Source: Hufsiella ginkgonis (lineage in GTDB: Bacteria > Bacteroidota > Bacteroidia > Sphingobacteriales > Sphingobacteriaceae). Taken from it: DNA of 64,000 nt. The DNA lies in assembly GCF_009834915.1 (NCBI RefSeq), contig NZ_WVHS01000001.1, positions 1,426,001 through 1,490,000 on the forward strand. The letters run 5' to 3'. Positions 1-64,000 of this stretch are shown piece by piece (the stretch's first letter is position 1; each line of letters opens with the position of its first letter). A program made the position numbers and the translations under genes. The notes under the pieces were generated by a model, which was not told the DNA's origin, made no database searches, and saw only the letters and a program-made list of their open reading frames with translations.

Positions 1-1040
1 GTTACCTGCGCAGCAAGCCGCTGGGTTATAACAAAACGCAGGTGATCAGCATCCCGGTTGGCACCGGGCCCGACGGCGAAAGCGTGTTGAAGCTCATGCG
101 TGCAAAGCTGGCGGCAGTTCCCGGCGTGCTCGCTGTTTCGGGCACCGATAACAACCTGGGACGCGGAAAGGACGGTTCCTCCCGTACGTCTGTGATAGGT
201 TTCGACTACCACAACCGCGAGATTAAAACACACTGGCAGCGGGTAGACTACGATTATCTCGAAACACTTGACATCCCGCTGCTCGCCGGCCGCGATTTCA
301 GCCGCGACTTTGACGATAGTGCCTCCGTGCTCATCAACGAGAAAATGGCGCAGCAGATAGGCGGGAAAAACCAGGTAGGGACGCTGCTTCCCATCGGCGA
401 CGGTCATAACCTGGTGGTGATCGGGGTGGTGAAGGACTTTAACTTCAAGTCGCTGCATAAAGACATCGAGCCGCTTACCATGTCTATCCGCGCGGAAAAC
501 GCTCCGCAGTACATTTACGTAAAAGTAAAGCCCGACGACCTCGCCGGCTCCATGAAAGCCGTAACCGCTGTATGGAAGGGCGTAAACCCGTCCGCCAAAG
601 CGGACCCTACTTTCCTCGAAGAAAACACCAACCGGCAGTACCGGAACGAAGAGATGATGACCACCATCTTTACTTCCGGTGCGATATTGACTATCCTGAT
701 CAGCTGTATGGGCCTGTTTGCCATCGCCTTGTTTATTATGGAGCAGCGTACCAAAGAGATCGGGATCCGTAAGGTGCTGGGCGCCAGCGTGCCGGGCATC
801 GTGCAGCTGCTGTCGAAAGAATTTGCCAGGATGGTGGCGGTTGCTTTCCTGTTAGCGGCTCCCCTTTCGTGGTGGCTCATGAACCTATGGCTGCAAAACT
901 TCGCTTACCGCATACATCCGCAATGGTGGATGCTGCTTACCGGCGGCGCTATCGTGATGGCGGTTGCCATGTTAACCGTGGGTGTACAGGCGGTAAGAGC
1001 GGCACTGGCGAACCCGGTAAGGAGTTTGAAAACTGAATAA
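1..1040 (+). CDS. FtsX/MacB-like ABC transporter permease (5' end cut by window)
   Basis: The reading frame is open from the left edge, so the true start lies upstream. The first visible residues read YLRSKPLGYNK, a stretch typical of the periplasmic MacB_PCD domain in large Bacteroidota permeases. A periplasmic domain follows, then a C-terminal FtsX domain with membrane segments and the signature EQRTKEIGIRKVLGAS. The family forms the membrane part of MacB/LolCDE-type transporters that work mechanically on periplasmic substrates rather than importing solutes. A second, full-length relative follows after about 110 bp on the same strand. No ATPase is adjacent. The substrate is unknown. Confidence 0.9.
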   Translation, partial: YLRSKPLGYNKTQVISIPVGTGPDGESVLKLMRAKLAAVPGVLAVSGTDNNLGRGKDGSSRTSVIGFDYHNREIKTHWQRVDYDYLETLDIPLLAGRDFSRDFDDSASVLINEKMAQQIGGKNQVGTLLPIGDGHNLVVIGVVKDFNFKSLHKDIEPLTMSIRAENAPQYIYVKVKPDDLAGSMKAVTAVWKGVNPSAKADPTFLEENTNRQYRNEEMMTTIFTSGAILTILISCMGLFAIALFIMEQRTKEIGIRKVLGASVPGIVQLLSKEFARMVAVAFLLAAPLSWWLMNLWLQNFAYRIHPQWWMLLTGGAIVMAVAMLTVGVQAVRAALANPVRSLKTE

Positions 1041-1152
1041 GGAAACGTTTTACGTTCCTGCCATTGCTTTAAAAAATTGATACCATAAAATTAACCGGAA
1101 CCAACTAATACGTTTAACCTCCTGCGTTTAACGTCCGATAAAATATACCGTT

Positions 1153-3567
1153 ATGCTAAAAAACTATATCAAGATCGCTTTTCGTAACCTGGTTAAGAAT
1201 TCGACCTTCTCCGTTATCAACATCGTGGGCCTTACGGCCGGAACACTTTGCTGTCTTTACATTCTTATTTATGTGAAAGACCAGTACAGCTATGACCAGC
1301 ATCACGCGAAAGCGGGCAGCATTTTTCGCATCACTTCGCTGCTCGCATCAAAAGGCGATACGGGCAACCCGATGGGGACCACCTCGCCGCCTGTTGGTCC
1401 CGCACTTAAAAGAGATTTCCCGGAAGTGGAGCAATACACCAGGATGGTGATCCCGCCCGGTGTAAAAAAGCACCTGTTCAGCTACCGCGATAAGTCTTTT
1501 TATGAAACAGAGGGCGTTTTTGCCGATTCCACCTTCTTCCAGCTATTCGATTATCACTTTGTGTACGGTAATTCCGCGGCGGCTATCCACGACCCGTACA
1601 GCATCGTGCTCACCCGCAAAACCGCCGAAAAACTTTTCGCGGGTAAGAACCCCATCGGTGAAGTGGTGCAGATCGATAATTCTTTCGGTAAACATGGCTT
1701 TAAAGTAACCGGCGTGGTCGACGATCAGCTTGGCAAGTCGCATATCAATGCCAATTTCTTTATGTCTATGAACAGCGGTGGTATTGGTGAGTTTGTGCGA
1801 AATGACAATACCTGGATAGGAAACAATTTCGTATACGCTTACATTCGCCTTGCGCCGACATCGGCCGCGGAAGCATTTACAAAAAAGCTGCCCGCTTTCC
1901 TGGATAAATATGCCGGCGATCAGCTGAGAGCGCAGGGGCGCCGTAAGGTATTAAACCTGCTTCCCGTTCCGGCCATTCATACCTCGCCGGGTTATGGCGC
2001 CAATTCAGATAAGCCCGTGAGTACGCAATTCCTGTCTATCCTGCTGGTTATTGCGGCATTGGTCCAGTTTACGGCATGCATCAATTTTATGAACCTTTCT
2101 ACCGCACGCTCGGCCAAACGCGCCAAGGAAGTAGGGGTACGGAAGGTGGCCGGAGCGGCAAAGGGCGATCTGGTGCGGCAGTTCCTTGGCGAATCGCTGA
2201 TGTTGTCTGTTTTCGCGATCTTGCTGGCCCTGCCGCTGCTCTGGCTGCTGCTGCCGTTTCTCAACCAGCTTTCGGGCAGTGCCATTACACTTTCGTTTTT
2301 TAAGCAAACGTCCATCTGGCTGATGGTGACAGGTTTGGTATTGCTTACCGGGCTTTTAGCAGGCAGCTACCCGGCCTTTTACCTTTCGGGATTTAACATC
2401 ACCAGCGTGATCAAGGGGAATTTTTCCAGCCACGTATCGGCTGCGAATATCCGCAGGGGCCTGGTAACCATCCAGTTCGTGGTGGCCGTGGTACTCATCA
2501 GCGGGATCCTGGTGGTTAATTTCCAGCTTAAGTACCTTGCTGGGAAAGACCTGGGGTACGCCACTACGCAGCGCATCATTATCCCGTTCAATACCCCCGA
2601 ATCGCGGCAGCATCTTACCGCGTATAAAAACCTGGTAGCGGGCATGCCGGGCATCACCTCCGTAAGTAACGCAAACAATTACCCGAGCCAGTTTATATTT
2701 AACGACATCCGGATGTACGGGCAGGGGCAGCAGCCACAGGATGCTTTCTCTATCCAGTACATGGTAACCAACCTCGGCTTCGTTAAAACGATGGGTATTA
2801 AACTTATTAGCGGGCACGATTTTACCGGGGCCGATGAAGGACGCGTGCTGGTGAACGAAGCCACTATCCGCGAACTGGGCATCAGGCCCGAAAATGCCGA
2901 AGGTGCGCGGATGTACCGGGCAGACGGCGATACGCTGGAGATCGCCGGTGTGATGAAAGATTTTAACGTAGCCTCGTTACACGAAAAAGTGAACCCGTTT
3001 ATGCTGCGGTATTCGTCGCAGGACGCAGATCTCCCCAATGTTATCGTGGCTACCGGTGCGACGGATTACCAGCAGCTGCTTGGCAGGCTCGAGGCATCGT
3101 GGAAGCGGGTGGTGCCCCTGGTGCCGTTTGAATATAATTTCCTCGACGAACAGGTAAGCAAGCAATATGAGTCTGAGATCACGCTCGCACGGATCATCAA
3201 TGCGTTTACCGGCGTCGCCATCCTGATCTCCTGCCTGGGATTGTTCGGGCTCTCTGCCTTTACCGCCGAACAGCGCGCCAAAGAGCTGAGCATCCGCAAG
3301 ATCCTGGGGGCGTCTGTGCAAAGCCTGGCCGGCTTGTTATCGAAAGAATTCTTGAAGCTGGTCCTCCTGGCGTCGCTCATCGCCATCCCGATCGCGTGGT
3401 ATGCTACCAGCTTATGGCTGCGGAATTTCGAATACCGCATCAGCCTCACGTGGTGGATGTTCGCATTGGCGGGATTGGCAGCATTGATCGTGGCGATCAT
3501 TACGGTGAGTTTCCAGTCGCTGAAAGCGGCGGTGGCAAACCCGGTAAGCAGGATCAGGTCGGAGTAG
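1153..3567 (+). CDS. FtsX/MacB-like ABC transporter permease
   Basis: An 804-residue permease, the usual length for Bacteroidota proteins with two FtsX halves. A membrane segment at about residues 20-42 is followed by a MacB_PCD periplasmic domain. An FtsX block comes next with EVGVRKVAGAAKGDL near residue 325, then a second periplasmic domain and a C-terminal FtsX block with AKELSIRKILGAS near residue 706. The start MLKNYIKIAFRNL is the standard opening of this family. It is homologous to the truncated gene upstream and probably in the same operon. The transported or extruded substrate cannot be told from sequence. The nearest ABC ATPase of the right type is at 10828-11514 on the other strand. 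Confidence 0.92.
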   Translation: MLKNYIKIAFRNLVKNSTFSVINIVGLTAGTLCCLYILIYVKDQYSYDQHHAKAGSIFRITSLLASKGDTGNPMGTTSPPVGPALKRDFPEVEQYTRMVIPPGVKKHLFSYRDKSFYETEGVFADSTFFQLFDYHFVYGNSAAAIHDPYSIVLTRKTAEKLFAGKNPIGEVVQIDNSFGKHGFKVTGVVDDQLGKSHINANFFMSMNSGGIGEFVRNDNTWIGNNFVYAYIRLAPTSAAEAFTKKLPAFLDKYAGDQLRAQGRRKVLNLLPVPAIHTSPGYGANSDKPVSTQFLSILLVIAALVQFTACINFMNLSTARSAKRAKEVGVRKVAGAAKGDLVRQFLGESLMLSVFAILLALPLLWLLLPFLNQLSGSAITLSFFKQTSIWLMVTGLVLLTGLLAGSYPAFYLSGFNITSVIKGNFSSHVSAANIRRGLVTIQFVVAVVLISGILVVNFQLKYLAGKDLGYATTQRIIIPFNTPESRQHLTAYKNLVAGMPGITSVSNANNYPSQFIFNDIRMYGQGQQPQDAFSIQYMVTNLGFVKTMGIKLISGHDFTGADEGRVLVNEATIRELGIRPENAEGARMYRADGDTLEIAGVMKDFNVASLHEKVNPFMLRYSSQDADLPNVIVATGATDYQQLLGRLEASWKRVVPLVPFEYNFLDEQVSKQYESEITLARIINAFTGVAILISCLGLFGLSAFTAEQRAKELSIRKILGASVQSLAGLLSKEFLKLVLLASLIAIPIAWYATSLWLRNFEYRISLTWWMFALAGLAALIVAIITVSFQSLKAAVANPVSRIRSE

Positions 3568-3639
3568 GGCGCTTTAGGGTCCACGCTCTTTGCGTGAAAT
3601 TTTTGGGATCAAGCTGAATTTCCGGGGAGTAAGATTTGG

Positions 3640-3766
3640 CTGTCAGCTATCAGCATTCAGCCCGTAAGTATGCCTTTACAAGATAAGTAATTGACGTTGA
3701 GCTATTCCTGAGTAGGATTCCAGGTTTGACGGTGTAATCAAAGCTGATTGCTGACAGCTAATAGCT
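3640..3766. repeat. CTGA-type dispersed repeat, two clusters
   Basis: Two short runs of the intergenic CTGAYAGCTGA-like repeat lie at 3640-3660 and 3742-3766. Both sit tail-to-tail between a permease gene and an anti-sigma gene. The same motif recurs in at least ten other gaps of the window. Confidence 0.7.
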
Positions 3767-3823
3767 CCCAAACTTTTAAGCCTGATCCATTTTTTGCCTT
3801 CGCCGGACGTGAGTCATAAAATA

Positions 3824-3852
3824 AAGAGTCCCGAACAAATGCCGGGACTCTT
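3824..3852 (-). terminator. Rho-independent terminator of the sigma/anti-sigma operon
   Basis: A perfect 10-bp stem (3824-3833 with 3843-3852, AAGAGTCCCG and its complement) encloses a 9-nt loop. Read on the minus strand it is followed by a T-rich tail (TATTTTATG). It lies about 95 bp beyond the anti-sigma stop. On the plus strand no T-tract follows, so its main role is probably for minus-strand transcripts. Confidence 0.75.
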
Positions 3853-3945
3853 CAACCTAAACCTTATCACAATTAAACCAATTATCTTGGTTCATTAGTA
3901 TAAACGATTTCGCCGGCCAAATAGTTTTTAATTTTTTTAATTTTT

Positions 3946-4446
3946 TTAGTCCGGCTGTTTCACGGCTCTTTTGCGGAGTAGCGTATCGATGAAATACAAG
4001 CCCATGATCACTTCCAGCAGTGCAAATCCCTGCAAGTAAACAGGGTTCTGCGGCAGCGAAAGTTTAACGGACGACAGGGTGCCTGTCCCGGGGCTCGCAG
4101 GTGTGCCCTGCGACCAGTTTACGTTTAATAGTACATAAGCGAGTCCGCCCGCCATGGTGAGCATAAAAAAAGCGGCGATACCATAAATAATCCGTTTGTC
4201 TACCAGCGAGCGTACCGTGCCGGGTGCAGGCGCCAGGCTAACCTGCTCCATTACGTGGCGGGTAAAGCTCATGGAGGGCTCATCGGCCTCCATGCCGTTA
4301 AGCGTATCATTCAAAGCGGAAAACTCTTTGAACAGGGCCGCGTACTCCGGGTCTTCCGCAATGAGGCGCCGCATCATCTCCTGTTCTCCGGGGGGCAGCG
4401 TGCCATCGAGGTAATCCCATACCTGCTGTTCCTTTATTTGCTTCAT
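3946..4446 (-). CDS. Anti-sigma factor-like membrane protein
   Basis: A 166-residue protein directly downstream of, and overlapping by 4 bp (ATGA), the ECF sigma gene, which suggests translational coupling. The N-terminal 70 residues (WDYLDGTLPPGEQEMMRRLIAEDPEY) resemble the cytoplasmic sigma-binding helices of anti-sigma proteins. There is no HxxxCxxC zinc motif. Membrane segments are at about 87-108 and 137-156. It probably holds the sigma factor inactive at the inner membrane until a signal arrives. The role is inferred from position and architecture. Confidence 0.8.
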   Translation of the reverse strand: MKQIKEQQVWDYLDGTLPPGEQEMMRRLIAEDPEYAALFKEFSALNDTLNGMEADEPSMSFTRHVMEQVSLAPAPGTVRSLVDKRIIYGIAAFFMLTMAGGLAYVLLNVNWSQGTPASPGTGTLSSVKLSLPQNPVYLQGFALLEVIMGLYFIDTLLRKRAVKQPD

Positions 4447-5012
4447 AGTAGTTCATTTACTTCGTGTTTCAATAACTGCCCGAGCCTGGTGCGCAGCCGC
4501 TGACGTGCCCGGTGCAGCTTTACCTTTGCCGTATTTGTTTCGATGTTAAGCGTTTCAGCGATTTCTTCCAGCGATAGCTCTCCTAAATAGAACAGGGTGA
4601 TAATGGCCCTGTCATCTGGTAACAACTGACCGATCGCCTGGTTTACATACACCGAGCGGGAACGCTGCTCCGTGATGTCGGCATCGAAAGAAGCGATCTC
4701 CCATGCGCCCGTATCCTGTGTCGTATCGTCGATCGAATGCGTATCCAGTTGTTTTTTTCGCAGGAAGGTCATCGATGTGGTATATACAATGCTGTAAAGC
4801 CACGTGGTAAATTTAGCCGTTCGCTTAAAAGTATGCAGAGAGCGGTATGCTTTTACGAAACAATCCTGTGCGATCTCTTCGGCATCTTCGCGCTTGCGGG
4901 CAAAACGCAGCGCCAGGGTGAATACAAAACGCTGGTGACGCCGCACAAGCTCCGCATATGAAGCCTGTACGCCCGAAAGTACTTCCTGTATCAATTCCTG
5001 GTCCGAACGCAT
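4443..5012 (-). CDS. RNA polymerase sigma factor, ECF (sigma-70 family)
   Basis: A 189-residue ECF sigma factor. Region 2 spans about residues 20-95 with the EEIAQDCFVKAYRSL and KFTTWLYSIVYTT stretches (core binding and -10 recognition). Region 4 spans about 129-178 with LPDDRAIITLFYLGELSLEEIAE and a helix-turn-helix ending in KVKLHRARQRL (-35 recognition). It is cotranscribed with the overlapping anti-sigma gene. A TGTAACC-N16-CGTC promoter upstream fits autoregulation. The stimulus is unknown. Confidence 0.95.
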   Translation of the reverse strand: MRSDQELIQEVLSGVQASYAELVRRHQRFVFTLALRFARKREDAEEIAQDCFVKAYRSLHTFKRTAKFTTWLYSIVYTTSMTFLRKKQLDTHSIDDTTQDTGAWEIASFDADITEQRSRSVYVNQAIGQLLPDDRAIITLFYLGELSLEEIAETLNIETNTAKVKLHRARQRLRTRLGQLLKHEVNELL

Positions 5013-5026
5013 GTTACAGGTTGTTT

Positions 5027-5053
5027 GACGCGGGTTGTTGATGGCAGGTTACA
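5027..5053 (-). promoter_or_regulatory. ECF-type promoter of the sigma/anti-sigma operon
   Basis: Read on the minus strand the sequence is TGTAACC (5053-5047), exactly 16 nt, then CGTC (5030-5027), followed about 14 nt later by the sigma start codon. TGTAAC/TGAAAC-N16/17-CGTC is the general form of ECF sigma promoters. The same -35 and spacing occur in front of the divergent gene at 5228. Binding by this particular sigma factor is inferred. Confidence 0.65.
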
Positions 5054-5059
5054 CGTTAT

Positions 5060-5126
5060 TAGCTGATAGGTGTTGGCTGATAACGATTAGCTGATAGCTG
5101 ACAGCTGCTGGCTGATAGCTAATAGC
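5060..5126. repeat. CTGA-type dispersed repeat, long cluster
   Basis: About 67 bp of imperfect tandem units of the form AGCTGATAGCTGACAGCTG lies between the two ECF-type promoters of the divergent sigma and DUF6249 genes. The unit is roughly 7-11 bp and degenerate. Confidence 0.75.
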
Positions 5127-5160
5127 ATAAGATGTCTTGCCCATAATGTGAACAGGAGGG

Positions 5161-5187
5161 TGTAACCTCTTTCATTTCTATGTTGTC
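5161..5187 (+). promoter_or_regulatory. ECF-type promoter of the DUF6249 gene
   Basis: TGTAACC at 5161-5167, 16 nt, then TGTC at 5184-5187. It matches the sigma operon promoter on the other strand in the -35 (GTGTAACCT), the spacing and the GTCA core. This places the DUF6249 gene in the likely regulon of the adjacent ECF sigma factor. Confidence 0.6.
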
Positions 5188-5227
5188 ATAATCCCCAAAT
5201 CATATTAACCAACTAAAAAGTAACGAC

Positions 5228-5599
5228 ATGCACGAACATGTAAACAGCGTACCCGAAGAATTAATCCCAATCCTGCTCGGGATCGGGTTATTTGCAATGA
5301 TCTTTGGATTGCGGTACCTCAGCAACAAAGAAACGATGGCCATGATCCAGAACGGCATGGACCCCAAACTAAACAAAGCGACTCCTCAACCCTATAAGAA
5401 CCTGAAATGGGGATTACTGCTGATGGGCGCCGGCATCGGCCTTTTCATCGCGTTTATGCTGGATAACGCGTTCTATACCTTTGCGGATTCATCGCGCGAC
5501 AACGATAACGTATTTTTCCTCTATGTTTCTCTCCTCAGCATCTTCGGCGGATTGGGGTTGTTCATCTCTTTCCTTATGGAGAAGAAAGCGCTTTCGTAG
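5228..5599 (+). CDS. DUF6249-like small membrane protein
   Basis: A 123-residue protein with hydrophobic segments at about 13-30, 63-81 and 97-116. A cytoplasmic loop contains LSNKETMAMIQNGMDP, typical of the DUF6249 family that often accompanies ECF sigma/anti-sigma pairs in Bacteroidota. The function is unknown. It is divergent from the sigma operon and shares its promoter type, so it is probably a target or accessory of that system. Its 3' end is tail-to-tail with the DinB gene. Confidence 0.8.
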   Translation: MHEHVNSVPEELIPILLGIGLFAMIFGLRYLSNKETMAMIQNGMDPKLNKATPQPYKNLKWGLLLMGAGIGLFIAFMLDNAFYTFADSSRDNDNVFFLYVSLLSIFGGLGLFISFLMEKKALS

Positions 5600-5640
5600 G
5601 CTATCAGCCATCAGCTATCAGCTAGCTGCTATCATCAGCT
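5600..5640. repeat. CTGA-type dispersed repeat
   Basis: The whole convergent gap between the DUF6249 and DinB genes is made of CAGCTATCAGC-like units. The repeat runs up to the last codons of the DinB gene. Confidence 0.7.
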
Positions 5641-6148
5641 ACCTGAGATACCGTTCCTCCAGTATTCCCCGGTGATGGTTCACGTGCCCGGCTATTACGA
5701 ACAGCATGGCCCTCACGGTAATGTCGTAAGTGCTGGCATTGCCTGCCTGGGATAATTCTTCTTCGGTAAATGACCGGAAGAGAAACAGGTTGGCTTTCCG
5801 GAGCAGTTCGAATTCGTCGGCGAGGCTTTCGAGCGAACGTTCGTGGTAACGGGAGTGGCGGGCATAGTCGTTCTGCTCGAATCCCGCCAGCGGGGTTTTG
5901 TCCTTCCTGGCGATCCGCAGGGCGCGGTAAACAAAGATGCGCTCGGTATCTATTACGTGACCGGTCATTTCTTTGATGGTCCATTTCCCTTCCGCATACG
6001 CGAAATCGCCTTTTTCGGCGGGGAGGTTCCTTAACAGGTCCGGGAAGGTAAATGCCTGTTCCTCCAGTTCGTGCAGCACATCGTCCTTTGTTTTGTTGAT
6101 GTAGGTGCGGTAAAAAATGGCTGATTCTTCAGGTTGTGGCCGGTTCAT
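5639..6148 (-). CDS. DinB family (DinB_2) protein
   Basis: A 169-residue four-helix-bundle protein of the DinB/YfiT superfamily. The expected metal-binding histidines are visible: H64 in GHVIDTERI, and H155 with H158 or H159 in GHVNHHRGIL. The family holds putative metal-dependent hydrolases or thiol transferases; the substrate is unknown. Its start overlaps the end of the upstream histidine kinase gene by 20 bp, so the two are probably cotranscribed. Confidence 0.88.
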   Translation of the reverse strand: MNRPQPEESAIFYRTYINKTKDDVLHELEEQAFTFPDLLRNLPAEKGDFAYAEGKWTIKEMTGHVIDTERIFVYRALRIARKDKTPLAGFEQNDYARHSRYHERSLESLADEFELLRKANLFLFRSFTEEELSQAGNASTYDITVRAMLFVIAGHVNHHRGILEERYLR

Positions 6149-7361
6149 ATTGTAAACTGCTTTTTAGTACGATGCGGATCACGCTGCCTTTGCCGGGCTC
6201 GGAATCCTTCACAAATATTTGTCCTTTATGATAACTCTCAACGATCCTTTTAGTGAGCGAAAGACCTAACCCCCATCCCCGTTTGCGGGTGGTATAACCG
6301 GGTTGAAAGATCGTTTCGAATTTAAGCCTGGGGATGCCTTTTCCACTGTCGCAAACATCGATAAATACCTGTTCTTTTACCAGGTTCTCGGTGATCCTGA
6401 TCTCGATGCGCCCCGGGCCTTCGATGGCGTTCACCGCGTTTTTCATCAGGTTTTCGAGCACCCAGTCGAATAGCGGTACATTCATGAGCGCTTCCACCTG
6501 GTTATCGCCGCTTACCAGGAAATCGATCTTGTCGCTGGTGCGCACCTTAAAATACTCCACGTATTGGCTGATCACATCAAATACGATATTACTTTGCAGC
6601 ACCGGCTTCGAGCCGATCTTGGAGAAACGGTCGGCAACCATTTCCAGTCGGCGCACATCGTTTTCCATTTCCATCATCAGCGGGTCCTGGTCAGCATCGA
6701 ACTTGGATTTCAGCAGCTCGATCCATGCCATGAGCGACGAAATAGGTGTGCCCAGCTGGTGCGCTGTTTCTTTTGCCATGCCTACCCAGACCAGGTTTTG
6801 TTCCGATCGCCGCGACGAGCTGAACACGGTATAAGCAATAAGCAGGAAAATGCCGATCACCGTAAGCTGGATATACGGGAAAACGCTTAGCTGGGTAAGC
6901 AGGTCAGAATCCTTATAATACACAAACAGCTGATCGGCGTTTGGCATTGTCATGGCGATCGGTTCGTGCCGGAGCTTCATTTCGGCGAGCTCCTTTTTGT
7001 AATATCGCGGATCGTATTTTAAACGCGAGTGCGAGCCTGCGGCATCATCCGGCGGTTTGATATAGGTTTTGGTGCTGTCGAGCCCGCGGCAATAGTAAAT
7101 ACTGTCCCGCGAATCGGTTACGATGCAAGGCAGCGAAAGACTGTCGCGGATGGAGTACACCAGTGTAAAAAGCTGCTCGTTGGCATCGGGCAGCGAAATG
7201 ATCTGCTCCTGCGTTTGGGCCCATACTTCGGCGCGGGTCCGCTCTGAGGCGGCCAGGTTTTTAATCAGATAGTCGGTGTACCACAACGAAGCGCCTGCAA
7301 TAATGATGGCAAAGGCCAGCAAGAGGAATTTATACCGTCGTTTCTGTTCGTAGGGGTTCAT
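6129..7361 (-). CDS. Membrane sensor histidine kinase
   Basis: A 410-residue kinase. Membrane segments at about 13-31 and 161-180 enclose a roughly 130-residue periplasmic sensor domain. The phospho-acceptor box is KETAHQLGTPISSLMAW with H201. The N box is NLMKNAVNAI, and the G boxes are DSGKGIPRLKFETIF and GWGLGLSLTKRIVE. No HAMP domain is obvious and no response regulator is adjacent, so its partner is elsewhere. It is divergent from gltX and overlaps the DinB gene downstream. The signal is unknown. Confidence 0.92.
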   Translation of the reverse strand: MNPYEQKRRYKFLLLAFAIIIAGASLWYTDYLIKNLAASERTRAEVWAQTQEQIISLPDANEQLFTLVYSIRDSLSLPCIVTDSRDSIYYCRGLDSTKTYIKPPDDAAGSHSRLKYDPRYYKKELAEMKLRHEPIAMTMPNADQLFVYYKDSDLLTQLSVFPYIQLTVIGIFLLIAYTVFSSSRRSEQNLVWVGMAKETAHQLGTPISSLMAWIELLKSKFDADQDPLMMEMENDVRRLEMVADRFSKIGSKPVLQSNIVFDVISQYVEYFKVRTSDKIDFLVSGDNQVEALMNVPLFDWVLENLMKNAVNAIEGPGRIEIRITENLVKEQVFIDVCDSGKGIPRLKFETIFQPGYTTRKRGWGLGLSLTKRIVESYHKGQIFVKDSEPGKGSVIRIVLKSSLQYEPATT

Positions 7362-7412
7362 GTTTCAGCCCCCAAAATACGAATCATTCACCTTAAACGC
7401 GCACCCATTCCT

Positions 7413-7420
7413 TATCTTTG
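7413..7420 (+). promoter_or_regulatory. Bacteroidota-type -7 element for gltX
   Basis: TATCTTTG fits the TAnnTTTG consensus exactly and ends 8 nt before the ATG at 7429, implying a very short leader. No good TTTG is seen 19 nt upstream. This element is one reason for choosing the internal ATG as the gltX start. Confidence 0.6.
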
Positions 7421-7428
7421 CCCCTTCT

Positions 7429-8949
7429 ATGACTACTCCATCAAAAAAAGTAAGGGTCCGTTTCGCCCCAAGCCCGACGGGCGGGCTGCATCTCGGCGGT
7501 GTGCGTACCGTTTTATTCAATTATCTTTTTGCCCGCCGGCACGGGGGCGACTTCGTGCTTCGCATTGAAGATACCGACCGCACCCGCTACGTGGAGGGCG
7601 CAGAACAATACATTATCGATTGCCTTACCTGGTGCGGGTTAAACCCGGATGAAGGTCCGCATGTGGGCGGTCCGTTCGCCCCCTATCGCCAGAGCGAAAG
7701 AAAAGAGAATTACCGCGCTTATGCGGAACAGCTGGTGAATAGCGGACATGCCTATTACGCCTTCGATACCGCCGAAGAACTCGACCAGCTGCGCAGAGCT
7801 TCCCCTAATTTCCAATACAGCCAGGCCACGAGGTACGGGCTGCGCAACTCCCTCACCTTAACGGGTGAAGAAGTGCAATCGCTGCTGCAGGCCGGCACTC
7901 CCTACGTGATCCGGATCCGGATGCCCGAAGACGAAACCGTTTCGTTCGAAGACATGATACGCGGTTTCGTGAGCTTTGAAACCGGTTTGTCTGATGATAA
8001 AGTGCTGCTTAAAGCTGATGGCATGCCCACATATCACCTGGCCGTGGTGGTGGATGACTACCTGATGAAAATCACCCACGCTTTCCGCGGAGAAGAATGG
8101 CTGCCCTCTGCGCCCGTACATTTACTGTTGTGGGAATATCTTGGCTGGAAAGCCGACATGCCGCAATGGGCGCACTTGCCTCTTATTCTTAAACCCGACG
8201 GAAACGGCAAGCTGAGCAAACGTGATGGCGATCGCCTCGGCTTCCCGGTGTATGCCATGAACTGGACGGACCCTAAAACGGGCGACCTTACCCGCGGTTT
8301 CCGCGAACTGGGCTTCCTGCCCGAAGCGTTCGTAAACATGCTCGCCCTGCTGGGTTGGAACGACGGCACCGGCCAGGAGATCTTTACACTGGAAGAGCTG
8401 GTGCAGAAATTTTCGATCGCGCGGATCAGTAAATCAGGCGCTAAGTTCGATTTTGAAAAGGCGAAGTGGTTTAACCATGAGTGGATGAAGAGGTTGGACG
8501 TTGGACGTTTAACGTCGGACGTTTTGAAGGTGCTGGATGAAAATGGAGTGCAGGGAGTCGACGATGCATACGTAACGAAGGTGATCGGGCTGGTGCGGGA
8601 GCGGTTAACGTTTGTAAGCGATTTCTGGGGACAGGCGTCTTTTTTTTTCGGCCGCCCGGCCAGCTACGACGTGAATGCGGTTAAACCGAAATGGACAGCA
8701 CAGAAAAAAGCGTTTTTCGAATTATTCAGCCATTCATTGGCCTCATTAGAAAGCTGGCACGCGGTGAATATCGAACTGGTATTTAAATCTCTGGCAGAAA
8801 CCGAAGCCATTAAAGCAGGTGAGCTGATGCTGCCCTTCCGGATCATGCTGGTTGGCGGTAAATTCGGGCCGCATGTGTTCGAAATCGCCGAACTGCTTGG
8901 AAGGCATGAAACCACGGAACGCATCAGGATCGCGTTAGCGGAGTTTTAA
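7429..8949 (+). CDS. gltX: Glutamate--tRNA ligase
   Basis: Attaches glutamate to tRNA-Glu in the cytoplasm. The chosen start gives 506 residues beginning MTTPSKKVRVRFAPSPTGG. An earlier in-frame ATG at 7360 would add 23 non-conserved residues and include the promoter. The class I signature is APSPTGGLHLGG (HIGH-type, H21) and the KMSKS-type loop is KLSKR from K261. The C-terminal anticodon-binding domain is complete. Residues 355-367 (8491-8529) are encoded by a copy of the ACGTCGGACGT repeat found elsewhere only between genes, lying at the variable junction after HEWMK. Confidence 0.97.
   Translation: MTTPSKKVRVRFAPSPTGGLHLGGVRTVLFNYLFARRHGGDFVLRIEDTDRTRYVEGAEQYIIDCLTWCGLNPDEGPHVGGPFAPYRQSERKENYRAYAEQLVNSGHAYYAFDTAEELDQLRRASPNFQYSQATRYGLRNSLTLTGEEVQSLLQAGTPYVIRIRMPEDETVSFEDMIRGFVSFETGLSDDKVLLKADGMPTYHLAVVVDDYLMKITHAFRGEEWLPSAPVHLLLWEYLGWKADMPQWAHLPLILKPDGNGKLSKRDGDRLGFPVYAMNWTDPKTGDLTRGFRELGFLPEAFVNMLALLGWNDGTGQEIFTLEELVQKFSIARISKSGAKFDFEKAKWFNHEWMKRLDVGRLTSDVLKVLDENGVQGVDDAYVTKVIGLVRERLTFVSDFWGQASFFFGRPASYDVNAVKPKWTAQKKAFFELFSHSLASLESWHAVNIELVFKSLAETEAIKAGELMLPFRIMLVGGKFGPHVFEIAELLGRHETTERIRIALAEF
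8494..8526. repeat. ACGT-type dispersed repeat inside gltX
   Basis: This stretch holds two GGACGTT units and the 11-mer ACGTCGGACGT (8512-8522). The same 11-mer occurs at 61516-61526 and 61606-61616, and its complement at 61591-61601. Here it is in frame and codes for about 11 residues of GltX. Confidence 0.75.
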
Positions 8950-9031
8950 GCGTTGAATAACCCACCAAACAATATCCATACCACAGGTAGCCTGCGATAA
9001 ACCATTAAGGGTGAAAATAAAGCGGCTTTTC

Positions 9032-9060
9032 TTTGATTCACACGTAAATGTATATCTTTA
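9032..9060 (+). promoter_or_regulatory. Possible promoter of the PLDc_N pair
   Basis: TTTG at 9032-9035 and TATCTTTA at 9053-9060 (one mismatch to TAnnTTTG) are 17 nt apart, slightly shorter than the usual 19. The start codon follows 15 nt later. Confidence 0.4.
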
Positions 9061-9075
9061 ATAAACCTGTAGGCT

Positions 9076-9267
9076 ATGTTTTTGGGAATACTTTTTATAC
9101 TGCTGCCATTGTTGCTGATCCTCTACAGCATTGTCGACATCCTGCGCGCCGAGTTTAAAAACGAAAATTCGAAGCTCCTTTGGATCATCATCGTACTGGT
9201 AGCACCGGTGCTGGGTTCTATTATTTACCTTGGTGCGGGAGATAGCTTTAAAGTACCGAGATACTAA
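9076..9267 (+). CDS. PLDc_N domain small membrane protein
   Basis: A 63-residue protein with two hydrophobic helices (about 3-22 and 35-54) and the pattern ILYSIVDILRAEF...KLLWIIIVLVAPVLGSIIYL. This is the PLDc_N (phospholipase D N-terminal) helical-hairpin domain standing alone. No catalytic HKD domain is present, so it is not a phospholipase. Function is unknown. A paralogue follows 16 bp downstream. Confidence 0.82.
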   Translation: MFLGILFILLPLLLILYSIVDILRAEFKNENSKLLWIIIVLVAPVLGSIIYLGAGDSFKVPRY

Positions 9268-9283
9268 CACTAATCATTAGTTT

Positions 9284-9496
9284 ATGAATCCTTTCCTTTT
9301 CCTCGGTTTGGGCATGAGCGAGAGCCTGATCGGTATCGCGATAATGGCCCTCTCTATTTACTGCATACTCGATATCATTAAATCGGGCATGAACAGTACT
9401 AACAAGCTGCTGTGGATCATCATTATATTGATCGCACCGTTTATCGGCGGAATCCTTTACCTGTTTGTCGGCAGGAAATCAAAAGGAATTATCTGA
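9284..9496 (+). CDS. PLDc_N domain small membrane protein (paralogue)
   Basis: A 70-residue protein with the same layout as its upstream neighbour: a membrane helix at about 12-32, a short polar loop, then KLLWIIIILIAPFIGGILYLFVGRK. The two look like a tandem duplication that has diverged. They probably share a transcript. The stop codon is 9 bp from the end of the convergent tolC-like gene. Confidence 0.82.
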   Translation: MNPFLFLGLGMSESLIGIAIMALSIYCILDIIKSGMNSTNKLLWIIIILIAPFIGGILYLFVGRKSKGII

Positions 9497-9505
9497 TCGC
9501 CGGAG

Positions 9506-10828
9506 TTATTGTCCAAGCACCTTCCCCTGGTAAAAGTCGAGGATCTTTTTCCGGAGAATAAAATCATATCCCGTAGCCACGAAATTTAGCCGGGCGCGTT
9601 CCAGGTTGTTCTTTGCAACAAGGTAGTCCACCGAATTGATCACGCCGGCGTTAAAGCGGATCTCCGCCGTGCGGAAGGATTCGCCGTATGCATCTACCTG
9701 CTCCTTCAGGGCGGTATACTTATCTCGGGCGGCCACCATGTTGGCATACGCCTGCCCGGTGATCTGCCCGATCTGGAGCCGCGTGTTTTCCACCACCACG
9801 CTGCTTTCGCGTAAGCTCAGTTTGGCCAGCGACACAGCGTTTTTGGTGCGGAAAGCGTTAAACAGCGGGATCGAGATGCCCACCCGGTACGAGCGGTACA
9901 GGTTATCTTTAAACTGGCCGAAATAGCCGGTCGATTCGCTGCCTGAGTAGTTGCTCGAAAGGCCGGCGTCGAAAAAAACAGCGGGATAAAAGCCGCCCCT
10001 GCTGGCCTTCACAAACATGGCTGCGCTTTGCTGCCTGAGGGATGCGGCTTTGAGGATAGCGAGCTTGTCGATGGCCTGGTTATACACATCGGCGGCGGTG
10101 GCCTCATAAGTGGTGGAAAACGATTGCGCCGACAGCGGCTGCAGCCTGGGTAAGCTGCTTACCGGGATGCCCAGGTAGGTGGCTAGCTCGATCCGCGAGT
10201 TGGCCAGCGAATTGATAGCGCCCGCCAGTGAGAGCTTATCATTGGCATATTGTCCCTTCAGGTCGTAATACTCACCGGGCGACACGTTGCCGTTTTTGTT
10301 AAGGATGTCGAGGCGTTCGGCTTGCTGAAGCGTGACTAGCTGCTGGGCCCGCGACAAGGAGAGCAATTCTTCGTTAGTGAGCACCTGCAGGTAAGCCAGG
10401 GTAACGGTAATGCTCAGGTTATCTTTTGCCTGTTGCTCATCCTGTACCGATGCCTGGTAGGCCAGTCCGTATTGTTTTATTATGTTTTGCAGCGCCATAC
10501 CGTTAAAAAGGAGCAGCGAGCTGTTCAGGCTCTGGCCCGAATACTTGTTCGACTGGTTGATATAGTCGTTGGTGGTAGGGTCGATGCTTCGTCCCTGGTT
10601 GATCCCAAAGCTCAGGCTGGCGTTCAGGTCCGGCAGCATTTTGGAGCGTTGCTGCTGGTAATTAACCTTCGCCCTTTCGGCAGCGATGGCGGCCCGGTTA
10701 GTTTCCACGTTGTTTTTAATCGCCAGTGCGATACACTGGTCGAGCGTGATCACAGAATCTGCGGCATTTTGCGCCAACGTAAATGTTGGGATAGACGCGA
10801 TGAATAAAAGATAGATCAGGCGTTTCAT
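9506..10828 (-). CDS. TolC family outer membrane efflux protein
   Basis: A 440-residue outer-membrane channel. A signal peptide covers about residues 1-19 (ending TFTLAQ), and two outer membrane efflux protein repeats follow, starting with SVITLDQCIALAIKNN. Long alpha-helical stretches rich in Q, A and N fit the periplasmic tunnel. Its start overlaps the stop of the upstream ABC ATPase gene (position 10828 shared), indicating coupling. No membrane-fusion protein or permease is adjacent. Confidence 0.93.
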   Translation of the reverse strand: MKRLIYLLFIASIPTFTLAQNAADSVITLDQCIALAIKNNVETNRAAIAAERAKVNYQQQRSKMLPDLNASLSFGINQGRSIDPTTNDYINQSNKYSGQSLNSSLLLFNGMALQNIIKQYGLAYQASVQDEQQAKDNLSITVTLAYLQVLTNEELLSLSRAQQLVTLQQAERLDILNKNGNVSPGEYYDLKGQYANDKLSLAGAINSLANSRIELATYLGIPVSSLPRLQPLSAQSFSTTYEATAADVYNQAIDKLAILKAASLRQQSAAMFVKASRGGFYPAVFFDAGLSSNYSGSESTGYFGQFKDNLYRSYRVGISIPLFNAFRTKNAVSLAKLSLRESSVVVENTRLQIGQITGQAYANMVAARDKYTALKEQVDAYGESFRTAEIRFNAGVINSVDYLVAKNNLERARLNFVATGYDFILRKKILDFYQGKVLGQ

Positions 10829-11514
10829 TATACTTTCGCGGGGATTTCGATCTGTTCGATACGCCCGTCGAGCAGGTGGACGATCTTTGAAGCATAGGCG
10901 GCATTTTTTTCGGAATGGGTCACCTGTACGATGGTTACCTTATCACGCTCATTCAGTTCTTTAAAAAGCTCCATGATCTCTTCGCCTTGTTTGGAGTTGA
11001 GGTTCCCAGTAGGTTCGTCGGCCAGGATCACCTTTGGTTTTGCCGCCAGCGCGCGGGCTATACCCACCAGTTGCTGCTGTCCGCCGGATAATTGTGACGG
11101 GAACAGGTCTTTTTTTCCCACAATGTTAAAGCGGTCCAGGATGTCGGCCACTACGGCGCGGCGCTCGCTGCCCTTCATGTCCTGGTAAATAAGCGGTGTT
11201 TCGATGTTCTCGTAAACCGTCAGCTCATCAATGAGGTGATAAGCCTGGAATACGAAACCGATATGCTGTTTGTACAGCTGCGAGCGCTGTTTTTCCTTCA
11301 GTTTAAAAACCGGCTGCTCCAGGAAGTTGTATTCACCCTCATCAGGGTCATCCAGCATGCCCAGGATATGCAGCAAGGTCGATTTCCCGGAACCGGAAGG
11401 CCCCATAATGGAGATAAACTCTCCTTCTTTAATGTCAAGGCTAATGTCTTTGAGAATAAAATTGCGGGTACCGCCGGTTTGGTACCATTTAAAAATATGC
11501 TTGAGCTCGATCAT
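10828..11514 (-). CDS. ABC transporter ATP-binding protein, LolD/MacB type
   Basis: A 228-residue ATPase. Walker A is GPSGSGKST at 38-46, the signature is LSGGQQQLVGIARAL near 147, and Walker B is VILADEPTGNL near 165, with the D-loop and H-loop THS following. The subfamily powers FtsX-type permeases such as LolCDE or MacB. The signature's QQQL replaces the commoner QQQR. It is followed directly by the TolC gene and preceded by a two-component system. A permease partner is missing here; the pair at 1-3567 are candidates. Confidence 0.93.
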   Translation of the reverse strand: MIELKHIFKWYQTGGTRNFILKDISLDIKEGEFISIMGPSGSGKSTLLHILGMLDDPDEGEYNFLEQPVFKLKEKQRSQLYKQHIGFVFQAYHLIDELTVYENIETPLIYQDMKGSERRAVVADILDRFNIVGKKDLFPSQLSGGQQQLVGIARALAAKPKVILADEPTGNLNSKQGEEIMELFKELNERDKVTIVQVTHSEKNAAYASKIVHLLDGRIEQIEIPAKV

Positions 11515-11705
11515 GGTTTAATTTTTTAGCAATATACGGCGTCAGGGCCGGAATTGCCTGCTGAATGCCATGAACACAAGGGAGACCAATTTGATAAATA
11601 TCTGAAAATCAGATTTTTGATGCAGATTTCGAATCCGGTGGTGTTCGTTTTCGAGCAGTAATTGTTCGCTGGCGTGCAGTGTGAGGCCACAGGGGCGGCA
11701 GTGGG

Positions 11706-12401
11706 TTATACGAAATTTAGCCTCGACCTGATCTCTGCCAGCTGCGTTTCATAGGAGCTCCCTACCGGGATATTCTTGCCGGCCACCACAATTTCCTGGC
11801 GGGAGATCTTCTCGATCTTATCGATGGCTACCGCATATGAACGATGAATGCGCACGAACCTGTTTGCCGGCAGTGCGGTAAGCAGCTCCGTTACCGACTG
11901 GCGGGTAAGCACCTGCCGCTGCGGCAGTACGATGGTGATGTAGTTGCCATCGGCTTCGAGGTAAAGAATGTCGCCGAGCATTACTTTCTCTTCGGCGTAG
12001 CCTGTTTTTACGAACAGGTAAGGCACAGGATCTGTATTGCGGAGCGATTTGCTTTCGGCGGCCCGGTTACAGGCCAGCGTGAACCGGGCCAATGAAAAGG
12101 GTTTTAGCAGGTAATCCAGCGCCCGCAACTCGAATCCTTCTACGGCGTATTGGGAATAGGCCGTGGTAAATATCACCATCGGCGCCACCGGAAGGGAATT
12201 TACCAGTTCGATACCCGAGATATCCGGCATCTTGATGTCGAGGAACAGCAGGTCTACCCGCTTGGTTTGCAGGTACCCGATCCCGGAAAACGCGTTGGTA
12301 AACGTCTTTTCGAGCGTAAGAAAAGGCACTTTGGCGGCATGCATCCGGATAAGTTCCAGTGCATCCGGCTCATCATCAATGGCAATGGCGGTGAGGTTCA
12401 T
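11706..12401 (-). CDS. LytTR family response regulator
   Basis: A 231-residue regulator. The N-terminal receiver domain has acidic residues D9-D10, phospho-acceptor D55 in LLFLDIKMP and the conserved lysine in LDYLLKPFS. The C-terminal LytTR DNA-binding domain (about 130-231) includes FVRIHRSYAVAIDKIEKI. It lies 24 bp after its cognate LytS-like kinase. The downstream ABC ATPase and TolC genes, on the same strand after a 191-bp gap, are plausible targets. Confidence 0.93.
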   Translation of the reverse strand: MNLTAIAIDDEPDALELIRMHAAKVPFLTLEKTFTNAFSGIGYLQTKRVDLLFLDIKMPDISGIELVNSLPVAPMVIFTTAYSQYAVEGFELRALDYLLKPFSLARFTLACNRAAESKSLRNTDPVPYLFVKTGYAEEKVMLGDILYLEADGNYITIVLPQRQVLTRQSVTELLTALPANRFVRIHRSYAVAIDKIEKISRQEIVVAGKNIPVGSSYETQLAEIRSRLNFV

Positions 12402-12425
12402 GAAAGGGCAATTTACAATTTAACG

Positions 12426-14015
12426 CTACCAGTACATAAGGGTAAGCGACACGAAATAATCATGCGCGGTTTCCTGGATCTCCAGCTGGTGCCGGCCGGG
12501 ATAAATAAGCTCCAGTCTTTTCTTCACGTTTTCGAGGCCAACGCCAGAGTGTTCCTCTTCCGGGTCGGCCTCGTGCCGCGGGTGTACCGAATTCTGGACC
12601 CTGAAGTAAAGCTTTGTATCGTCAAAAGACAGGTTGATCATGATCCACGACGGGCGCAAGTGACTGATGCCATGTTTAAACGCGTTTTCCACGAACGGGA
12701 TCAGCATCATGGGGGCAATGTGAAGATTATTTACGGGCGGCTGTATATTTACCTGGATGTTAATGCCCTGGCTTTCGTCTATGCGGATGCGCTGGATCTG
12801 GATATAGTTATGCAGGTATTCTGTTTCTTTTTCGAGCAGGATGCGGTCGCGGTTATTCTCATGCAGCATAAAGCGCATCATATCGCCCAGCTTCTGGATC
12901 CCGTCCGCTGTGCGCTCACTGCCTTCTTTCAGCGCGGCAGTATACAAACTGTTGAGCGCGTTAAACAGGAAATGCGGGTTTACCTGCGACCTCAGCGATG
13001 CCAGCTCTGCCGATTTTACCGACACCTTCCGGGCAAGGCTCCTGTTTTCGGCATACATTGATTGGCGCAGGTAGGCTGTCACCAGCGAAGCGACCGAAAC
13101 ACCAACGGCTGACATGATCAGCATTTTCCCGTTGAGATACGCAAACTTGTTTGCGGCGCCACAAAGAGCCAGGCTGCCGGTCAGGCAAATTGCTACGTAA
13201 CCGGCAAAACTGCCAAACCATTCCGGCGACTGCTTCCGCTCTGCGAAGGGCATGAGCGAGGTGTACAGGATCGACTGCAAAATGACCGTTAAAACGGCCG
13301 CACCCATCCAGAAAAACCAGGTCCCTGAGCTGTGGCTCCACAACGCAATGGGAAGCGGTGCCCCTATTGTGGCGAAAATCCCTATCGCGGTAAGCAGCAG
13401 AACAAGTAACAGGTAAGCATTATTAAACCCGTCTTCGCTATCTCCAGCCGGGGCTTTAGCAGGCTGAACTTTTTTGATCACCAGGTAGCAGGCCTGCGAA
13501 AGCAGCTCGTACACCCCGAACAGGACCAGCAGGGCGATCACGTCGCCCAGCACGGTCTTCTTCCGGTAGAGGGAATACACCACGAAGCCGTCGATCCTTA
13601 ACAGCCCATGCGCCTGGACGCTAAAACCATGCGAATACCGCACATATTCCCGGAAGGCATAAAATATAAATACCCCTGCAAAGAGCAGCGCAAGCATGGT
13701 AACGGTGTATACCAGCCCGTAGGAATCGATCCGCATGTCTTTGATGCGGTCGTAAACATAGAAATGGAAGATGAGCCAGGCGCCGAGCAGCAGCACGGTG
13801 GCGGTAATTACCGGGAACATCGCGTTCTGCTCGTGCGAATAATCTTCCAGGTTGGAGAGCACCGTTTTCCAGGGGATATGGTACCGGTAATGCCCGGCGA
13901 GCACCAGGTCGTCGAAATCGGCCGCTAGGGTAAACAGCTGCCGCACCATATAAATGATCACAAAGGTACAGACCGCTATCCCTTCTGCGTATTTAAGTTT
14001 CTTCAGGTTGTGCAT
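12426..14015 (-). CDS. LytS-like sensor histidine kinase (His_kinase family)
   Basis: A 529-residue kinase with about eight membrane segments in the first 320 residues and no large sensor domain. The phospho-acceptor box is QVNPHFLFNALNSLY with H348. It is followed by a helical linker and an HATPase domain (MLIPFVENAFKHG, GVGLENVKKRL). This architecture pairs with LytTR regulators; the partner is immediately downstream. The membrane-buried input suggests that it senses the membrane state or a small ligand. Confidence 0.92.
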   Translation of the reverse strand: MHNLKKLKYAEGIAVCTFVIIYMVRQLFTLAADFDDLVLAGHYRYHIPWKTVLSNLEDYSHEQNAMFPVITATVLLLGAWLIFHFYVYDRIKDMRIDSYGLVYTVTMLALLFAGVFIFYAFREYVRYSHGFSVQAHGLLRIDGFVVYSLYRKKTVLGDVIALLVLFGVYELLSQACYLVIKKVQPAKAPAGDSEDGFNNAYLLLVLLLTAIGIFATIGAPLPIALWSHSSGTWFFWMGAAVLTVILQSILYTSLMPFAERKQSPEWFGSFAGYVAICLTGSLALCGAANKFAYLNGKMLIMSAVGVSVASLVTAYLRQSMYAENRSLARKVSVKSAELASLRSQVNPHFLFNALNSLYTAALKEGSERTADGIQKLGDMMRFMLHENNRDRILLEKETEYLHNYIQIQRIRIDESQGINIQVNIQPPVNNLHIAPMMLIPFVENAFKHGISHLRPSWIMINLSFDDTKLYFRVQNSVHPRHEADPEEEHSGVGLENVKKRLELIYPGRHQLEIQETAHDYFVSLTLMYW

Positions 14016-14106
14016 AACGTTTAAGTATGCTTCAAACTTAGGGAACAGCGCAATGTGTTGGGTGCAATTGATGTGAATGGGGCAAAGTATGATGTGAATT
14101 GCCGCA

Positions 14107-14144
14107 AAAGAAAAGGGACTGCCGAACGACCGTCCCTTTTCTTT
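14107..14144 (-). terminator. Strong terminator after the NadR-like gene
   Basis: A perfect 13-bp stem (14107-14119 with 14132-14144, containing AAGGGAC) encloses a 12-nt loop, with A-rich and T-rich flanks on both sides. It lies 30 bp past the stop of the minus-strand NadR-like gene and would end that operon before the LytS-like kinase gene. Confidence 0.85.
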
Positions 14145-14174
14145 CTTAAAAACTTAAATTACTTAGTCATTGTA

Positions 14175-14714
14175 TTACGCGCCGGCCCCCGCTTTCCAGG
14201 CGTCGATCGCCTGTACGGCGGATAGGAACCGATCATCGCTTAACCCGGAAATGACTTTGTATGTGGCGCCCAACGCCTGCAGTTCGCGGTGCCATACTTC
14301 CATAAAATGATCCCTGAGCTGGGGGAAATCGCGGAGCGGGTCGTCTTCCCAGGGCAGGTCGATGTCCATTAGCAGGTAAAGATCGTACGTATGCCGGGGC
14401 AGGGCATCCAGCACTTCCCGGGGCGAGCGGCCGAAGATATGGTCGCTCCAGATCTTTACGGTGATGAAGGTAGTGTCGCAGATCAGCAACCCGTTGGCAA
14501 GCGGCGCCAGCTCTTTTTCCAGCTGGAGCTGACCGTTAAACATGTTGATCTCATCCTGCCAGGTGCAGGGAGCGGTAAGCTTCCCGCAATACCCGCGCGC
14601 AAATTCCGGCACCCAGATAGTTTCGTAATGCCGTGCAAGCAGTGCGGATAAGGTCGATTTTCCTGTTGATTCCGGGCCTACAATGGCGATCTTTTTTACC
14701 GTGCCTGTTTCCAT
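14175..14714 (-). CDS. NadR-like P-loop ATPase, probable nicotinamide riboside kinase
   Basis: A 179-residue AAA_28/NadR-like ATPase starting METGTVKKIAIVGPESTGKST, with Walker A GPESTGKST close to the N-terminus and the VPEFARGY motif of NadR kinase domains. Longer frames upstream run through the pnuC coding region and are rejected. The gene overlaps the end of pnuC by 19 bp. With PnuC importing nicotinamide riboside, this kinase would trap it as NMN for NAD salvage. It lacks the NadR adenylyltransferase and repressor domains. The specific substrate is inferred from family and context. Confidence 0.85.
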   Translation of the reverse strand: METGTVKKIAIVGPESTGKSTLSALLARHYETIWVPEFARGYCGKLTAPCTWQDEINMFNGQLQLEKELAPLANGLLICDTTFITVKIWSDHIFGRSPREVLDALPRHTYDLYLLMDIDLPWEDDPLRDFPQLRDHFMEVWHRELQALGATYKVISGLSDDRFLSAVQAIDAWKAGAGA

Positions 14715-15310
14715 GATCTTCTCCAGTCGATGTATCCCAGGGTGGCCGGGCCGAGGAATACGAAGTATAGCAATGCGGTTAAATAGAGGTCCTTGTAAAG
14801 GTACAAGGGAATGTAGCAAATGTCGACGATGATCCAGAGCAGCCAGTTTTGCATTACTTTTCGGGTCATGAGGAATTGTGCAACGAAGCTCATCGCGGTA
14901 CAGAAACCATCGATGTACGGAACCGTTGAATTGGTAAAATGCGCCAGGAAGAGGCCCAGCACCACAGCCAGGAGCAAGATTGCGCCGACGGTGAGCCCCC
15001 ACTCGCGCGAAGAAAGGCTTGCCACGGGTTTTTGATGCTCCTGTTTCCGCCTGATCCAGAAATACCAGCCGTATACGGCAGTTCCGAAAAAGTATACCTG
15101 CAGGAAAGCGTCGCCAAAAAGCCCGTACTGGTAAAAAAGTATCGCGTAGGCGCCTACGCTGAGTATGGAAATGGGCCAGTTAAGAATGTGCTGCTTCGCC
15201 GCAAGGTACACACACAGGAAACCGGTAATGGTACCAAACCACTCCAGCAACGAGGTTTGGCGGAACTGGTCGGCGACATGCTGCAGGAAAGACACGGCTG
15301 ATCCTACCAT
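14696..15310 (-). CDS. pnuC: PnuC family nicotinamide riboside transporter
   Basis: A 204-residue inner-membrane protein with about seven hydrophobic helices. The core WPISILSVGAYAILFYQYG and LQVYFFGTAVYGWYFWIR matches the PnuC fold, and CYIPLYLYKDLYLTALLYFVFL lies in the C-terminal half. PnuC proteins take up nicotinamide riboside by facilitated diffusion, driven by downstream phosphorylation. Some Bacteroidota relatives carry thiamine instead. The overlapping NadR-like kinase favours the riboside role. It overlaps the upstream M13 peptidase stop by 7 bp. Confidence 0.9.
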   Translation of the reverse strand: MVGSAVSFLQHVADQFRQTSLLEWFGTITGFLCVYLAAKQHILNWPISILSVGAYAILFYQYGLFGDAFLQVYFFGTAVYGWYFWIRRKQEHQKPVASLSSREWGLTVGAILLLAVVLGLFLAHFTNSTVPYIDGFCTAMSFVAQFLMTRKVMQNWLLWIIVDICYIPLYLYKDLYLTALLYFVFLGPATLGYIDWRRSWKQAR

Positions 15311-17349
15311 ACCCTCACCCTATCCTTCTCCTCCCGGTACATTTTATCACCCGGCTTAACGCCGAATGCCTTGTAAAATTCGGACATGTTGGAGAGGGGG
15401 CCGTTTACGCGGTACATCTCCGGCGAGTGCGGATCCTGGCTGATGCGCATACGCATCAGCTCGTCGCGGTTTTTAATGCGCCACACCTGTGCGAACGAGA
15501 GGAAGAAGCGCTGATCGGGCGTGAAGCCGTCGATTTTAGCGCTGCTTTTACCCTGCTCGGTATTCTTAAAGGCCTGGTAGGCGATGGCCAGGCCCCCAAT
15601 ATCCGCGAGGTTTTCGCCTAAGGTGAGGCTGCCATTTACGTGGAGGGTCTTCAGCACCTCGTATTTATTGTATTGGTCGGTCACTACCTGGGCTTTTTGG
15701 GTGAACTTGGTGGCATCTTCTTTTGTCCACCAGTCGCGCAGGTTCCCGTCCTTATCGTATTGCCGGCCCTGGTCATCAAAGCCATGGGTCATTTCGTGAC
15801 CGATCACCGCGCCGATCGCCCCGTAGTTCACCGCATCGTCTGCGTTAAAGTCGAAGAAGGGGAACTGCAGGATCCCGGCCGGGAATACGATCTCGTTAAA
15901 GCTCGGGTTATAATAGGCGTTTACGGTTGGCGGGGTCATTCCCCATTCGTTTTTGTCTACCGTCTTGCCGAGTTTGCCGGTCATTTCCGCGTAGTTGTGA
16001 CGGGAAACCGATTGCATATTTTCGTAATACTTGTCGCGGCTGATCTCTACATCGTCGTATTTCTTCCACTTGTCGGGGTAACCGATCTTTTTGGTAAAGG
16101 CATTAAGTTTTTCGAGGGCGCGTTCCTTGGTTTCGGCGCTCATCCAGTCGAGGCCCTCAATGCGCTGGCGGTACACCTCCTGTAAGTTGTCCACCAGCTT
16201 TAGCATACGCGCTTTTGCATCGGCAGGGAAGTACTTCTCTACAAAAACCTGGCCCAGCAGCTCGCCGAGGCTGCCGTCTACCTTGTCTACCATTTGTTTC
16301 CAGCGTTCCTGCGGCTGTTTCTGGCCGTTCAGCACCTTACCGAAAAAGGCGAACCGCGCATCGCGGAAAGGCTGGCTCAGGTACGGCGCAGCGCTGTTGA
16401 GCGCTTCGAAACGAAGTTTGCTCTTCCACACTTCCAGCGGTTGCGAACGGATCAGTTTATCCAGCGCGATATAATACTTCGGCTGGCTAACCAATACGGT
16501 ATCTGTTTTAACGTCGAGCTTCTTAAATACATTAACGAGGTTCAAACCGGGCACCTGGCGGCTAAATTCGGCGAACGAAAGCTTGTTGTAGTTTTTTACA
16601 GGGTCGCGCAGTTCTACCGGGGTGAGGTGCGAGCCGGCGATCTGGGTTTCCAGCTTTAAAATGGCATCGGCCTGGGTAGCGGCTACGGTCGGATTGCTGC
16701 CGGTTAACGTGAAAAGCTTTACGATGTAGTTCACATATTCGGCGCGGACCTTTTTAGAGGCAGAGTCCTGTTCGAAATAATATTCCCGGTTGGGCAATCC
16801 CAGCCCCCCCTGGGTAAAGTTGATGGCGTTTTTAGTACTGATGCGATCGTCGGGGCCCACGTAAAAATCGAAAAGAAAGCCGTCGCCGTCCTTAAAGCTC
16901 GCTGCCGCGAAATCAACCAGCTCGTCGGCGCTCTTTATGGCGTCGATCTTTTCCAGCAGGGGTTTTACCGGGTCATAATTACGTTTATCGATAGCAGCTG
17001 TGTCCATGCCGCTGGTATAGAGGTCGCCGATCTTTTGCTCGTTGCTGCCTGCTGCCTGCCCGGCCGAGGAAAGTTCGTCGAGGATCTTGCGCAAATGCTT
17101 CTGGTTGTCTTCTTCCAGTACATAAAAGGATCCCCATCCGCTTTGCGATGCCGGGATCTCTGTGTTTTTTAGCCAGGAACCGCTGGCGTACCGGAAGAAG
17201 TTCTCGCCGGGGGAAACGGTGGTATCCATCCCGGTTTTGTCGAAGAAGACGGTTCGTGCTGGTTCCCCGGACGACGAATTGCTGCCGTTTTTACAACTGA
17301 TAGCTAATGCCAGGGAGAGGGCTAAGAGGATGATGTTTGAAAGTTTCAT
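15304..17349 (-). CDS. M13 family (neprilysin-like) metallopeptidase, lipoprotein
   Basis: A 681-residue zinc endopeptidase. The start MKLSNIILLALSLA was chosen because it gives a lipoprotein signal peptide with lipobox LAISC. Upstream codons come from a repeat-rich gap. The zinc site is HEMTH (H518, E519, H522) with third ligand E579 in GENLADIGGLA. The N-terminal Peptidase_M13_N domain covers about 45-430. It probably sits on the periplasmic or outer face and degrades peptides. It overlaps pnuC at its 3' end. Confidence 0.95.
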   Translation of the reverse strand: MKLSNIILLALSLALAISCKNGSNSSSGEPARTVFFDKTGMDTTVSPGENFFRYASGSWLKNTEIPASQSGWGSFYVLEEDNQKHLRKILDELSSAGQAAGSNEQKIGDLYTSGMDTAAIDKRNYDPVKPLLEKIDAIKSADELVDFAAASFKDGDGFLFDFYVGPDDRISTKNAINFTQGGLGLPNREYYFEQDSASKKVRAEYVNYIVKLFTLTGSNPTVAATQADAILKLETQIAGSHLTPVELRDPVKNYNKLSFAEFSRQVPGLNLVNVFKKLDVKTDTVLVSQPKYYIALDKLIRSQPLEVWKSKLRFEALNSAAPYLSQPFRDARFAFFGKVLNGQKQPQERWKQMVDKVDGSLGELLGQVFVEKYFPADAKARMLKLVDNLQEVYRQRIEGLDWMSAETKERALEKLNAFTKKIGYPDKWKKYDDVEISRDKYYENMQSVSRHNYAEMTGKLGKTVDKNEWGMTPPTVNAYYNPSFNEIVFPAGILQFPFFDFNADDAVNYGAIGAVIGHEMTHGFDDQGRQYDKDGNLRDWWTKEDATKFTQKAQVVTDQYNKYEVLKTLHVNGSLTLGENLADIGGLAIAYQAFKNTEQGKSSAKIDGFTPDQRFFLSFAQVWRIKNRDELMRMRISQDPHSPEMYRVNGPLSNMSEFYKAFGVKPGDKMYREEKDRVRVW

Positions 17350-17382
17350 ATCGATTTGAGTTGTGGTAAATGTCAGATTTTT

Positions 17383-17470
17383 AACGTAAAGGGCGCAAAG
17401 AGTTTTCGCAAGGCCACAAGTATTTCTTAGCGTACTTAGCGCGGATCTTAGCGCCTCTTGCGTACCTGAT
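17383..17470. repeat. GCGCTAAG/CTTTGCG-type intergenic repeat
   Basis: On the minus strand the gap reads as a chain of ACGCAAG, GGCGCTAAG, CGCGCTAAG and ACGCTAAG units, then CTTTGCGCC. This is a low-complexity pattern of related short units. It lies between the helicase stop and the M13 start. A shorter related piece is at about 3569-3600. Confidence 0.6.
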
Positions 17471-17479
17471 CGCCGGCCA

Positions 17480-19948
17480 TTAATCCCACCGTTCATATTT
17501 TAACGCCATTTTGGCCACGCGTTCCTCCAGCGTTTCCGTGGTCATTTTTTCGCGCAGCCTGTCAACCATGATGGGGAAGGCAAATGGGGTAGGCCGCTCG
17601 CATTCGGTGATCACGATCTTCAGCGTGTTGATCCGCCTCAGCGCTTCCCGCAGCCTGAACTCCTCCAGCTGGAACTGCAGCGCCTCGTTGTATGCCTGCC
17701 TTACCAGCACGTTGTCGCTTTCATATTCGCTGAACACGTCGAACAGCAGCGAGGTCGAGGCCTGTAAATGCCTGCTTTTCATTTCCTTGCCGGGAAACCC
17801 CGTAAATACCAGTCCCGCTATGTGGGCGATATCCCTGAACCGGCGCCGCGCGAGCTCGATCGCGTTCAGGCTTTGCTGGATGTCTTCGATCAGGTTTTCA
17901 GTGGAGAACAGGTCTCCCCTGATGGCTTCTTCGAGGGGGATCTCGTCGTCGGTAAGGAGTTCGAAACCGTAGTCATTCATCGCGATCGAGAAGGTAGCCG
18001 GTTTGATCTTCCCGATGCGGTAGGCAAAAAGGGAGCCCATGCCTTCGTGTACCAGTCTCCCGTCGAAGGGGTAGAAGAATACGTGATGCCCGTCGCGCGA
18101 GGTAAATTTTTCGACCAGGAATTCGTTGCGCAAAGGTAGGTGTGAAAGCTCGGCCTGCAGGTTAAATAAAGGGCGCAGCGTGGTTACCTCGATATCTTCT
18201 TCCAAACCTAGCGCAACCTCGTCAAGCTTTTCGCGAAACATGGCAGATAACTGCGACGATAATGGCATACGCCCGCCCTGCCAGCTGGGGATCCTGCCTT
18301 TTTGCTTGGGCGATTTACGTACAAAAGCGGTCATGTCTTTCACCTTCACCAATTCGAGGCTTCTGCCGGCGAACCAGAAATTGTCGCCCACCTTCAGGCT
18401 GGAGATAAATCCTTCCTCGATAGAGCCGAGGTAGCCGCCCGAGAGGAACCTGATCCGGATGTTCACGTCGCTTACGATGGTTCCCATGGTAAGCCGGTGA
18501 CGCATGGCCACACGCCGGCTATTTACCTTGTAAATGCCGTTTTCCACCTCCACTTTCAGGTATTCATCGTAAGCGGAAAGCGTTTTTCCGCCTTTGGTAA
18601 TGAAGTCGAGTACCTGGTTATAGTCTTTTAGTTCCAGGTCGGCGAAGGCGAAGGTTTTCTTTACTTCCCCGAAGATCTCCGCGGGGCGGAAGCCGTCGGA
18701 AACGGCGAGGGTAACCAGGTATTGCATCAGCACGTCCATGGCGAGCAGTATGGGGTCGCGGCTCTCGAAAATTTCGCGTTTGATGGCTTCTTTTAACGCA
18801 GCGCCTTCCAGCAGCTCCATGGAGTGGGTAGGTACAAACCACGCCCTCGAGGTAGCGCCGGGGTGGTGCCCGCTGCGGCCTGCCCGCTGCATAAACCGGG
18901 AAACGCCTTTGGGACTGCCGATCTGGATCACGGTATCTACCGGTCTGAAGTCGACGCCCAGGTCGAGACTTGAGGTGCATACTACCACTTTAAGCGCTTC
19001 GGCATGCAGGGCCTCTTCTACCCAGTTGCGTAGGTGATTGTCGAGCGAACCGTGATGCATGGCCATCACGCCCGCGTATTCCGGGTATTTATCCAGGATG
19101 GCCTGGTACCAGATCTCTGATTGGGAGCGGGTATTGGTGAAGATCAGCGTGGTACGGCTTCGTGCAACGATCTCCATTACCTGCGGCAGCAGCTTAATGC
19201 CAAGGTGACCGGCCCAGGAGAATTGCTCGATATCGGGCGGAATGACCGATTCGATCACCAGTTTTTTGTCTATATGCGCGCGGATCAGCTTCACCTTCCC
19301 AGGAGGTGCATCGGAGCCAAGAAGTACTTCGGCGGCTTGTTCGAGGTTGCCGATGGTGGCGCTGATCCCCCAGATCCGCAGGTTGGAGCTGGCAGGGTCT
19401 TTCAGCGCTTTTACGCGCGAAAGGCCCAATTCGAGCTGTACGCCGCGTTTGGTGCCGAGCAGCTCGTGCCACTCGTCGGCCACGATGACCTGTAGTTTGC
19501 CGAACAGCTTAGGATATTCCTTTTGTGCCAGCATCAGGTGCAGGCTTTCGGGCGTGGTAAGCAGTACCTCGGTAAGCTTCTTTTTGAGGGCCTGCTTCTC
19601 TTTAGCGGGCGTATCGCCGGTTCGGGTGGCAATTTTCCAGGGGAGACCGAGGTCGTCGGCCACAGACTGCATCGCTTTGCGAATGTCGTTGGTAAGCGCA
19701 CGCAGCGGGGTGATCCACAGCATCAGCAAGCCATTGTCTTCGCGGGTCTGGTACGTATCGGGATACCTGTCAATGTAGTCGGCCAGGAAAGGAAGGAACA
19801 GGGCAAAGGTTTTCCCGCTCCCGGTAGGTGCGTTTAACAGGCCGGAGTAACCCGCTAAAAAAGCAATTTCCATCTCTTTTTGAAATGGAAACTGCTCCCA
19901 GCGCCTGGTTTCGAACCACGCGGAAATGATCTGCTGACCCCTGGTCAC
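17480..19948 (-). CDS. Lhr-type DEXH helicase (ligase-associated DNA damage response family)
   Basis: An 822-residue superfamily 2 helicase. Walker A is APTGSGKT (40-47), motif II is DEWH (158-161), and motif VI is MQRAGRSGHHPG. A winged-helix and Lhr-core C-terminal region follows. Length and motifs match the bacterial ligase-associated DEXH helicase that usually sits with an exonuclease, an ATP-dependent ligase and a phosphoesterase. None of these partners is adjacent here. The porin gene ends 2 bp upstream of its start. The likely role is DNA repair in the cytoplasm. Confidence 0.92.
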   Translation of the reverse strand: MTRGQQIISAWFETRRWEQFPFQKEMEIAFLAGYSGLLNAPTGSGKTFALFLPFLADYIDRYPDTYQTREDNGLLMLWITPLRALTNDIRKAMQSVADDLGLPWKIATRTGDTPAKEKQALKKKLTEVLLTTPESLHLMLAQKEYPKLFGKLQVIVADEWHELLGTKRGVQLELGLSRVKALKDPASSNLRIWGISATIGNLEQAAEVLLGSDAPPGKVKLIRAHIDKKLVIESVIPPDIEQFSWAGHLGIKLLPQVMEIVARSRTTLIFTNTRSQSEIWYQAILDKYPEYAGVMAMHHGSLDNHLRNWVEEALHAEALKVVVCTSSLDLGVDFRPVDTVIQIGSPKGVSRFMQRAGRSGHHPGATSRAWFVPTHSMELLEGAALKEAIKREIFESRDPILLAMDVLMQYLVTLAVSDGFRPAEIFGEVKKTFAFADLELKDYNQVLDFITKGGKTLSAYDEYLKVEVENGIYKVNSRRVAMRHRLTMGTIVSDVNIRIRFLSGGYLGSIEEGFISSLKVGDNFWFAGRSLELVKVKDMTAFVRKSPKQKGRIPSWQGGRMPLSSQLSAMFREKLDEVALGLEEDIEVTTLRPLFNLQAELSHLPLRNEFLVEKFTSRDGHHVFFYPFDGRLVHEGMGSLFAYRIGKIKPATFSIAMNDYGFELLTDDEIPLEEAIRGDLFSTENLIEDIQQSLNAIELARRRFRDIAHIAGLVFTGFPGKEMKSRHLQASTSLLFDVFSEYESDNVLVRQAYNEALQFQLEEFRLREALRRINTLKIVITECERPTPFAFPIMVDRLREKMTTETLEERVAKMALKYERWD

Positions 19949-19950
19949 AT

Positions 19951-20541
19951 CTACAGGATCTTATAGCCCAGGCTGATATGCCACAAGTTTGATTTTTGTT
20001 CGTACTGGTCGCTCTTGTTCAGGTTGCTCACACCCACCTCGTAGCGTACATCGAACGTAAGTTTCGAAATATCGATCCCTGCGCCGCCCTGTACGCCCCA
20101 GGCATTGTCTTTATAATCGCGGAAATTCTTTACATTCTGTGAAGCGGTAGCGACCGGCTCATCCTTATTCACTACGAAAGAAATGATCGGCCCTGCCATA
20201 AAACGTACGTTTACCGGTCCTACCCCTACCTTGCTTCCAAGCAGGATGGGCAGATCCAGCGTGGTAAAGCTGATCTTTTCGTCGCCGGTAACTACGCCGG
20301 AGGCGCTGGGGAATTTACCACCCTTGGAGCCAAGATAGAGCTCTGGCTGCAGGTAAACGCCTGCCGCACCTACCCGGGCAAAAACACCCACCTGGTAACC
20401 GAGACGATTTTCTTCCTCGGCGAGGTCGCTTTTCAGCTCTGCAATGTTCAGCCCGGCCTTTAGACCGAAGTTAAACGATTGTGCGAACGAAGCCGTCCCC
20501 GCGACGAGGAATAAGGCGCTGAATAAAATGATCTTTTTCAT
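19951..20541 (-). CDS. Outer membrane beta-barrel (porin family) protein
   Basis: A 196-residue secreted protein. The signal peptide is about residues 1-20 (ending AGTASFAQ). Alternating hydrophobic strands follow, for example SFNFGLKAGLNIAELKSD, AGVYLQPELYLGSKG and LTFDVRYEVGVSNL, ending in LWHISLGYKIL with a C-terminal aromatic/hydrophobic strand. This is the PorT/OMP_b-brl_2 type of eight-stranded barrel common in Bacteroidota. It is likely cotranscribed with the helicase 2 bp downstream. The ligand is unknown. Confidence 0.9.
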   Translation of the reverse strand: MKKIILFSALFLVAGTASFAQSFNFGLKAGLNIAELKSDLAEEENRLGYQVGVFARVGAAGVYLQPELYLGSKGGKFPSASGVVTGDEKISFTTLDLPILLGSKVGVGPVNVRFMAGPIISFVVNKDEPVATASQNVKNFRDYKDNAWGVQGGAGIDISKLTFDVRYEVGVSNLNKSDQYEQKSNLWHISLGYKIL

Positions 20542-20644
20542 GATTCTTAGTTTAGTAATAATGGTTGAAGGTATATAACCGATCAGATCCGAAAATGTTG
20601 TTCAGGCGATTTAATCGGCATTGCAAAGAAAAGCCTTTAATTGT

Positions 20645-20652
20645 TACTTTTG
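20645..20652 (+). promoter_or_regulatory. Bacteroidota -7 element for the CsbD-like gene
   Basis: TACTTTTG fits TAnnTTTG exactly. ATTG at 20620-20623 is a candidate -33 element at 21-nt spacing. The start codon at 20668 follows 15 nt later. Confidence 0.6.
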
Positions 20653-20667
20653 TCGCAAATAAATTGT

Positions 20668-20883
20668 ATGTCAGAACTCAGTATCAGCGCCGCAGACTGG
20701 AATCGCCTGAAGTTGAAAGTACAGCGCAAATATAATCACCTTACCGAGGAAGACCTTTCTTTCGAACCCGGGCAAGAGGAAAAACTCATCAGCCACCTGA
20801 TGCAGCGCATAAAACGAAACCGCGAATACGTTGTTTTTACCTTGAAAAAAGGGCTGGCTAACATCGGGACGAACCGGTTGTAG
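20668..20883 (+). CDS. CsbD-like small stress protein
   Basis: A 71-residue protein starting MSELSISAADWNRLKLKVQ. It shows the WNRLKLKVQRKYNHLTEEDLSFEPGQEEKLISHLMQRI pattern of CsbD/YjbJ-like proteins (W-x-K...LTEEDL...G..E.L...L). These are abundant, hydrophilic, often stress-induced and of unclear function. An upstream in-frame TTG would add nine residues overlapping the -7 element, so the internal ATG is preferred. The C-terminus differs from typical members. Confidence 0.7.
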   Translation: MSELSISAADWNRLKLKVQRKYNHLTEEDLSFEPGQEEKLISHLMQRIKRNREYVVFTLKKGLANIGTNRL

Positions 20884-20891
20884 TCATAGTA

Positions 20892-21081
20892 GCCAGTGAT
20901 CAGTTGCCGGTGATCAGTTCCATAGGTAAGCTAAGCGGTTGACTGTCACAATAATGAAAGCTGCGCTCTCATCATAAAACACTATTTTAGGCGTTAAGTA
21001 AAACTGGTGCCCGGAAACTGATCGCCGATAAACGATGTAAGCGCTAAGCAGGAACTGATCACCTACAACTGATTACTGAAA
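20892..21081. repeat. CTGA-type dispersed repeat clusters
   Basis: Clusters at 20892-20920, 21014-21026 and 21051-21081 (AACTGATYAC-type units) fill much of the gap between the CsbD-like and S41 genes. The last cluster ends next to the S41 start codon. Confidence 0.65.
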
Positions 21082-21084
21082 CTC

Positions 21085-22791
21085 ATGAAAACATTCACCT
21101 TAAAAAGGATCGTCCTCGGCACCTGCCTGGTAGCGGGCATCGGTTCATTTGCTTTCCGCGAAGACCTGTTCCTGGTATCCAAGAACCTGGAGATCTTTGC
21201 CTCGGTTTACAAGGAGCTGAACATTAACTATGTAGACGATATTAACCCGGCCGCCGCCATGAAAACCGGTATTGATGCCATGCTGGACGAGCTGGACCCA
21301 TATACTGAGTTCGTGCAGGAATCAGATATCGAGGATTATCGCATGAAATACGTGAGTACGCAGTACGGCGGCATCGGTGCAACGGTGGCTAACCGCGATG
21401 GGAAGGTGATCATTACCGATCCGTACGAGGGTTTTCCTGCGCAGAAGGCGGACGTAAGGGCCGGCGACGAGATCATCCAGATCAACGGCATCCCGATGAA
21501 AGGCAAGAACGGCGACCAGGTGAGCTCGCTGCTGAAAGGCTCGAAAAGCACGAATATCAAGTTGCTGATCAACCGCCCGGGCGAGCCGAAGCCCATCGAA
21601 AAGAATTTACTGCGTGAGGAGATCACGCAGCTGAACGTTCCTTATTCAGGAATGCTGGCCAATAATATCGGGTACATCAAACTCGACAAGTTTCTAGAGA
21701 ACTCCGCGCAGGAAGTAAAAGACGCTTTTTTAAAGATCAAAAAGAACAATCCTTCCGGGATGGTGCTCGACCTTCGCAATAACGGCGGAGGTATCGTACA
21801 GGAAGCCCTTAAGATCGTAAACCTTTTCGTGGGCCGCGACGTGCTGGTGGTAACTCAAAAAGGCAGGAATGCAGAGAAAACGATCGCTTACCGTACAGTC
21901 GCCGAGGCTATTGACGCCGAGATCCCGCTGATCGTTCTGGTGAACAGCCGCGCCGCATCGGCATCCGAGATCGTGGCGGGCTCGCTGCAGGACCTGGACA
22001 GGGCGGTGATCATCGGCCAGCGAAGCTTCGGCAAGGGCCTGGTGCAGCAAACCTTTAACCTGCCTTACAACAGCCTGGTAAAAGTAACGGTGGCTAAGTA
22101 CTATACGCCTTCTGGCAGGTGTATCCAGGCGCTTGATTATACACACCGCACGGCGGAAGGCAACGTAGAAAAAGTGGCCGACTCGCTGATCACCGAATAT
22201 AAGACACGCATCGGCAGGTCGGTATATGATGGCAGCGGGATCTTCCCGGACATGTTCATCAAGCCCATCAAATATAGCCTGATCACGCAAACGCTGGTGA
22301 ATAAGAACCTCATTTTCGATTACGCTACAAAATACCGCAGCACCAAACCCACCATCGCCGACGCAAAAACTTTCAGCTTATCGGATGCCGATTACGCGGA
22401 TTTTGTAAGCTACTTATCCGATAAGGATTACAACTATAAAACAGCCTCAGAGCGGGTTATGGACATCTTAAAGGCAGAGGCCGAAAAGGAAAAGAAACTT
22501 GCCGAGATCAAACCGGAGTACGATGCCCTGAAAAATAAAGTATCATACAGCAAGAAGAACGACCTTACCCAGTTCAAGACAGAGATTAAGAGAATGCTGG
22601 AAGGCGAAATCGTAAGTCGTTACTACTTCCAGAAGGGACGCACAGAATACAACTTCCGCGAAGACGAGGACCTGAATGCGGCCATCAAACTGATCGGTAA
22701 CAAAACGACCCTGGCCTCCATCCTGAAAGGCGAGGGAACGTATAAAACGATCGGAAAGCCGGGAGAGGACTTTTCGGCAAACTCTAACTGA
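21085..22791 (+). CDS. S41 family carboxyl-terminal processing peptidase
   Basis: A 568-residue periplasmic protease. The N-terminal hydrophobic anchor is at about 7-24. A PDZ domain follows at about 85-165 (GIGATVANRDGK...GDEIIQINGIPM). The catalytic domain has nucleophile S292 in RAASASE and general base K317 in GKGLVQQ, 25 residues apart as in CtpA. A C-terminal helical region follows. It cleaves the C-terminal tails of exported proteins. The gene is followed by a hairpin and an unknown gene on the same strand. Confidence 0.95.
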   Translation: MKTFTLKRIVLGTCLVAGIGSFAFREDLFLVSKNLEIFASVYKELNINYVDDINPAAAMKTGIDAMLDELDPYTEFVQESDIEDYRMKYVSTQYGGIGATVANRDGKVIITDPYEGFPAQKADVRAGDEIIQINGIPMKGKNGDQVSSLLKGSKSTNIKLLINRPGEPKPIEKNLLREEITQLNVPYSGMLANNIGYIKLDKFLENSAQEVKDAFLKIKKNNPSGMVLDLRNNGGGIVQEALKIVNLFVGRDVLVVTQKGRNAEKTIAYRTVAEAIDAEIPLIVLVNSRAASASEIVAGSLQDLDRAVIIGQRSFGKGLVQQTFNLPYNSLVKVTVAKYYTPSGRCIQALDYTHRTAEGNVEKVADSLITEYKTRIGRSVYDGSGIFPDMFIKPIKYSLITQTLVNKNLIFDYATKYRSTKPTIADAKTFSLSDADYADFVSYLSDKDYNYKTASERVMDILKAEAEKEKKLAEIKPEYDALKNKVSYSKKNDLTQFKTEIKRMLEGEIVSRYYFQKGRTEYNFREDEDLNAAIKLIGNKTTLASILKGEGTYKTIGKPGEDFSANSN

Positions 22792-22809
22792 TAATCTGTA
22801 CTATCAAAG

Positions 22810-22831
22810 CGTTATACGTTATCGTATAACG
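22810..22831 (+). other. Hairpin-forming inverted repeat
   Basis: A perfect 9-bp stem (CGTTATACG with CGTATAACG) has a 4-nt TTAT loop, in the 49-bp gap between the S41 gene and the next gene. No T-tract follows, so it is more likely a processing or stability element, or a relic of the ACGT-type repeats, than a terminator. Confidence 0.55.
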
Positions 22832-22840
22832 TAAACCCAT

Positions 22841-23803
22841 ATGCCCTACAATCCCTTCCCGCGCCTCGATTTTAACGACCGTACCTGTTTTCTTTCCGGC
22901 GACACTTCAGATATTACGCGTTTAACGGTGTTCCCGCAATGGATCCTGGATGCTTACCAGTTAACCGGTAAGCCTTTTAAGCTGCTGGACGAGAGCATGG
23001 TTACGTACGATGGTATTTCCGTGCCTTGTTCGCCCGGCACGCTGCTCTCTTTAACCGCGCTGGAGAACCGGATCGAAGATGCGTTTAACGGCGGGTACGG
23101 GCAGGTGAAGGAGCTTTCGCAGGAGGAGCTTTTCCACTGGATCGGCAAGATGGTGTACGGGATCATGTACCACGAGATCCGTACCGGTATGCGGCAGCAG
23201 GCGATGATGGGCGAGCGGATGAACTTTTCGCAATCGCTGGTACATAAGTTCAGCCACTTCCTGCTGATGCTTCAATCGGTAATCCAGCCGGTGGTGTTTG
23301 AAGGGGTACTGCCGTGGACGGTCCTGGTTTTCCCGGTAGAGAATGAGCCGGCTGCGTTTAATTACCGCGACGAGATCAACACGCTTACCTTCTCACTGAG
23401 CATGAAAAACTTCGGGATCATCGCTTGCCTGCAGGATAATGGCGCAAATGCGGCCTACCACGAAGAGATCCTGCAAAAGGTAGCCGGCCAAACCCTGCAG
23501 CCGATCCAGTTCGAGGAGCTTTGTGCACGTTTCTTTTATTCATCGTACCTCTTTAACCGGCTGCCGGAATATACGGTATTAACCATGCCTGAAGCCACTT
23601 ACGTGGAGGCGATGCCGTTACGGGGGATCAGTAATAAGCCCTTATTTGATGCCTGGCAGGTGAAGGTTTACGGGCAGGTGCTCGAAAACTTCTGGAAGCC
23701 ATGGGGCTATTTGCTGCTGGAAATCATAAAAGATCCCGAACACCCCATGAGTTTCCTGCTGGATGAGTATGGGGATTTCAGGAGGTCAGGCCTACCTCGT
23801 TAA
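22841..23803 (+). CDS. Conserved hypothetical protein
   Basis: A 320-residue soluble protein that I cannot assign to a characterised family. It has no signal peptide or membrane helix. Single cysteines C16 (RTCFLSGD) and C63 (SVPCSPG) near the N-terminus lie where a zinc-binding CxxC pair could have been, but the partner cysteines are absent. The central part (MNFSQSLVHKFSHFLLMLQSVIQPVVFE...PWTVLVFPV) and INTLTFSLSMKNFGIIACLQDNG look conserved in style. It may be in an operon with the S41 protease. Its last 26 bp overlap the convergent rhomboid gene. Confidence 0.7.
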   Translation: MPYNPFPRLDFNDRTCFLSGDTSDITRLTVFPQWILDAYQLTGKPFKLLDESMVTYDGISVPCSPGTLLSLTALENRIEDAFNGGYGQVKELSQEELFHWIGKMVYGIMYHEIRTGMRQQAMMGERMNFSQSLVHKFSHFLLMLQSVIQPVVFEGVLPWTVLVFPVENEPAAFNYRDEINTLTFSLSMKNFGIIACLQDNGANAAYHEEILQKVAGQTLQPIQFEELCARFFYSSYLFNRLPEYTVLTMPEATYVEAMPLRGISNKPLFDAWQVKVYGQVLENFWKPWGYLLLEIIKDPEHPMSFLLDEYGDFRRSGLPR

Positions 23804-24392
23804 GGAAATGCGGCACCACGCCCGGCTGGAACATGATGGTGATGATGATCCCTGCAACGGCGCCGTAAAAGTGCGCGTCATGATTGATGCGGCTTTCTTT
23901 ATTGGCGGCGTAGGCGCTGTACACCAGGTATAAGGGACCGAATATATAGCCGGGGATGTTGATTCCCGGCAGGAATATGAGCCCGATCCCTGTTTTGGGC
24001 GCGAAGAGAATATAGCTGAAGATCACTGCCGATACCGCTCCCGAAGCTCCCAGGCTGTTGTAGCCGTAATTATCCTTATGTTTTACGATGGTGCCGATAT
24101 CGCTTAACGCGAGGCTGGCTATATATAGAGCGCCGAACTGCCAGTGGCCCAGCTCCAGCTCCAGCGGGAATGCAAATGTAAAAGCGATCATGTTAAACAC
24201 CAGGTGCATCATGTCCAGGTGGATAAGCCCGCTGGTAATGATCGAGTAAACGCGTTCATTCCGGCTTACCGAATACGGGTTAAGCATGAATTTATGGTAG
24301 ATCTCATCGTTGTAGAAGGCATACAGGCTGGTGGCGATGGTAACCAGGAAAATAAAGGAAGCGACCGGTGTTTCGGTAAGGTATTGTTCCAT
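23778..24392 (-). CDS. Rhomboid family intramembrane serine protease
   Basis: A 204-residue membrane protein with six hydrophobic helices. Catalytic residues are S117 in GASGAV and H174 in HDAHFYGAVAG. The conserved HxxxN of the second helix appears as HLVFNMIAF. It cleaves transmembrane substrates within the inner membrane; the substrate is unknown. It lies 6 bp downstream of the M14 peptidase gene on the same strand and overlaps the convergent unknown gene by 26 bp. Confidence 0.92.
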   Translation of the reverse strand: MEQYLTETPVASFIFLVTIATSLYAFYNDEIYHKFMLNPYSVSRNERVYSIITSGLIHLDMMHLVFNMIAFTFAFPLELELGHWQFGALYIASLALSDIGTIVKHKDNYGYNSLGASGAVSAVIFSYILFAPKTGIGLIFLPGINIPGYIFGPLYLVYSAYAANKESRINHDAHFYGAVAGIIITIMFQPGVVPHFLNEVGLTS

Positions 24393-24398
24393 TGCAGG

Positions 24399-26138
24399 TT
24401 AGTAAAGGTTGAGGCCGGCAACCGAGGCCAGCCTTCCGACCGGGTAGCGCATAGCGGTTTTTTCGGAATATACGGAATTTTGGTAGATAAACTCCAGTTG
24501 CGCATCGGCACTGTTAGCCAGCGCGGGGTTTTTCGCTTTCTCGTCTTCCAGCTTCTGGCGGAGCGCTGCGTCTGATTTTAACAGGGCTGCTGCTACATCT
24601 TCAAATACATAGTCCGAGTAATGTTCTTTTCTTCCCAGGATGGGGTCGAAAAAGTTCCAGGTGAAATACGAATCGCCGCCTTGCGGCTCGAGACATTCTA
24701 CGATGTAGCGGTTGCCGGGTTGATTCACCATCACCACGTAATCGCCTTTATAAAAAGTTACCCGTTGTTTGGTGGTAGTAAGCTGTAAGCCGTTGTGGGT
24801 ATAATGCCCTTCAAAGGGACGGGCGGCTGTTTTATAATCGCCGACCAGGTACATGTCCGCGTCGATGGCAGTGGTGGCGGTTAGCCGCTTAAGCGCGATG
24901 CCGTTCAGCTTAAGCAGCCTGATCACTTTTTCCCATGATTGGGGGATGACGTACGCGAGCGGTTTTTCCACAGACAGGGCTGGCTCGAAATGGTCCCAGA
25001 CTTTGATTTTTCGTTCGAAAGGACTGTTCCGGTCGTAATAAAGACGCTGGAGACCGCTTACGTCGCTCGGTTTATGTTTCGCCTCGAATCCCTTGAAGCT
25101 AAACTCGGTTACGGTATTCCTGTCTAGCTTCCAGTTGAGCGGGAACGTGGTTTGTGTGCTTACCTGCTCATCCGCCCTGCGTTTGTTCTCGCCTATAAGC
25201 GCAGCGTCGCGTTTCACCACGGCGATCATATGCTCCATAAACGTGTAGGTGCCCTGTACCCGCTTGTCGAAGGATTTGAGCATGTGTGTTTCCGGCATAA
25301 AGCCGATGCAGTTATGCAGCGCGGCATACCCGGTGCTGTAGCGCTGTGTTTCGAGAAAGCCGGTGATGCCGGATTCAGGGGTTTCGCCCACGCTGTTCAC
25401 GTAAGGAGTGAGCTCGAACCCGGAGCTTTTCATTTTATCGTACAGGTAAGGCACGAGGGTACCGGTCATGTACCCGGATAAGATCGGGTTCAGTTTATCC
25501 TTTTGTGTAGGGATAAGCGTCATGATATACTGGTAGTCAGACCCATTGCTGGTATGATTGTCTATAAAGATCTCAGGTTTCCAGGCGTTAAATAATGCCT
25601 GGAAAGACAGGGAATTCTTCGAGTCAGTTTTAATAAAGTCCCGGTTGAGGTCCAGGTTTTGGTAGTTGCCCCTGAAGCCATAGCTTACCGGGCCGTTCTG
25701 GTTCACGCGGGAAAGGCCGCGGTTAAGGCAACCGTCTATGTTATAAACCGGCACGATACAGATCACCAGGTTATCCGGTAGCTTGTTGCCTTCCAGCAGG
25801 TCGCGGGTTAGCATCATGGTAGCGTCTATGCCTTCCGGTTCGCCCGGGTGGATCCCGTTGTTAATAAAGAGTATTCTTTTGCCTTGCTTTTTAAGGGTTG
25901 CTGCGTCGAAGATTTTATTTCGTGAGAGCACCACCAGGTGAAGCGGCTCCCCGATGTCGGTTTGGCCCCCGGTGAAGAGCTTCATCTGGTCATATTTCTT
26001 ATCCAGGGCGGTGTAGTAGCTCATCACCTGGCTGTAAGTGGCTGTTTCGGTTTTATTGCTCAACTCGTACGGTGTTTTCTGCGCATACACCGCGATCGCC
26101 GAAAACGTAAGGAACGTGACCAGTAAAAGGACCTTCAT
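24399..26138 (-). CDS. M14 family zinc carboxypeptidase, secreted
   Basis: A 579-residue exported peptidase. The signal peptide is about residues 1-19 (ending AVYAQ). The zinc site is formed by HPGEPEG (HxxE) and the later histidine in FIDNHTSNGSD, as in carboxypeptidase A relatives. A C-terminal region of about 200 residues outside the catalytic core is probably a beta-sandwich. It probably trims peptides in the periplasm or outside the cell. It precedes the rhomboid gene by 6 bp. Confidence 0.93.
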   Translation of the reverse strand: MKVLLLVTFLTFSAIAVYAQKTPYELSNKTETATYSQVMSYYTALDKKYDQMKLFTGGQTDIGEPLHLVVLSRNKIFDAATLKKQGKRILFINNGIHPGEPEGIDATMMLTRDLLEGNKLPDNLVICIVPVYNIDGCLNRGLSRVNQNGPVSYGFRGNYQNLDLNRDFIKTDSKNSLSFQALFNAWKPEIFIDNHTSNGSDYQYIMTLIPTQKDKLNPILSGYMTGTLVPYLYDKMKSSGFELTPYVNSVGETPESGITGFLETQRYSTGYAALHNCIGFMPETHMLKSFDKRVQGTYTFMEHMIAVVKRDAALIGENKRRADEQVSTQTTFPLNWKLDRNTVTEFSFKGFEAKHKPSDVSGLQRLYYDRNSPFERKIKVWDHFEPALSVEKPLAYVIPQSWEKVIRLLKLNGIALKRLTATTAIDADMYLVGDYKTAARPFEGHYTHNGLQLTTTKQRVTFYKGDYVVMVNQPGNRYIVECLEPQGGDSYFTWNFFDPILGRKEHYSDYVFEDVAAALLKSDAALRQKLEDEKAKNPALANSADAQLEFIYQNSVYSEKTAMRYPVGRLASVAGLNLY

Positions 26139-26238
26139 ATGGATTGGGATTCATGATTGATCCTGCAAATTAAGAATTAATTATCCTTAACCGGTAGTGA
26201 GCGACTGTAAGAATAAGCAGATCAGGCAATGAAAATAC

Positions 26239-26592
26239 CTATTTAGCCGCCGAGCGTATCACCCTGATGAGTTTGTTATTCATTTTTATGATCCTGCTGT
26301 TCTGTTCTTTCATAACGGCCAGTTTGTCGAGCAGCTGGTCGCGGAAAGAGATGGCGCCGGCAATTGCGGGCAGCTTAGTTGGCGGGGGCTGCATCTCGTT
26401 TGCCTGGAAAAAATCCAGGATGCTGATCTGGTACACCTCGCACAGCGACCTCAAACGGCTCAGCGTGAGCTCTACCTGGTTGTTTTCCCATGCCATGTAA
26501 GCGTTTCGGCTAACTCTCAAAAGATCGGCTACATGCTGTTGGGTATACCCGTTTTGTACCCTTAATTTTCGAATGATGTTTCCTGCGTCCAT
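26239..26592 (-). CDS. XRE family transcriptional regulator
   Basis: A 117-residue DNA-binding protein. The N-terminal HTH_3 domain at about 5-62 reads IIRKLRVQNGYTQQHVADLLRVSRNAYMAWENNQVELTLSRL, a canonical XRE fold. The C-terminal part is short, basic and helical. It faces a 357-bp AT-rich gap. On its upstream side TTTG-N19-TATATATT resembles a Bacteroidota promoter and TTAATTAA-type palindromes could be operators. Its targets are unknown. Confidence 0.85.
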   Translation of the reverse strand: MDAGNIIRKLRVQNGYTQQHVADLLRVSRNAYMAWENNQVELTLSRLRSLCEVYQISILDFFQANEMQPPPTKLPAIAGAISFRDQLLDKLAVMKEQNSRIIKMNNKLIRVIRSAAK

Positions 26593-26949
26593 ATAATCTT
26601 ATTAATTAATTATTTGAATATATATTAAAAATATTAATGCATCCAAACGGTATAGCATGAAAATGTAAATATGACAAGCTACGCTTGGCATTAAATTATT
26701 GCTATAGTTAATTAATGAAATGTGTTAGGTTAATGTTAACTAATTAGTCGCACGTTGGTATAAAATTTACACAGGAAACGGCCCGGGAGAAATTACCGGC
26801 GATTGATAGAAGAATATCGTGCCGGTTAACACGTGCGGGAAAGTTCACCGGTTTTGCAGGTATGTTCACCGATCCGTGTCCGGCGGTCGCCAGTTTAGCC
26901 TTCCCATGGGGAGCGGGCGCATATATATTTGAATCATAATCTTTAACAC
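26593..26949. other. 357-bp AT-rich divergent intergenic region
   Basis: No gene is supported. The half next to the XRE gene (26593-26750) is very AT-rich, with repeated TTAATTAA and TTAACTAATTA motifs. The half next to the DUF5668 gene is GC-normal and ends in a -7 element. A 104-codon minus-strand frame that starts inside the DUF5668 gene was rejected. Confidence 0.7.
26924..26931 (+). promoter_or_regulatory. Bacteroidota -7 element for the DUF5668 gene
   Basis: TATATTTG fits TAnnTTTG exactly and lies 18 nt before the ATG at 26950. No clear TTTG is seen at the expected -33 position. Confidence 0.5.
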
Positions 26950-27285
26950 ATGAACGCTTTACACCATAACGCACAGTCGGGCAGGTCAATGACCGGGATG
27001 GTCCTCGTAGCTGCCGGTTCTTTATTATTGGCTTTCCATTTGGGAATGTCCATTCCATCGTTCCTGATCAGCTGGCCTATGCTGCTCATCGCTGCGGGGC
27101 TGGTAAGCGGCGCGAAACACGGTTTCCGGAAACCTAATGCCTGGTTTGCCATCGGCATCGGCGCGTTCTTTTTATTGAAAAAGTTCTTTTTCCTTTGGCT
27201 CAGCTTTTCTATGCTTTGGCCGGTGACGCTGATCGGGGTAGGGGTATGGTTGGTGGTATCGACGGGTGGGAAAGCAGTAAATTAA
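26950..27285 (+). CDS. DUF5668 / LiaI-like membrane protein
   Basis: A 111-residue membrane protein with four hydrophobic helices in two hairpins: MVLVAAGSLLLAFHLG, WPMLLIAAGLVSG, WFAIGIGAFFLLKK and LWPVTLIGVGVWLVV. The repeated WP(M/V)xLIxxG motif is typical of the LiaI-LiaF-like (DUF5668) domain, associated with envelope stress responses. Here the LiaF C-terminal domain is absent. It ends 6 bp before the convergent MFS gene. Confidence 0.8.
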   Translation: MNALHHNAQSGRSMTGMVLVAAGSLLLAFHLGMSIPSFLISWPMLLIAAGLVSGAKHGFRKPNAWFAIGIGAFFLLKKFFFLWLSFSMLWPVTLIGVGVWLVVSTGGKAVN

Positions 27286-27291
27286 TGACCT

Positions 27292-28479
27292 TTACAGGCC
27301 CGGTTGCGCGGTAGTTTTACCCGGGTACTTCACCACCAAATACCCCAACGCCGCTCCTCCGCCCCCTGCAACCACCCAAAGGATCACCGGTATCATCGTT
27401 ACATCCGTAGTAAACAGCGCTCCCGCAAGCAGCGCGCCTAACCCGATCCCGGCTTCCAGCGCAATATACATCGTGGCCATCGCCTTGCCGCGGTACTGCG
27501 GATCACCCAGGTCGCTGGTCCAGGCGCTTACGGCGGGCGACATCATGCCTGATGAGATGCCGTAAATGGCTCCGCCCGCCAGCAGTACGGTCCCGGATCC
27601 GGCAAGGCCGATGACGAGCAAAGCCATCACCATGATCAGTAATGAGATCTTGAGAATGAGCACGCGGCCGTAGCGGTCGGAATACTTCCCGGTGAGGAAG
27701 CGGATAACGATGGACGCGATGGTGAACACCACATAAAATAAGCCTTTGTTCTTTACGCCCAGGCTGGCGCCCCAACCTGGAATAACGGTAAGCAGCGCGC
27801 CGTATGCAAGGTAAGCGAGCAGCGTAACGATGGCTGCGGGCAGCACACGCTTCTCGAAAATATCGCCGCTCCGTATATTGAGCAGGGATAAACGGAACCG
27901 CTGTGTGAGGGGGAGCGTTTCTTTCATCCGCCAGATAATTAAAATGGAGAGTAACGCAAACAGCGATGAGCAGTAGAACAGTGCGTTGATAGACCAGTAA
28001 GCGGTGATCCCGCTCCCGATAGCCGGGCCGATGGCCAGCCCCGTGCTGAAAAACAAGCCGTGAATGCCCATCGCCTCTCCCCACCTGCTCTGCGGTACGA
28101 TATCAGCCACATATGCGGCGGTGGCGGTGGGTTTAAAACCGGTGGAGAACCCATGGATCAGCCGCAGGAAGAGAAACCCTGCCACGCCGCTCATCACCGG
28201 GTACAGGATGCCGCACACCATGCACACCAGCGAGCCGATGGCCATTACAGGCACCCGCCCGATGGTATCGGTGAGCTTGCCGCTAAAAGGACGCGAGATC
28301 CCGGCTGTAAGCGTAAACAGGGCGATGATGAGACCCTTGTATTCCGGGCCGCCCAGGCTATCGAGGTATCCCGGTAGCTCCGGGATAAGCATGTTGAAAC
28401 TTGCGGAGAACAGGAACGAGCTGGTGCACAGTAATACGAAATGACTATTGCGTAGGGAATAGGATGGGATTGACATCAA
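27292..28479 (-). CDS. MFS transporter
   Basis: A 395-residue inner-membrane transporter with twelve hydrophobic segments. The loop 2-3 motif reads GKLTDTIGRVPVMAIGS (MFS motif A), repeated as GKYSDRYGRVLILKIS in the second half. The class resembles drug or sugar efflux proteins; no substrate can be named. It starts 17 bp after the GH43 stop on the same strand, so transport of a glycan product is conceivable but unproven. Confidence 0.9.
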   Translation of the reverse strand: MMSIPSYSLRNSHFVLLCTSSFLFSASFNMLIPELPGYLDSLGGPEYKGLIIALFTLTAGISRPFSGKLTDTIGRVPVMAIGSLVCMVCGILYPVMSGVAGFLFLRLIHGFSTGFKPTATAAYVADIVPQSRWGEAMGIHGLFFSTGLAIGPAIGSGITAYWSINALFYCSSLFALLSILIIWRMKETLPLTQRFRLSLLNIRSGDIFEKRVLPAAIVTLLAYLAYGALLTVIPGWGASLGVKNKGLFYVVFTIASIVIRFLTGKYSDRYGRVLILKISLLIMVMALLVIGLAGSGTVLLAGGAIYGISSGMMSPAVSAWTSDLGDPQYRGKAMATMYIALEAGIGLGALLAGALFTTDVTMIPVILWVVAGGGGAALGYLVVKYPGKTTAQPGL

Positions 28480-28496
28480 AGCGGTTTACCCCCAGG

Positions 28497-29468
28497 CTAC
28501 TTCACCTTGCTGGCCGTTACACCTTCTTTAGTGATCTTTACCGGCAGGATCAACCCGTTGCCGTCGAATTCCATGAGATCTATACAGGTTTCGCGGTTGT
28601 TGGCTTTTGTTTCACCCAGCGGCCGGCGATGATATACCATGTACCACCTGTCTTTACCGGGAACATGTATTACCGAGTGGTGGCCGGCCCCGGTTGCGAT
28701 CTTAGGATCCTGCTGCAGCACGGTACCGATCCGTTTAAATGGCCCGAACGGCGAATCGGCCATGGCATAAGCTACCTTGTAGTTGGGGCCGGTCCAGCCG
28801 CCCTCCGACCACATAAAATAGTACTTGCCATTGCGGACGAACATAAACGGCCCTTCCACGTAATCCTGGGGCGTAATTTCTTTAAACGTATTGCCGTCGG
28901 GGAAGGGAATAAAACCGGTGAAATCATCTTTTAAGCGGGCAATGTTGCAGTGTTTCCAGCCGCCATAGATCAGGTAATATTTTCCGTCCTGGTCCTTAAA
29001 TACGAACTGGTCGATGGGCTGCGCACCGTTGTGGAACTTATCGATGAGCGGTTTGCCCAGGTAATCTTTAAACGGCCCGCCGGGACGTTTGGAAACGGCT
29101 ACGCCGATGCCGCCGCCTCCATCTTTCTGAATGTCGTTCGCCCCGAAAAACAGGAAGTACTTGCTGCCCTTTTTAATGACGGAAGGCGCCCACATGGCTT
29201 TTTTGGCCCACTTTACGCCGCTTGTATCCAGCACCCGGGGGTGTTTGGTCCAGGTAACCAGGTCTTTTGATGAAAATGCGTCCATAAAAACCTGTTCCTC
29301 GTAACGTGCCGAATACGTGGGATAGATCCAGTATTCCTTGCCGAACAGGATTCCTTCCGGGTCGGCATACCAGCCGGGAAATACCGGGTTGCCGGATCTT
29401 TTCTCCGGTGTTTGTGCGGTTGCCTGGTTTGCTATGATCATGCAGCAGGTGAGGAGGAGGAGTTTCAT
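28497..29468 (-). CDS. Glycoside hydrolase family 43 protein, secreted
   Basis: A 323-residue five-bladed beta-propeller enzyme. The signal peptide is about residues 1-19 (ending QATAQ). The expected catalytic triad is visible: base D36 in WYADPEG, D153 in PIDQFVF, and acid E205 in YVEGPFMF. GH43 enzymes act on arabinan, xylan or galactan side chains; the substrate cannot be fixed. It is likely cotranscribed with the MFS gene downstream. No SusC/SusD pair is adjacent. Confidence 0.92.
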   Translation of the reverse strand: MKLLLLTCCMIIANQATAQTPEKRSGNPVFPGWYADPEGILFGKEYWIYPTYSARYEEQVFMDAFSSKDLVTWTKHPRVLDTSGVKWAKKAMWAPSVIKKGSKYFLFFGANDIQKDGGGGIGVAVSKRPGGPFKDYLGKPLIDKFHNGAQPIDQFVFKDQDGKYYLIYGGWKHCNIARLKDDFTGFIPFPDGNTFKEITPQDYVEGPFMFVRNGKYYFMWSEGGWTGPNYKVAYAMADSPFGPFKRIGTVLQQDPKIATGAGHHSVIHVPGKDRWYMVYHRRPLGETKANNRETCIDLMEFDGNGLILPVKITKEGVTASKVK

Positions 29469-29470
29469 GG

Positions 29471-29500
29471 TTGTAAGTTATCAGTTGTCAGTGTCAGTTT
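29471..29500. repeat. CTGA-type dispersed repeat
   Basis: A short run of TTATCAGTTGTCAGTGTCAG lies just upstream of the GH43 start codon, in the gap behind the YycJ-like gene. Confidence 0.6.
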
Positions 29501-29563
29501 CAAGTGTGGAAATCGATTTAGCCATGGGATCGGAGCTGATGACTCACAACCGATCCCTGCCGC

Positions 29564-30388
29564 TTAAAACAACGATCCCTGGAGCACTTGTCGTATACTA
29601 TATTCGCTTTCGTGTAATTGTGTATTCCCGATCCTTAATACGGGTGTTTCTTCGTACCGCGATGCCACGGTGATCTTTGTCCCGTTGGCGTGACGTGTAA
29701 ATAATTCATGGACGAGCCCGGGGCAATTATTGTCTTTTGAAAGATGTGCCAGCAGCAGGTGCGTCATATGTGCGGGCTTATGTGCCAGGAAAAGCTCAAG
29801 CGCCTGCCGGTTTGATAAATGTCCTTTGCCACCGCGTATCCGTGCCTTCAGGTGGTATGGGTAACGGCCTTTTTCGAGCATCTCCTCGTCGTAATTTGCT
29901 TCCAGGAAAGCGGCGTGGCATTGTTTAAAATGCAGCACGAGGTGCTCGCATGCCGCGCCGATATCGGTAAACACCCCGATGGTAATTCCGTTGCTGCTCA
30001 CCACAAAGCTGTGCGGCTCTGAGGCGTCGTGGAATTTCGGGAACGCGGTGATCAGCAGTTCCCCGATCCTCACAGGCTCGTAAGCGCGAAAAGCGAACAC
30101 CAGCTCATCCTGTAGGGTCTGCCCGCCGCGCTGCAGCGTGCCCGGTGTGATGTATACCGGGAGGCGGTATTTTTTTGCCAGTACCGGGAGGCCGCGGATG
30201 TGGTCGCTGTGCTCGTGGGAGATAAAGATCGCCCGCACTTTCTTCATGGAAAGTCCCAGGCGCTCCATCCTCTTTTCGGTCTCTTTGCAGGAGATCCCGG
30301 CATCCACCAGCACCGCATCCAGTTCATTACCAATGTAATAACAGTTGCCGTTGCTTCCGGAATTCAGGGAGGTGATAAAAAGTGACAT
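29564..30388 (-). CDS. MBL-fold hydrolase, YycJ/WalJ-like
   Basis: A 274-residue metallo-beta-lactamase-fold protein. The start MSLFITSLNSGSNGNCYYIG is the usual opening of this family. A longer frame upstream has no family resemblance. The metal site is HEHSDH (H58, H60, D62, H63). Later histidines in FHDASEPHSF and HLSNRQALE fit the remaining ligands. YycJ relatives are exonuclease-like enzymes linked to cell-wall or DNA metabolism. It has a possible TTTG-N19-TATG promoter. Confidence 0.9.
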   Translation of the reverse strand: MSLFITSLNSGSNGNCYYIGNELDAVLVDAGISCKETEKRMERLGLSMKKVRAIFISHEHSDHIRGLPVLAKKYRLPVYITPGTLQRGGQTLQDELVFAFRAYEPVRIGELLITAFPKFHDASEPHSFVVSSNGITIGVFTDIGAACEHLVLHFKQCHAAFLEANYDEEMLEKGRYPYHLKARIRGGKGHLSNRQALELFLAHKPAHMTHLLLAHLSKDNNCPGLVHELFTRHANGTKITVASRYEETPVLRIGNTQLHESEYSIRQVLQGSLF

Positions 30389-30400
30389 GGACTTACAAAG

Positions 30401-30431
30401 AAACCATATTTTACCTGAAAACAGGTTCAAA
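30401..30431 (-). promoter_or_regulatory. Possible promoter of the YycJ-like gene
   Basis: On the minus strand TTTG (30431-30428) is followed after exactly 19 nt by TATGGTTT (30408-30401), two mismatches from TAnnTTTG. The start codon at 30388 is 12 nt further. The spacing is ideal but the -7 element is weak. Confidence 0.4.
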
Positions 30432-30599
30432 AAGCGTATAAAAAGGTAGTGGCGTTTTTTTTGAAACCGTTTACGGGAAAGCCGCTGAAAAGTCATCACG
30501 GATTTGATGGATAAGCGCCGATACCGCAAATTCTGACATTCCCACAACTTCTTACTTCCCGATAAGCCCGTACTTTGTAGCGAACCAAGTAACCGCCCT

Positions 30600-31661
30600 A
30601 TGTCAAAACTATTCGAGCCCCTGGCTATCCGTTCAGTAGAGTTAAAGAACCGCATCGTGGTTTCGCCCATGTGCCAATATTCCAGCGAAGATGGATTTGC
30701 CAACGACTGGCATCTCGTGCATCTTGGCAGCCGTGCCGTTGGCGGCGCAGCGCTAATTATCACGGAGGCAGCGGCTGTTTCCCCTGAAGGGCGCATCAGT
30801 GCCCGGGATCTTGGGATCTGGAAGGATGCCCATATAGAAAATCTTAAACGCATTACCGCTTTTATAGATGCCAACGGTGCTGTTGCCGGGATCCAGCTCG
30901 CGCACGCAGGACGGAAGGCGAGCGTGGCGCGTCCCTGGGAGGGCGGTAAACCCGTGCCGGTATCGCAGGGCGGATGGCAGCCGGTAGCGCCAAGCCCGGT
31001 ACCGTTTTACGATAACGACGCGGCCCCGCATGAGTTAACGCCCGGTGAGATTAAAGAAGTGACCAGGCAGTTTGCAGCGGCCGCGCGCAGGTCGCTCGAA
31101 GCTGGGTTCCGCGTGATCGAGCTCCACGCAGCTCATGGTTACCTGGTCCACCAGTTCCTGTCGCCGCTGGCAAATTTCCGGAAGGACGAATATGGCGGGA
31201 GCTTCGAAAACAGGACCCGGTTGCTGCTCGGCATTTGTGACGCCGTGCGTACGGAATGGCCGGAAAGTCTTCCTCTTTTCGTTCGCGTATCTGCTACCGA
31301 CTGGGCCGAAGGGGGATGGACCCTGGAGGAATCTACCCGGCTGGCTGCCCTCTTAAAAGAAAAAGGTGTAGACCTGATCGATAGTTCATCGGGCGGACTG
31401 ACCCGGCACCAGCAAATAAAAACAGGACCGGGTTACCAGGTGCCTTTTGCGGCAGCGATCCGGGAAGGCGCAGGAATAAAAACCGGGGCAGTGGGCCTTA
31501 TTACCAGTGCAGAGCAGGCAGAACAGGTCCTGGAAGATGGGCTCGCAGACCTTATTTTACTCGCGCGCGAGTTTTTACGGGATGCCTATTTCCCGTTCCA
31601 TGCGGCAAACCTACTCGACCACGATTTAAAATGGCCGGTGCAATACGAGCGGGCGAAGTAG
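30600..31661 (+). CDS. NADH:flavin oxidoreductase / NADPH dehydrogenase (Old Yellow Enzyme)
   Basis: A 353-residue FMN-dependent TIM-barrel reductase of the YqjM/NamA subgroup. It opens with LFEPLAIRSVELKNRIVVSPMCQYS. The substrate-binding HAAHGYLVHQFLSP and the EYGGSFENRTR motif are present, and RDLG with HAGRKAS near 90-110 fits FMN and substrate contacts. It reduces activated C=C bonds or quinone-like electrophiles. A TACTTTG element lies 23 nt upstream of the start. Its end is 4 bp from the convergent outer-membrane gene. Confidence 0.93.
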   Translation: MSKLFEPLAIRSVELKNRIVVSPMCQYSSEDGFANDWHLVHLGSRAVGGAALIITEAAAVSPEGRISARDLGIWKDAHIENLKRITAFIDANGAVAGIQLAHAGRKASVARPWEGGKPVPVSQGGWQPVAPSPVPFYDNDAAPHELTPGEIKEVTRQFAAAARRSLEAGFRVIELHAAHGYLVHQFLSPLANFRKDEYGGSFENRTRLLLGICDAVRTEWPESLPLFVRVSATDWAEGGWTLEESTRLAALLKEKGVDLIDSSSGGLTRHQQIKTGPGYQVPFAAAIREGAGIKTGAVGLITSAEQAEQVLEDGLADLILLAREFLRDAYFPFHAANLLDHDLKWPVQYERAK

Positions 31662-31665
31662 CGGG

Positions 31666-34302
31666 TTAACGCCGGCCCCCGAACCTGTTCAGCTGCATAT
31701 TCAGTCCCACGACCACGTAACGGGTAATGTATTTCGAGTTGTTCTCGATAATGGAGTTGCCTGAAATAATGCGGGAAAGGTTGCTGCCCTGGTTCAGGAT
31801 GTCGTTTACCTGTACATTGAAGCTGCCCATGTCATTTTTTAAGAATGAACGTGACGCCGAAGCATTAATCATAAGCGGGTTATTATTTTGAACGCCCCGG
31901 TAGCCGCTCGTGATCGATTTGGATGCATTTGAGCTCACATTGAATTTTTTTACCCGCAGGTTCACGTTCGAGCTGAACTGCCAGCCGGTGATGCGCGTTT
32001 CCGGCCGGGTGCCCAGCGTGTAGGTGTTCATGTTATTGCTGTAACGGGCAGAGACTCCGCCGCTAAATGTTTTTGTGAACACGTTGGTAGACAGGGATTG
32101 GCCGATATTTAAGCCTTTCGAGAAATTCTTCACATTGTCGGACAACGAAATTTGTTTGGCATATGACAAGTTTCCCGTAAGACCGATGCTGTATTTTTTG
32201 CCGGCAATTTTGTAAGGGATGCTCAGGGAGTAGTTCGACCCTACGTTATAAGCGCCGTTCACGTTTTCGTACCTGGTTTCCTGTTTCAGGCTGTTGAGCG
32301 TGTCTTTCCGGAGTATCGTATTGCTAACGATCTGGTTTTGCGTGGTTCCGCCGTTCAGTGAAATTGAGAACGTATTGCCCTTCTTAATATTGGTATGCCG
32401 GTAGTTTACGCCTCCCCGGTGACTGAATGCCACCTTCAGGTCGGGGTTTCCCACGATCACATTCTGAAGGCTCCGGGTATCGCGCACCGGCTGCAGCTGG
32501 TAAACAGAAGGGGCCTGGCTGCTGCCGCTGTAATCCGCCGAAAATGTGGTAGCGGTAGACGCCAGGTAGCTCATGTTAATGCTGGGCGAAAAGTTATTGC
32601 TGGTATTTTTTACTTTCCCGGGACGGTTAGAGTACTCGCCGTTTACTACGCCCGGGCTCAGCCGGATCCCGGCGGTGGCATTAAACTTTTTACCGCCGAT
32701 GCGGTAAGAGAGATTTATCCGGTGAGAGATATTGGAAGTATTGCTGAAATTGCTCAGCGAATCCACCTTTTGCAGCGGCTTTAACCCGGCGATTACACCG
32801 GTGTTGAGGTCGTTCTTGTTTTTGTTCCCGTTAAAACCATAAGAGAAGTCGACAGACATTTTTTTGTTAATTGGCTGGCTGAAGGAAAAGTTCATCCCGC
32901 CGCTTAGCGAACGGTTATTGTTGTCGATAACCCGGTGGAGGATAGAATCTTTGGCCGGCAACCCTTGCTCATTATAATAGCGGATGTTATCGTTCACATC
33001 CTGGTCGCCGGCGCCCCTGTTAGCGTTTATCGAAAAGTTTAGTGAAAATACCCGGCCTTTCTTGCCGATTTTGTGGCCCACTGTCATCCCGAGTCCGAAA
33101 CCCCGGTTATCGTTCTGGTTGGCGTTTATCGATTCGAGGTCCTGGTGGATCACACCTGATTGCGCCGAACGCGTCAGGAAGTTGGCCGTATTGTCCGAAA
33201 AATTAAATGACGGACTGAGACTGAGCATGGTTTTTTTTCCCCGGTAGTTGAGACCGAGGTTGGCGGAATGGTTATTGTTCTTCGATTCTGAATTATTCCC
33301 GCTCCGGTTAAATATGGTCCCCAGTGTGTTTACCGTTTCTATATAGGTGTCGTTGCTGCTGGCGTTGCGGCCATTTCCGAAGTTGTAGTTTGCCTGGATA
33401 TTAAGATTTTTCCCCCAGTTATCAGCATAGTTGACGCCGATATTGCCAGAAGTATTGGTACCCACGGAATTATTGGCGGTGTTGTAACCTGAGCTGGCGG
33501 CGATCTGCCTGTCGGTACGCCAATAGTTCCCGTTTACCGACGCGCCGTAGCGATCGTCTGTACCGCCGGTTAGGGAGCCGTTACCAAATGTGCCGCGGTC
33601 CATGCCCGGTTTCGTTACCAGGTTAAGCATTTTACGCGGCTGCCCGTTCCTGATCCCGGTGAATGCCGCTTCGTCACCATAATCGTCAATTACCTGGAGC
33701 TTGGCAAACATGTCTGCAGGAAGCTGTCTGATAAAATCTGTTACGTTTCCGCTAAAAAAGTTCTTCCCGTTAACGCGCAAAAAAGTGATGTTCTCGCCGT
33801 CCGACTTAATGTTACCGTTCTCATCCACTTCCAGGCCCGGGAATTGCCGCAGTAAGTCGATCACCTTATCGCGGTCCGTGACACTAAATGCCCGGGGATC
33901 ATATTCAATGGTATCACGTTTATAGGTGACGGCTTGTACGGGGGCTTCGATTTTTACTTCGGTTAACAGCCGCGAAGCGGGACGCAGTACCACCGGCGGT
34001 ATCTCCATTTCGCTTTGGCCGGCATCCGGCGTATAGGCTCCCTGGAAGGGAAAATAACCCAGGTAGTTCACCATTAAGGTAAACGTACCCGGTTTCAGGT
34101 TAATATGGTAAGCGCCGTCGGCGTCGGTTGCCGAGCGGACCGTATCTTTCCCGCTGATAATACGAACGGATGCCCCGTCTATCCGGGTACCCGCCGTATC
34201 CTGCACCACCCCTTTAACGGTAAATAACGCCTGGGCTGCTGCCTGCCCGGCGCATAACATCACCAATAGAAATAAGGCGAATGCTGGGTGTTTCCTGGTC
34301 AT
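31666..34302 (-). CDS. Outer membrane beta-barrel protein, TonB-receptor-like
   Basis: An 878-residue outer-membrane protein. The signal peptide is about residues 1-23 (ending GQAAAQ). A carboxypeptidase-regulatory-like domain (about 27-110) is followed by a plug-like region with VIDLLRQFPGLEVDENGNIK and FLRVNGKNFFSGN. The C-terminal 650 residues are a strand-rich barrel with many N/S/G turns. This is the OMP_b-brl_3 group, related to SusC-type receptors but without a SusD partner here. The ligand is unknown. Confidence 0.92.
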   Translation of the reverse strand: MTRKHPAFALFLLVMLCAGQAAAQALFTVKGVVQDTAGTRIDGASVRIISGKDTVRSATDADGAYHINLKPGTFTLMVNYLGYFPFQGAYTPDAGQSEMEIPPVVLRPASRLLTEVKIEAPVQAVTYKRDTIEYDPRAFSVTDRDKVIDLLRQFPGLEVDENGNIKSDGENITFLRVNGKNFFSGNVTDFIRQLPADMFAKLQVIDDYGDEAAFTGIRNGQPRKMLNLVTKPGMDRGTFGNGSLTGGTDDRYGASVNGNYWRTDRQIAASSGYNTANNSVGTNTSGNIGVNYADNWGKNLNIQANYNFGNGRNASSNDTYIETVNTLGTIFNRSGNNSESKNNNHSANLGLNYRGKKTMLSLSPSFNFSDNTANFLTRSAQSGVIHQDLESINANQNDNRGFGLGMTVGHKIGKKGRVFSLNFSINANRGAGDQDVNDNIRYYNEQGLPAKDSILHRVIDNNNRSLSGGMNFSFSQPINKKMSVDFSYGFNGNKNKNDLNTGVIAGLKPLQKVDSLSNFSNTSNISHRINLSYRIGGKKFNATAGIRLSPGVVNGEYSNRPGKVKNTSNNFSPSINMSYLASTATTFSADYSGSSQAPSVYQLQPVRDTRSLQNVIVGNPDLKVAFSHRGGVNYRHTNIKKGNTFSISLNGGTTQNQIVSNTILRKDTLNSLKQETRYENVNGAYNVGSNYSLSIPYKIAGKKYSIGLTGNLSYAKQISLSDNVKNFSKGLNIGQSLSTNVFTKTFSGGVSARYSNNMNTYTLGTRPETRITGWQFSSNVNLRVKKFNVSSNASKSITSGYRGVQNNNPLMINASASRSFLKNDMGSFNVQVNDILNQGSNLSRIISGNSIIENNSKYITRYVVVGLNMQLNRFGGRR

Positions 34303-34440
34303 TATTAACTGGCAAGATCGGGAGAACGAATATAACTAATTATTTAGTTGTACGTTTTTTTGTTTTCACGGCATTATACGGCAGATTATCTTTTTATGTA
34401 TAATCCATAAATGCGATACTTGTAACTCGGAGCTGCCGGT

Positions 34441-34493
34441 AATTGATTACCGGTAACTGATAACTGATCACTGACAACTGATAACTGACAACT
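34441..34493. repeat. CTGA-type dispersed repeat before an aldo/keto reductase
   Basis: About 50 bp of TAACTGATAACTGATCACTGACAAC-like units (A-subtype) ends five bases before the ATG at 34499. The repeat therefore makes up essentially the whole leader. Confidence 0.8.
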
Positions 34494-34498
34494 CAACA

Positions 34499-35392
34499 AT
34501 GGAAAAGATCTACCTCAGCGATTCCGGACCGAAAGTGTCGCCCGCCGTTTATGGCTTTTACCGGTGGAACGAACCGATGGAAAATCGTGCCGCTGCCATG
34601 GAGCGCATTATCAACCTTTGCCTTGAACTTGGCATTAACACGTTCGATCATTCCGAGATCTACGGCGGGTACCAATGTGAAGAACTTTTTGGGGAAGTAA
34701 TCAGCCAAAGATCCTTCAGGAGAGAGGACCTGGTGTTATTCACAAAATGTGGATTAGTGGTCCCAAATCCCGGCAAGCCTGAGGTACGGGTAAAACACTA
34801 TAATACATCGGCCAGCCACATCCTCCAGAGTGTGGATAACTCGCTGAGGAAGCTGCGGACGGACTATATCGACATTTTCCTGCTGGATAGCCTGGACCCG
34901 GTTTCTAACCTCGAAGAAACGGCGCTGGCTTTATCGCAATTAAAGCGATCTGGCAAGATCCGGAATATCGGTGTGGCGAATTTCCGGGTTTTTCAACACC
35001 AGCTGCTGGCTTCGTACCTGCAGGTGCCGATCGTAACCAACCACATCGAGCTGAATCTGCTCAATACTTCCGCACTCGATAACGGGCAGATGGACTACAT
35101 CAAGCAACGGTATATGCGCCCGCTTGCCGCATCGCCGCTTGCCGCCGGCCGGATCGCCAACGGGCAGGATATACAAGCGGTAAGGGTGCGCGAAAAGCTG
35201 ACGGAGATCGGGTTGAAATATGAAGCAGACATGGAATCCATCGCGATCGCATGGCTGGTAAAACTGGGTGCGCTGCCGTTGATCGGTACTACCAATGAAC
35301 AGCGGATCCGGAATATTGCGAACTCCTTTTCGATCGATCTCGATCTGCAGGATTGGTATGAGCTGTACCACGCATCAAAAGGAACAGAATAG
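34499..35392 (+). CDS. Aldo/keto reductase, catalytic histidine replaced
   Basis: A 297-residue TIM-barrel protein of the YdhF-like AKR group. D50 and Y55 (FDHSEIYGG) and K83 (LFTKCG) match three of the four catalytic residues. In the usual LLLHRPDPL motif this protein reads FLLDSLDPV, so the catalytic histidine appears as D130. The NADPH-binding end (LPLIGTTNEQRIRNI) is intact. It may be a reductase with altered chemistry or a non-catalytic relative. It converges on rarA with a 41-bp gap. Confidence 0.88.
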   Translation: MEKIYLSDSGPKVSPAVYGFYRWNEPMENRAAAMERIINLCLELGINTFDHSEIYGGYQCEELFGEVISQRSFRREDLVLFTKCGLVVPNPGKPEVRVKHYNTSASHILQSVDNSLRKLRTDYIDIFLLDSLDPVSNLEETALALSQLKRSGKIRNIGVANFRVFQHQLLASYLQVPIVTNHIELNLLNTSALDNGQMDYIKQRYMRPLAASPLAAGRIANGQDIQAVRVREKLTEIGLKYEADMESIAIAWLVKLGALPLIGTTNEQRIRNIANSFSIDLDLQDWYELYHASKGTE

Positions 35393-35433
35393 TCTTCGCG
35401 CTATTTGCGAAAAAAGAGTGCTTAACTCCCGGG

Positions 35434-36708
35434 TTAATACCCGTATTTTTCCTTCCAGAGAAATTTAAGACGTTCGCGGAGCTTCTGTTCCGCAGCGTTA
35501 TTGCCGGGGTCGTACAACTTTTTCCCGCTGACCTTTTCGGGCATAAATTCCTGTTGAACAAAGTTGTTTTCGTAGGAATGGGCATATTTGTAGTCCTTCC
35601 CGTAACCGATATTTTTCATCAGTTTGGTAGGCGCGTTGCGGATATGCAGGGGAACGGGCAGGTCGCCGGTTTCGGCTACGAGTGCCTGTGCGTTTGCGAT
35701 GGCCTCGTAACTGGCATTGCTTTTTGCCGATGAGGCGAGATAGGTTACCGCTTGCGATAAAATGATGCGCGATTCGGGCCAGCCGATCAGGTTCACCGCC
35801 TGGAAACAATTGGTGGCCAACAGAAGGGCGTTGGGGTTGGCGTTGCCGATGTCTTCGGAGGCGAGAATCACCAGTCGCCGGGCAATAAATAACGGATCTT
35901 CCCCCCCGGCAATCATCCTGGCCAACCAGTAAACTGCCGCGTTGGGGTCGCTTCCGCGAATAGATTTGATGAAAGCGGAAATAATATCGTAGTGCTGCTC
36001 GCCGGCTTTATCATAGATCGCCATGTTTTGCTGAACCTGCTGCAGCACCAGTTCGTTGGTAAGCGACTGGCTGCCGACGGCGTTCACTACCAGCTCCAGG
36101 ATGTTCAGCAGTTTCCGGCCGTCCCCGCCCGATAATCTTAGCAGCGCTTCGTGTTCTTTTATAATGATGCCGCGATCTTTGAGGTACTCATCGGTCTGCA
36201 GGGCATGCTGCATGAGCGCGACCAGCTCTTCTTCCGTAAGATGCTGCAGGATATATACCTGGCACCGCGAAAGTAACGCCGAGATCACCTCGAAGGAGGG
36301 GTTTTCCGTGGTGGCGCCGATGAGCGTCACCAGGCCACGCTCCACCGCTCCCAGCAGCGAGTCCTGCTGGGATTTTGAGAAGCGGTGAATTTCGTCGATA
36401 AATAATATAGGCAGCTTTTGCCCGAACTCCTTTAGCTTCGCTGCTTTTTCGATCACGTCGCGTACGTCTTTCACACCCGAATTGATCGCGCTAAGGCTGA
36501 AAAAGGGACGGTCGAGCTGCCGCGAAATGATAAACGCCAGGGTAGTTTTCCCCACGCCTGGCGGGCCCCATAAAATAAGCGATGGAAGGTTGCCGCTTTC
36601 TATGGCGCGCCTTAAAACGGCTCCCTTACCCACCAGGTGCTGCTGCCCGAAATACCCGTCGAGACCCGTGGGGCGCATTCGTTCGGCAAGAGGAGGCAGG
36701 GTCGGCAT
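35434..36708 (-). CDS. rarA: Replication-associated recombination protein A (AAA ATPase)
   Basis: A 424-residue clamp-loader-like ATPase acting at stalled forks. It opens with PPLAERMRPTGLDGYFGQQHLVG. Walker A is GPPGVGKTT (48-56) and Walker B is LFIDEIHRF. Sensor and lid regions follow, then the C-terminal tetramerisation domain ending in PEKVSGKKLYDPGNN. Length and order match RarA/MgsA. It is 15 bp upstream of the M16 gene on the same strand. Confidence 0.95.
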   Translation of the reverse strand: MPTLPPLAERMRPTGLDGYFGQQHLVGKGAVLRRAIESGNLPSLILWGPPGVGKTTLAFIISRQLDRPFFSLSAINSGVKDVRDVIEKAAKLKEFGQKLPILFIDEIHRFSKSQQDSLLGAVERGLVTLIGATTENPSFEVISALLSRCQVYILQHLTEEELVALMQHALQTDEYLKDRGIIIKEHEALLRLSGGDGRKLLNILELVVNAVGSQSLTNELVLQQVQQNMAIYDKAGEQHYDIISAFIKSIRGSDPNAAVYWLARMIAGGEDPLFIARRLVILASEDIGNANPNALLLATNCFQAVNLIGWPESRIILSQAVTYLASSAKSNASYEAIANAQALVAETGDLPVPLHIRNAPTKLMKNIGYGKDYKYAHSYENNFVQQEFMPEKVSGKKLYDPGNNAAEQKLRERLKFLWKEKYGY

Positions 36709-36723
36709 GTTTAGTTAAATCGT

Positions 36724-39573
36724 TTAACCTTTGGGATTTCCATCGGCGTCGAGCTCGACGATATCGTATCCTAATTTCTTTAAACCTGGCATCACGAGGT
36801 CCTTATCACCAACAACGAGGATGATCATCTTGTTCACGTCGAGGTATTTTTTTGCCAGCGCGTCGATCTCGGCTTTGCTGATGCTGTTCCTGATTTTACT
36901 TTGCTCGTCTACGTAAGTGGGCGCCAGGTCGTATTCCAGGATCCGGGAAAGAAAGCCTGCCTTCTGTGCGTTGGTTTCGTAGCTGCGCGCGGTGCTCTGC
37001 CCGATAGACGATTTCATAAAAGTAAGCTCTGCCGGGGTAATACCGGTTTTGGCGTAGTTAGAGATCTCTTTCATAAACTCGACCACGGAACTGTCTGTGG
37101 CCGAAGCCCTAACACCGGCTGAGGCCGTAAAGGTGCCGCCATATTTCCCGGAAGTAAATGTTGAACGTGCACCGTAGGTCCATCCTTTGTCTTCGCGAAG
37201 GTTGAGGTTGATCCTGCTGCTGAAGGCGGCGCCGAGGTTATAGTTCATCAGGCCCGCACGGTAATATTCGCCGCTGGCATCATAATTCATCCCGGTGAGG
37301 TTACCTATGCGGATCTCCGATTGAGCCGCTTTGGATACATCGACAAAGTAAAGGGTAGTTTTGTTAAATGTTTTTCCGCCGGCAGGTTTTGGTACGCTGA
37401 GTGCTGCGCCGCCTTTCCATTTGTCGAGAAATGCCAGTTTCGGTTTGATGTCGGTTTCTTTAATGTCGCCGATCACCACCACCTGGCTTAACGAAGGCAC
37501 TACGTAGGTATCATAAAAGGCCTGGACATCCGCTAACGTAATGTTCGGGATGGTTTTTTCGGTACCTGAGCCTGCAATTACCCGCAAGTTGTCATTTCCG
37601 TACAGCAGTTTGTTATACACGTTCGAGGCGATAAAGGCAGGTTGCGTTTTCGCCCTGCGCAAGCTGGTGATGGTTTGCTGTTTAATGCGGTCCAGTGATT
37701 CCTGCGTAAATTTAGGGTTGAACATCCTTTCCTCTAACAGGGCAAGCGTTCTGTCGAGGTTTTTGGTCAGCGTAGACGCCTGGAACGAAAAACCGTCGCT
37801 GCCGCCGCCGGCGGAAACGTTGCTGCCGATCTTTTGTAATTCAGCGCTGAATGCCTCGGAGGTGAAATTCTTGGTGTCTTCGTTCAGCATGCGCCCCACG
37901 ATACCGGCGAGACCGGCTTTTGAAGCCTCTTCAAATAAGCCGCCGCCATCTACCGAAACGGAAATGGATACCGACGGGATCTCGGTGTTTTCTGAACCGA
38001 TGATCTTAATACCGTTGGCTTTTTTCGCCGTCCAGTATTTAGGTACCGAAGCCACCACGGGGTTGGTGCCGGTTGCAGGAGTCGCTTTACGGTCGAATTT
38101 ATCCGCGCCCTTTACATATTTAAGACCATCATAGCCGTAATCGGGGGCTTTGTAATTGGATTTATCGGGAGTATAATTGTCGGGTGCCACGCGCATATCG
38201 CCTTTCCCTTTCGGGAGAACGCTGAGTACCACGGCATTTTTATCCTTTACATAGGTATTGTACACGCGCATCACATCCTCTTTGGTAACCGACTGGATGG
38301 CTTTTAGCCGTTCCTTGATCTGGTTGGGATTGCCGGTGAAGGTTTGTGCCGCGGCGAGCTGCGAAACTTTCCCCGACACGCTCGAAAGGGAGTTTACAAA
38401 CTGCGATTCGGCGCCGCCTTTTAAGCGTACCAGGTCCTCATCCGATACGCCTTTTGCTTCAAACTCCTTAAGGGACTGGTTTACAAGTGCGTACATGTCC
38501 TGCATAGTCTGGCCCGGGAACGGGATCACGGTAATGCCGATCTCTCCTGCCAGCTCTGAGCCGTAGGCCGACATGGATGCCTGGCTGGCCTTGCGCGGTT
38601 TGGTGAAATTCTTGTAAAAGATCGAGTTGTTACCCCGGCCGATCAGCTGGGCCATGATGTTAAGCGCCGCCTGGTCTTTGTCGTACGCCGTTACGCCCGG
38701 GTAGGTGATCGAAAGCATCGGCTGCTGTGCATAATTATCTTCGTAAGAAACGAAACGGGTTTTATCCAGCACGGGTGCGGGATATTTCACGTTTTTAACT
38801 GCAGGGCCGCTTGGCACCGAGCCGAAATATTTTTCGATCCACGCTAATGTTTGTTTTGGGTTAATATCTCCGCCAATAGTAATAGTGGAGTTGTTCGGCC
38901 CGTACCAGCGCAGGAAGAAGTTCTTGAGATCGTTCACATTTACGCGGTTCAGGTCTTCGATATACCCGATGGTAAGCCATGAATACGGGTGCCCATATGG
39001 GTAAAGCGCTTTGCTGGAGTATTCGCTGGCAAGGCCATAAGGCTGGTTATCATAATTTTGTCCCCGTTCATTTTTGACGGTCGCACGCTGGATCTCGAAC
39101 TTTTTCTGGGTAACGGCATCGAGCAGGTAGCCCATACGGTCGGCTTCGAGCCAGATCATTTTTTCTACCTGGTTGCTGGGTACGGTTTCGTAATAATTGG
39201 TACGGTCTTCATTGGTGGAGCCGTTCAGCGTGCCGCCAGACTCGGTAACGATCTTAAAATGCTCGTCGTCGGCCACATTATCGGATCCCTGGAACATCAT
39301 GTGCTCGAAGAAATGTGCAAACCCCGATTTCCCGATCTCTTCGCGGGCCGAACCCACATGGTAGGTTACGTCTACGTGCGCCACCGGGTCGGAATGGTCC
39401 TCGTGCAGGATCACGGTGAGGCCGTTCGGTAACACGTACTTTTCGTAAGGAACCACCAGCTCGTTGCCGGTTTTGGTCACTTTCTCTACGAGGCGCGCCT
39501 TAGACGGCTGGGCCACCTGGGCGAATGCGGGGGTAATGAGAACAGATAACAAGGGAAGCAGTAATTTTTTCAT
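36724..39573 (-). CDS. M16 family (insulinase/pitrilysin) metallopeptidase
   Basis: A 949-residue exported zinc peptidase with two fused M16 halves. The signal peptide is about 1-18 (ending TPAFAQ). The inverted zinc motif HFFEH (H87, E90, H91) and VKNERGQNYDN supply the active site in the N-terminal half. The second half (from about residue 520) keeps the fold but lacks HxxEH, as expected. It degrades peptides in the periplasm. It is followed by rarA upstream on the map and probably by a repeat-filled promoter region. Confidence 0.94.
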   Translation of the reverse strand: MKKLLLPLLSVLITPAFAQVAQPSKARLVEKVTKTGNELVVPYEKYVLPNGLTVILHEDHSDPVAHVDVTYHVGSAREEIGKSGFAHFFEHMMFQGSDNVADDEHFKIVTESGGTLNGSTNEDRTNYYETVPSNQVEKMIWLEADRMGYLLDAVTQKKFEIQRATVKNERGQNYDNQPYGLASEYSSKALYPYGHPYSWLTIGYIEDLNRVNVNDLKNFFLRWYGPNNSTITIGGDINPKQTLAWIEKYFGSVPSGPAVKNVKYPAPVLDKTRFVSYEDNYAQQPMLSITYPGVTAYDKDQAALNIMAQLIGRGNNSIFYKNFTKPRKASQASMSAYGSELAGEIGITVIPFPGQTMQDMYALVNQSLKEFEAKGVSDEDLVRLKGGAESQFVNSLSSVSGKVSQLAAAQTFTGNPNQIKERLKAIQSVTKEDVMRVYNTYVKDKNAVVLSVLPKGKGDMRVAPDNYTPDKSNYKAPDYGYDGLKYVKGADKFDRKATPATGTNPVVASVPKYWTAKKANGIKIIGSENTEIPSVSISVSVDGGGLFEEASKAGLAGIVGRMLNEDTKNFTSEAFSAELQKIGSNVSAGGGSDGFSFQASTLTKNLDRTLALLEERMFNPKFTQESLDRIKQQTITSLRRAKTQPAFIASNVYNKLLYGNDNLRVIAGSGTEKTIPNITLADVQAFYDTYVVPSLSQVVVIGDIKETDIKPKLAFLDKWKGGAALSVPKPAGGKTFNKTTLYFVDVSKAAQSEIRIGNLTGMNYDASGEYYRAGLMNYNLGAAFSSRINLNLREDKGWTYGARSTFTSGKYGGTFTASAGVRASATDSSVVEFMKEISNYAKTGITPAELTFMKSSIGQSTARSYETNAQKAGFLSRILEYDLAPTYVDEQSKIRNSISKAEIDALAKKYLDVNKMIILVVGDKDLVMPGLKKLGYDIVELDADGNPKG

Positions 39574-39603
39574 GTTGTAACGGTTATAAGGTTTGGGAGT
39601 TTT

Positions 39604-39723
39604 CAGCAGTCAGTAATCAGTAATCAGCTATCAGCAGTCAGCGATCAGCAGCCAGCTTTCGGCATATTGGGCGTAAACGTTTGTTTCCGGATCAGGCTCA
39701 CAACTGATTGCTGGCAGCTGACA
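39604..39723. repeat. CTGA-type dispersed repeat clusters
   Basis: A dense cluster (39604-39658) of CAGTAATCAGCTATCAGCAGTCAG-like units and a shorter one (39701-39723) occupy the gap between the M16 and ABC ATPase genes. Confidence 0.75.
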
Positions 39724-39740
39724 ATAACAAATATATCCAA

Positions 39741-40361
39741 CTAAGCCTTAAAATCGGTTACCTGCAGCCTGTTTTTGCAAAAATGATATTCAGGCTCCTG
39801 GTTAGAACCGATGATAAGCAGCCTCCCGGGCGAAAATTGCGTAACCAGTTGGTGGTACCAGGCGAGGCCGGCTTCGTCGAGGTTCGACCCAGGCTCGTCA
39901 AGCAGGATCAGCGGGGTGTCGGCGCAGAAGGCGAGGGCCAGTTTGGTACGTTGTTTCATGCCCGACGAGAAGTGCCGGATCATTTTGTTGGCCTGCGTGC
40001 CGAATCCGAGGAGACCGATCACTTTTTGGGCGTCAAATCCTTCGCGGTAGTTTTTAAACCGGAAATGGAAGTCGACCAGTTCCCGGAGGGTGAATTCTTC
40101 TACCAGCTCCAGGTAGGGGGCGGCCAGGCTTAGTTGTGCGAAAACCTGTTCATCTGCAACGGGTTTTTCATCGTCACCATAGCGGATAGTTCCCTGCGAA
40201 GGCGTAAGCGACCCGGCGATAACCTGCAGCAATGTCGACTTGCCTGATCCGTTCGGGCCGAGCACGGCATACGAATCGCCTTGGGTGAAGGTGTAATCGA
40301 TGTTCTTAAAGATCCATTCCCGGTTAAAGCGGCGCCCGATATTTTGGAGTATAACATTCAT
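39741..40361 (-). CDS. ABC transporter ATP-binding protein
   Basis: A 206-residue ATPase. Walker A is GPNGSGKST (35-43), the signature is FSSGMKQRTKLALAF, and Walker B is LILLDEPGSNLD. It resembles the CcmA/exporter group with a small single domain. No permease is next to it, so the partner and substrate are unknown. It lies 49 bp after lpxA on the same strand and may be the last gene of the lipid A cluster. Confidence 0.9.
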   Translation of the reverse strand: MNVILQNIGRRFNREWIFKNIDYTFTQGDSYAVLGPNGSGKSTLLQVIAGSLTPSQGTIRYGDDEKPVADEQVFAQLSLAAPYLELVEEFTLRELVDFHFRFKNYREGFDAQKVIGLLGFGTQANKMIRHFSSGMKQRTKLALAFCADTPLILLDEPGSNLDEAGLAWYHQLVTQFSPGRLLIIGSNQEPEYHFCKNRLQVTDFKA

Positions 40362-40410
40362 AAAATAACGAACCGGCGGGAATAACTGCCCGGGGCAGGT
40401 AAATGGATGG

Positions 40411-41190
40411 CTAGGCGCTAAAACCTTTCATGATCCCCCTGTTCGAGTTGCGGATGAAATCAAGGATCTCGTCGCGGATCTCGGTGGGCTGACGTTCAGC
40501 TTCGATGATGTCCAGGGCGGTAGAAATGTTGAACTTCTTCACAAAGATCGTGCGGTAAATGTCCTGGATCTCGTTGATGTCTTCGGACGTGAACCCGCGG
40601 CGGCGCAGGCCCACGGAGTTGATGCCAACATATGAAAGCGGTTCGCGCGCGGCCTTCACATAGGGGGGCACATCTTTACGCACCAGCGAACCACCGGTGA
40701 TAAAGGCATGTGAGCCCACCTGCACGAACTGGTGGATGGCTACCATTCCCGCCAGCACCACGTAGTTCCCGATGGTGATGTGGCCGGCCAGCGTGGTATT
40801 ATTAGAGAAGATGCAGAAGTCGCCCACTTCGCAATCGTGCGCAACGTGGCAGTAGGCCATGATCAGGCAGTTCTTGCCGATCACCGTTTTCCAGCGGTCG
40901 CGGGTACCGCGGTTAATGGTCACGCATTCGCGGATGGTGGTGTTATCACCGATCTCTACGGTCGTTTTTTCGCCGGCATATTTCAGGTCCTGCGGGTTCC
41001 CGGAGATCACTGCACCCGGGTAAATGCGGCAATTCTTACCGATCCTGGCGCCGTCCATAATGGTTACATTGGGCCCGATCCAGGTACCTTCCCCGATCTC
41101 TACGTCTTTGTGAATGGTGACAAAAGGTTCGATCACCACGTTATCCGCAATTTTTGCGTCGGGGTGTATATAGGCTAAGGGCTGGATCAT
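40411..41190 (-). CDS. lpxA: UDP-N-acetylglucosamine acyltransferase
   Basis: First step of lipid A synthesis: transfers a hydroxyacyl chain from ACP to UDP-GlcNAc in the cytoplasm. The 259 residues are a left-handed parallel beta-helix of hexapeptide repeats (IGEGTWIGPNVTIMDGARIG). The catalytic histidine lies in YCHVAHDCEVGD, and the helical C-terminal domain is present. Its start overlaps the lpxC-fabZ stop by 4 bp, so the two are translationally coupled. Confidence 0.97.
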   Translation of the reverse strand: MIQPLAYIHPDAKIADNVVIEPFVTIHKDVEIGEGTWIGPNVTIMDGARIGKNCRIYPGAVISGNPQDLKYAGEKTTVEIGDNTTIRECVTINRGTRDRWKTVIGKNCLIMAYCHVAHDCEVGDFCIFSNNTTLAGHITIGNYVVLAGMVAIHQFVQVGSHAFITGGSLVRKDVPPYVKAAREPLSYVGINSVGLRRRGFTSEDINEIQDIYRTIFVKKFNISTALDIIEAERQPTEIRDEILDFIRNSNRGIMKGFSA

Positions 41191-42596
41191 GCGTCGAGGT
41201 TCTTAACTTTTACGATTTGAGCCATCAGCTCTGCTTCCACCACCACTTTTTCGCCAACCATGCCCACACCCTTCATCTGGGCGATGCCGCGGCGGATGGG
41301 TGCGATCAGGTCGCAGCTGAAAATAACGGTATCGCCGGGTACAACTTTATCTTTAAACCGCGCATTCTCGATCTTCAGGAAGAGGGTTAGCCAGTTTTCC
41401 GGATCGGGTACGGTATTTAATACCAGGATGCCGCCGGTTTGTGCCATGGCTTCGATCTGCAATACCCCGGGGAAGAGCGGTGAACCGGGGAAGTGACCCA
41501 TGAAAAGGTCTTCGTTCATGGTTACGTTCTTCACGCCCACCACATGCGTTTTGGTGAGCTCGATGATTTTATCGATCATCAGGAACGGCTGGCGGTGCGG
41601 CAGGATCTTCATGATCTGGACCGTGTCGTACACCGGCGGGGTATTGGGATTGTAAACTTTCAAATTTTTCTTGCTGCGCTCCTTTTTGATCTGCGCTTTA
41701 ATTTTCCGTGCAAATGCCACGTTTGCGGCATGTCCCGGGCGCGCGGCCATGATATGTCCCTTAAGCGGCGTACCCACAAGGGCGAGGTCGCCGATCATGT
41801 CGAGGAGCTTATGGCGGGCGGGTTCGTTCTGGTGGCGGAGCTCGATATTGTTCAGGATCCCCTCTTTGGCTACGTCGATATCCTCGCGTTTAAAAAGCTT
41901 GGCAAGGTGCTTAAGCTCATCTTTACTCACCTGCTTATCCACCACTACGATGGCGTTATTAAGGTCGCCGCCTTTGATCAGGTCATGTTTGAGCAGCATT
42001 TCCAGTTCGTGCAGGAAGCAAAAAGTACGGCTGGAAGAAATTTCCTTCTTAAATTCCGACAAGTTGGTGATCGCAGCATGCTGGCTGCCCAATACGGGCG
42101 AGTTGTAATCGATCATGCAGGTGAACCGGTATTCGTCTTCCAGCGGCATAGCCACCATTTCTACCTTGCGGTAGGGCTCTGAATAGTGAATATTGTACGG
42201 GATGGAGTAATATTCGCGGGTTGCCTCCTGCTCCTTAAACCCCGCCTCTTCGATGGCATTCATAAAGAGGATGGAGCTTCCGTCCATAATAGGCGTCTCA
42301 GGTCCGTCGAGCTCGATCAGCACATTGTCTACTTCCGACCCTACGAGGGCCGCCAAGACATGTTCTACGGTACTTACACTTGCACCGTTTTGCGAAATTG
42401 TGGTTCCGCGTGAAGTATCGGTCACATTGTCTACATCGGCATCTACTACGGGCTGGCCTTCAAGGTCGATCCGTTTAAATTTATATCCGTGATTTTCGGG
42501 AGCAGGTTTGAAGGTCATGGTAACCGGCATCCCTGTGTGCAGGCCAAGTCCTGCTATTTTAACCTCAGACCTGATCGTTCTCTGTTTTACATCCAT
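41187..42596 (-). CDS. lpxC-fabZ: Bifunctional LpxC deacetylase / FabZ dehydratase
   Basis: A 469-residue natural fusion characteristic of Bacteroidota. The LpxC part (about 1-310) is a zinc deacetylase acting on UDP-3-O-acyl-GlcNAc, with TVEHVLAAL, IMDGSS and HKLLDMIGD carrying the zinc ligands. The FabZ part (about 325-469) is a 3-hydroxyacyl-ACP dehydratase with ILPHRQPFLMIDKI and GHFPGSPLFPGVLQIEAMAQ (catalytic H and E). It lies 11 bp after lpxD and overlaps lpxA. Confidence 0.97.
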   Translation of the reverse strand: MDVKQRTIRSEVKIAGLGLHTGMPVTMTFKPAPENHGYKFKRIDLEGQPVVDADVDNVTDTSRGTTISQNGASVSTVEHVLAALVGSEVDNVLIELDGPETPIMDGSSILFMNAIEEAGFKEQEATREYYSIPYNIHYSEPYRKVEMVAMPLEDEYRFTCMIDYNSPVLGSQHAAITNLSEFKKEISSSRTFCFLHELEMLLKHDLIKGGDLNNAIVVVDKQVSKDELKHLAKLFKREDIDVAKEGILNNIELRHQNEPARHKLLDMIGDLALVGTPLKGHIMAARPGHAANVAFARKIKAQIKKERSKKNLKVYNPNTPPVYDTVQIMKILPHRQPFLMIDKIIELTKTHVVGVKNVTMNEDLFMGHFPGSPLFPGVLQIEAMAQTGGILVLNTVPDPENWLTLFLKIENARFKDKVVPGDTVIFSCDLIAPIRRGIAQMKGVGMVGEKVVVEAELMAQIVKVKNLDA

Positions 42597-42607
42597 TTTT
42601 TTCGTGC

Positions 42608-43657
42608 CTACTTTTGTTCAGGCAATTGGGTTAATTCCTGTATCCTGCGCTGCAGTTCCTCTATTTTACGTTCCAGCTCGGGCAGGCGCTGTAATACCAC
42701 CTGCGCCCTCATGTGGTTGGTATAATTTGTGGCGGGCGCTCCCGCCCATTTCTTTCCTTCTTCTTCTATCGACCGGTTGATGCCGGATTTCGCCTGGATC
42801 TGCGATCCTTTGGCGATGTTAATATGTCCTACGATCCCAACCTGCCCGCCGATCACCGAGTTTTCGCCCACCTTAGCACTTCCGGAAACACCGGTCTGCG
42901 ATGCGATCACCGTGTTGGCGCCGATCTCTACGTTGTGCGCCACCTGGATCAGGTTGTCGAGCTTTACGCCGCTGCGGATCAGGGTCGACCCGATGGTAGC
43001 CCGGTCGATAGAGGTGTTCGAGCCTATTTCTACGTCGTCGCCTATCACAACGTTGCCGATCTGGCTCACTTTTGTATAAGTGCCATCTTTCTGCGGTGCA
43101 AAACCGAAGCCGTCGCTGCCGATCACTGCGCTGGAATGCACGATCACGTTGTTGCCAAGTACGCAGTCTGAATAGACCTTTACACCTGAAAATAACGTGC
43201 AATTGTCGCCAACCTGTACATTGTCGCCAAGATAAACATGAGGATACACCTTGCTGTTGTCGCCTACTACCACATTTTGCCCGATATACGCAAAGGCGCC
43301 GATATATACTTCCTTACCTACTTTCGCCGAAGGGTGGATATAGGATGGCTGCTCGATCCCTTTTTTGTCGAGCTTTATGGTGTTGTATTTTTCGAGGAGA
43401 ACGGAGAAACTGCTGTAGGGGTCTTTTACCCGGATAAGTGTGGGAATAACCGGCTGCGTTAACTCCAGGTCGTTGCTGATCACCACGATAGAGGCCATGG
43501 TATTATACAGGTAGGCCTCATATTTGGGATTGGCGAGAAACGTAAGCGAGCCCTGGATGCCCTCTTCAATCTTGGCTAATTGATTTACTGTTACACCAGG
43601 ATCGCCCTCTAGGGTTCCATTTAATAAGATTGCTACCTGTTGTGCAGTAAATTGCAT
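42608..43657 (-). CDS. lpxD: UDP-3-O-(3-hydroxyacyl)glucosamine N-acyltransferase
   Basis: Third step of lipid A synthesis. It has 349 residues: an N-terminal uridine-binding domain ([17 protein letters not shown]), a hexapeptide-repeat beta-helix (for example [20 protein letters not shown]) with the catalytic histidine in QVAHNVEIG, and a C-terminal helix ending in a coiled coil ([20 protein letters not shown]). First gene of the lpxD, lpxC-fabZ, lpxA operon, with a consensus promoter directly before its start. Confidence 0.96.
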
Positions 43658-43661
43658 TCGG

Positions 43662-43692
43662 CAAATTTAGGTGTTATTAGTTAATGAACAAA
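43662..43692 (-). promoter_or_regulatory. Consensus Bacteroidota promoter of the lpx operon
   Basis: On the minus strand TTTG (43692-43689), exactly 19 nt, then TAAATTTG (43669-43662): a full match to TTTG-N19-TAnnTTTG. Only four bases separate it from the lpxD ATG at 43657, so the transcript would be leaderless or nearly so. Confidence 0.85.
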
Positions 43693-43720
43693 TTATTAAG
43701 TTTGAGTAGCGGGTAGCGGG

Positions 43721-43852
43721 CAGCAATCAGCCGTCAGCAATCAGCTTCTTTATAGCGCTATAACGGAGCTCAAGGCTGACAGCTGATCGCTGACAGCTCC
43801 TGTTGCGCTATAACGGAGCTCAAGGCTTACAGCTGATCGCTGACAGCTCCTG
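43721..43852. repeat. CTGA-type repeat with a 48-bp tandem duplication
   Basis: After a short CAGCAATCAGCCGTCAGC cluster, a 48-bp unit (43755-43802) is repeated at 43805-43852 with one mismatch (G to T). The unit begins GCGCTATAACGGAGCTC and contains the AGCTGATCGCTGACAGC motif. The first copy is preceded by a TATAGCGCTATA palindrome (43751-43762). The second copy ends 4 bp from the HD gene stop. Confidence 0.9.
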
Positions 43853-43855
43853 ATC

Positions 43856-45082
43856 CTACTTCAGCTGCTTATCATAACATAAAATATACTTCTTTACCGT
43901 TTTCGCTAATGCTTCCAGGTTAGCGTTATCAGACGCTTCGGCAATATCCCTCACCGATCCGTCTTTCATCAGCAGGTTGATGTTCCCGTTCCCGGTAAGA
44001 TAGGCATTATTCTTAATGGTGTCGGTAAACACGAAATACGACGCTTCGTCCTCGTCTACGTGATAGCGTTCCATGGCTTCCGCCGCCAGGGCTTCCACCA
44101 GTTCCTCAGGCGGGGACGTGTTGGTGATCTCCACCTGGTAAAGTTTCCTGTTAACCAGGTTGTTACAAAGTGTCGACAGGATCGGGTCACTTTCACGGGT
44201 CCATACCTTCACGGAAGTGTAAATATCAAAATCATCCAGCCTGGCGAAGCATTCAAGATGCACCGGGTCTGAGTTGAAGTCGCGCCGGGTGATGGAATGA
44301 TACAGGAAATGCGCAAAATCGGGCGTGGCGAACAGGTGCGTACCGGCCGACGCAAGCTCGCGGGCCCGCTCAAGTATTTTTACCAGCAGCTGTTCGGCAG
44401 CGATCACCGTTTTATGAAGATAAACCTGCCAGTACATCAGCCGGCGGGCAATGAGAAACTTTTCGATGGAATAGATGCCTTTTTCTTCCACCACCAGGTG
44501 ATCGTCTTTTACGTCGAGCATCTTAATAATGCGGTCGAAGCCGATCACACCTTCAGACACGCCGGTAAAAAAACTGTCGCGGTTCAGGTAATCCATGCGG
44601 TCGATGTCTAGCTGACCCGAAACCAATTGGTACAGGAATTTCTTCGGGTGCCGGCGGGCGAAGATCTCGATCGCCATGGTGAGGCGCCCGTTAAATTCTT
44701 CGTTAAGCTTTTTCATCAGCAGGGAGGAAATATGCTCATGCGAAATTCCCTCCACGATGGTATGCTCCAGCGCATGCGAAAACGGCCCATGACCGATATC
44801 GTGCAGTAAAATGGCAACGGTGGCGGCTTCCTCCTCCTCTTCGGAAATGTCTGCCCCCTTGCTGCGCAGCGTTTCGATAGCAAGGCAGATCAGGTGCATG
44901 GCGCCCAGCGCGTGGTGAAAACGGGAGTGAATGGCGCCCGGGTAAACAAGATAGGTCATCCCCAGCTGTTTGATGTTACGCAAACGCTGTACGTAAGGAT
45001 GCTGAATAAGATCGAAAACCAGTTCGGAAGGGATCGTGATGAACCCGTAAACCGGATCGTTAATTATCTTTTTCTTGTTCAA
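43856..45082 (-). CDS. HD superfamily phosphohydrolase
   Basis: A 408-residue cytoplasmic protein. The HD-domain ligands are visible as HSRFHHALG (H52, H56 or H57), LLHDIGHGPFSHALEH (H94, D95) and a later D in the QLDIDRMDYL motif. The family is related to dGTP triphosphohydrolases and YdhJ-like proteins; substrate specificity is not evident. It is upstream of lpxD on the same strand but separated by repeats and a strong lpxD promoter. Confidence 0.9.
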   Translation of the reverse strand: MNKKKIINDPVYGFITIPSELVFDLIQHPYVQRLRNIKQLGMTYLVYPGAIHSRFHHALGAMHLICLAIETLRSKGADISEEEEEAATVAILLHDIGHGPFSHALEHTIVEGISHEHISSLLMKKLNEEFNGRLTMAIEIFARRHPKKFLYQLVSGQLDIDRMDYLNRDSFFTGVSEGVIGFDRIIKMLDVKDDHLVVEEKGIYSIEKFLIARRLMYWQVYLHKTVIAAEQLLVKILERARELASAGTHLFATPDFAHFLYHSITRRDFNSDPVHLECFARLDDFDIYTSVKVWTRESDPILSTLCNNLVNRKLYQVEITNTSPPEELVEALAAEAMERYHVDEDEASYFVFTDTIKNNAYLTGNGNINLLMKDGSVRDIAEASDNANLEALAKTVKKYILCYDKQLK

Positions 45083-45154
45083 ATTTCACCATTTTATGAT
45101 CGCAGCAAAAATTGTTAAATAAACTGATACAAAAAACGGTCTTCGTTGTTAAGT

Positions 45155-45280
45155 GGTCAGTTTTCAGTGTTCAGTAGCCAGTTCTTTACGCGGCGCTTAC
45201 TATTAAATACCGGTCTCTATAAATATTGAACTAATATTGCGGAAAGTCGGGCACTGATTACTGACAACTGATAACTGAAA
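45155..45280. repeat. CTGA-type dispersed repeats before porX
   Basis: Clusters at 45155-45183 (GGTCAGTTTTCAGTGTTCAG type) and 45252-45280 (TTACTGACAACTGATAACTGA type). The second ends 10 bp before the porX start codon. Confidence 0.7.
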
Positions 45281-45290
45281 GCTAAACACC

Positions 45291-46844
45291 ATGCAAGAAA
45301 CCACCATTCTCTGGGCCGATGATGAGATAGATCTTTTAAAACCGCATATACTTTTTTTAAGTGAGAAGGGCTACACCGTAAAAACCGCGACGAACGGGAG
45401 TGATGCCGTGGACCTGTTCAAAAATGGCTATTACGACCTGGTTTTTCTGGATGAGAACATGCCTGGCCTCACCGGTCTTGAAACACTGGCGGAGATTAAG
45501 AACCTGAACCCGGATGTGCCCATCGTACTGATCACCAAGAATGAAGAGGAATACCTCATGGAGGATGCGATCGGGTCGAAAATAGACGATTACCTGATCA
45601 AACCGGTGAACCCGAAGCAGATCCTGCTCACCATTAAAAAGCTCACGGAGAACAAGCGGTTGGTGAGCGAGAAAACCTCGATGGCTTATCAACAGGATTT
45701 CAGGAATTTGGGCATGATCCTGAATGACAACCTGAACTTTAACGAGTGGGTGGAGGTTTATAAGAAACTGGTCTTTTGGGAGCTTTCGCTGGAGAACCTG
45801 GAAGATGCCGGGATGCACGAAATATTGACCATGCAGAAAGCGGAAGCCAACGTTCAGTTCTCCAAATTTGTAGAGAAGAATTACCTCTCGTGGTTAAAAA
45901 ACCCGGGCGACGCGCCAACGCTTTCGTTCGAGCTGTTCAAGAAAAAAGTGTTCCCGGCGCTCGAAGCCAACAAGCCCACATTCTTTATACTGGTAGATAA
46001 CCTGCGTTACGACCAATGGAAGATCATTAACCCGGTGATCACCGAGTATTTCAGGCTGGATGAAGAAGAAACGTACTACAGCATCCTGCCTACAGCTACG
46101 CAATACGCACGTAATGCCATTTTCGCGGGACTGATGCCGCTGGATATGGAAAAACGTTTTCCCGGAATGTGGCAGAACGACGAGGATGAGGGCGGGAAGA
46201 ACCTGTATGAAGAACAGTTCCTGGCCGATCATATCCAACGGGTGATGCGGAAGGATTGCAAGCACTCGTATCATAAGATACTGACTTATGAACAGGGCCG
46301 TGAGATCACCGAAAATATTAACAATTTGTTGGGAAACGACCTGAACGTGCTGGTGTATAACTTCGTGGATATGCTGTCGCATGCGCGGACGGATATGGCC
46401 ATGATCCGCGAGCTGGCGAATAATGAGGCAGCTTACCGTTCGATCACGCTTTCCTGGTTCGAGCATTCACCGCTGCTGGAAACGCTGAAGAAGCTCTCGC
46501 AGAAGAATGTGAAGATCATTATCACCACGGATCACGGAACGATCAAGGTGCGTCATCCAAGCAAGGTGATCGGCGACCGGAATACCAACACCAACCTGCG
46601 TTATAAACAGGGTAAGAACCTCAATTTCGCGCCGCGGGAAGTTTTCCACATTAAAAATCCGCACGAGGCGATGCTGCCGAAGTTGCATGTGAGCTCGAGC
46701 TTTATTTTCGCGAAAGAAGACAGCTATTTCGTTTACCCGAATAACTACAACCAGTTTGTAAATTACTATAACGAGACTTTTCAGCATGGCGGGATCTCGC
46801 TGGAAGAGATGATCGTGCCGTATGTGACGTATAGTCCGAAGTAG
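45291..46844 (+). CDS. porX: PorX: response regulator with PglZ-type phosphatase domain
   Basis: A 517-residue regulator of the type IX secretion system. The N-terminal receiver domain has D10, D11 and phospho-acceptor D54 (LVFLDENMPGL) with a KP motif in DYLIKPVNP. A three-helix linker follows. The C-terminal PglZ/alkaline-phosphatase domain has FFILVDNLRYDQWK and ITTDHGTIKVRHP carrying likely metal ligands. In characterised relatives the partner is the kinase PorY, not seen here. It is upstream of tsaE and alanine dehydrogenase on the same strand. Confidence 0.95.
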   Translation: MQETTILWADDEIDLLKPHILFLSEKGYTVKTATNGSDAVDLFKNGYYDLVFLDENMPGLTGLETLAEIKNLNPDVPIVLITKNEEEYLMEDAIGSKIDDYLIKPVNPKQILLTIKKLTENKRLVSEKTSMAYQQDFRNLGMILNDNLNFNEWVEVYKKLVFWELSLENLEDAGMHEILTMQKAEANVQFSKFVEKNYLSWLKNPGDAPTLSFELFKKKVFPALEANKPTFFILVDNLRYDQWKIINPVITEYFRLDEEETYYSILPTATQYARNAIFAGLMPLDMEKRFPGMWQNDEDEGGKNLYEEQFLADHIQRVMRKDCKHSYHKILTYEQGREITENINNLLGNDLNVLVYNFVDMLSHARTDMAMIRELANNEAAYRSITLSWFEHSPLLETLKKLSQKNVKIIITTDHGTIKVRHPSKVIGDRNTNTNLRYKQGKNLNFAPREVFHIKNPHEAMLPKLHVSSSFIFAKEDSYFVYPNNYNQFVNYYNETFQHGGISLEEMIVPYVTYSPK

Positions 46845-46871
46845 GTGCTGTTGCGTTTCCAGTAAATCAGC

Positions 46872-46886
46872 CGGGTTGCTCACCCG
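46872..46886 (+). terminator. Weak hairpin after porX
   Basis: A 5-bp stem CGGGT/ACCCG with a 5-nt loop lies 27 bp beyond the porX stop. It is followed by CCTTTAAT, a poor T-tract, so its strength as a terminator is doubtful. Confidence 0.3.
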
Positions 46887-46986
46887 CCTTTAATATGCTA
46901 TATTTTCCAGGAGTCGCGGGTCCGATTGGCTTCGGTTAAGGAGTTCCAAAAAAGTACAAAAGGGTTCCCGGGACCCGTCTTCCAAG

Positions 46987-47214
46987 TTACTTCTTCTCTA
47001 GTTCCTTATCATTTTTCGAATTCTTAAATGCTTTGTAAATAAAAAACAGAGGAACCAGGATAAAAAATCCCCAACCGTTTTTTATAATGCTGTAAATAAC
47101 GATCCCAATCATCACACCGGTGAATACTGCATTAGTGATGGAAGCTGATTTTGTCTTTTTCCTTTTACCTGATAATTCCTGCTCACTTAATTCCGCAGGT
47201 TCCGTTTGCTTCAT
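46987..47214 (-). CDS. Small membrane protein of unknown function
   Basis: A 75-residue protein. The N-terminus is charged and hydrophilic (1-24, rich in E, K and S). Two adjacent hydrophobic helices follow at about 28-44 and 48-62, with a lysine-rich tail (KNSKNDKELEKK). I do not recognise the family. It is on the opposite strand between porX and tsaE. The clean start and the coding character of the helices support it as a real gene. Confidence 0.6.
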   Translation of the reverse strand: MKQTEPAELSEQELSGKRKKTKSASITNAVFTGVMIGIVIYSIIKNGWGFFILVPLFFIYKAFKNSKNDKELEKK

Positions 47215-47251
47215 TTTTTCTTTCGTTTAGATGTGTTTAGGCCGTAAAAAT

Positions 47252-47704
47252 ATGCAATTCATCAAAAGTGCTAACTTTACCCACGTGTTCCAGGCAATTA
47301 CCACTCTTCACGACCTCACCTCGCCCGCCAAAGCCCTCCTTCGTTTTGCCGGCGATCAAAAGATCTTCCTCTTTTACGGGGATATGGGCGCGGGGAAAAC
47401 CACCTTTATTAAGACGATCTGCAGCGAATTGGCTGTGACCGACCGTGTTTCGAGTCCGACGTTTTCAATTGTGAATGAGTATGAGTCGCCCGCCGGCCCC
47501 GTTTATCACTTCGATTTTTACCGCCTGAAGCGCGAAAGCGAGGCGATGGACCTTGGATTCGAAGATTACCTGTATTCCGGGAACTATTGCCTTATCGAGT
47601 GGCCCGAAAAAGTAAGCGGCCTGCTTCCGCAGGAGTATGTTGAAATTACCCTGGCGCATGTCAGCGATCAGGAACGTAAGCTTACGGGCAGGATTTTACC
47701 TTAG
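47252..47704 (+). CDS. tsaE: tRNA threonylcarbamoyladenosine biosynthesis ATPase TsaE
   Basis: A 150-residue P-loop ATPase. With TsaB and TsaD it makes the t6A37 modification of tRNAs. Walker A is GDMGAGKTT (43-51). SSPTFSIVNEY and the HFDFYRLK motif are family hallmarks. The start MQFIKSANFTHVF was preferred over an upstream in-frame ATG at 47231, which adds only seven residues. It is followed by alanine dehydrogenase after 49 bp. Confidence 0.92.
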   Translation: MQFIKSANFTHVFQAITTLHDLTSPAKALLRFAGDQKIFLFYGDMGAGKTTFIKTICSELAVTDRVSSPTFSIVNEYESPAGPVYHFDFYRLKRESEAMDLGFEDYLYSGNYCLIEWPEKVSGLLPQEYVEITLAHVSDQERKLTGRILP

Positions 47705-47753
47705 CTCTTTCCGCTTTTTTTCTGTAACTTCAAACTCTTTAGATCGACAGGAA

Positions 47754-48968
47754 ATGATGAGTGAATTGTCTGACATTGCCAGGCAGGCTATGATGCAGCC
47801 GCAGGAAGCAATGCTCGAAACCAAAACGAGGAAAAACAGCCTGTATATAGGCATCCCCAAAGAAACTTCGTTCCAGGAAAACCGGATCCCGCTTACGCCG
47901 CTCTCGGTAGCGTTGCTGGTGCAGCATGGGCATGAGGTGGTGATCGAGTCGGGTGCCGGTGTCGCCGCCAATTTTCTCGACCATCATTACAGCGAGCAAG
48001 GTGCACGGGTAGTGTATGATAAACATGAGGTTTATCGCGCCGATATTATCATCAAGATCGCCCCGCCCACGGCCGATGAGCTTAAGATGATGAAAAACAA
48101 CCAGGTGCTCCTCTCCATGCTGCAGGTTTCTACGTTAAAGCCGGAGTGTTTGCACGAGATGATGCGGAAAAAGATCACCGCACTGTCTTTTGAGTATCTC
48201 CGCGACGAGGGCGGTATTCTAACCGTGGTCCGCGCCATGAGCGAAATAGTGGGAGCCACCTCTATCCTGATCGCGGCGGAGTACCTGAGCAACGTTTTCG
48301 AGGGCAAAGGCCTGATGCTGGGCGGTGTTACCGGGGTTCCTCCTACCGAGATCGTGATCCTTGGAGCGGGCACCGTGGGTGAATATGCCGCGCGTACCGC
48401 CATCGCGCTTGGCGCAGAAGTAAAAGTGTTCGACAGCTCGATCTATCGCCTCCGCAGGCTGCAAAACAATATTGGGAGCAGGGTATTCACTTCCGTGATC
48501 CAGCCTATCGTTTTACACAAGGCGGTTACCACCTGCGATGTGGTGATCGGCGCCATTCGTGCAACCAACGGGCGCAGTCCATGTATCGTTTCTGAGGAAA
48601 CCGTAGCTAAAATGAAGCCGAACTCCGTGATCATTGATGTGAGTATCGACCAGGGAGGCTGTTTCGGAACGTCGAAGGTAACCAACCATACTCAACCGGT
48701 GTTCCGGAAATATGATGTGATCCACTATTGTGTGCCCAATATCGCTTCGCGGGTTTCGCGTACCGCCACGTATGCGTTAACCAATATTTTTACGCCTATC
48801 CTGCTCGATATCGGCGAAATGGGCGGTATTATGAACGTGATCTGGGAGAAACCAGGTGTTCGGAATGCCATTTACCTGTACCAGGGACAGTTAACGAATA
48901 AAGACCTGGGAGAGCGGTTCAATATCCAGGTTAAAGACCTGGATCTACTGGTGGTGTCGCACCGGTGA
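47754..48968 (+). CDS. ald: Alanine dehydrogenase / PNT family
   Basis: A 404-residue enzyme that interconverts alanine with pyruvate and ammonia using NAD. The start MMSELSDIARQAMM follows an AGG ribosome-binding-like site (ACAGGAA). The in-frame extension upstream overlaps tsaE and is not conserved in character. The N-terminal AlaDh_PNT_N domain is IGIPKETSFQENRIPLTP, and the Rossmann motif is ILGAGTVGEYAARTAIALGAEVKVFD. The order porX, tsaE, ald is a typical Bacteroidota neighbourhood. Confidence 0.9.
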   Translation: MMSELSDIARQAMMQPQEAMLETKTRKNSLYIGIPKETSFQENRIPLTPLSVALLVQHGHEVVIESGAGVAANFLDHHYSEQGARVVYDKHEVYRADIIIKIAPPTADELKMMKNNQVLLSMLQVSTLKPECLHEMMRKKITALSFEYLRDEGGILTVVRAMSEIVGATSILIAAEYLSNVFEGKGLMLGGVTGVPPTEIVILGAGTVGEYAARTAIALGAEVKVFDSSIYRLRRLQNNIGSRVFTSVIQPIVLHKAVTTCDVVIGAIRATNGRSPCIVSEETVAKMKPNSVIIDVSIDQGGCFGTSKVTNHTQPVFRKYDVIHYCVPNIASRVSRTATYALTNIFTPILLDIGEMGGIMNVIWEKPGVRNAIYLYQGQLTNKDLGERFNIQVKDLDLLVVSHR

Positions 48969-48986
48969 AGGGAGGTTGAGGTCGAC

Positions 48987-49661
48987 ATGCAAAAACTACT
49001 TTGCCTCCTCCTCTTATTCTTTACCAGGGCCGCTTACGCCCAACAAAACCCTTATAGCCTTAAGATCATCAGCACCAAAGAGGCTTATACGGCTTCTATC
49101 TCTGCCGACAGCAACAACCGCCTCGTTGAGATCAGGAAGGCCATTCCCTCCATTCGTCTCGACATCCGCTATGCGACGAAAAACAACTTCACCCGGAGGG
49201 TAATGTACCCCGAGGCGCGGGCATTTGCCCGCCTCCCGGTGGTTAAAGCGCTCAGGGTCGTTCAGCAGGAGCTGAAACCGCTTGGGCTCGGGCTGAAGAT
49301 CTTCGACGCGTACCGCCCCTATGCCATCACATTAAAGTTCTACGAGGTTGCTACTGATAAAGCTTTTGTGGCCGATCCGGCCAAAGGGTCGAAACATAAC
49401 CGCGGGTGTGCGGTTGACCTCACCATCGTTGATCTTAAAACCGGGAAAGAAATTCAAATGGCTACCGGTTATGATAGCTTTTCGCCCAAAGCGGCAGCCG
49501 CTTATCCTAACGTGCCTGAAGAAGTGAGGAAAAACCGCGACCTGCTGATCTCGGTCATGGAAAAACATGGTTTCCGGGTGATCGAAAATGAATGGTGGCA
49601 TTTCGATTTTACCGGCTGGAAGAACTACGACCTGATGGATGTAAGCTTTAGAGAAATTTAA
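48987..49661 (+). CDS. D-alanyl-D-alanine dipeptidase (M15, VanX-like), secreted
   Basis: A 224-residue zinc peptidase. The signal peptide is about 1-18 (ending RAAYAQ). Zinc ligands H137 and D144 lie in SKHNRGCAVDL, and catalytic E202 and ligand H205 in ENEWWHFDF, the VanX/DdpX arrangement. In most bacteria such proteins recycle cell-wall D-Ala-D-Ala rather than confer vancomycin resistance; no vanH or vanA genes are present. It starts 18 bp after ald and overlaps the convergent MscS gene by 4 bp. Confidence 0.93.
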   Translation: MQKLLCLLLLFFTRAAYAQQNPYSLKIISTKEAYTASISADSNNRLVEIRKAIPSIRLDIRYATKNNFTRRVMYPEARAFARLPVVKALRVVQQELKPLGLGLKIFDAYRPYAITLKFYEVATDKAFVADPAKGSKHNRGCAVDLTIVDLKTGKEIQMATGYDSFSPKAAAAYPNVPEEVRKNRDLLISVMEKHGFRVIENEWWHFDFTGWKNYDLMDVSFREI

Positions 49662-50815
49662 TCGGTAATAGCCGCGGCATTCCCGCTGTCGGCGTTCTCA
49701 TGGATGATCTTACGGGTCGGGTAGGCGAAGCTCGCATCGTTGCTGCGTACAATTTCCATGATCTTGTAGTTGATCTCTTCCTTGATCTTCATGTATTCGC
49801 CGTAATCCATCATCTCGATAAAATACAATACCTGGATGTTGATAGACCATTCGCCGAAGCTGTCGAACGTAATGATAGGGTCGTCGCTGATCTGAGCGCG
49901 GCTGATGATGTACTCCGAGATGTCGCCGGCAATTTTCCGGATCGTTTCAGGCGCGGTATCGTAGGTGAGCCCGATGGTGAACTTCATCCGGCGGTAATTG
50001 CGGAGTGTGAGGTTTTCCAGGGGACCGTCGATCATTTTTTTATTGGGAAAAGTGACGATCGTTTTATCGGTGGTGCGGATCTGCGTGCTGCGGAACCCCA
50101 CTTTCTCCACGGTCCCTTCGTAACCCTCTACGCGGATGAGGTCGCCCACCACGAAAGGCTTGTCCATAAAAATGGTGAACGAGCCGAGCAGGTTCTCGAG
50201 GCTTTCTTTGGCAGCTAAGGCGATGGCGATACCGCCGATACCAAGTCCGGCGATAATAGTAGCTACGTTCAGGTTAAAAACGGAGCCCAGTATTACGAAA
50301 AAACAGAGGATGACGGTAACGATCTTCGACAGTTCGCGCAGGAAGAGCACGATCTGGTCGTCGGATTTGGATTCGGTAAGCGAGGCTTTATACGAGAATA
50401 CATGGGCCACGAAATCGATCATCCGAAGCAGGATCCAGAACAGGGAAGTGATGATACAGAACAGGAAGATCTTGTCGAACACATCGATGAGGGTGACCGA
50501 GTACAGCTCTTTTTTGTTCCCCACGGTAACCATCCGGCTAAATATCACCTCGTTGAGCGGGTAACTGAGCTGGTTGATAGCGAGATACAGGGTAACGAGG
50601 AGAATCACGATCTCCACCGGCCTGACAAGCAGCGCGACAAATACTTCCGCTTTTACCTCCTGCCCGAACCTGCCGAATAAAGTATACAGCAATTTGCTTA
50701 GCAACCGCGAGAGTATCCGTTTAAAGATGATCCCGGCAATAATGATCCCTGCGAACAGGAGGTACGCTTTTACGGAATTGCCCAGTATCACCCGGTCGAA
50801 AAATGCTGCCGTCAT
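49658..50815 (-). CDS. Mechanosensitive ion channel (MscS family)
   Basis: A 385-residue inner-membrane channel. Four to five membrane helices in the N-terminal 190 residues precede the pore helix (VATIIAGLGIGGIAIALAAKESLENLLGS), then the cytoplasmic beta domain (FVVGDLIRVEGYEGTVEKVGFRSTQIRT) and an alpha/beta domain. It releases solutes on hypo-osmotic shock. It is downstream of rplS but separated from it by a strong terminator. Confidence 0.94.
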   Translation of the reverse strand: MTAAFFDRVILGNSVKAYLLFAGIIIAGIIFKRILSRLLSKLLYTLFGRFGQEVKAEVFVALLVRPVEIVILLVTLYLAINQLSYPLNEVIFSRMVTVGNKKELYSVTLIDVFDKIFLFCIITSLFWILLRMIDFVAHVFSYKASLTESKSDDQIVLFLRELSKIVTVILCFFVILGSVFNLNVATIIAGLGIGGIAIALAAKESLENLLGSFTIFMDKPFVVGDLIRVEGYEGTVEKVGFRSTQIRTTDKTIVTFPNKKMIDGPLENLTLRNYRRMKFTIGLTYDTAPETIRKIAGDISEYIISRAQISDDPIITFDSFGEWSINIQVLYFIEMMDYGEYMKIKEEINYKIMEIVRSNDASFAYPTRKIIHENADSGNAAAITD

Positions 50816-50825
50816 AAAGTGCCTA

Positions 50826-50859
50826 AAATAAAAAACCTCCCCCGGTTAAACGGAGAAGG
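50826..50859 (-). terminator. Rho-independent terminator of rplS
   Basis: On the minus strand CCTTCTCCG pairs with CGGGGGAGG (50836-50859; two G-U pairs) around a 6-nt loop. It is followed by TTTTTTATTTT (50835-50826). It lies about 20 bp after the rplS stop. Confidence 0.85.
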
Positions 50860-50880
50860 CCATAATGCTGTATAAATTGG

Positions 50881-51231
50881 TTATACGCCTCTTTTGGTTT
50901 TGATACGGGCAGCTTTGCCGGTCAATTCGCGGAGGTAGAACAGTTTCGCCCTGCGAACTTTACCAATGCTGTTTACTTCGATTTTATCGATGTTAGGAGA
51001 ATTCACAGGGAAAATACGCTCAACCCCGATACCGTTCGACACTTTGCGTACTGTGAAAGTTTCTGTTGACCCAACACCGTTACGCTGAATAACAACGCCC
51101 TGGTAGATCTGGATACGCTCTTTGTTTCCTTCGCGGATCTTGTAGTGTACGCTTACGGTATCACCAGCCTTAAAGGTAGGAACCGTCTTTTTTTCTATGG
51201 CCTGTTCTTCAACAAATTTTACTAAATCCAT
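50881..51231 (-). CDS. rplS: 50S ribosomal protein L19
   Basis: A 116-residue ribosomal protein of normal length, with the family core [29 protein letters not shown] and [24 protein letters not shown], and the end [19 protein letters not shown]. In many bacteria it closes the rpsP-rimM-trmD-rplS operon. Here it is separated from trmD by two regulatory genes and has its own promoter-like sequence and terminator. Confidence 0.97.
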
Positions 51232-51277
51232 GATTTTAAGCTATTAAACCGATCTTTTACCCGAAAAAATCGGAATG

Positions 51278-51308
51278 CAATATTAGGGATTTCTTTTCAC
51301 TTATAAAA
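51278..51308 (-). promoter_or_regulatory. Probable rplS promoter
   Basis: On the minus strand TTTT (51308-51305), 19 nt, then TAATATTG (51285-51278): one mismatch in each of TTTG and TAnnTTTG, with ideal spacing. It would give rplS a leader of about 40 nt independent of trmD. Confidence 0.5.
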
Positions 51309-51344
51309 ATCGAATTTGAAAAAAGATTGCAACCCGGATGACTC

Positions 51345-51611
51345 TCACCCGGTATCTTCATTCAGCAATTGTGAAATGTGTTTGCATTCTATTTTAAAGT
51401 TGTCGAGCTCACCGTGATTTAGCCCGAAGATCTTTTCGAGGATCAGTACTTTTTGATGCGGAATATCTCGTTGATCGGCCAGTTTTATGTTCCGGTAATT
51501 TAAGAACGTATTGAAAGATACACCAAGCACCTTGGGAATTACTCTCATCGCCTTGTTGAAGTCTTTCTTCGGGAGGTTGTCAAGCAGGTCGTGAAGGCGA
51601 TACTTATACAT
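51345..51611 (-). CDS. Putative small helix-turn-helix protein
   Basis: An 88-residue protein. The middle part (FNKAMRVIPKVLGVSFNTFLNYRNI...IPHQKVLILEKIFGL) has the helix pattern of XRE/Cro-type DNA-binding proteins: an IPxVLGVSxxTFxNY turn and a KVxxLEKIFG helix. It is divergent from another helix-turn-helix-like gene across a palindrome-rich AT gap, a layout typical of paired regulators. It lies between trmD and rplS. Its targets are unknown. Confidence 0.7.
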   Translation of the reverse strand: MYKYRLHDLLDNLPKKDFNKAMRVIPKVLGVSFNTFLNYRNIKLADQRDIPHQKVLILEKIFGLNHGELDNFKIECKHISQLLNEDTG

Positions 51612-51614
51612 CGT

Positions 51615-51628
51615 TACAAAATTTTGTA
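51615..51628. promoter_or_regulatory. Operator-like palindromes in a divergent gap
   Basis: A perfect 14-bp palindrome TACAAAATTTTGTA sits 4 bp upstream of the minus-strand gene. A partial second copy (TAAAATTTTGT, 51638-51648) and a half copy (ACAAAATT, 51701-51708) follow. GAATT-TT-AATTC is at 51676-51687. This is a plausible binding array for one of the flanking regulators. Confidence 0.6.
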
Positions 51629-51744
51629 TTATTACAGTAAAATTTTGTTTTAGTTAACCAATAATTTGTATTGGCGAATTTTAATTCACAATAATTACGA
51701 ACAAAATTAAAATAATTAGTTAGATGCAAATTATTTTCCGTTAG

Positions 51745-52095
51745 ATGTTAAAAGAAATAGTTTACAAACTGCTTAAAGAGCAGGACCGGCCGCTGGGATG
51801 GCTGGCTACGGAAATGGACATGACGCCCGACGGATTGAAGCTGAGCCTCACCAACGAGTCGATGAAATACACGAACCTAAAATTAATGGCGACGGTACTG
51901 AACGTAGCTCCCGAATATTTTTTTAGCGGCGTAACCGCCGAAATCGCCGCAGCCAATATCGTGAACGATGAGCTTGCCGCTTTCCAGCATCTCAAACAAG
52001 AACTTGCCGCCTCTAAGGAACTGGTTGAAACGCTAAAAAGCCAGCTGCGGGATAAAGACCGGATCATCGACCTGCTGGGCAAGGCGAATAATTAA
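51745..52095 (+). CDS. Putative helix-turn-helix protein with coiled-coil tail
   Basis: A 116-residue protein. Residues about 5-60 (LKEQDRPLGWLATEMDMTPDGLKLSLTNESMKYTNLKLMATVLNVAPEYFF) read as an XRE-like fold with weak conservation. The C-terminal region from about 75 is a predicted coiled coil (LAAFQHLKQELAASKELVETLKSQLRDKDRIIDLL), suited to dimerisation. It is divergent from the 88-residue regulator and ends 4 bp before the convergent trmD gene. Confidence 0.7.
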   Translation: MLKEIVYKLLKEQDRPLGWLATEMDMTPDGLKLSLTNESMKYTNLKLMATVLNVAPEYFFSGVTAEIAAANIVNDELAAFQHLKQELAASKELVETLKSQLRDKDRIIDLLGKANN

Positions 52096-52099
52096 TGAT

Positions 52100-52774
52100 T
52101 TATTCAAGCAGGTCGGGCCTTCGCTCCCGGGTACGTTCGAGTGCCCGCTCATGGCGCCAGTTATCGATCGCAGCCTGGTTGCCGCTTAGCAAAACAGGCG
52201 GAACTTCGAGCCCGTTCCAGTTGGCGGGCCGGGTGTATACGGGCGCGTCGAGCAATTCTCCCTGGAAGGAATCTGAAAGCGCGGATGTTTCGTCAGACAG
52301 CACACCGGGAAGCAAGCGAACGATCGCGTCCACCAGTACCGCTGCCGGAAGCTCGCCGCCGGAAAGCACATAGTCGCCAATGGAGATCTCGCGGGTAACA
52401 AAAAGATCGCGGATACGCTGATCGATCCCCTTATAATGCCCGCAAAGAATGATGACGTTCTTTAGCGATGAAAGCTGGTTGGCGGCTGTTTGTGTAAGCA
52501 CCTCGCCGTCAGGGGTCATAAAAATCACCTCGTCGTAATGGCGTTCTTCCTTCAGCTTACCGATGCAGGCGGCAAAAGGACCGATAGACATCACCATGCC
52601 GCTGCCGCCGCCGTAGGGATAATCATCCACATTTTTATGTTTATTGTCGGCGTAATCGCGGAGGTTATGCACATAAATCTCTGTAAGCCCTTTTTTTTTA
52701 GCACGTTGAAGGATGGAATGTGCAAACGGGCTTTCCAGCAATGCCGGGAGGACGGTGATGATATCGAAACGCAT
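52100..52774 (-). CDS. trmD: tRNA (guanine37-N1)-methyltransferase
   Basis: A 224-residue SPOUT methyltransferase that makes m1G37 and prevents frameshifting. It opens with [17 protein letters not shown]. The AdoMet knot is [12 protein letters not shown] and [22 protein letters not shown], and the substrate segment YGGGSGMVM is present. Length is typical. The stop of an XRE gene lies 35 bp upstream, and the gap contains an ACGT-type repeat fragment (52790-52806). Confidence 0.97.
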
Positions 52775-52809
52775 GTGCGAATATACGGATAACGTACCAC
52801 GTCCAACTC

Positions 52810-53010
52810 TCAGTCACTGTCCTCTAACTCAAATATCTCCTCTACCGGCTTCCCGAACACCTTCGCGATTTTAAGGGCGAGTACAGCAGATGGTACGTAA
52901 CGGTTCGACTCGATAGTATTTATCGTTTGCCGGGATACTTTGATCAGTTCGGCCAAATCGGCCTGGGTGATGTTTTTAATGGCACGTTCTATTCTCAGGT
53001 TGTTTTTCAT
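52810..53010 (-). CDS. Small XRE family regulator (YozG/Cro-like)
   Basis: A 66-residue protein consisting only of an HTH_3 domain: [59 protein letters not shown]. This group commonly pairs with a small membrane protein. Its start overlaps the stop of the upstream membrane protein gene by 4 bp, so the two form a unit. An inverted repeat over their promoter (53879-53915) is a likely autoregulatory operator. Confidence 0.92.
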
Positions 53011-53855
53011 ATGGCGAAACCTCCTAACAACTGTTTTTCTTCTTTTAACCTGTTCCGCATAGAATAGTAACTGAATAACACGACGAAAATCAGCAGGGTG
53101 GAGATCAGGTTAATGACCAGGATGATAAGAAAACTTAAGCTGTATACGGCATAAGTTGCTACCAGTAAGAGCGAGTAGTTGATGAGCACGGCAAGGTACA
53201 TGCTATCCAGGCGATGCTGCATGGTCAGCTCATCTTCGAATGAATTAAGCGAATAGGTCCACACCAGCAGCGACCCGAAAAGTGTATAGTAAATTACGTC
53301 GAGCATGCCTTCGGATATAAGGTTGTATTCGAATACGGACGACAGGATAATGACGAGCAGACTTACTATGGCGACTGCAACCGCGAGAATCCGCCAGGGT
53401 TTATAAGGCAGGAACCGGGGAGTGTTGACAACGAACGTATCTTTTTTGAAATGCAGCAGGTAGTTAAATCGGATGATAAAGATCAGGATGGGCGTACAAA
53501 TATTATAGTTGATGAGGTCGGCATCACTCACCAGTCCAAGGACGAAATAAATAAGGCTGTTGATCAGGATGCTCCAGTATAATGCATCCATCCTGAGCCT
53601 CGATACCAGTTCATCCTCGATTTTTCTTTTGGAAAACGCGACGAAGATCAGCCCGAAAATCACCATCGTAATGGCTGCCTCGTCGGTGAAGTTGAACGTA
53701 CCTGGCGCGATAGTGCTGGTTTCGGGCCGCCCCCATTGCAGGAAGCTGAACCTGAAGTTATGTTCGACATTTAAATACCCGAGCACCAAACCCGGTAACG
53801 CCAGGATCCAACCGATCACTTTGAAAACGGGAGGAAATAAAAATCTACTTTTCAT
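53007..53855 (-). CDS. Multi-pass membrane protein paired with an XRE regulator
   Basis: A 282-residue protein with about eight hydrophobic helices arranged as two similar halves. Each half contains a polar (F/R)KRKIEDELVSRLRMDALYW-like segment: ERKIEDELVSRLRMDALY near residue 80 and SFEDELTMQHRLDSMYLAVL near 205. This suggests internal duplication. No characterised family is recognised. It is first gene of a two-gene unit with the XRE regulator and has its own promoter, inside the rimM-trmD interval. Confidence 0.8.
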   Translation of the reverse strand: MKSRFLFPPVFKVIGWILALPGLVLGYLNVEHNFRFSFLQWGRPETSTIAPGTFNFTDEAAITMVIFGLIFVAFSKRKIEDELVSRLRMDALYWSILINSLIYFVLGLVSDADLINYNICTPILIFIIRFNYLLHFKKDTFVVNTPRFLPYKPWRILAVAVAIVSLLVIILSSVFEYNLISEGMLDVIYYTLFGSLLVWTYSLNSFEDELTMQHRLDSMYLAVLINYSLLLVATYAVYSLSFLIILVINLISTLLIFVVLFSYYSMRNRLKEEKQLLGGFAI

Positions 53856-53873
53856 TTGTCAAATTGTTTTGAT

Positions 53874-53905
53874 CAAATGTAAAGTAAAGTTTAATATATG
53901 TCAAG
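53874..53905 (-). promoter_or_regulatory. Promoter of the membrane protein/XRE unit
   Basis: On the minus strand CTTG (53905-53902), 20 nt, then TACATTTG (53881-53874), an exact TAnnTTTG match. The start codon at 53855 follows 18 nt later. The -33 region also reads TTGACA, as in a sigma-70-like -35. Confidence 0.7.
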
Positions 53906-53915
53906 TTTATTTTAC
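53879..53915. promoter_or_regulatory. Inverted repeat overlapping the XRE-unit promoter
   Basis: Half-sites 53879-53893 (GTAAAGTAAAGTTTA) and 53901-53915 (TCAAGTTTATTTTAC) are inverted copies matching at 12 of 15 positions, with a 7-nt spacer. They cover the -7 and -33 elements, as expected for repression by the XRE protein encoded downstream. Confidence 0.55.
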
Positions 53916-53924
53916 ATTTTTTCT

Positions 53925-54452
53925 CTATTCTCCTAAATAAATCCCGATCAATCCCTCCGGCAGCGTCACATGTAGGATCCCTTCCTCATCGTCAATCTCT
54001 TTAATGATCTCGTCGATCAGCGGGAACATGATCTCCCGGGATTTATAAGGTACTACCGCGATGTATTGCTGCGGGTATTCGTGGATCTCTATGATCTCAC
54101 CAAGCTCGCCATGCGCTTCATCATGTACGATGTAACCTTTCAGGTCGGTAATCAGGAACTCGTCCTCATTTTTTTCTGGCATCTTGTCATTAGGCAGGTA
54201 GATCTTTTTCCGGATAATGGCTTGCGCCTTTTCGATGGTATCGACGTCATCAAAAAAGAAATTACCGGTTTGGTTTGCCTGCAATTTATAAGAGGAGGTA
54301 AAATAGGGCACCAGTTTACCGTTTATCTCGATAAAAACCGAATCGAGGTCAAGCTCCTCCGGCTCGCCGAACTCGAAAAACACCTGTACTTCGCCTTTAA
54401 GGCCTTTGGTTTTGGTGATGTAACCGAGGTAGAAACAGTCTGTGATATTCAT
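53925..54452 (-). CDS. rimM: Ribosome maturation factor RimM
   Basis: A 175-residue 16S processing factor for 30S assembly, binding S19. The N-terminal RimM domain is YLGYITKTKGLKGEVQVFFE, and the C-terminal PRC barrel includes LKGYIVHDEAHGELGEIIEIHEYPQQYIAVV and ends with the LPEGLIGIYL motif. It lies downstream of rpsP, separated by about 165 bp holding a terminator and a CTGA repeat. Confidence 0.96.
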   Translation of the reverse strand: MNITDCFYLGYITKTKGLKGEVQVFFEFGEPEELDLDSVFIEINGKLVPYFTSSYKLQANQTGNFFFDDVDTIEKAQAIIRKKIYLPNDKMPEKNEDEFLITDLKGYIVHDEAHGELGEIIEIHEYPQQYIAVVPYKSREIMFPLIDEIIKEIDDEEGILHVTLPEGLIGIYLGE

Positions 54453-54456
54453 ATTG

Positions 54457-54487
54457 GCTGTTAGCTGTCAGCGATCAGCTGTCAGCC
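54457..54487. repeat. CTGA-type dispersed repeat before rimM
   Basis: A run of GCTGTTAGCTGTCAGCGATCAG-like units directly abuts the rimM start codon on the minus strand. Confidence 0.7.
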
Positions 54488-54562
54488 TGGTTTTTAGGTT
54501 ATCAATCATGTCGGGAATTATCTTCAATTGCTCAAGCTGACCGCCGGCAGCTATAAAGCAAA

Positions 54563-54595
54563 ATAGCGAAGTACTTTCTCACGGTACTTCGCTAT
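54563..54595 (-). terminator. Terminator or attenuator after rpsP
   Basis: A perfect 12-bp stem (54563-54574 with 54584-54595, ATAGCGAAGTAC and its complement) has a 9-nt loop. On the minus strand it is followed by TTTGCTTTATAG. It lies 21 bp after the rpsP stop, within the expected rpsP-rimM transcript. Confidence 0.75.
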
Positions 54596-54616
54596 CAGTT
54601 AAAGCAGTATGGCTGA

Positions 54617-55141
54617 TTATTCTGCAGCAGGTGCTTCAGTTTCTTCAGCAGCGGCTTCTTCAGCAGGCGCTTCTTCAACCGGAGGTGTATTTTTCGCGGC
54701 GATAGCGGCGGCAATTTCCTCTTTCTTTTTAGCTTCAGCAGCCAGGGCAGCTTTACGGGCCTCGTCTTTAGTTTTAGTCAGGCTATCTTTTTTGCCTTCG
54801 ATCTTGCCGGTTTTACCTTCCATCCAGGCAGTGAATTTGGTATCTGCCTGCTCCTGGGTTAATGCGCCTTTCTTTACGCCGCCTTCAAGGTGTTTTTTGT
54901 AAAGTATACCTTTGTATGAAAGGATTGCGCGAACAGTCTCTGTAGGTTGTGCACCTTTGTTTACCCAATCTAATGTGCTATCGAAGTCGATATCAATGGT
55001 TGCCGGGTTGGTGTTCGGGTTGTAAGAACCTAAACGCTCGATAAATTTACCATCTCTTGGTGAGCGTGAATCTGCTACTACCACGTGATAAAAAGGTTTT
55101 CCCTTTTTACCGAATCTTTGCAATCTGATCTTAGTTGCCAT
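54617..55141 (-). CDS. rpsP: 30S ribosomal protein S16 with long C-terminal extension
   Basis: The first 80 residues are standard S16 (MATKIRLQRFGKKGKPFYHVVVADSRSPRDGKFIERLGSYNP). The remaining 90 are an Ala/Glu/Lys-rich low-complexity tail (AALAAEAKKKEEIAAAIAAK, ending in EEAAAEETEAPAAE), doubling the usual length. Such tails are common in Bacteroidota and are probably surface-exposed. It has its own -7 element upstream and a terminator downstream. Confidence 0.97.
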   Translation of the reverse strand: MATKIRLQRFGKKGKPFYHVVVADSRSPRDGKFIERLGSYNPNTNPATIDIDFDSTLDWVNKGAQPTETVRAILSYKGILYKKHLEGGVKKGALTQEQADTKFTAWMEGKTGKIEGKKDSLTKTKDEARKAALAAEAKKKEEIAAAIAAKNTPPVEEAPAEEAAAEETEAPAAE

Positions 55142-55191
55142 CTCTTTGTGTTATGTATTCAACATATTCCCGGAGTCCATCTGCGGGGCTG

Positions 55192-55199
55192 CAAAAGTA
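55192..55199 (-). promoter_or_regulatory. Bacteroidota -7 element of rpsP
   Basis: On the minus strand TACTTTTG fits TAnnTTTG exactly. It lies about 50 nt upstream of the rpsP start, and no clear TTTG is seen at 19 nt. Confidence 0.6.
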
Positions 55200-55251
55200 G
55201 GAATGTTTTTTTGAAAACGGAAATGAAATAGGGAACCTCTTCCCTATTCTC

Positions 55252-57051
55252 CTAAATTGTTTCAGGCAACGTATACTTCCGGCCTTTGTTCTGCACTTTC
55301 AGCCACTTCATGAGGGGTTCGAAATAGTCGAGCATAGGTTTTGCAGTAAGCTCCGAGCCGGTATTTTCTTTAAGTACCATGTTCCAGTCTTTGCTGGCGC
55401 CGGGATACATGATCTTGCGGAGAAAGTCGCCGACCGCCTTATTGCCATAGTAGTTGGTTGCTTTCGGGTCCTGGTGAAGGATCTCTTTCGCAATATGGTC
55501 ATGCAGCTGGAACAGGATCACGTAAGATAGCGCATAATCATAGTACTGGGCAGCGTCATCATTGATATGCGTTTTTGAGGCTGCATCACAATAGATCTCC
55601 CCACGATCTGCGGGCGGCACGATGCCCTGGTATTTTTTGGCAAGCTCCCACCACTTCCGGTTGTATTGGTCCTGCGGAAGATTACCTGCATAAAGCTCTT
55701 TTTCGAACTCGGTCATGGTACCGGCAGAAAAAGGAATGAATACCACGTAGTTGAGCGCCTCTTTTAACAGCGCCTGGATCTCATCGGTCCTGGTGCCTTT
55801 GGCGATCAGGCCTTTATTTTCAAGGAACGGTTTTTGCGCGGCTGCCAGGCCCATCAGGCTGCCCATGGCCTCGTGGTATGCGCGGTTAGCGCCTTCGCGA
55901 AGCAGCGGCGGCACATCCTTGTTGGTATAGGTCATGTAATAGAAAATGTGGCCCAGCTCGTGGTTGGCGGTTTCGTACCATTCTGAGTTAGGTTCTACGC
56001 TCATGAGGCTGCGAACGTCTTTATCAAGGTCCATATGCCAGGCCGAGGCATGGTTGTTCTTTTTGTAACCGGCATTAGCCGGGGCGGGATACAGGCTCGA
56101 TTTTTTCCAGAACGAGGCGGGCAGTTCCGGGTAGCCGATGCTCTTATAAAAATCAGCGGCATCCGTTACTATCCACGCGGCCGGCTTGGTTTTGAGTACC
56201 GAGTCGGTATTCATCCCCCGCACCGAAACCATGGCGCTCCAGTCTTGCGCCCAGCGGTTTGGAAGCCAGTGTGCAGGCAGGTATTCCGGTACTTCCTGCA
56301 CGTGGTATTTTTTTGCCAGCTCGTAACGCGCATACGTGTGCAGCTCGCGGTACAGCGGACGCAGCTCGCCGTTGATCTTCTGGATCAGCGCCATCATTTC
56401 GTCGGTGTTCAGCCCGTAGTCAGATACCTGGTAGCTGAAAAAATCCTTGTAGCCTAATGCCTGTACCGTTTTGTTGCGCAGCTCGCGCAGGCTGGTAAGA
56501 CCCGTTTTTAGTCCTTTTCCTACCTCTTTGCTCGACTCCCAGGCCGCCTGCCGTTTGGCCAGGTCGGTTTCATCTTTCAAAACGGCGTCGATCTCGTTGG
56601 TGGAAACCGATTTCCCGTTAAGTTGGAAATCGAAACCGAACAACTTCTCCGTCTGCGCGTTCTCCGCCTTGATCCTTGCTTTTACCACGTCTGAAACGGT
56701 TGCAGGATTATTTGCCGCGGTATAAAGGATCTTATTTAGCTGTTTTACCTGTAGCCCGGTGAGGTCGGATTTTGTTTCCAGCAACTTTCGTGCGCGCTCA
56801 ATATTCTCTTTACTCCCCGTGAAATTGGCAAAAGCCTCGCCCGTTACCTGCACCAGGTGGGCGTTGGTGGTATCGCCTTCCACAATTTTGGTATTGGATG
56901 CCCATTGTGCTTCAGACGATGCCGTATACAGCTCCAGGTATTCGGTGGTATAAGCGTCTATAAACGACTGTGCTTCGGCTTGCTTTCTTTCATTGCTTGC
57001 GCACGACGAAAAGAGCAGCAGGATGAGCACCGGGAAGCAGCGCTTTTTCAT
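55252..57051 (-). CDS. M2 family peptidyl-dipeptidase (ACE-like), lipoprotein
   Basis: A 599-residue zinc peptidase related to angiotensin-converting enzyme. A lipoprotein signal peptide (MKKRCFPVLILLLFSSC) places it in the periplasm or outer membrane. The zinc site is HELGH (H364, E365, H368), with the third ligand in REGANRAYHEAMGS (E394). It removes C-terminal dipeptides. The start is 1 bp after the pfkA stop, so the two are probably cotranscribed despite unrelated functions. Confidence 0.93.
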   Translation of the reverse strand: MKKRCFPVLILLLFSSCASNERKQAEAQSFIDAYTTEYLELYTASSEAQWASNTKIVEGDTTNAHLVQVTGEAFANFTGSKENIERARKLLETKSDLTGLQVKQLNKILYTAANNPATVSDVVKARIKAENAQTEKLFGFDFQLNGKSVSTNEIDAVLKDETDLAKRQAAWESSKEVGKGLKTGLTSLRELRNKTVQALGYKDFFSYQVSDYGLNTDEMMALIQKINGELRPLYRELHTYARYELAKKYHVQEVPEYLPAHWLPNRWAQDWSAMVSVRGMNTDSVLKTKPAAWIVTDAADFYKSIGYPELPASFWKKSSLYPAPANAGYKKNNHASAWHMDLDKDVRSLMSVEPNSEWYETANHELGHIFYYMTYTNKDVPPLLREGANRAYHEAMGSLMGLAAAQKPFLENKGLIAKGTRTDEIQALLKEALNYVVFIPFSAGTMTEFEKELYAGNLPQDQYNRKWWELAKKYQGIVPPADRGEIYCDAASKTHINDDAAQYYDYALSYVILFQLHDHIAKEILHQDPKATNYYGNKAVGDFLRKIMYPGASKDWNMVLKENTGSELTAKPMLDYFEPLMKWLKVQNKGRKYTLPETI

Positions 57052-57052
57052 A

Positions 57053-58036
57053 TTATAAGGATAAAATTTCCACGATCTTTAACAGGCTTGGGTTCACTTC
57101 GTTGATGTGTTTAATGGCGTTCCGGAACGGGGTGTAGTAAATATCTCCGTTCACCAGCCCAACCATTTCGCCTTTGCGGCCTTCCATCAGCTTTTCTACT
57201 GCAGCTACCGCAAGACGGCTGGCCAGCACACGGTCCATACAGGTTGGACGGCCGCCGCGCTGGATATGCCCTAAGATGGAGACCCTGGTGTCATACTGCG
57301 GGAACCGGTCTTTCACCGCGGCGGCAACTTCGAATGCGCCACCTGCATCGTCGCCTTCGGCCACGATCAATATTTTCGACGATTTATCTTTCCGACCCTT
57401 CTCGAGGCGCTTAAATAAAGCGTTAATGTCCGTTTTCGTTTCCGGGATCAGGATCGCTTCCGCACCCACGCCAATCCCGCTTCGCAAAGCGATGAGGCCT
57501 GAGTCGCGACCCATCACTTCCACGATAAAAAGCCGGTCGTGCGATTCCGCCGTGTCGCGGATCTTGTCCACCGCATCCACTACCGTGTTAATGGCCGTAT
57601 CGTAACCAATGGTGAAATCCGTTCCCGCCAGGTCGTTATCGATAGTTCCCGGCAAACCGAGTACGGGGATACCGAATTCTTCGATGAAAATATTTGCGCC
57701 GGTGAAGGTCCCGTCGCCGCCAATCGCTACCAGCGCATCAATGCCGTGTGCCACCAGGTTGTCATACGCCTTTTTCCGGCCTTCGGGCGTGCGGAACTCG
57801 TCGCTCCTGGCGGTTTTAAGGATCGTTCCGCCGCGCTGGATAATGTTGGAAACCGATTTCCGGTTCATGGGCAGGAATTCCCCGTGGATCATACCGTCGT
57901 AGCCGCGCATAATTCCGGTAACCTGTAAGTTATAATAAAGTGCCGTTCGTACCACTGCACGGATGGCGGCATTCATCCCCGGGGCATCCCCGCCGGAGGT
58001 AAATACACCTATATTTTTGATCTTTGATTTTGACAT
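57053..58036 (-). CDS. pfkA: 6-phosphofructokinase
   Basis: A 327-residue glycolytic enzyme phosphorylating fructose 6-phosphate in the cytoplasm. GVFTSGGDAPGMNAAIRAVVR and IGGDGTFTGA form the nucleotide site. The GGDG form (not GGDD) indicates an ATP- rather than pyrophosphate-dependent enzyme. PGTIDNDLAGTDFTIG carries the catalytic aspartate, and the C-terminal GHIQRGGRPTCMDR binds substrate. Length is normal. Confidence 0.96.
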   Translation of the reverse strand: MSKSKIKNIGVFTSGGDAPGMNAAIRAVVRTALYYNLQVTGIMRGYDGMIHGEFLPMNRKSVSNIIQRGGTILKTARSDEFRTPEGRKKAYDNLVAHGIDALVAIGGDGTFTGANIFIEEFGIPVLGLPGTIDNDLAGTDFTIGYDTAINTVVDAVDKIRDTAESHDRLFIVEVMGRDSGLIALRSGIGVGAEAILIPETKTDINALFKRLEKGRKDKSSKILIVAEGDDAGGAFEVAAAVKDRFPQYDTRVSILGHIQRGGRPTCMDRVLASRLAVAAVEKLMEGRKGEMVGLVNGDIYYTPFRNAIKHINEVNPSLLKIVEILSL

Positions 58037-58052
58037 GTGTGTGTGTTGTTAG

Positions 58053-58111
58053 TAGTTATCAGTAACAATTACCGGCTTCCGCCCTGTGCAGGACTGCTTG
58101 CTGACAACTGG
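58053..58111. repeat. CTGA-type dispersed repeat fragments
   Basis: Short units (AGTTATCAGTAAC at 58053-58065 and TTGCTGACAACTGG at 58098-58111) lie in the gap between pfkA and the dsbD-like gene. Confidence 0.5.
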
Positions 58112-58118
58112 TCACCGG

Positions 58119-59786
58119 TTACTTCCTGAAGGCGGCAAGCCCGCTATCCAGGAAGCGAATATAACTCTCTACGTTAAAATCTGCACCAGATGGCTGCACC
58201 ATTTTCTCACCGGACGTATTGGCGAGCACGTAAAATGGCTGAGCGATCGTATTAAAACGGGTGGCTTGCAGGTGTTTGAATTTCTTTCCGACGCTATTTA
58301 CCTGTGTTTTTAGGATCGCTGACTGAAAGAACTCGCTTTCGGGGAGTTTTTCCTTGCTGTCAGTGAAGAGCGAGATCACCACATAGTCGTTCTTAAGCCT
58401 CTTTAACACTTCGGGGTTCGACCATACGTCCTGTTCCATTTCACGGCAGTTTACGCACTGCTCGCCGGTAAAATCAAGGAAAACGGGTTTATTTACCGAT
58501 TTCGCATAGGCCAGGCCTTCGTCGTAATCATAAAAGGCATCGATGCCGTGCGGGGTATATTTATGGAACAAGTCGCTGTATTTTTTAGAGCCAGGGTGAG
58601 CCGCGGATGCGCTGCCTGTTCCCCCGGCCGTAAGCACGAAGTCCTGTGTGCCCATGGCGGGCGACAAGCCGCTGATCACCTTGAGCGGCGCACCCCATAA
58701 CCCGGGAATAAGGTAGACGGTAAACGCGAACACGATCACGCTGAGCAGAAGTCTCGGGACCGCCACGTTTTTAAGATCGCTGTCGTGCGGCAGCTTGATC
58801 TTCCCCAGGAGGTAAAAGCCTGCCAGTGCCGAAAGCACGATCCAGATTGCCAGGAATACTTCGCGATCGAGAAACTCCCAGCCGAAAGCGAGATCGGCGC
58901 CTGATAAGAATTTAAGTGACAGCGCCAGCTCCACGAAGCCCAGTATCACCTTTACGGAGTTAAGCCAGCCTCCCGATTTTGGCAATGATGACATGAGCCC
59001 CGGGAAAATTGCAAACACCATGAAAATAAGTGCCAGCGTACCCGAAAAACCCAGCATGGCTACTGCCGGGCCCATAACGGCGCCATTGGCCACGTTCAGG
59101 ATGATCCCGCCGATCAGCGGGCCGGTGCAGGAGAACGATACCACCGATAAAGTAGCAGCCATAAAGAAAATACCCAGGAGCCCTTTTGACTCCGACTTGG
59201 CATCAAGGCTATTCACCAGCGAGCTTGGCAGGTTTATCTCGAATGCACCGAGAAACGAAATTCCGAAAATGACCAGTACCGCGAAAATAAAAAGGTTAAA
59301 ATACCCATCGGTCGACAGTTCGTTGAGCGCTCCCGGCCCGAAGAGCGCCGTAATGAGCAAGCCGAGCGCAACATAGATCACTACGATAGACAAGCCATAG
59401 ATCACCGCGCCCTGGATGCCCTTGCCTTTCGTTTCGGCCCTTTTGGTGAAAAAGGAGATCGTTAACGGTACCATCGGGTAGATACAGGGCATAAAAAAGG
59501 CGGCAAGTCCGCCGATAACACCCAGGATAAAGATACCCCACAACGACCCGTCTCCCTGGCCGGAGGCACCGGCCGGCACCTGCGGTGTTGTCGGCACAAC
59601 GGCGGACGTATCTTTATTAAGGGAGTCGGTCGCGGTAACGTTGTCGGTAGCTACAGGTTCACTTTCGCCAAACACAACACCTTCTGTCGACACGGTATCT
59701 GTTGAAGTTTGCGCGCCCGCCTGCCCGGAAACCAGGATGATCACGGCAAAAAATATTACCCTAAAAAAAGTCTTGATCTTCATCAT
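58119..59786 (-). CDS. DsbD-like thiol:disulfide interchange protein (transmembrane and thioredoxin parts)
   Basis: A 555-residue membrane protein. The signal peptide is about 1-25 (GQAGAQ). Eight helices in the DsbD/CcdA domain carry cysteines in FFMPCIYPMVPL and VSFSCTGPLIGG. The C-terminal thioredoxin domain has C444-VN-C447 (GEQCVNCREME). It passes electrons from the cytoplasm to periplasmic proteins. The usual N-terminal alpha domain is not here but is encoded by the upstream gene. A terminator-like hairpin lies 10 nt before its start codon. Confidence 0.93.
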   Translation of the reverse strand: MMKIKTFFRVIFFAVIILVSGQAGAQTSTDTVSTEGVVFGESEPVATDNVTATDSLNKDTSAVVPTTPQVPAGASGQGDGSLWGIFILGVIGGLAAFFMPCIYPMVPLTISFFTKRAETKGKGIQGAVIYGLSIVVIYVALGLLITALFGPGALNELSTDGYFNLFIFAVLVIFGISFLGAFEINLPSSLVNSLDAKSESKGLLGIFFMAATLSVVSFSCTGPLIGGIILNVANGAVMGPAVAMLGFSGTLALIFMVFAIFPGLMSSLPKSGGWLNSVKVILGFVELALSLKFLSGADLAFGWEFLDREVFLAIWIVLSALAGFYLLGKIKLPHDSDLKNVAVPRLLLSVIVFAFTVYLIPGLWGAPLKVISGLSPAMGTQDFVLTAGGTGSASAAHPGSKKYSDLFHKYTPHGIDAFYDYDEGLAYAKSVNKPVFLDFTGEQCVNCREMEQDVWSNPEVLKRLKNDYVVISLFTDSKEKLPESEFFQSAILKTQVNSVGKKFKHLQATRFNTIAQPFYVLANTSGEKMVQPSGADFNVESYIRFLDSGLAAFRK

Positions 59787-59821
59787 AAAAAAACAAAAGG
59801 CACAATGGTGAATTGTGCCTT
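59787..59821 (-). terminator. Rho-independent terminator just before the dsbD-like gene
   Basis: A perfect 10-bp stem (59797-59806 with 59812-59821, AAGGCACAAT and its complement) has a 5-nt loop. On the minus strand it is followed by TTGTTTTTTT (59796-59787). It lies 19 bp after the DsbD-alpha gene stop and ends directly at the next gene's start codon. Confidence 0.85.
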
Positions 59822-59840
59822 ATATACAGGTTTAAAAAGT

Positions 59841-60305
59841 TTATTTGGCAGCCGGTTTAGCGGGAACGGCGATACTAAAATTCAGCTCATCGGGAGGCAG
59901 GCAGGTGGTATCGTTACAGGTCATATATTCAAAACTGCCTTTTACCACTGCCGCAGTACCGGCTTTAACCTTCACCTTCTGCTGAAAAACCACCTCGTTT
60001 TCGAAATAGCTAACATTCGTTTTGAAAGCCTTTTCATATTTAGTGATCGGCTTCGGCTCGATGGTGGTGCCAACTAACGTGTAAGCTTTCGACGCCGGGA
60101 ACGTGAACGTAGTGGGGTTCGGCCCTACCACCTTTTTTTGCGAGTAAATATGCCAGCCCTCATCGATGGTAGCTTTGATAAAAACCACGGCCTCGGTTGC
60201 GCTCAACCGCTTCGATCCGTAGGTCCACGTAACCGGGTTTTCCAGCTGCGCAAAAGCCCCGGAACCGATCCCAAGCAGCGCGATAAACAAGATTATTTTT
60301 TTCAT
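59841..60305 (-). CDS. DsbD N-terminal (alpha) domain protein, secreted
   Basis: A 154-residue periplasmic protein. The signal peptide is about 1-19 (GSGAFAQ). An immunoglobulin-like domain contains the cysteine pair in MTCNDTTCLPPDELNFSIAV, the redox site of DsbD-alpha. WTYGSKRLSATEAVVFIKATIDEGWHIYSQ is the family core. It should receive electrons from the thioredoxin domain of the membrane protein downstream. It lies 8 bp after birA. Confidence 0.9.
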   Translation of the reverse strand: MKKIILFIALLGIGSGAFAQLENPVTWTYGSKRLSATEAVVFIKATIDEGWHIYSQKKVVGPNPTTFTFPASKAYTLVGTTIEPKPITKYEKAFKTNVSYFENEVVFQQKVKVKAGTAAVVKGSFEYMTCNDTTCLPPDELNFSIAVPAKPAAK

Positions 60306-60313
60306 GATGTTGT

Positions 60314-61090
60314 TTAAACGTTTAAAAATTCAATTTCTTTCAGCGAATAGTCCTTCTGTGCCCCTTCATGGTCTAGCTGTAAGATGCCTTCGTCGGTCAC
60401 ATTAGTAATGGTCCCGGTAAATTCTTCACCCGTCTTCATCACCCGGTAACGGTGCGGCTCATTCAGCCGGTAAAGCTTTTCCCGGTAACGTCGGGAGATC
60501 TCTTCCCGGTGCCCCGATTTAAGCCGCAGGTACCACCCTTCTATGTGGCTGCAAATTTCAGACAATAATATCGTTAAATCATAATTGCTTTGTAAGATTT
60601 TAGCAATCGAGGTAGCGTTACGCAAGCTATCCGGGAATGCTTCCTGGTTTACGTTCAGCCCAATGCCAATTATGGCATATTTCCACTGGCTGCCGCGAAT
60701 AATATTTTCGATAAGCATGCCACCCAGTTTGCCGCTGCCGAAATAGATGTCATTCGGCCATTTGATCGCTGCCTTATTGCCGAGGATCCGCTGCAAAACC
60801 TCGTTTAAAGCCACGCTGATGCACTTATTTAAGATAAATTGGTCGGCCGGGTTGATAAAGCCCGGGCGAAGCAAGAGACTGAATGTTAAGTTTTTTCCGG
60901 GCTCGCTATGCCAGGTATTTGTTAATTGCCCGCGCCCGGCCGTTTGTGCCTCTGCCATTATTACAGTCCCTTCGGGCAATGGCGCAGATTTTGACAATTC
61001 ATCCCTGAGATAATTGTTCGTCGAATCGATCGTTTTTAATGAGATGATATTTTGACCAACAAATAATCCTGAAAAAGTGTTATTTTGCAA
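60314..61090 (-). CDS. birA: Biotin--[acetyl-CoA-carboxylase] ligase
   Basis: A 258-residue biotin protein ligase. Catalytic motifs are TAGRGQLTNTWHSEPGKNLTFSLLLRP (biotinyl-AMP binding) and IKWPNDIYFGSGKLGGMLIE, and the C-terminal SH3-like domain is present. There is no N-terminal helix-turn-helix, so this is the monofunctional class without repressor activity. It is divergent from rsfS with a 43-bp gap. Confidence 0.95.
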   Translation of the reverse strand: MQNNTFSGLFVGQNIISLKTIDSTNNYLRDELSKSAPLPEGTVIMAEAQTAGRGQLTNTWHSEPGKNLTFSLLLRPGFINPADQFILNKCISVALNEVLQRILGNKAAIKWPNDIYFGSGKLGGMLIENIIRGSQWKYAIIGIGLNVNQEAFPDSLRNATSIAKILQSNYDLTILLSEICSHIEGWYLRLKSGHREEISRRYREKLYRLNEPHRYRVMKTGEEFTGTITNVTDEGILQLDHEGAQKDYSLKEIEFLNV

Positions 61091-61133
61091 TTGTCTGTTA
61101 ATAAGAGTTATTTTTCAAAACTAAATTTTTTTA

Positions 61134-61508
61134 ATGGTTAAAAATAAAACGATCAGTGAATCGTCATTCTTATCAGAGCTCAGCATCCACGGGATGCAGG
61201 AAAAGAAAGGGAATGAAATTGTAAGGCTGGATCTAAGAAATATACACAACTCGGTAGCCGATTATTATGTGATCTGTCATGCCGAATCATCTACCCAGGT
61301 AAAAGCCATTGCCAACAGTGTTGAGGAAGAGATTTATAAAGCGTTGCAGATCGAGCCGGTCCGTAAAGAAGGGCTGCAATACGGGGAATGGATCCTGCTC
61401 GATTATGTTGATGTGGTGATACATATTTTTAAAACGGAGAAGCGGCACTACTACGGGATCGAAGAATTGTGGGGAGATGCTGAACTTAAAAATTATAAAA
61501 GCGCTTAA
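61134..61508 (+). CDS. rsfS: Ribosomal silencing factor RsfS
   Basis: A 124-residue protein that binds L14 on the 50S subunit and blocks subunit joining when nutrients are low. The core DYYVICHAESSTQVKAIANSVEEEIYK and EGLQYGEWILLDYVDVVIHIF is clear. It starts a likely rsfS-ftsH-LUD gene group typical of Bacteroidota. The 122-bp gap to ftsH is filled by ACGT-type repeats. Confidence 0.95.
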   Translation: MVKNKTISESSFLSELSIHGMQEKKGNEIVRLDLRNIHNSVADYYVICHAESSTQVKAIANSVEEEIYKALQIEPVRKEGLQYGEWILLDYVDVVIHIFKTEKRHYYGIEELWGDAELKNYKSA

Positions 61509-61515
61509 TACGTTT

Positions 61516-61616
61516 ACGTCGGACGTAGATACGTAGCAGCAATAGGAACCAAGATTGAACGGGCGGCTTCACTCAGGCGCCTGGTAGGAAACGTCCGACG
61601 TAAAAACGTCGGACGT
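61516..61616. repeat. ACGT-type repeat cluster with hairpin
   Basis: The 11-mer ACGTCGGACGT occurs at 61516-61526 and 61606-61616, and its reverse complement at 61591-61601. The last two form a perfect 11-bp hairpin with an AAAA loop, 15 nt before the ftsH start codon. The same 11-mer is found inside gltX at 8512-8522. Confidence 0.85.
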
Positions 61617-61630
61617 AGAACGTAAAACAC

Positions 61631-63724
61631 ATGAAAGATAATACCCCAGATAAAAGAAAAACCATCAAGAAAATTCCTGGTAAAAAGATAGTTCCCAAAC
61701 CGCCAAGGTTCAATGTGATGTGGCTGTATGCGGCGATCATTATCGGGCTTTTTGCGGTGCAGTACATGTTTAACGATAACAGCGCCAAGCCGATCACTTA
61801 CCAGGAGTTCGAAACAAAATTTTTGAAAGCCGGCGACGTAAAGAAGCTGGTGATTTACAAGTACGGCGATCTTTATAACGTAGAAGTTTACATAAAGGCC
61901 GACAGGCTCGGGCAGACGAAGTTTAACGATGTGCGTAAGAAGACGAGCTTCAGCATGTCGGGCGCTAACGGTCCGCAGTATTACTTCACGCAATCAACTG
62001 CCGAAGCCCTCGATAAACGGATCGGCGAAGCGGAAAAAGATCTTCCGGCTGATCAGCGTACACCCATCGTGGCCGAAACGAGAGAAAGCTTTTTTGGTAC
62101 CTGGTTCGTGCAGTTACTAATCCCGATGCTGCTGCTGGTGGGTTTCTGGATCTTTATTATGCGCCGAATGGGTGGCGGAGCCGGTGGTGGCGCAGGTGGC
62201 CAGATCTTTAATATTGGCAAATCAAAAGCTACGTTATTCGATAAAGAAGCGCAGGTATCCGTCACTTTTAACGATGTGGCTGGCCTTGAAGAAGCCAAGC
62301 AGGAGGTAATGGAGATCGTCGATTTTCTTAAGAACCCTAAGAAATATACCAACCTCGGCGGAAAGATCCCCAAAGGCGCGTTGCTGGTAGGCTCGCCGGG
62401 TACCGGTAAAACGTTGCTTGCCAAAGCCGTCGCCGGCGAAGCGCAGGTGCCTTTCTTCTCGCTGTCAGGATCCGATTTCGTAGAGATGTTCGTGGGCGTG
62501 GGTGCTTCGAGGGTCCGCGACCTGTTCCGCCAGGCGAAGGATAAAGCGCCATGTATTATTTTTATCGACGAGATCGACGCCATCGGCCGTGCCCGCGGTA
62601 AGAACAATATTGTAGGCGGCAATGACGAACGCGAAAATACCCTGAACCAGTTGCTGGTGGAGATGGATGGATTCGGGACCGATTCCGGCATTATCATCAT
62701 GGCCGCTACCAATCGTCCGGATGTACTGGATTCTGCGCTGCTGCGCCCGGGCCGTTTTGACAGGCAGGTTTCTATCGACAAGCCCGACCTGGTTGGCCGC
62801 GAGCAGATCTTTAAAGTCCACCTGAAACCTATTAAACTGGCGGAAGGCGTAGATGCCAAGAAACTGTCTGCACAAACTCCGGGCTTCGCAGGTGCGGAAA
62901 TAGCCAACGTATGTAACGAGGCCGCCCTGATCGCGGCGAGACGTGATAAGCAGGCGGTGGATATGCAGGATTTCCAGGATGCCATCGATCGCGTTATCGG
63001 CGGACTGGAAAAGAAGAACAAGATCATTTCTCCCGAGGAAAAAAAGATCGTGGCCTACCACGAAGCCGGTCACGCTATTGCGGGATGGTTCCTCGAGCAT
63101 GCGGACCCGCTGGTAAAAGTATCCATCGTGCCGCGTGGGGTGGCCGCCCTTGGTTATGCGCAGTACCTGCCGAAAGAACAGTTCCTGTACACTACCGAGC
63201 AGCTTACCGACGGCATGTGTATGACGATGGGCGGTCGGGTGGCCGAAGACCTGATTTTTAACAAGATCTCTACCGGCGCGCAGAACGACCTCGAGCGGAT
63301 CACTAAACTGGCTTATGCCATGGTGACCATCTACGGGATGAATGATAAAGTAGGCAACGTTTCGTTTAACGGACAAGAAGGCGAATACCAGTTTAACAGG
63401 CCTTACTCTGAGAAGACCTCCGAGCTGATAGACCAGGAAGTAAGGCTGCTGATAGCTGAAGTATACGCGCGTACCAAGCAACTGCTTATCGATAACCAGG
63501 AAGGCCTGGAGAAACTGGCCAGGAAACTGTTGGAGAAAGAGATCCTGTTCCAGAGCGACCTCGAGGAGATCCTCGGAAAGCGCCCGTTTGATACCCGCAC
63601 TACTTATGATGAGTTTGTGAACGGGATAGAAGGCGGCGACCAGGAGAAAGCGGCGCAGGGCCTGCTGCACGACGGCGTTGGCGATAACTCCGGCGCGCTG
63701 AAAGCACAAAGCGCAGCCGAATAG
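61631..63724 (+). CDS. ftsH: ATP-dependent zinc metalloprotease FtsH
   Basis: A 697-residue inner-membrane AAA protease. Membrane helices at about 38-54 and 158-176 flank a periplasmic domain. Walker A is GSPGTGKT (from G254), Walker B is [11 protein letters not shown], and the second region of homology contains RPGRFDRQV. The peptidase site is HEAGH (H477, E478, H481). It degrades misassembled membrane proteins and regulates LpxC in some bacteria. A terminator follows its stop codon. Confidence 0.97.
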
Positions 63725-63743
63725 CAGATCATGACATTTATTG

Positions 63744-63780
63744 AAGGTCCTTTCTTAATACGGAGGGACCTTTTACATTT
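63744..63780 (+). terminator. Rho-independent terminator of ftsH
   Basis: An 11-bp stem with three G-U pairs (63744-63754 with 63762-63772, AAGGTCC...GGACCTT) has a 7-nt loop and is followed by a T-rich tail (TTTTACATTT). It lies 20 bp beyond the ftsH stop. Confidence 0.8.
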
Positions 63781-63823
63781 ACAATTAAAGCCGGAAGCCC
63801 AAAGCCGAAAGCGCATAGCGGGA

Positions 63824-63881
63824 GCCCGGTACCGGGCACTTGCTGACGAAAGAGAAACATGCTTAAGCTGTAAGCTTAAGC
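63824..63881. other. Palindrome cluster upstream of the LUD-domain gene
   Basis: A perfect 14-bp palindrome GCCCGGTACCGGGC (63824-63837) and two copies of GCTTAAGC (63861-63868 and 63874-63881) lie in front of the last gene. A run of AAAGCCGAAAGC-like units (63787-63812) precedes them. Confidence 0.6.
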
Positions 63882-63895
63882 TTTATGCTCAAAAA

Positions 63896-64000
63896 ATGAA
63901 AGACAATACTTCCTCCCGTGAAAAGATGCTGAAGAAGATCAGGAAAGCATTGCTCGAAAAGCGCGATAACCCTTATCCCAACCTCGAAGAGGCCCCGCTT
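63896..64000 (+). CDS. LUD-domain (lactate utilisation, LutC-like) protein, 3' end cut
   Basis: Thirty-five codons are visible, starting MKDNTSSREKMLKKIRKALLEK and continuing RDNPYPNLEEAPL to the window edge. The opening SREKMLKKIRKALL matches the N-terminal helix of LutC/YkgG-type LUD proteins, which often follow ftsH in Bacteroidota. The catalytic part lies outside the window, so the assignment rests on this helix and on gene order. Confidence 0.65.
   Translation, partial: MKDNTSSREKMLKKIRKALLEKRDNPYPNLEEAPL

Follow-up and report, generated by a model that had tools for sequence, protein, structure and literature searches.

Paired candidate promoters for an ECF sigma factor and a neighbouring DUF6249 gene in Hufsiella ginkgonis, and their conservation in Bacteroidota

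In the gap between an ECF sigma factor gene and a divergently oriented DUF6249 gene of Hufsiella ginkgonis, two copies of the same site face in opposite directions. Judged by their sequence and its conservation, they are very probably promoters to which the adjacent sigma factor directs RNA polymerase, one belonging to the sigma factor's own operon and the other to the DUF6249 gene. Bacteroidota encode many ECF sigma factors; to our knowledge, a recognition site or a target has been established for few of them. The original prediction, which proposed the site as a candidate for recognition by this sigma factor, is supported by the presence of the site upstream of 75 of 78 sigma orthologues and of all 63 DUF6249 genes located near them, by loci in which the two genes are separated, and by co-occurrence over 61 genomes.

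The divergent gap and its genes

Coordinates refer to the window, that is, the whole stretch of 64,000 nucleotides that was analysed, which includes the following features.

3946..4446, minus strand: putative anti-sigma factor of 166 aa, in which a four-helix domain at the N terminus precedes two predicted membrane helices
4443..5012, minus strand: ECF sigma factor, 189 aa, with Pfam Sigma70_r2 and r4_2 and no region 3
5027..5053, minus strand: predicted ECF promoter of the sigma/anti-sigma operon, with TGTAACC at 5053-5047, N16, CGTC at 5030-5027, and A at 5026
5089..5126, plus strand: AGCTGATAGCTGACAGC-type repeat, which takes up some of the interval separating the two promoters and belongs to neither
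5161..5187, plus strand: predicted ECF promoter of the DUF6249 gene, with TGTAACC at 5161-5167, N16, TGTC at 5184-5187, then ATA
5228..5599, plus strand: DUF6249 membrane protein of 123 aa that matches Pfam PF19762 with 70.6 bits (cut-off 33)

The gap between the sigma and DUF6249 ORFs is 215 bp long. The boxes on the minus strand, GTGTAACCT (5054-5046) and CGTCA (5030-5026), point to the sigma gene, with the site ending 14 nt from its ORF, and those on the plus strand, GTGTAACCT (5160-5168) and TGTCA (5184-5188), point to the DUF6249 gene, 40 nt from its ORF. The search pattern proposed earlier, TGTAACC-N16-YGTC, matches both sites exactly; the accompanying spacing of 16 nt is right for TGTAACC to YGTC and wrong by one when counted from GTGTAACCT, from which it is 15 nt. 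Each site combines a -35 element with an AAC core, a -10 element with a CGT/GTC core, a spacer of ~16 nt, and a position near a start codon, as is typical of ECF-type promoters. The fit of the AAC and GTC cores to such promoters, together with SigW being the solved sigma factor nearest to the adjacent one, supports the view that both sites are promoters.

Two matches in this gap had been considered unlikely to arise by chance, and the probability of at least two sites in 215 bp is indeed ~1.7e-8, a value based on base composition and uncorrected for the post hoc choice of the motif. No further exact TGTAACC-N16-YGTC site is present within the window besides the pair in the gap. A scan of the 5.2 Mb genome yielded four exact matches, two of them in the gap, and one for a control with the pattern reversed, with ~5 occurrences per genome expected from base composition. 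A scan that allowed two mismatches gave 20 matches against 13 for its control and was set aside. Separately, the window contains 13 copies of the AGCTGATAGCTGACAGC-type repeat, where 0.02 would be expected; they lie at positions 3639, 3742, 5089-5126, 5600-5630, 43730-43847, 45266, and 54464, with several of them intergenic.

The sigma factor belongs to the ECF (group 4) type, with matches to PF04542 (3e-16) and PF08281 (1.8e-14) and with region 3 absent; its best solved relative is SigW of Bacillus subtilis (5wuq_A, E 4.5e-23). The ORF of the putative anti-sigma factor overlaps the end of the sigma ORF by 4 nt, and this overlapping downstream ORF and the conserved sigma-type promoter are, by sequence, the elements of an autoregulated ECF/anti-sigma module. 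In the AlphaFold2 model of the putative anti-sigma factor, four helices within residues 2-71 are followed by helices 84-108 and 135-162. RsiW is its only PDB profile match, a weak one (E 0.01), and a Foldseek search with the model returned mostly anti-sigma factors at the top, all non-significant, with every known anti-sigma factor at E >2. The zinc-binding (ZAS) motif H-x3-C-x2-C was sought in 47 homologues of the putative anti-sigma factor, and neither His nor Cys occupies any invariant or near-invariant column. In turn, the model of the DUF6249 protein consists of three long helices predicted with modest confidence, and a fold search with it matched no known fold. In the literature searched, DUF6249 is mentioned once, in an unrelated paper.

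Conservation of the sites and their co-occurrence with the sigma gene

Eighty loci with sigma orthologues 63-68% identical to the Hufsiella protein were retrieved from Mucilaginibacter, Pedobacter, Daejeonella, Hufsiella, and their relatives, and 78 of them were usable. Examination of their conservation, as had been suggested, placed the site upstream of 75 of the 78 (shuffled mean 0.01), as well as upstream of 63 of 63 DUF6249 genes near the sigma gene (shuffled mean 0), although in both sets the loci are related and do not count as independent events. Of the three sigma exceptions, L051 has a spacer of 15 nt, L065 was assigned a start codon too far upstream, and L071 has its DUF6249 and sigma genes in tandem, with the site preceding DUF6249. 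Among the orthologous sites the boxes are constant and the spacer is variable. The search pattern did not specify the A located two bases past the base that follows the GTC triplet, and this A never varies in either the sigma or the DUF6249 set. In each inspected genome of family f1 that encodes a sigma factor of at least 55% identity, the site lies directly upstream of the sigma gene, with one such locus truncated at a contig edge and its site found by a separate search.

The arrangement of the two genes is not constant. Other genes split them in several loci (L009, L014, L053, and others), each of the two then having its own site, and in one genome (G028) they lie 17 kb apart, both with the site; retention of the sites after such separation supports their reading as promoters of the two genes. 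Same-strand tandems of DUF6249 and sigma genes were noted at L071, L199, and G041:C10:525930-526786. The first two have a single site, upstream of DUF6249, which again agrees with that reading.

From the end of the GTC box to the sigma ATG there are 14 nt in Hufsiella; the 75 orthologues range from 4 to 17 nt, with a single one below 10 nt, and most distant loci have ~10-14 nt. For DUF6249 the corresponding distance is 40 nt here and 54-76 nt in the loci of the family. Since transcription from ECF promoters usually starts 6-9 nt downstream of the box, the sigma mRNA would be almost leaderless, and the DUF6249 mRNA would carry a longer leader. In Flavobacterium psychrophilum, leaderless mRNAs make up 5.5% (PMC9723704).

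Sigma orthologues of at least 55% identity were found in 23 of 61 genomes of the family, and strong DUF6249 homologues (E <=2.3e-15) in exactly the same 23 (Fisher 2.7e-17, a value inflated by shared ancestry). A strict form of the site, TGTAACC-N17-GTCAKA, is present in 20 of the 23 sigma-bearing genomes and in one of the 38 others (Fisher 5.5e-12; p = 0.18 for a control pattern), a correlation that is partly built in, because the promoters of the sigma and DUF6249 genes are among the sites counted. This tracking of the sigma gene by both DUF6249 and the strict sites is a further argument that the sites are promoters for the adjacent sigma factor.

With the sigma and DUF6249 promoters subtracted, 15 strict matches are left in sigma-bearing genomes and one elsewhere. 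The reversed control gave eight matches in sigma-bearing genomes, so that about half of the 15 may be due to chance and each additional target needs support of its own. Genes that recur behind the extra strict sites encode proteins of the DUF2807/GIN type or an outer-membrane protein; a repeat-containing secreted protein recurs in a single genus. The DUF2807/GIN-type proteins with a strict site upstream in relatives (L141, L142, L130, and L138) are secreted, and the best DUF2807 gene of the Hufsiella genome (L193) is preceded by TGCAACC-N15-CGTC. Secreted proteins of ~220-240 aa encoded at L131, L132, and L137 form a family with 'KFTPS'-like repeat units; some are tandemly duplicated, and the site lies ~43 nt upstream of each.

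Across the phylum, TGTAACC-N15-17-NGTC was found upstream of 20 of the 30 DUF6249 genes sampled, including 15 of the 25 from outside the family of Hufsiella. In 19 of 20 larger DUF6249 regions from outside the family, an ECF sigma factor 29-45% identical to the one described here adjoins DUF6249; the exact pattern is located directly upstream of the sigma gene in 14 of those 19, and in nearly all of the 19 an ORF with two predicted transmembrane helices directly follows it. Thus the whole unit (sigma factor, putative anti-sigma factor with two transmembrane helices, DUF6249, and paired sites) recurs in other families, also outside the class, and the presence of paired sites beside sigma factors so divergent favours their interpretation as promoters. 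In some distant families (f12, f22, f24, and f28) the exact site is absent upstream of DUF6249.

Similar sites in other regulons and competing explanations

The two exact genome matches outside the gap precede an outer-membrane protein gene (L001), which adjoins a PspC-domain gene, and a lipoprotein gene (L004). Their orthologues (L219-L230, L247, and L273-L278) keep TGTAACC-N15/16-CGTC(T/A) or a close variant, also in genomes without the sigma factor. Genomes G011, G012, G033, G041, and G047, all devoid of a sigma factor of at least 55% identity, carry such sites, and the motif alone therefore does not prove regulation by the sigma factor of the window. In these genomes the sites are most likely read by a second ECF sigma factor with overlapping specificity, which may also share the sigma/DUF6249 sites. 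A larger regulon in the Hufsiella genome was considered and rejected, with neither L001 nor L004 assigned to the sigma factor, since their sites are kept in its absence. The proposal of a minimal regulon stands for the two conserved core targets, with the caveat that a genome scan by motif only would mix at least two regulons; the motif supplies candidates, not a regulon.

The same observations lend some weight to the idea that the sites in the gap are ECF promoters whose main reader is another sigma factor, or several, of overlapping specificity, with the adjacent one being only one client; overlap between ECF regulons has also been suggested for F. psychrophilum (PMC9723704). The strict site and DUF6249 disappear together with the sigma gene, which speaks against it, as does a difference within the sites, which nearly always read CGTC at the outer-membrane protein and lipoprotein genes, whereas the sigma/DUF6249 sites vary at that position, so that the two sets look distinct. 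We consider this explanation improbable. Less probable by far is that the sites are operators of a DNA-binding regulator rather than promoters. Two opposed copies in a single divergent gap do resemble an operator layout, but the sites consist of two unlike boxes at a fixed spacing, are always oriented towards the gene, and match the boxes of ECF promoters; they are also independent of each other when the genes are separated, and at the 75 sigma loci, one excepted, they lie a tight 10-17 nt from the ATG. As for a coincidence of two similar 11-base patterns, the genome-wide expectation of ~5 exact occurrences would allow for stray matches, but not for sites upstream of 75 of 78 and 63 of 63 genes, where shuffled sequence gives means of 0.01 and 0; in view of this conservation, chance was rejected, its likelihood being negligible.

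Proposed circuit and comparison with known systems

We infer that the adjacent sigma factor uses the two sites, that the second gene of the operon encodes its anti-sigma factor, and that DUF6249 has a role in the same circuit. The site on the minus strand would drive the sigma/anti-sigma operon, resulting in positive autoregulation, and the one on the plus strand would drive the DUF6249 gene. The membrane-bound putative anti-sigma factor would hold the sigma factor at the inner membrane until an envelope signal frees it; the free sigma factor would then fire both promoters, yielding more sigma factor, anti-sigma factor, and DUF6249 protein, with the extra anti-sigma factor resetting the switch. 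The DUF6249 membrane protein could act as the main effector or as a feedback partner. That the signal is envelope stress is suggested by analogy, through the likeness to SigW/RsiW and the membrane nature of the parts. We can speculate further that DUF6249 is a dedicated third part of an ancient envelope-stress switch widespread in Bacteroidota, protecting the membrane and feeding back on the sigma/anti-sigma pair, with an almost leaderless sigma mRNA translated under stress, a proposal that is tentative and, in our estimate, rather unlikely in its full extent.

Among known systems, B. subtilis SigW/RsiW, which consists of an ECF sigma factor and a membrane anti-sigma factor and responds to envelope stress, includes the closest solved sigma factor and the sole PDB profile match of the putative anti-sigma factor. 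The -35 element is of the AAC type in both systems, with the SigW consensus being TGAAAC (PMC6713349). They differ in that the Hufsiella sites have TGTAACC at -35, NGTC at -10, and DUF6249 as a target, and in that the putative anti-sigma factor has two predicted transmembrane helices and no conserved zinc-binding Cys/His. Additionally, the sigma factor scores well below the NCBIfam cut-offs for SigW (NF007223 / TIGR02948, 115 against 209 and 105.4 against 243.1 bits). In F. psychrophilum SM6, also a member of Bacteroidota, ECF-type promoters have a CGT box at -10, and one of them lies upstream of the ECF/anti-sigma operon THC0290_1774-1773 (PMC9723704); the likeness is one of phylum and promoter type, and, as a difference, the promoter set of SM6 includes T9SS and band-7 genes. 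EcfO/Reo of Bacteroides fragilis also comes from this phylum; it is an ECF sigma system for which a recognition motif has been reported (mentioned in PMC7366714).

A literature search for the motif found nothing evidently from Bacteroidota among the papers listed. Autoregulated ECF/anti-sigma circuits are already well known as a type; the link to DUF6249 and the depth of conservation appear to be new with respect to the literature searched. A caution for the family is that at least one further ECF regulon in it contains very similar sites. In the case described here, a site with a defined promoter sequence, its probable cognate sigma factor, and a conserved target are linked by their conservation across numerous genera and outside the class as well; within the literature searched, this offers DUF6249 its first functional lead.
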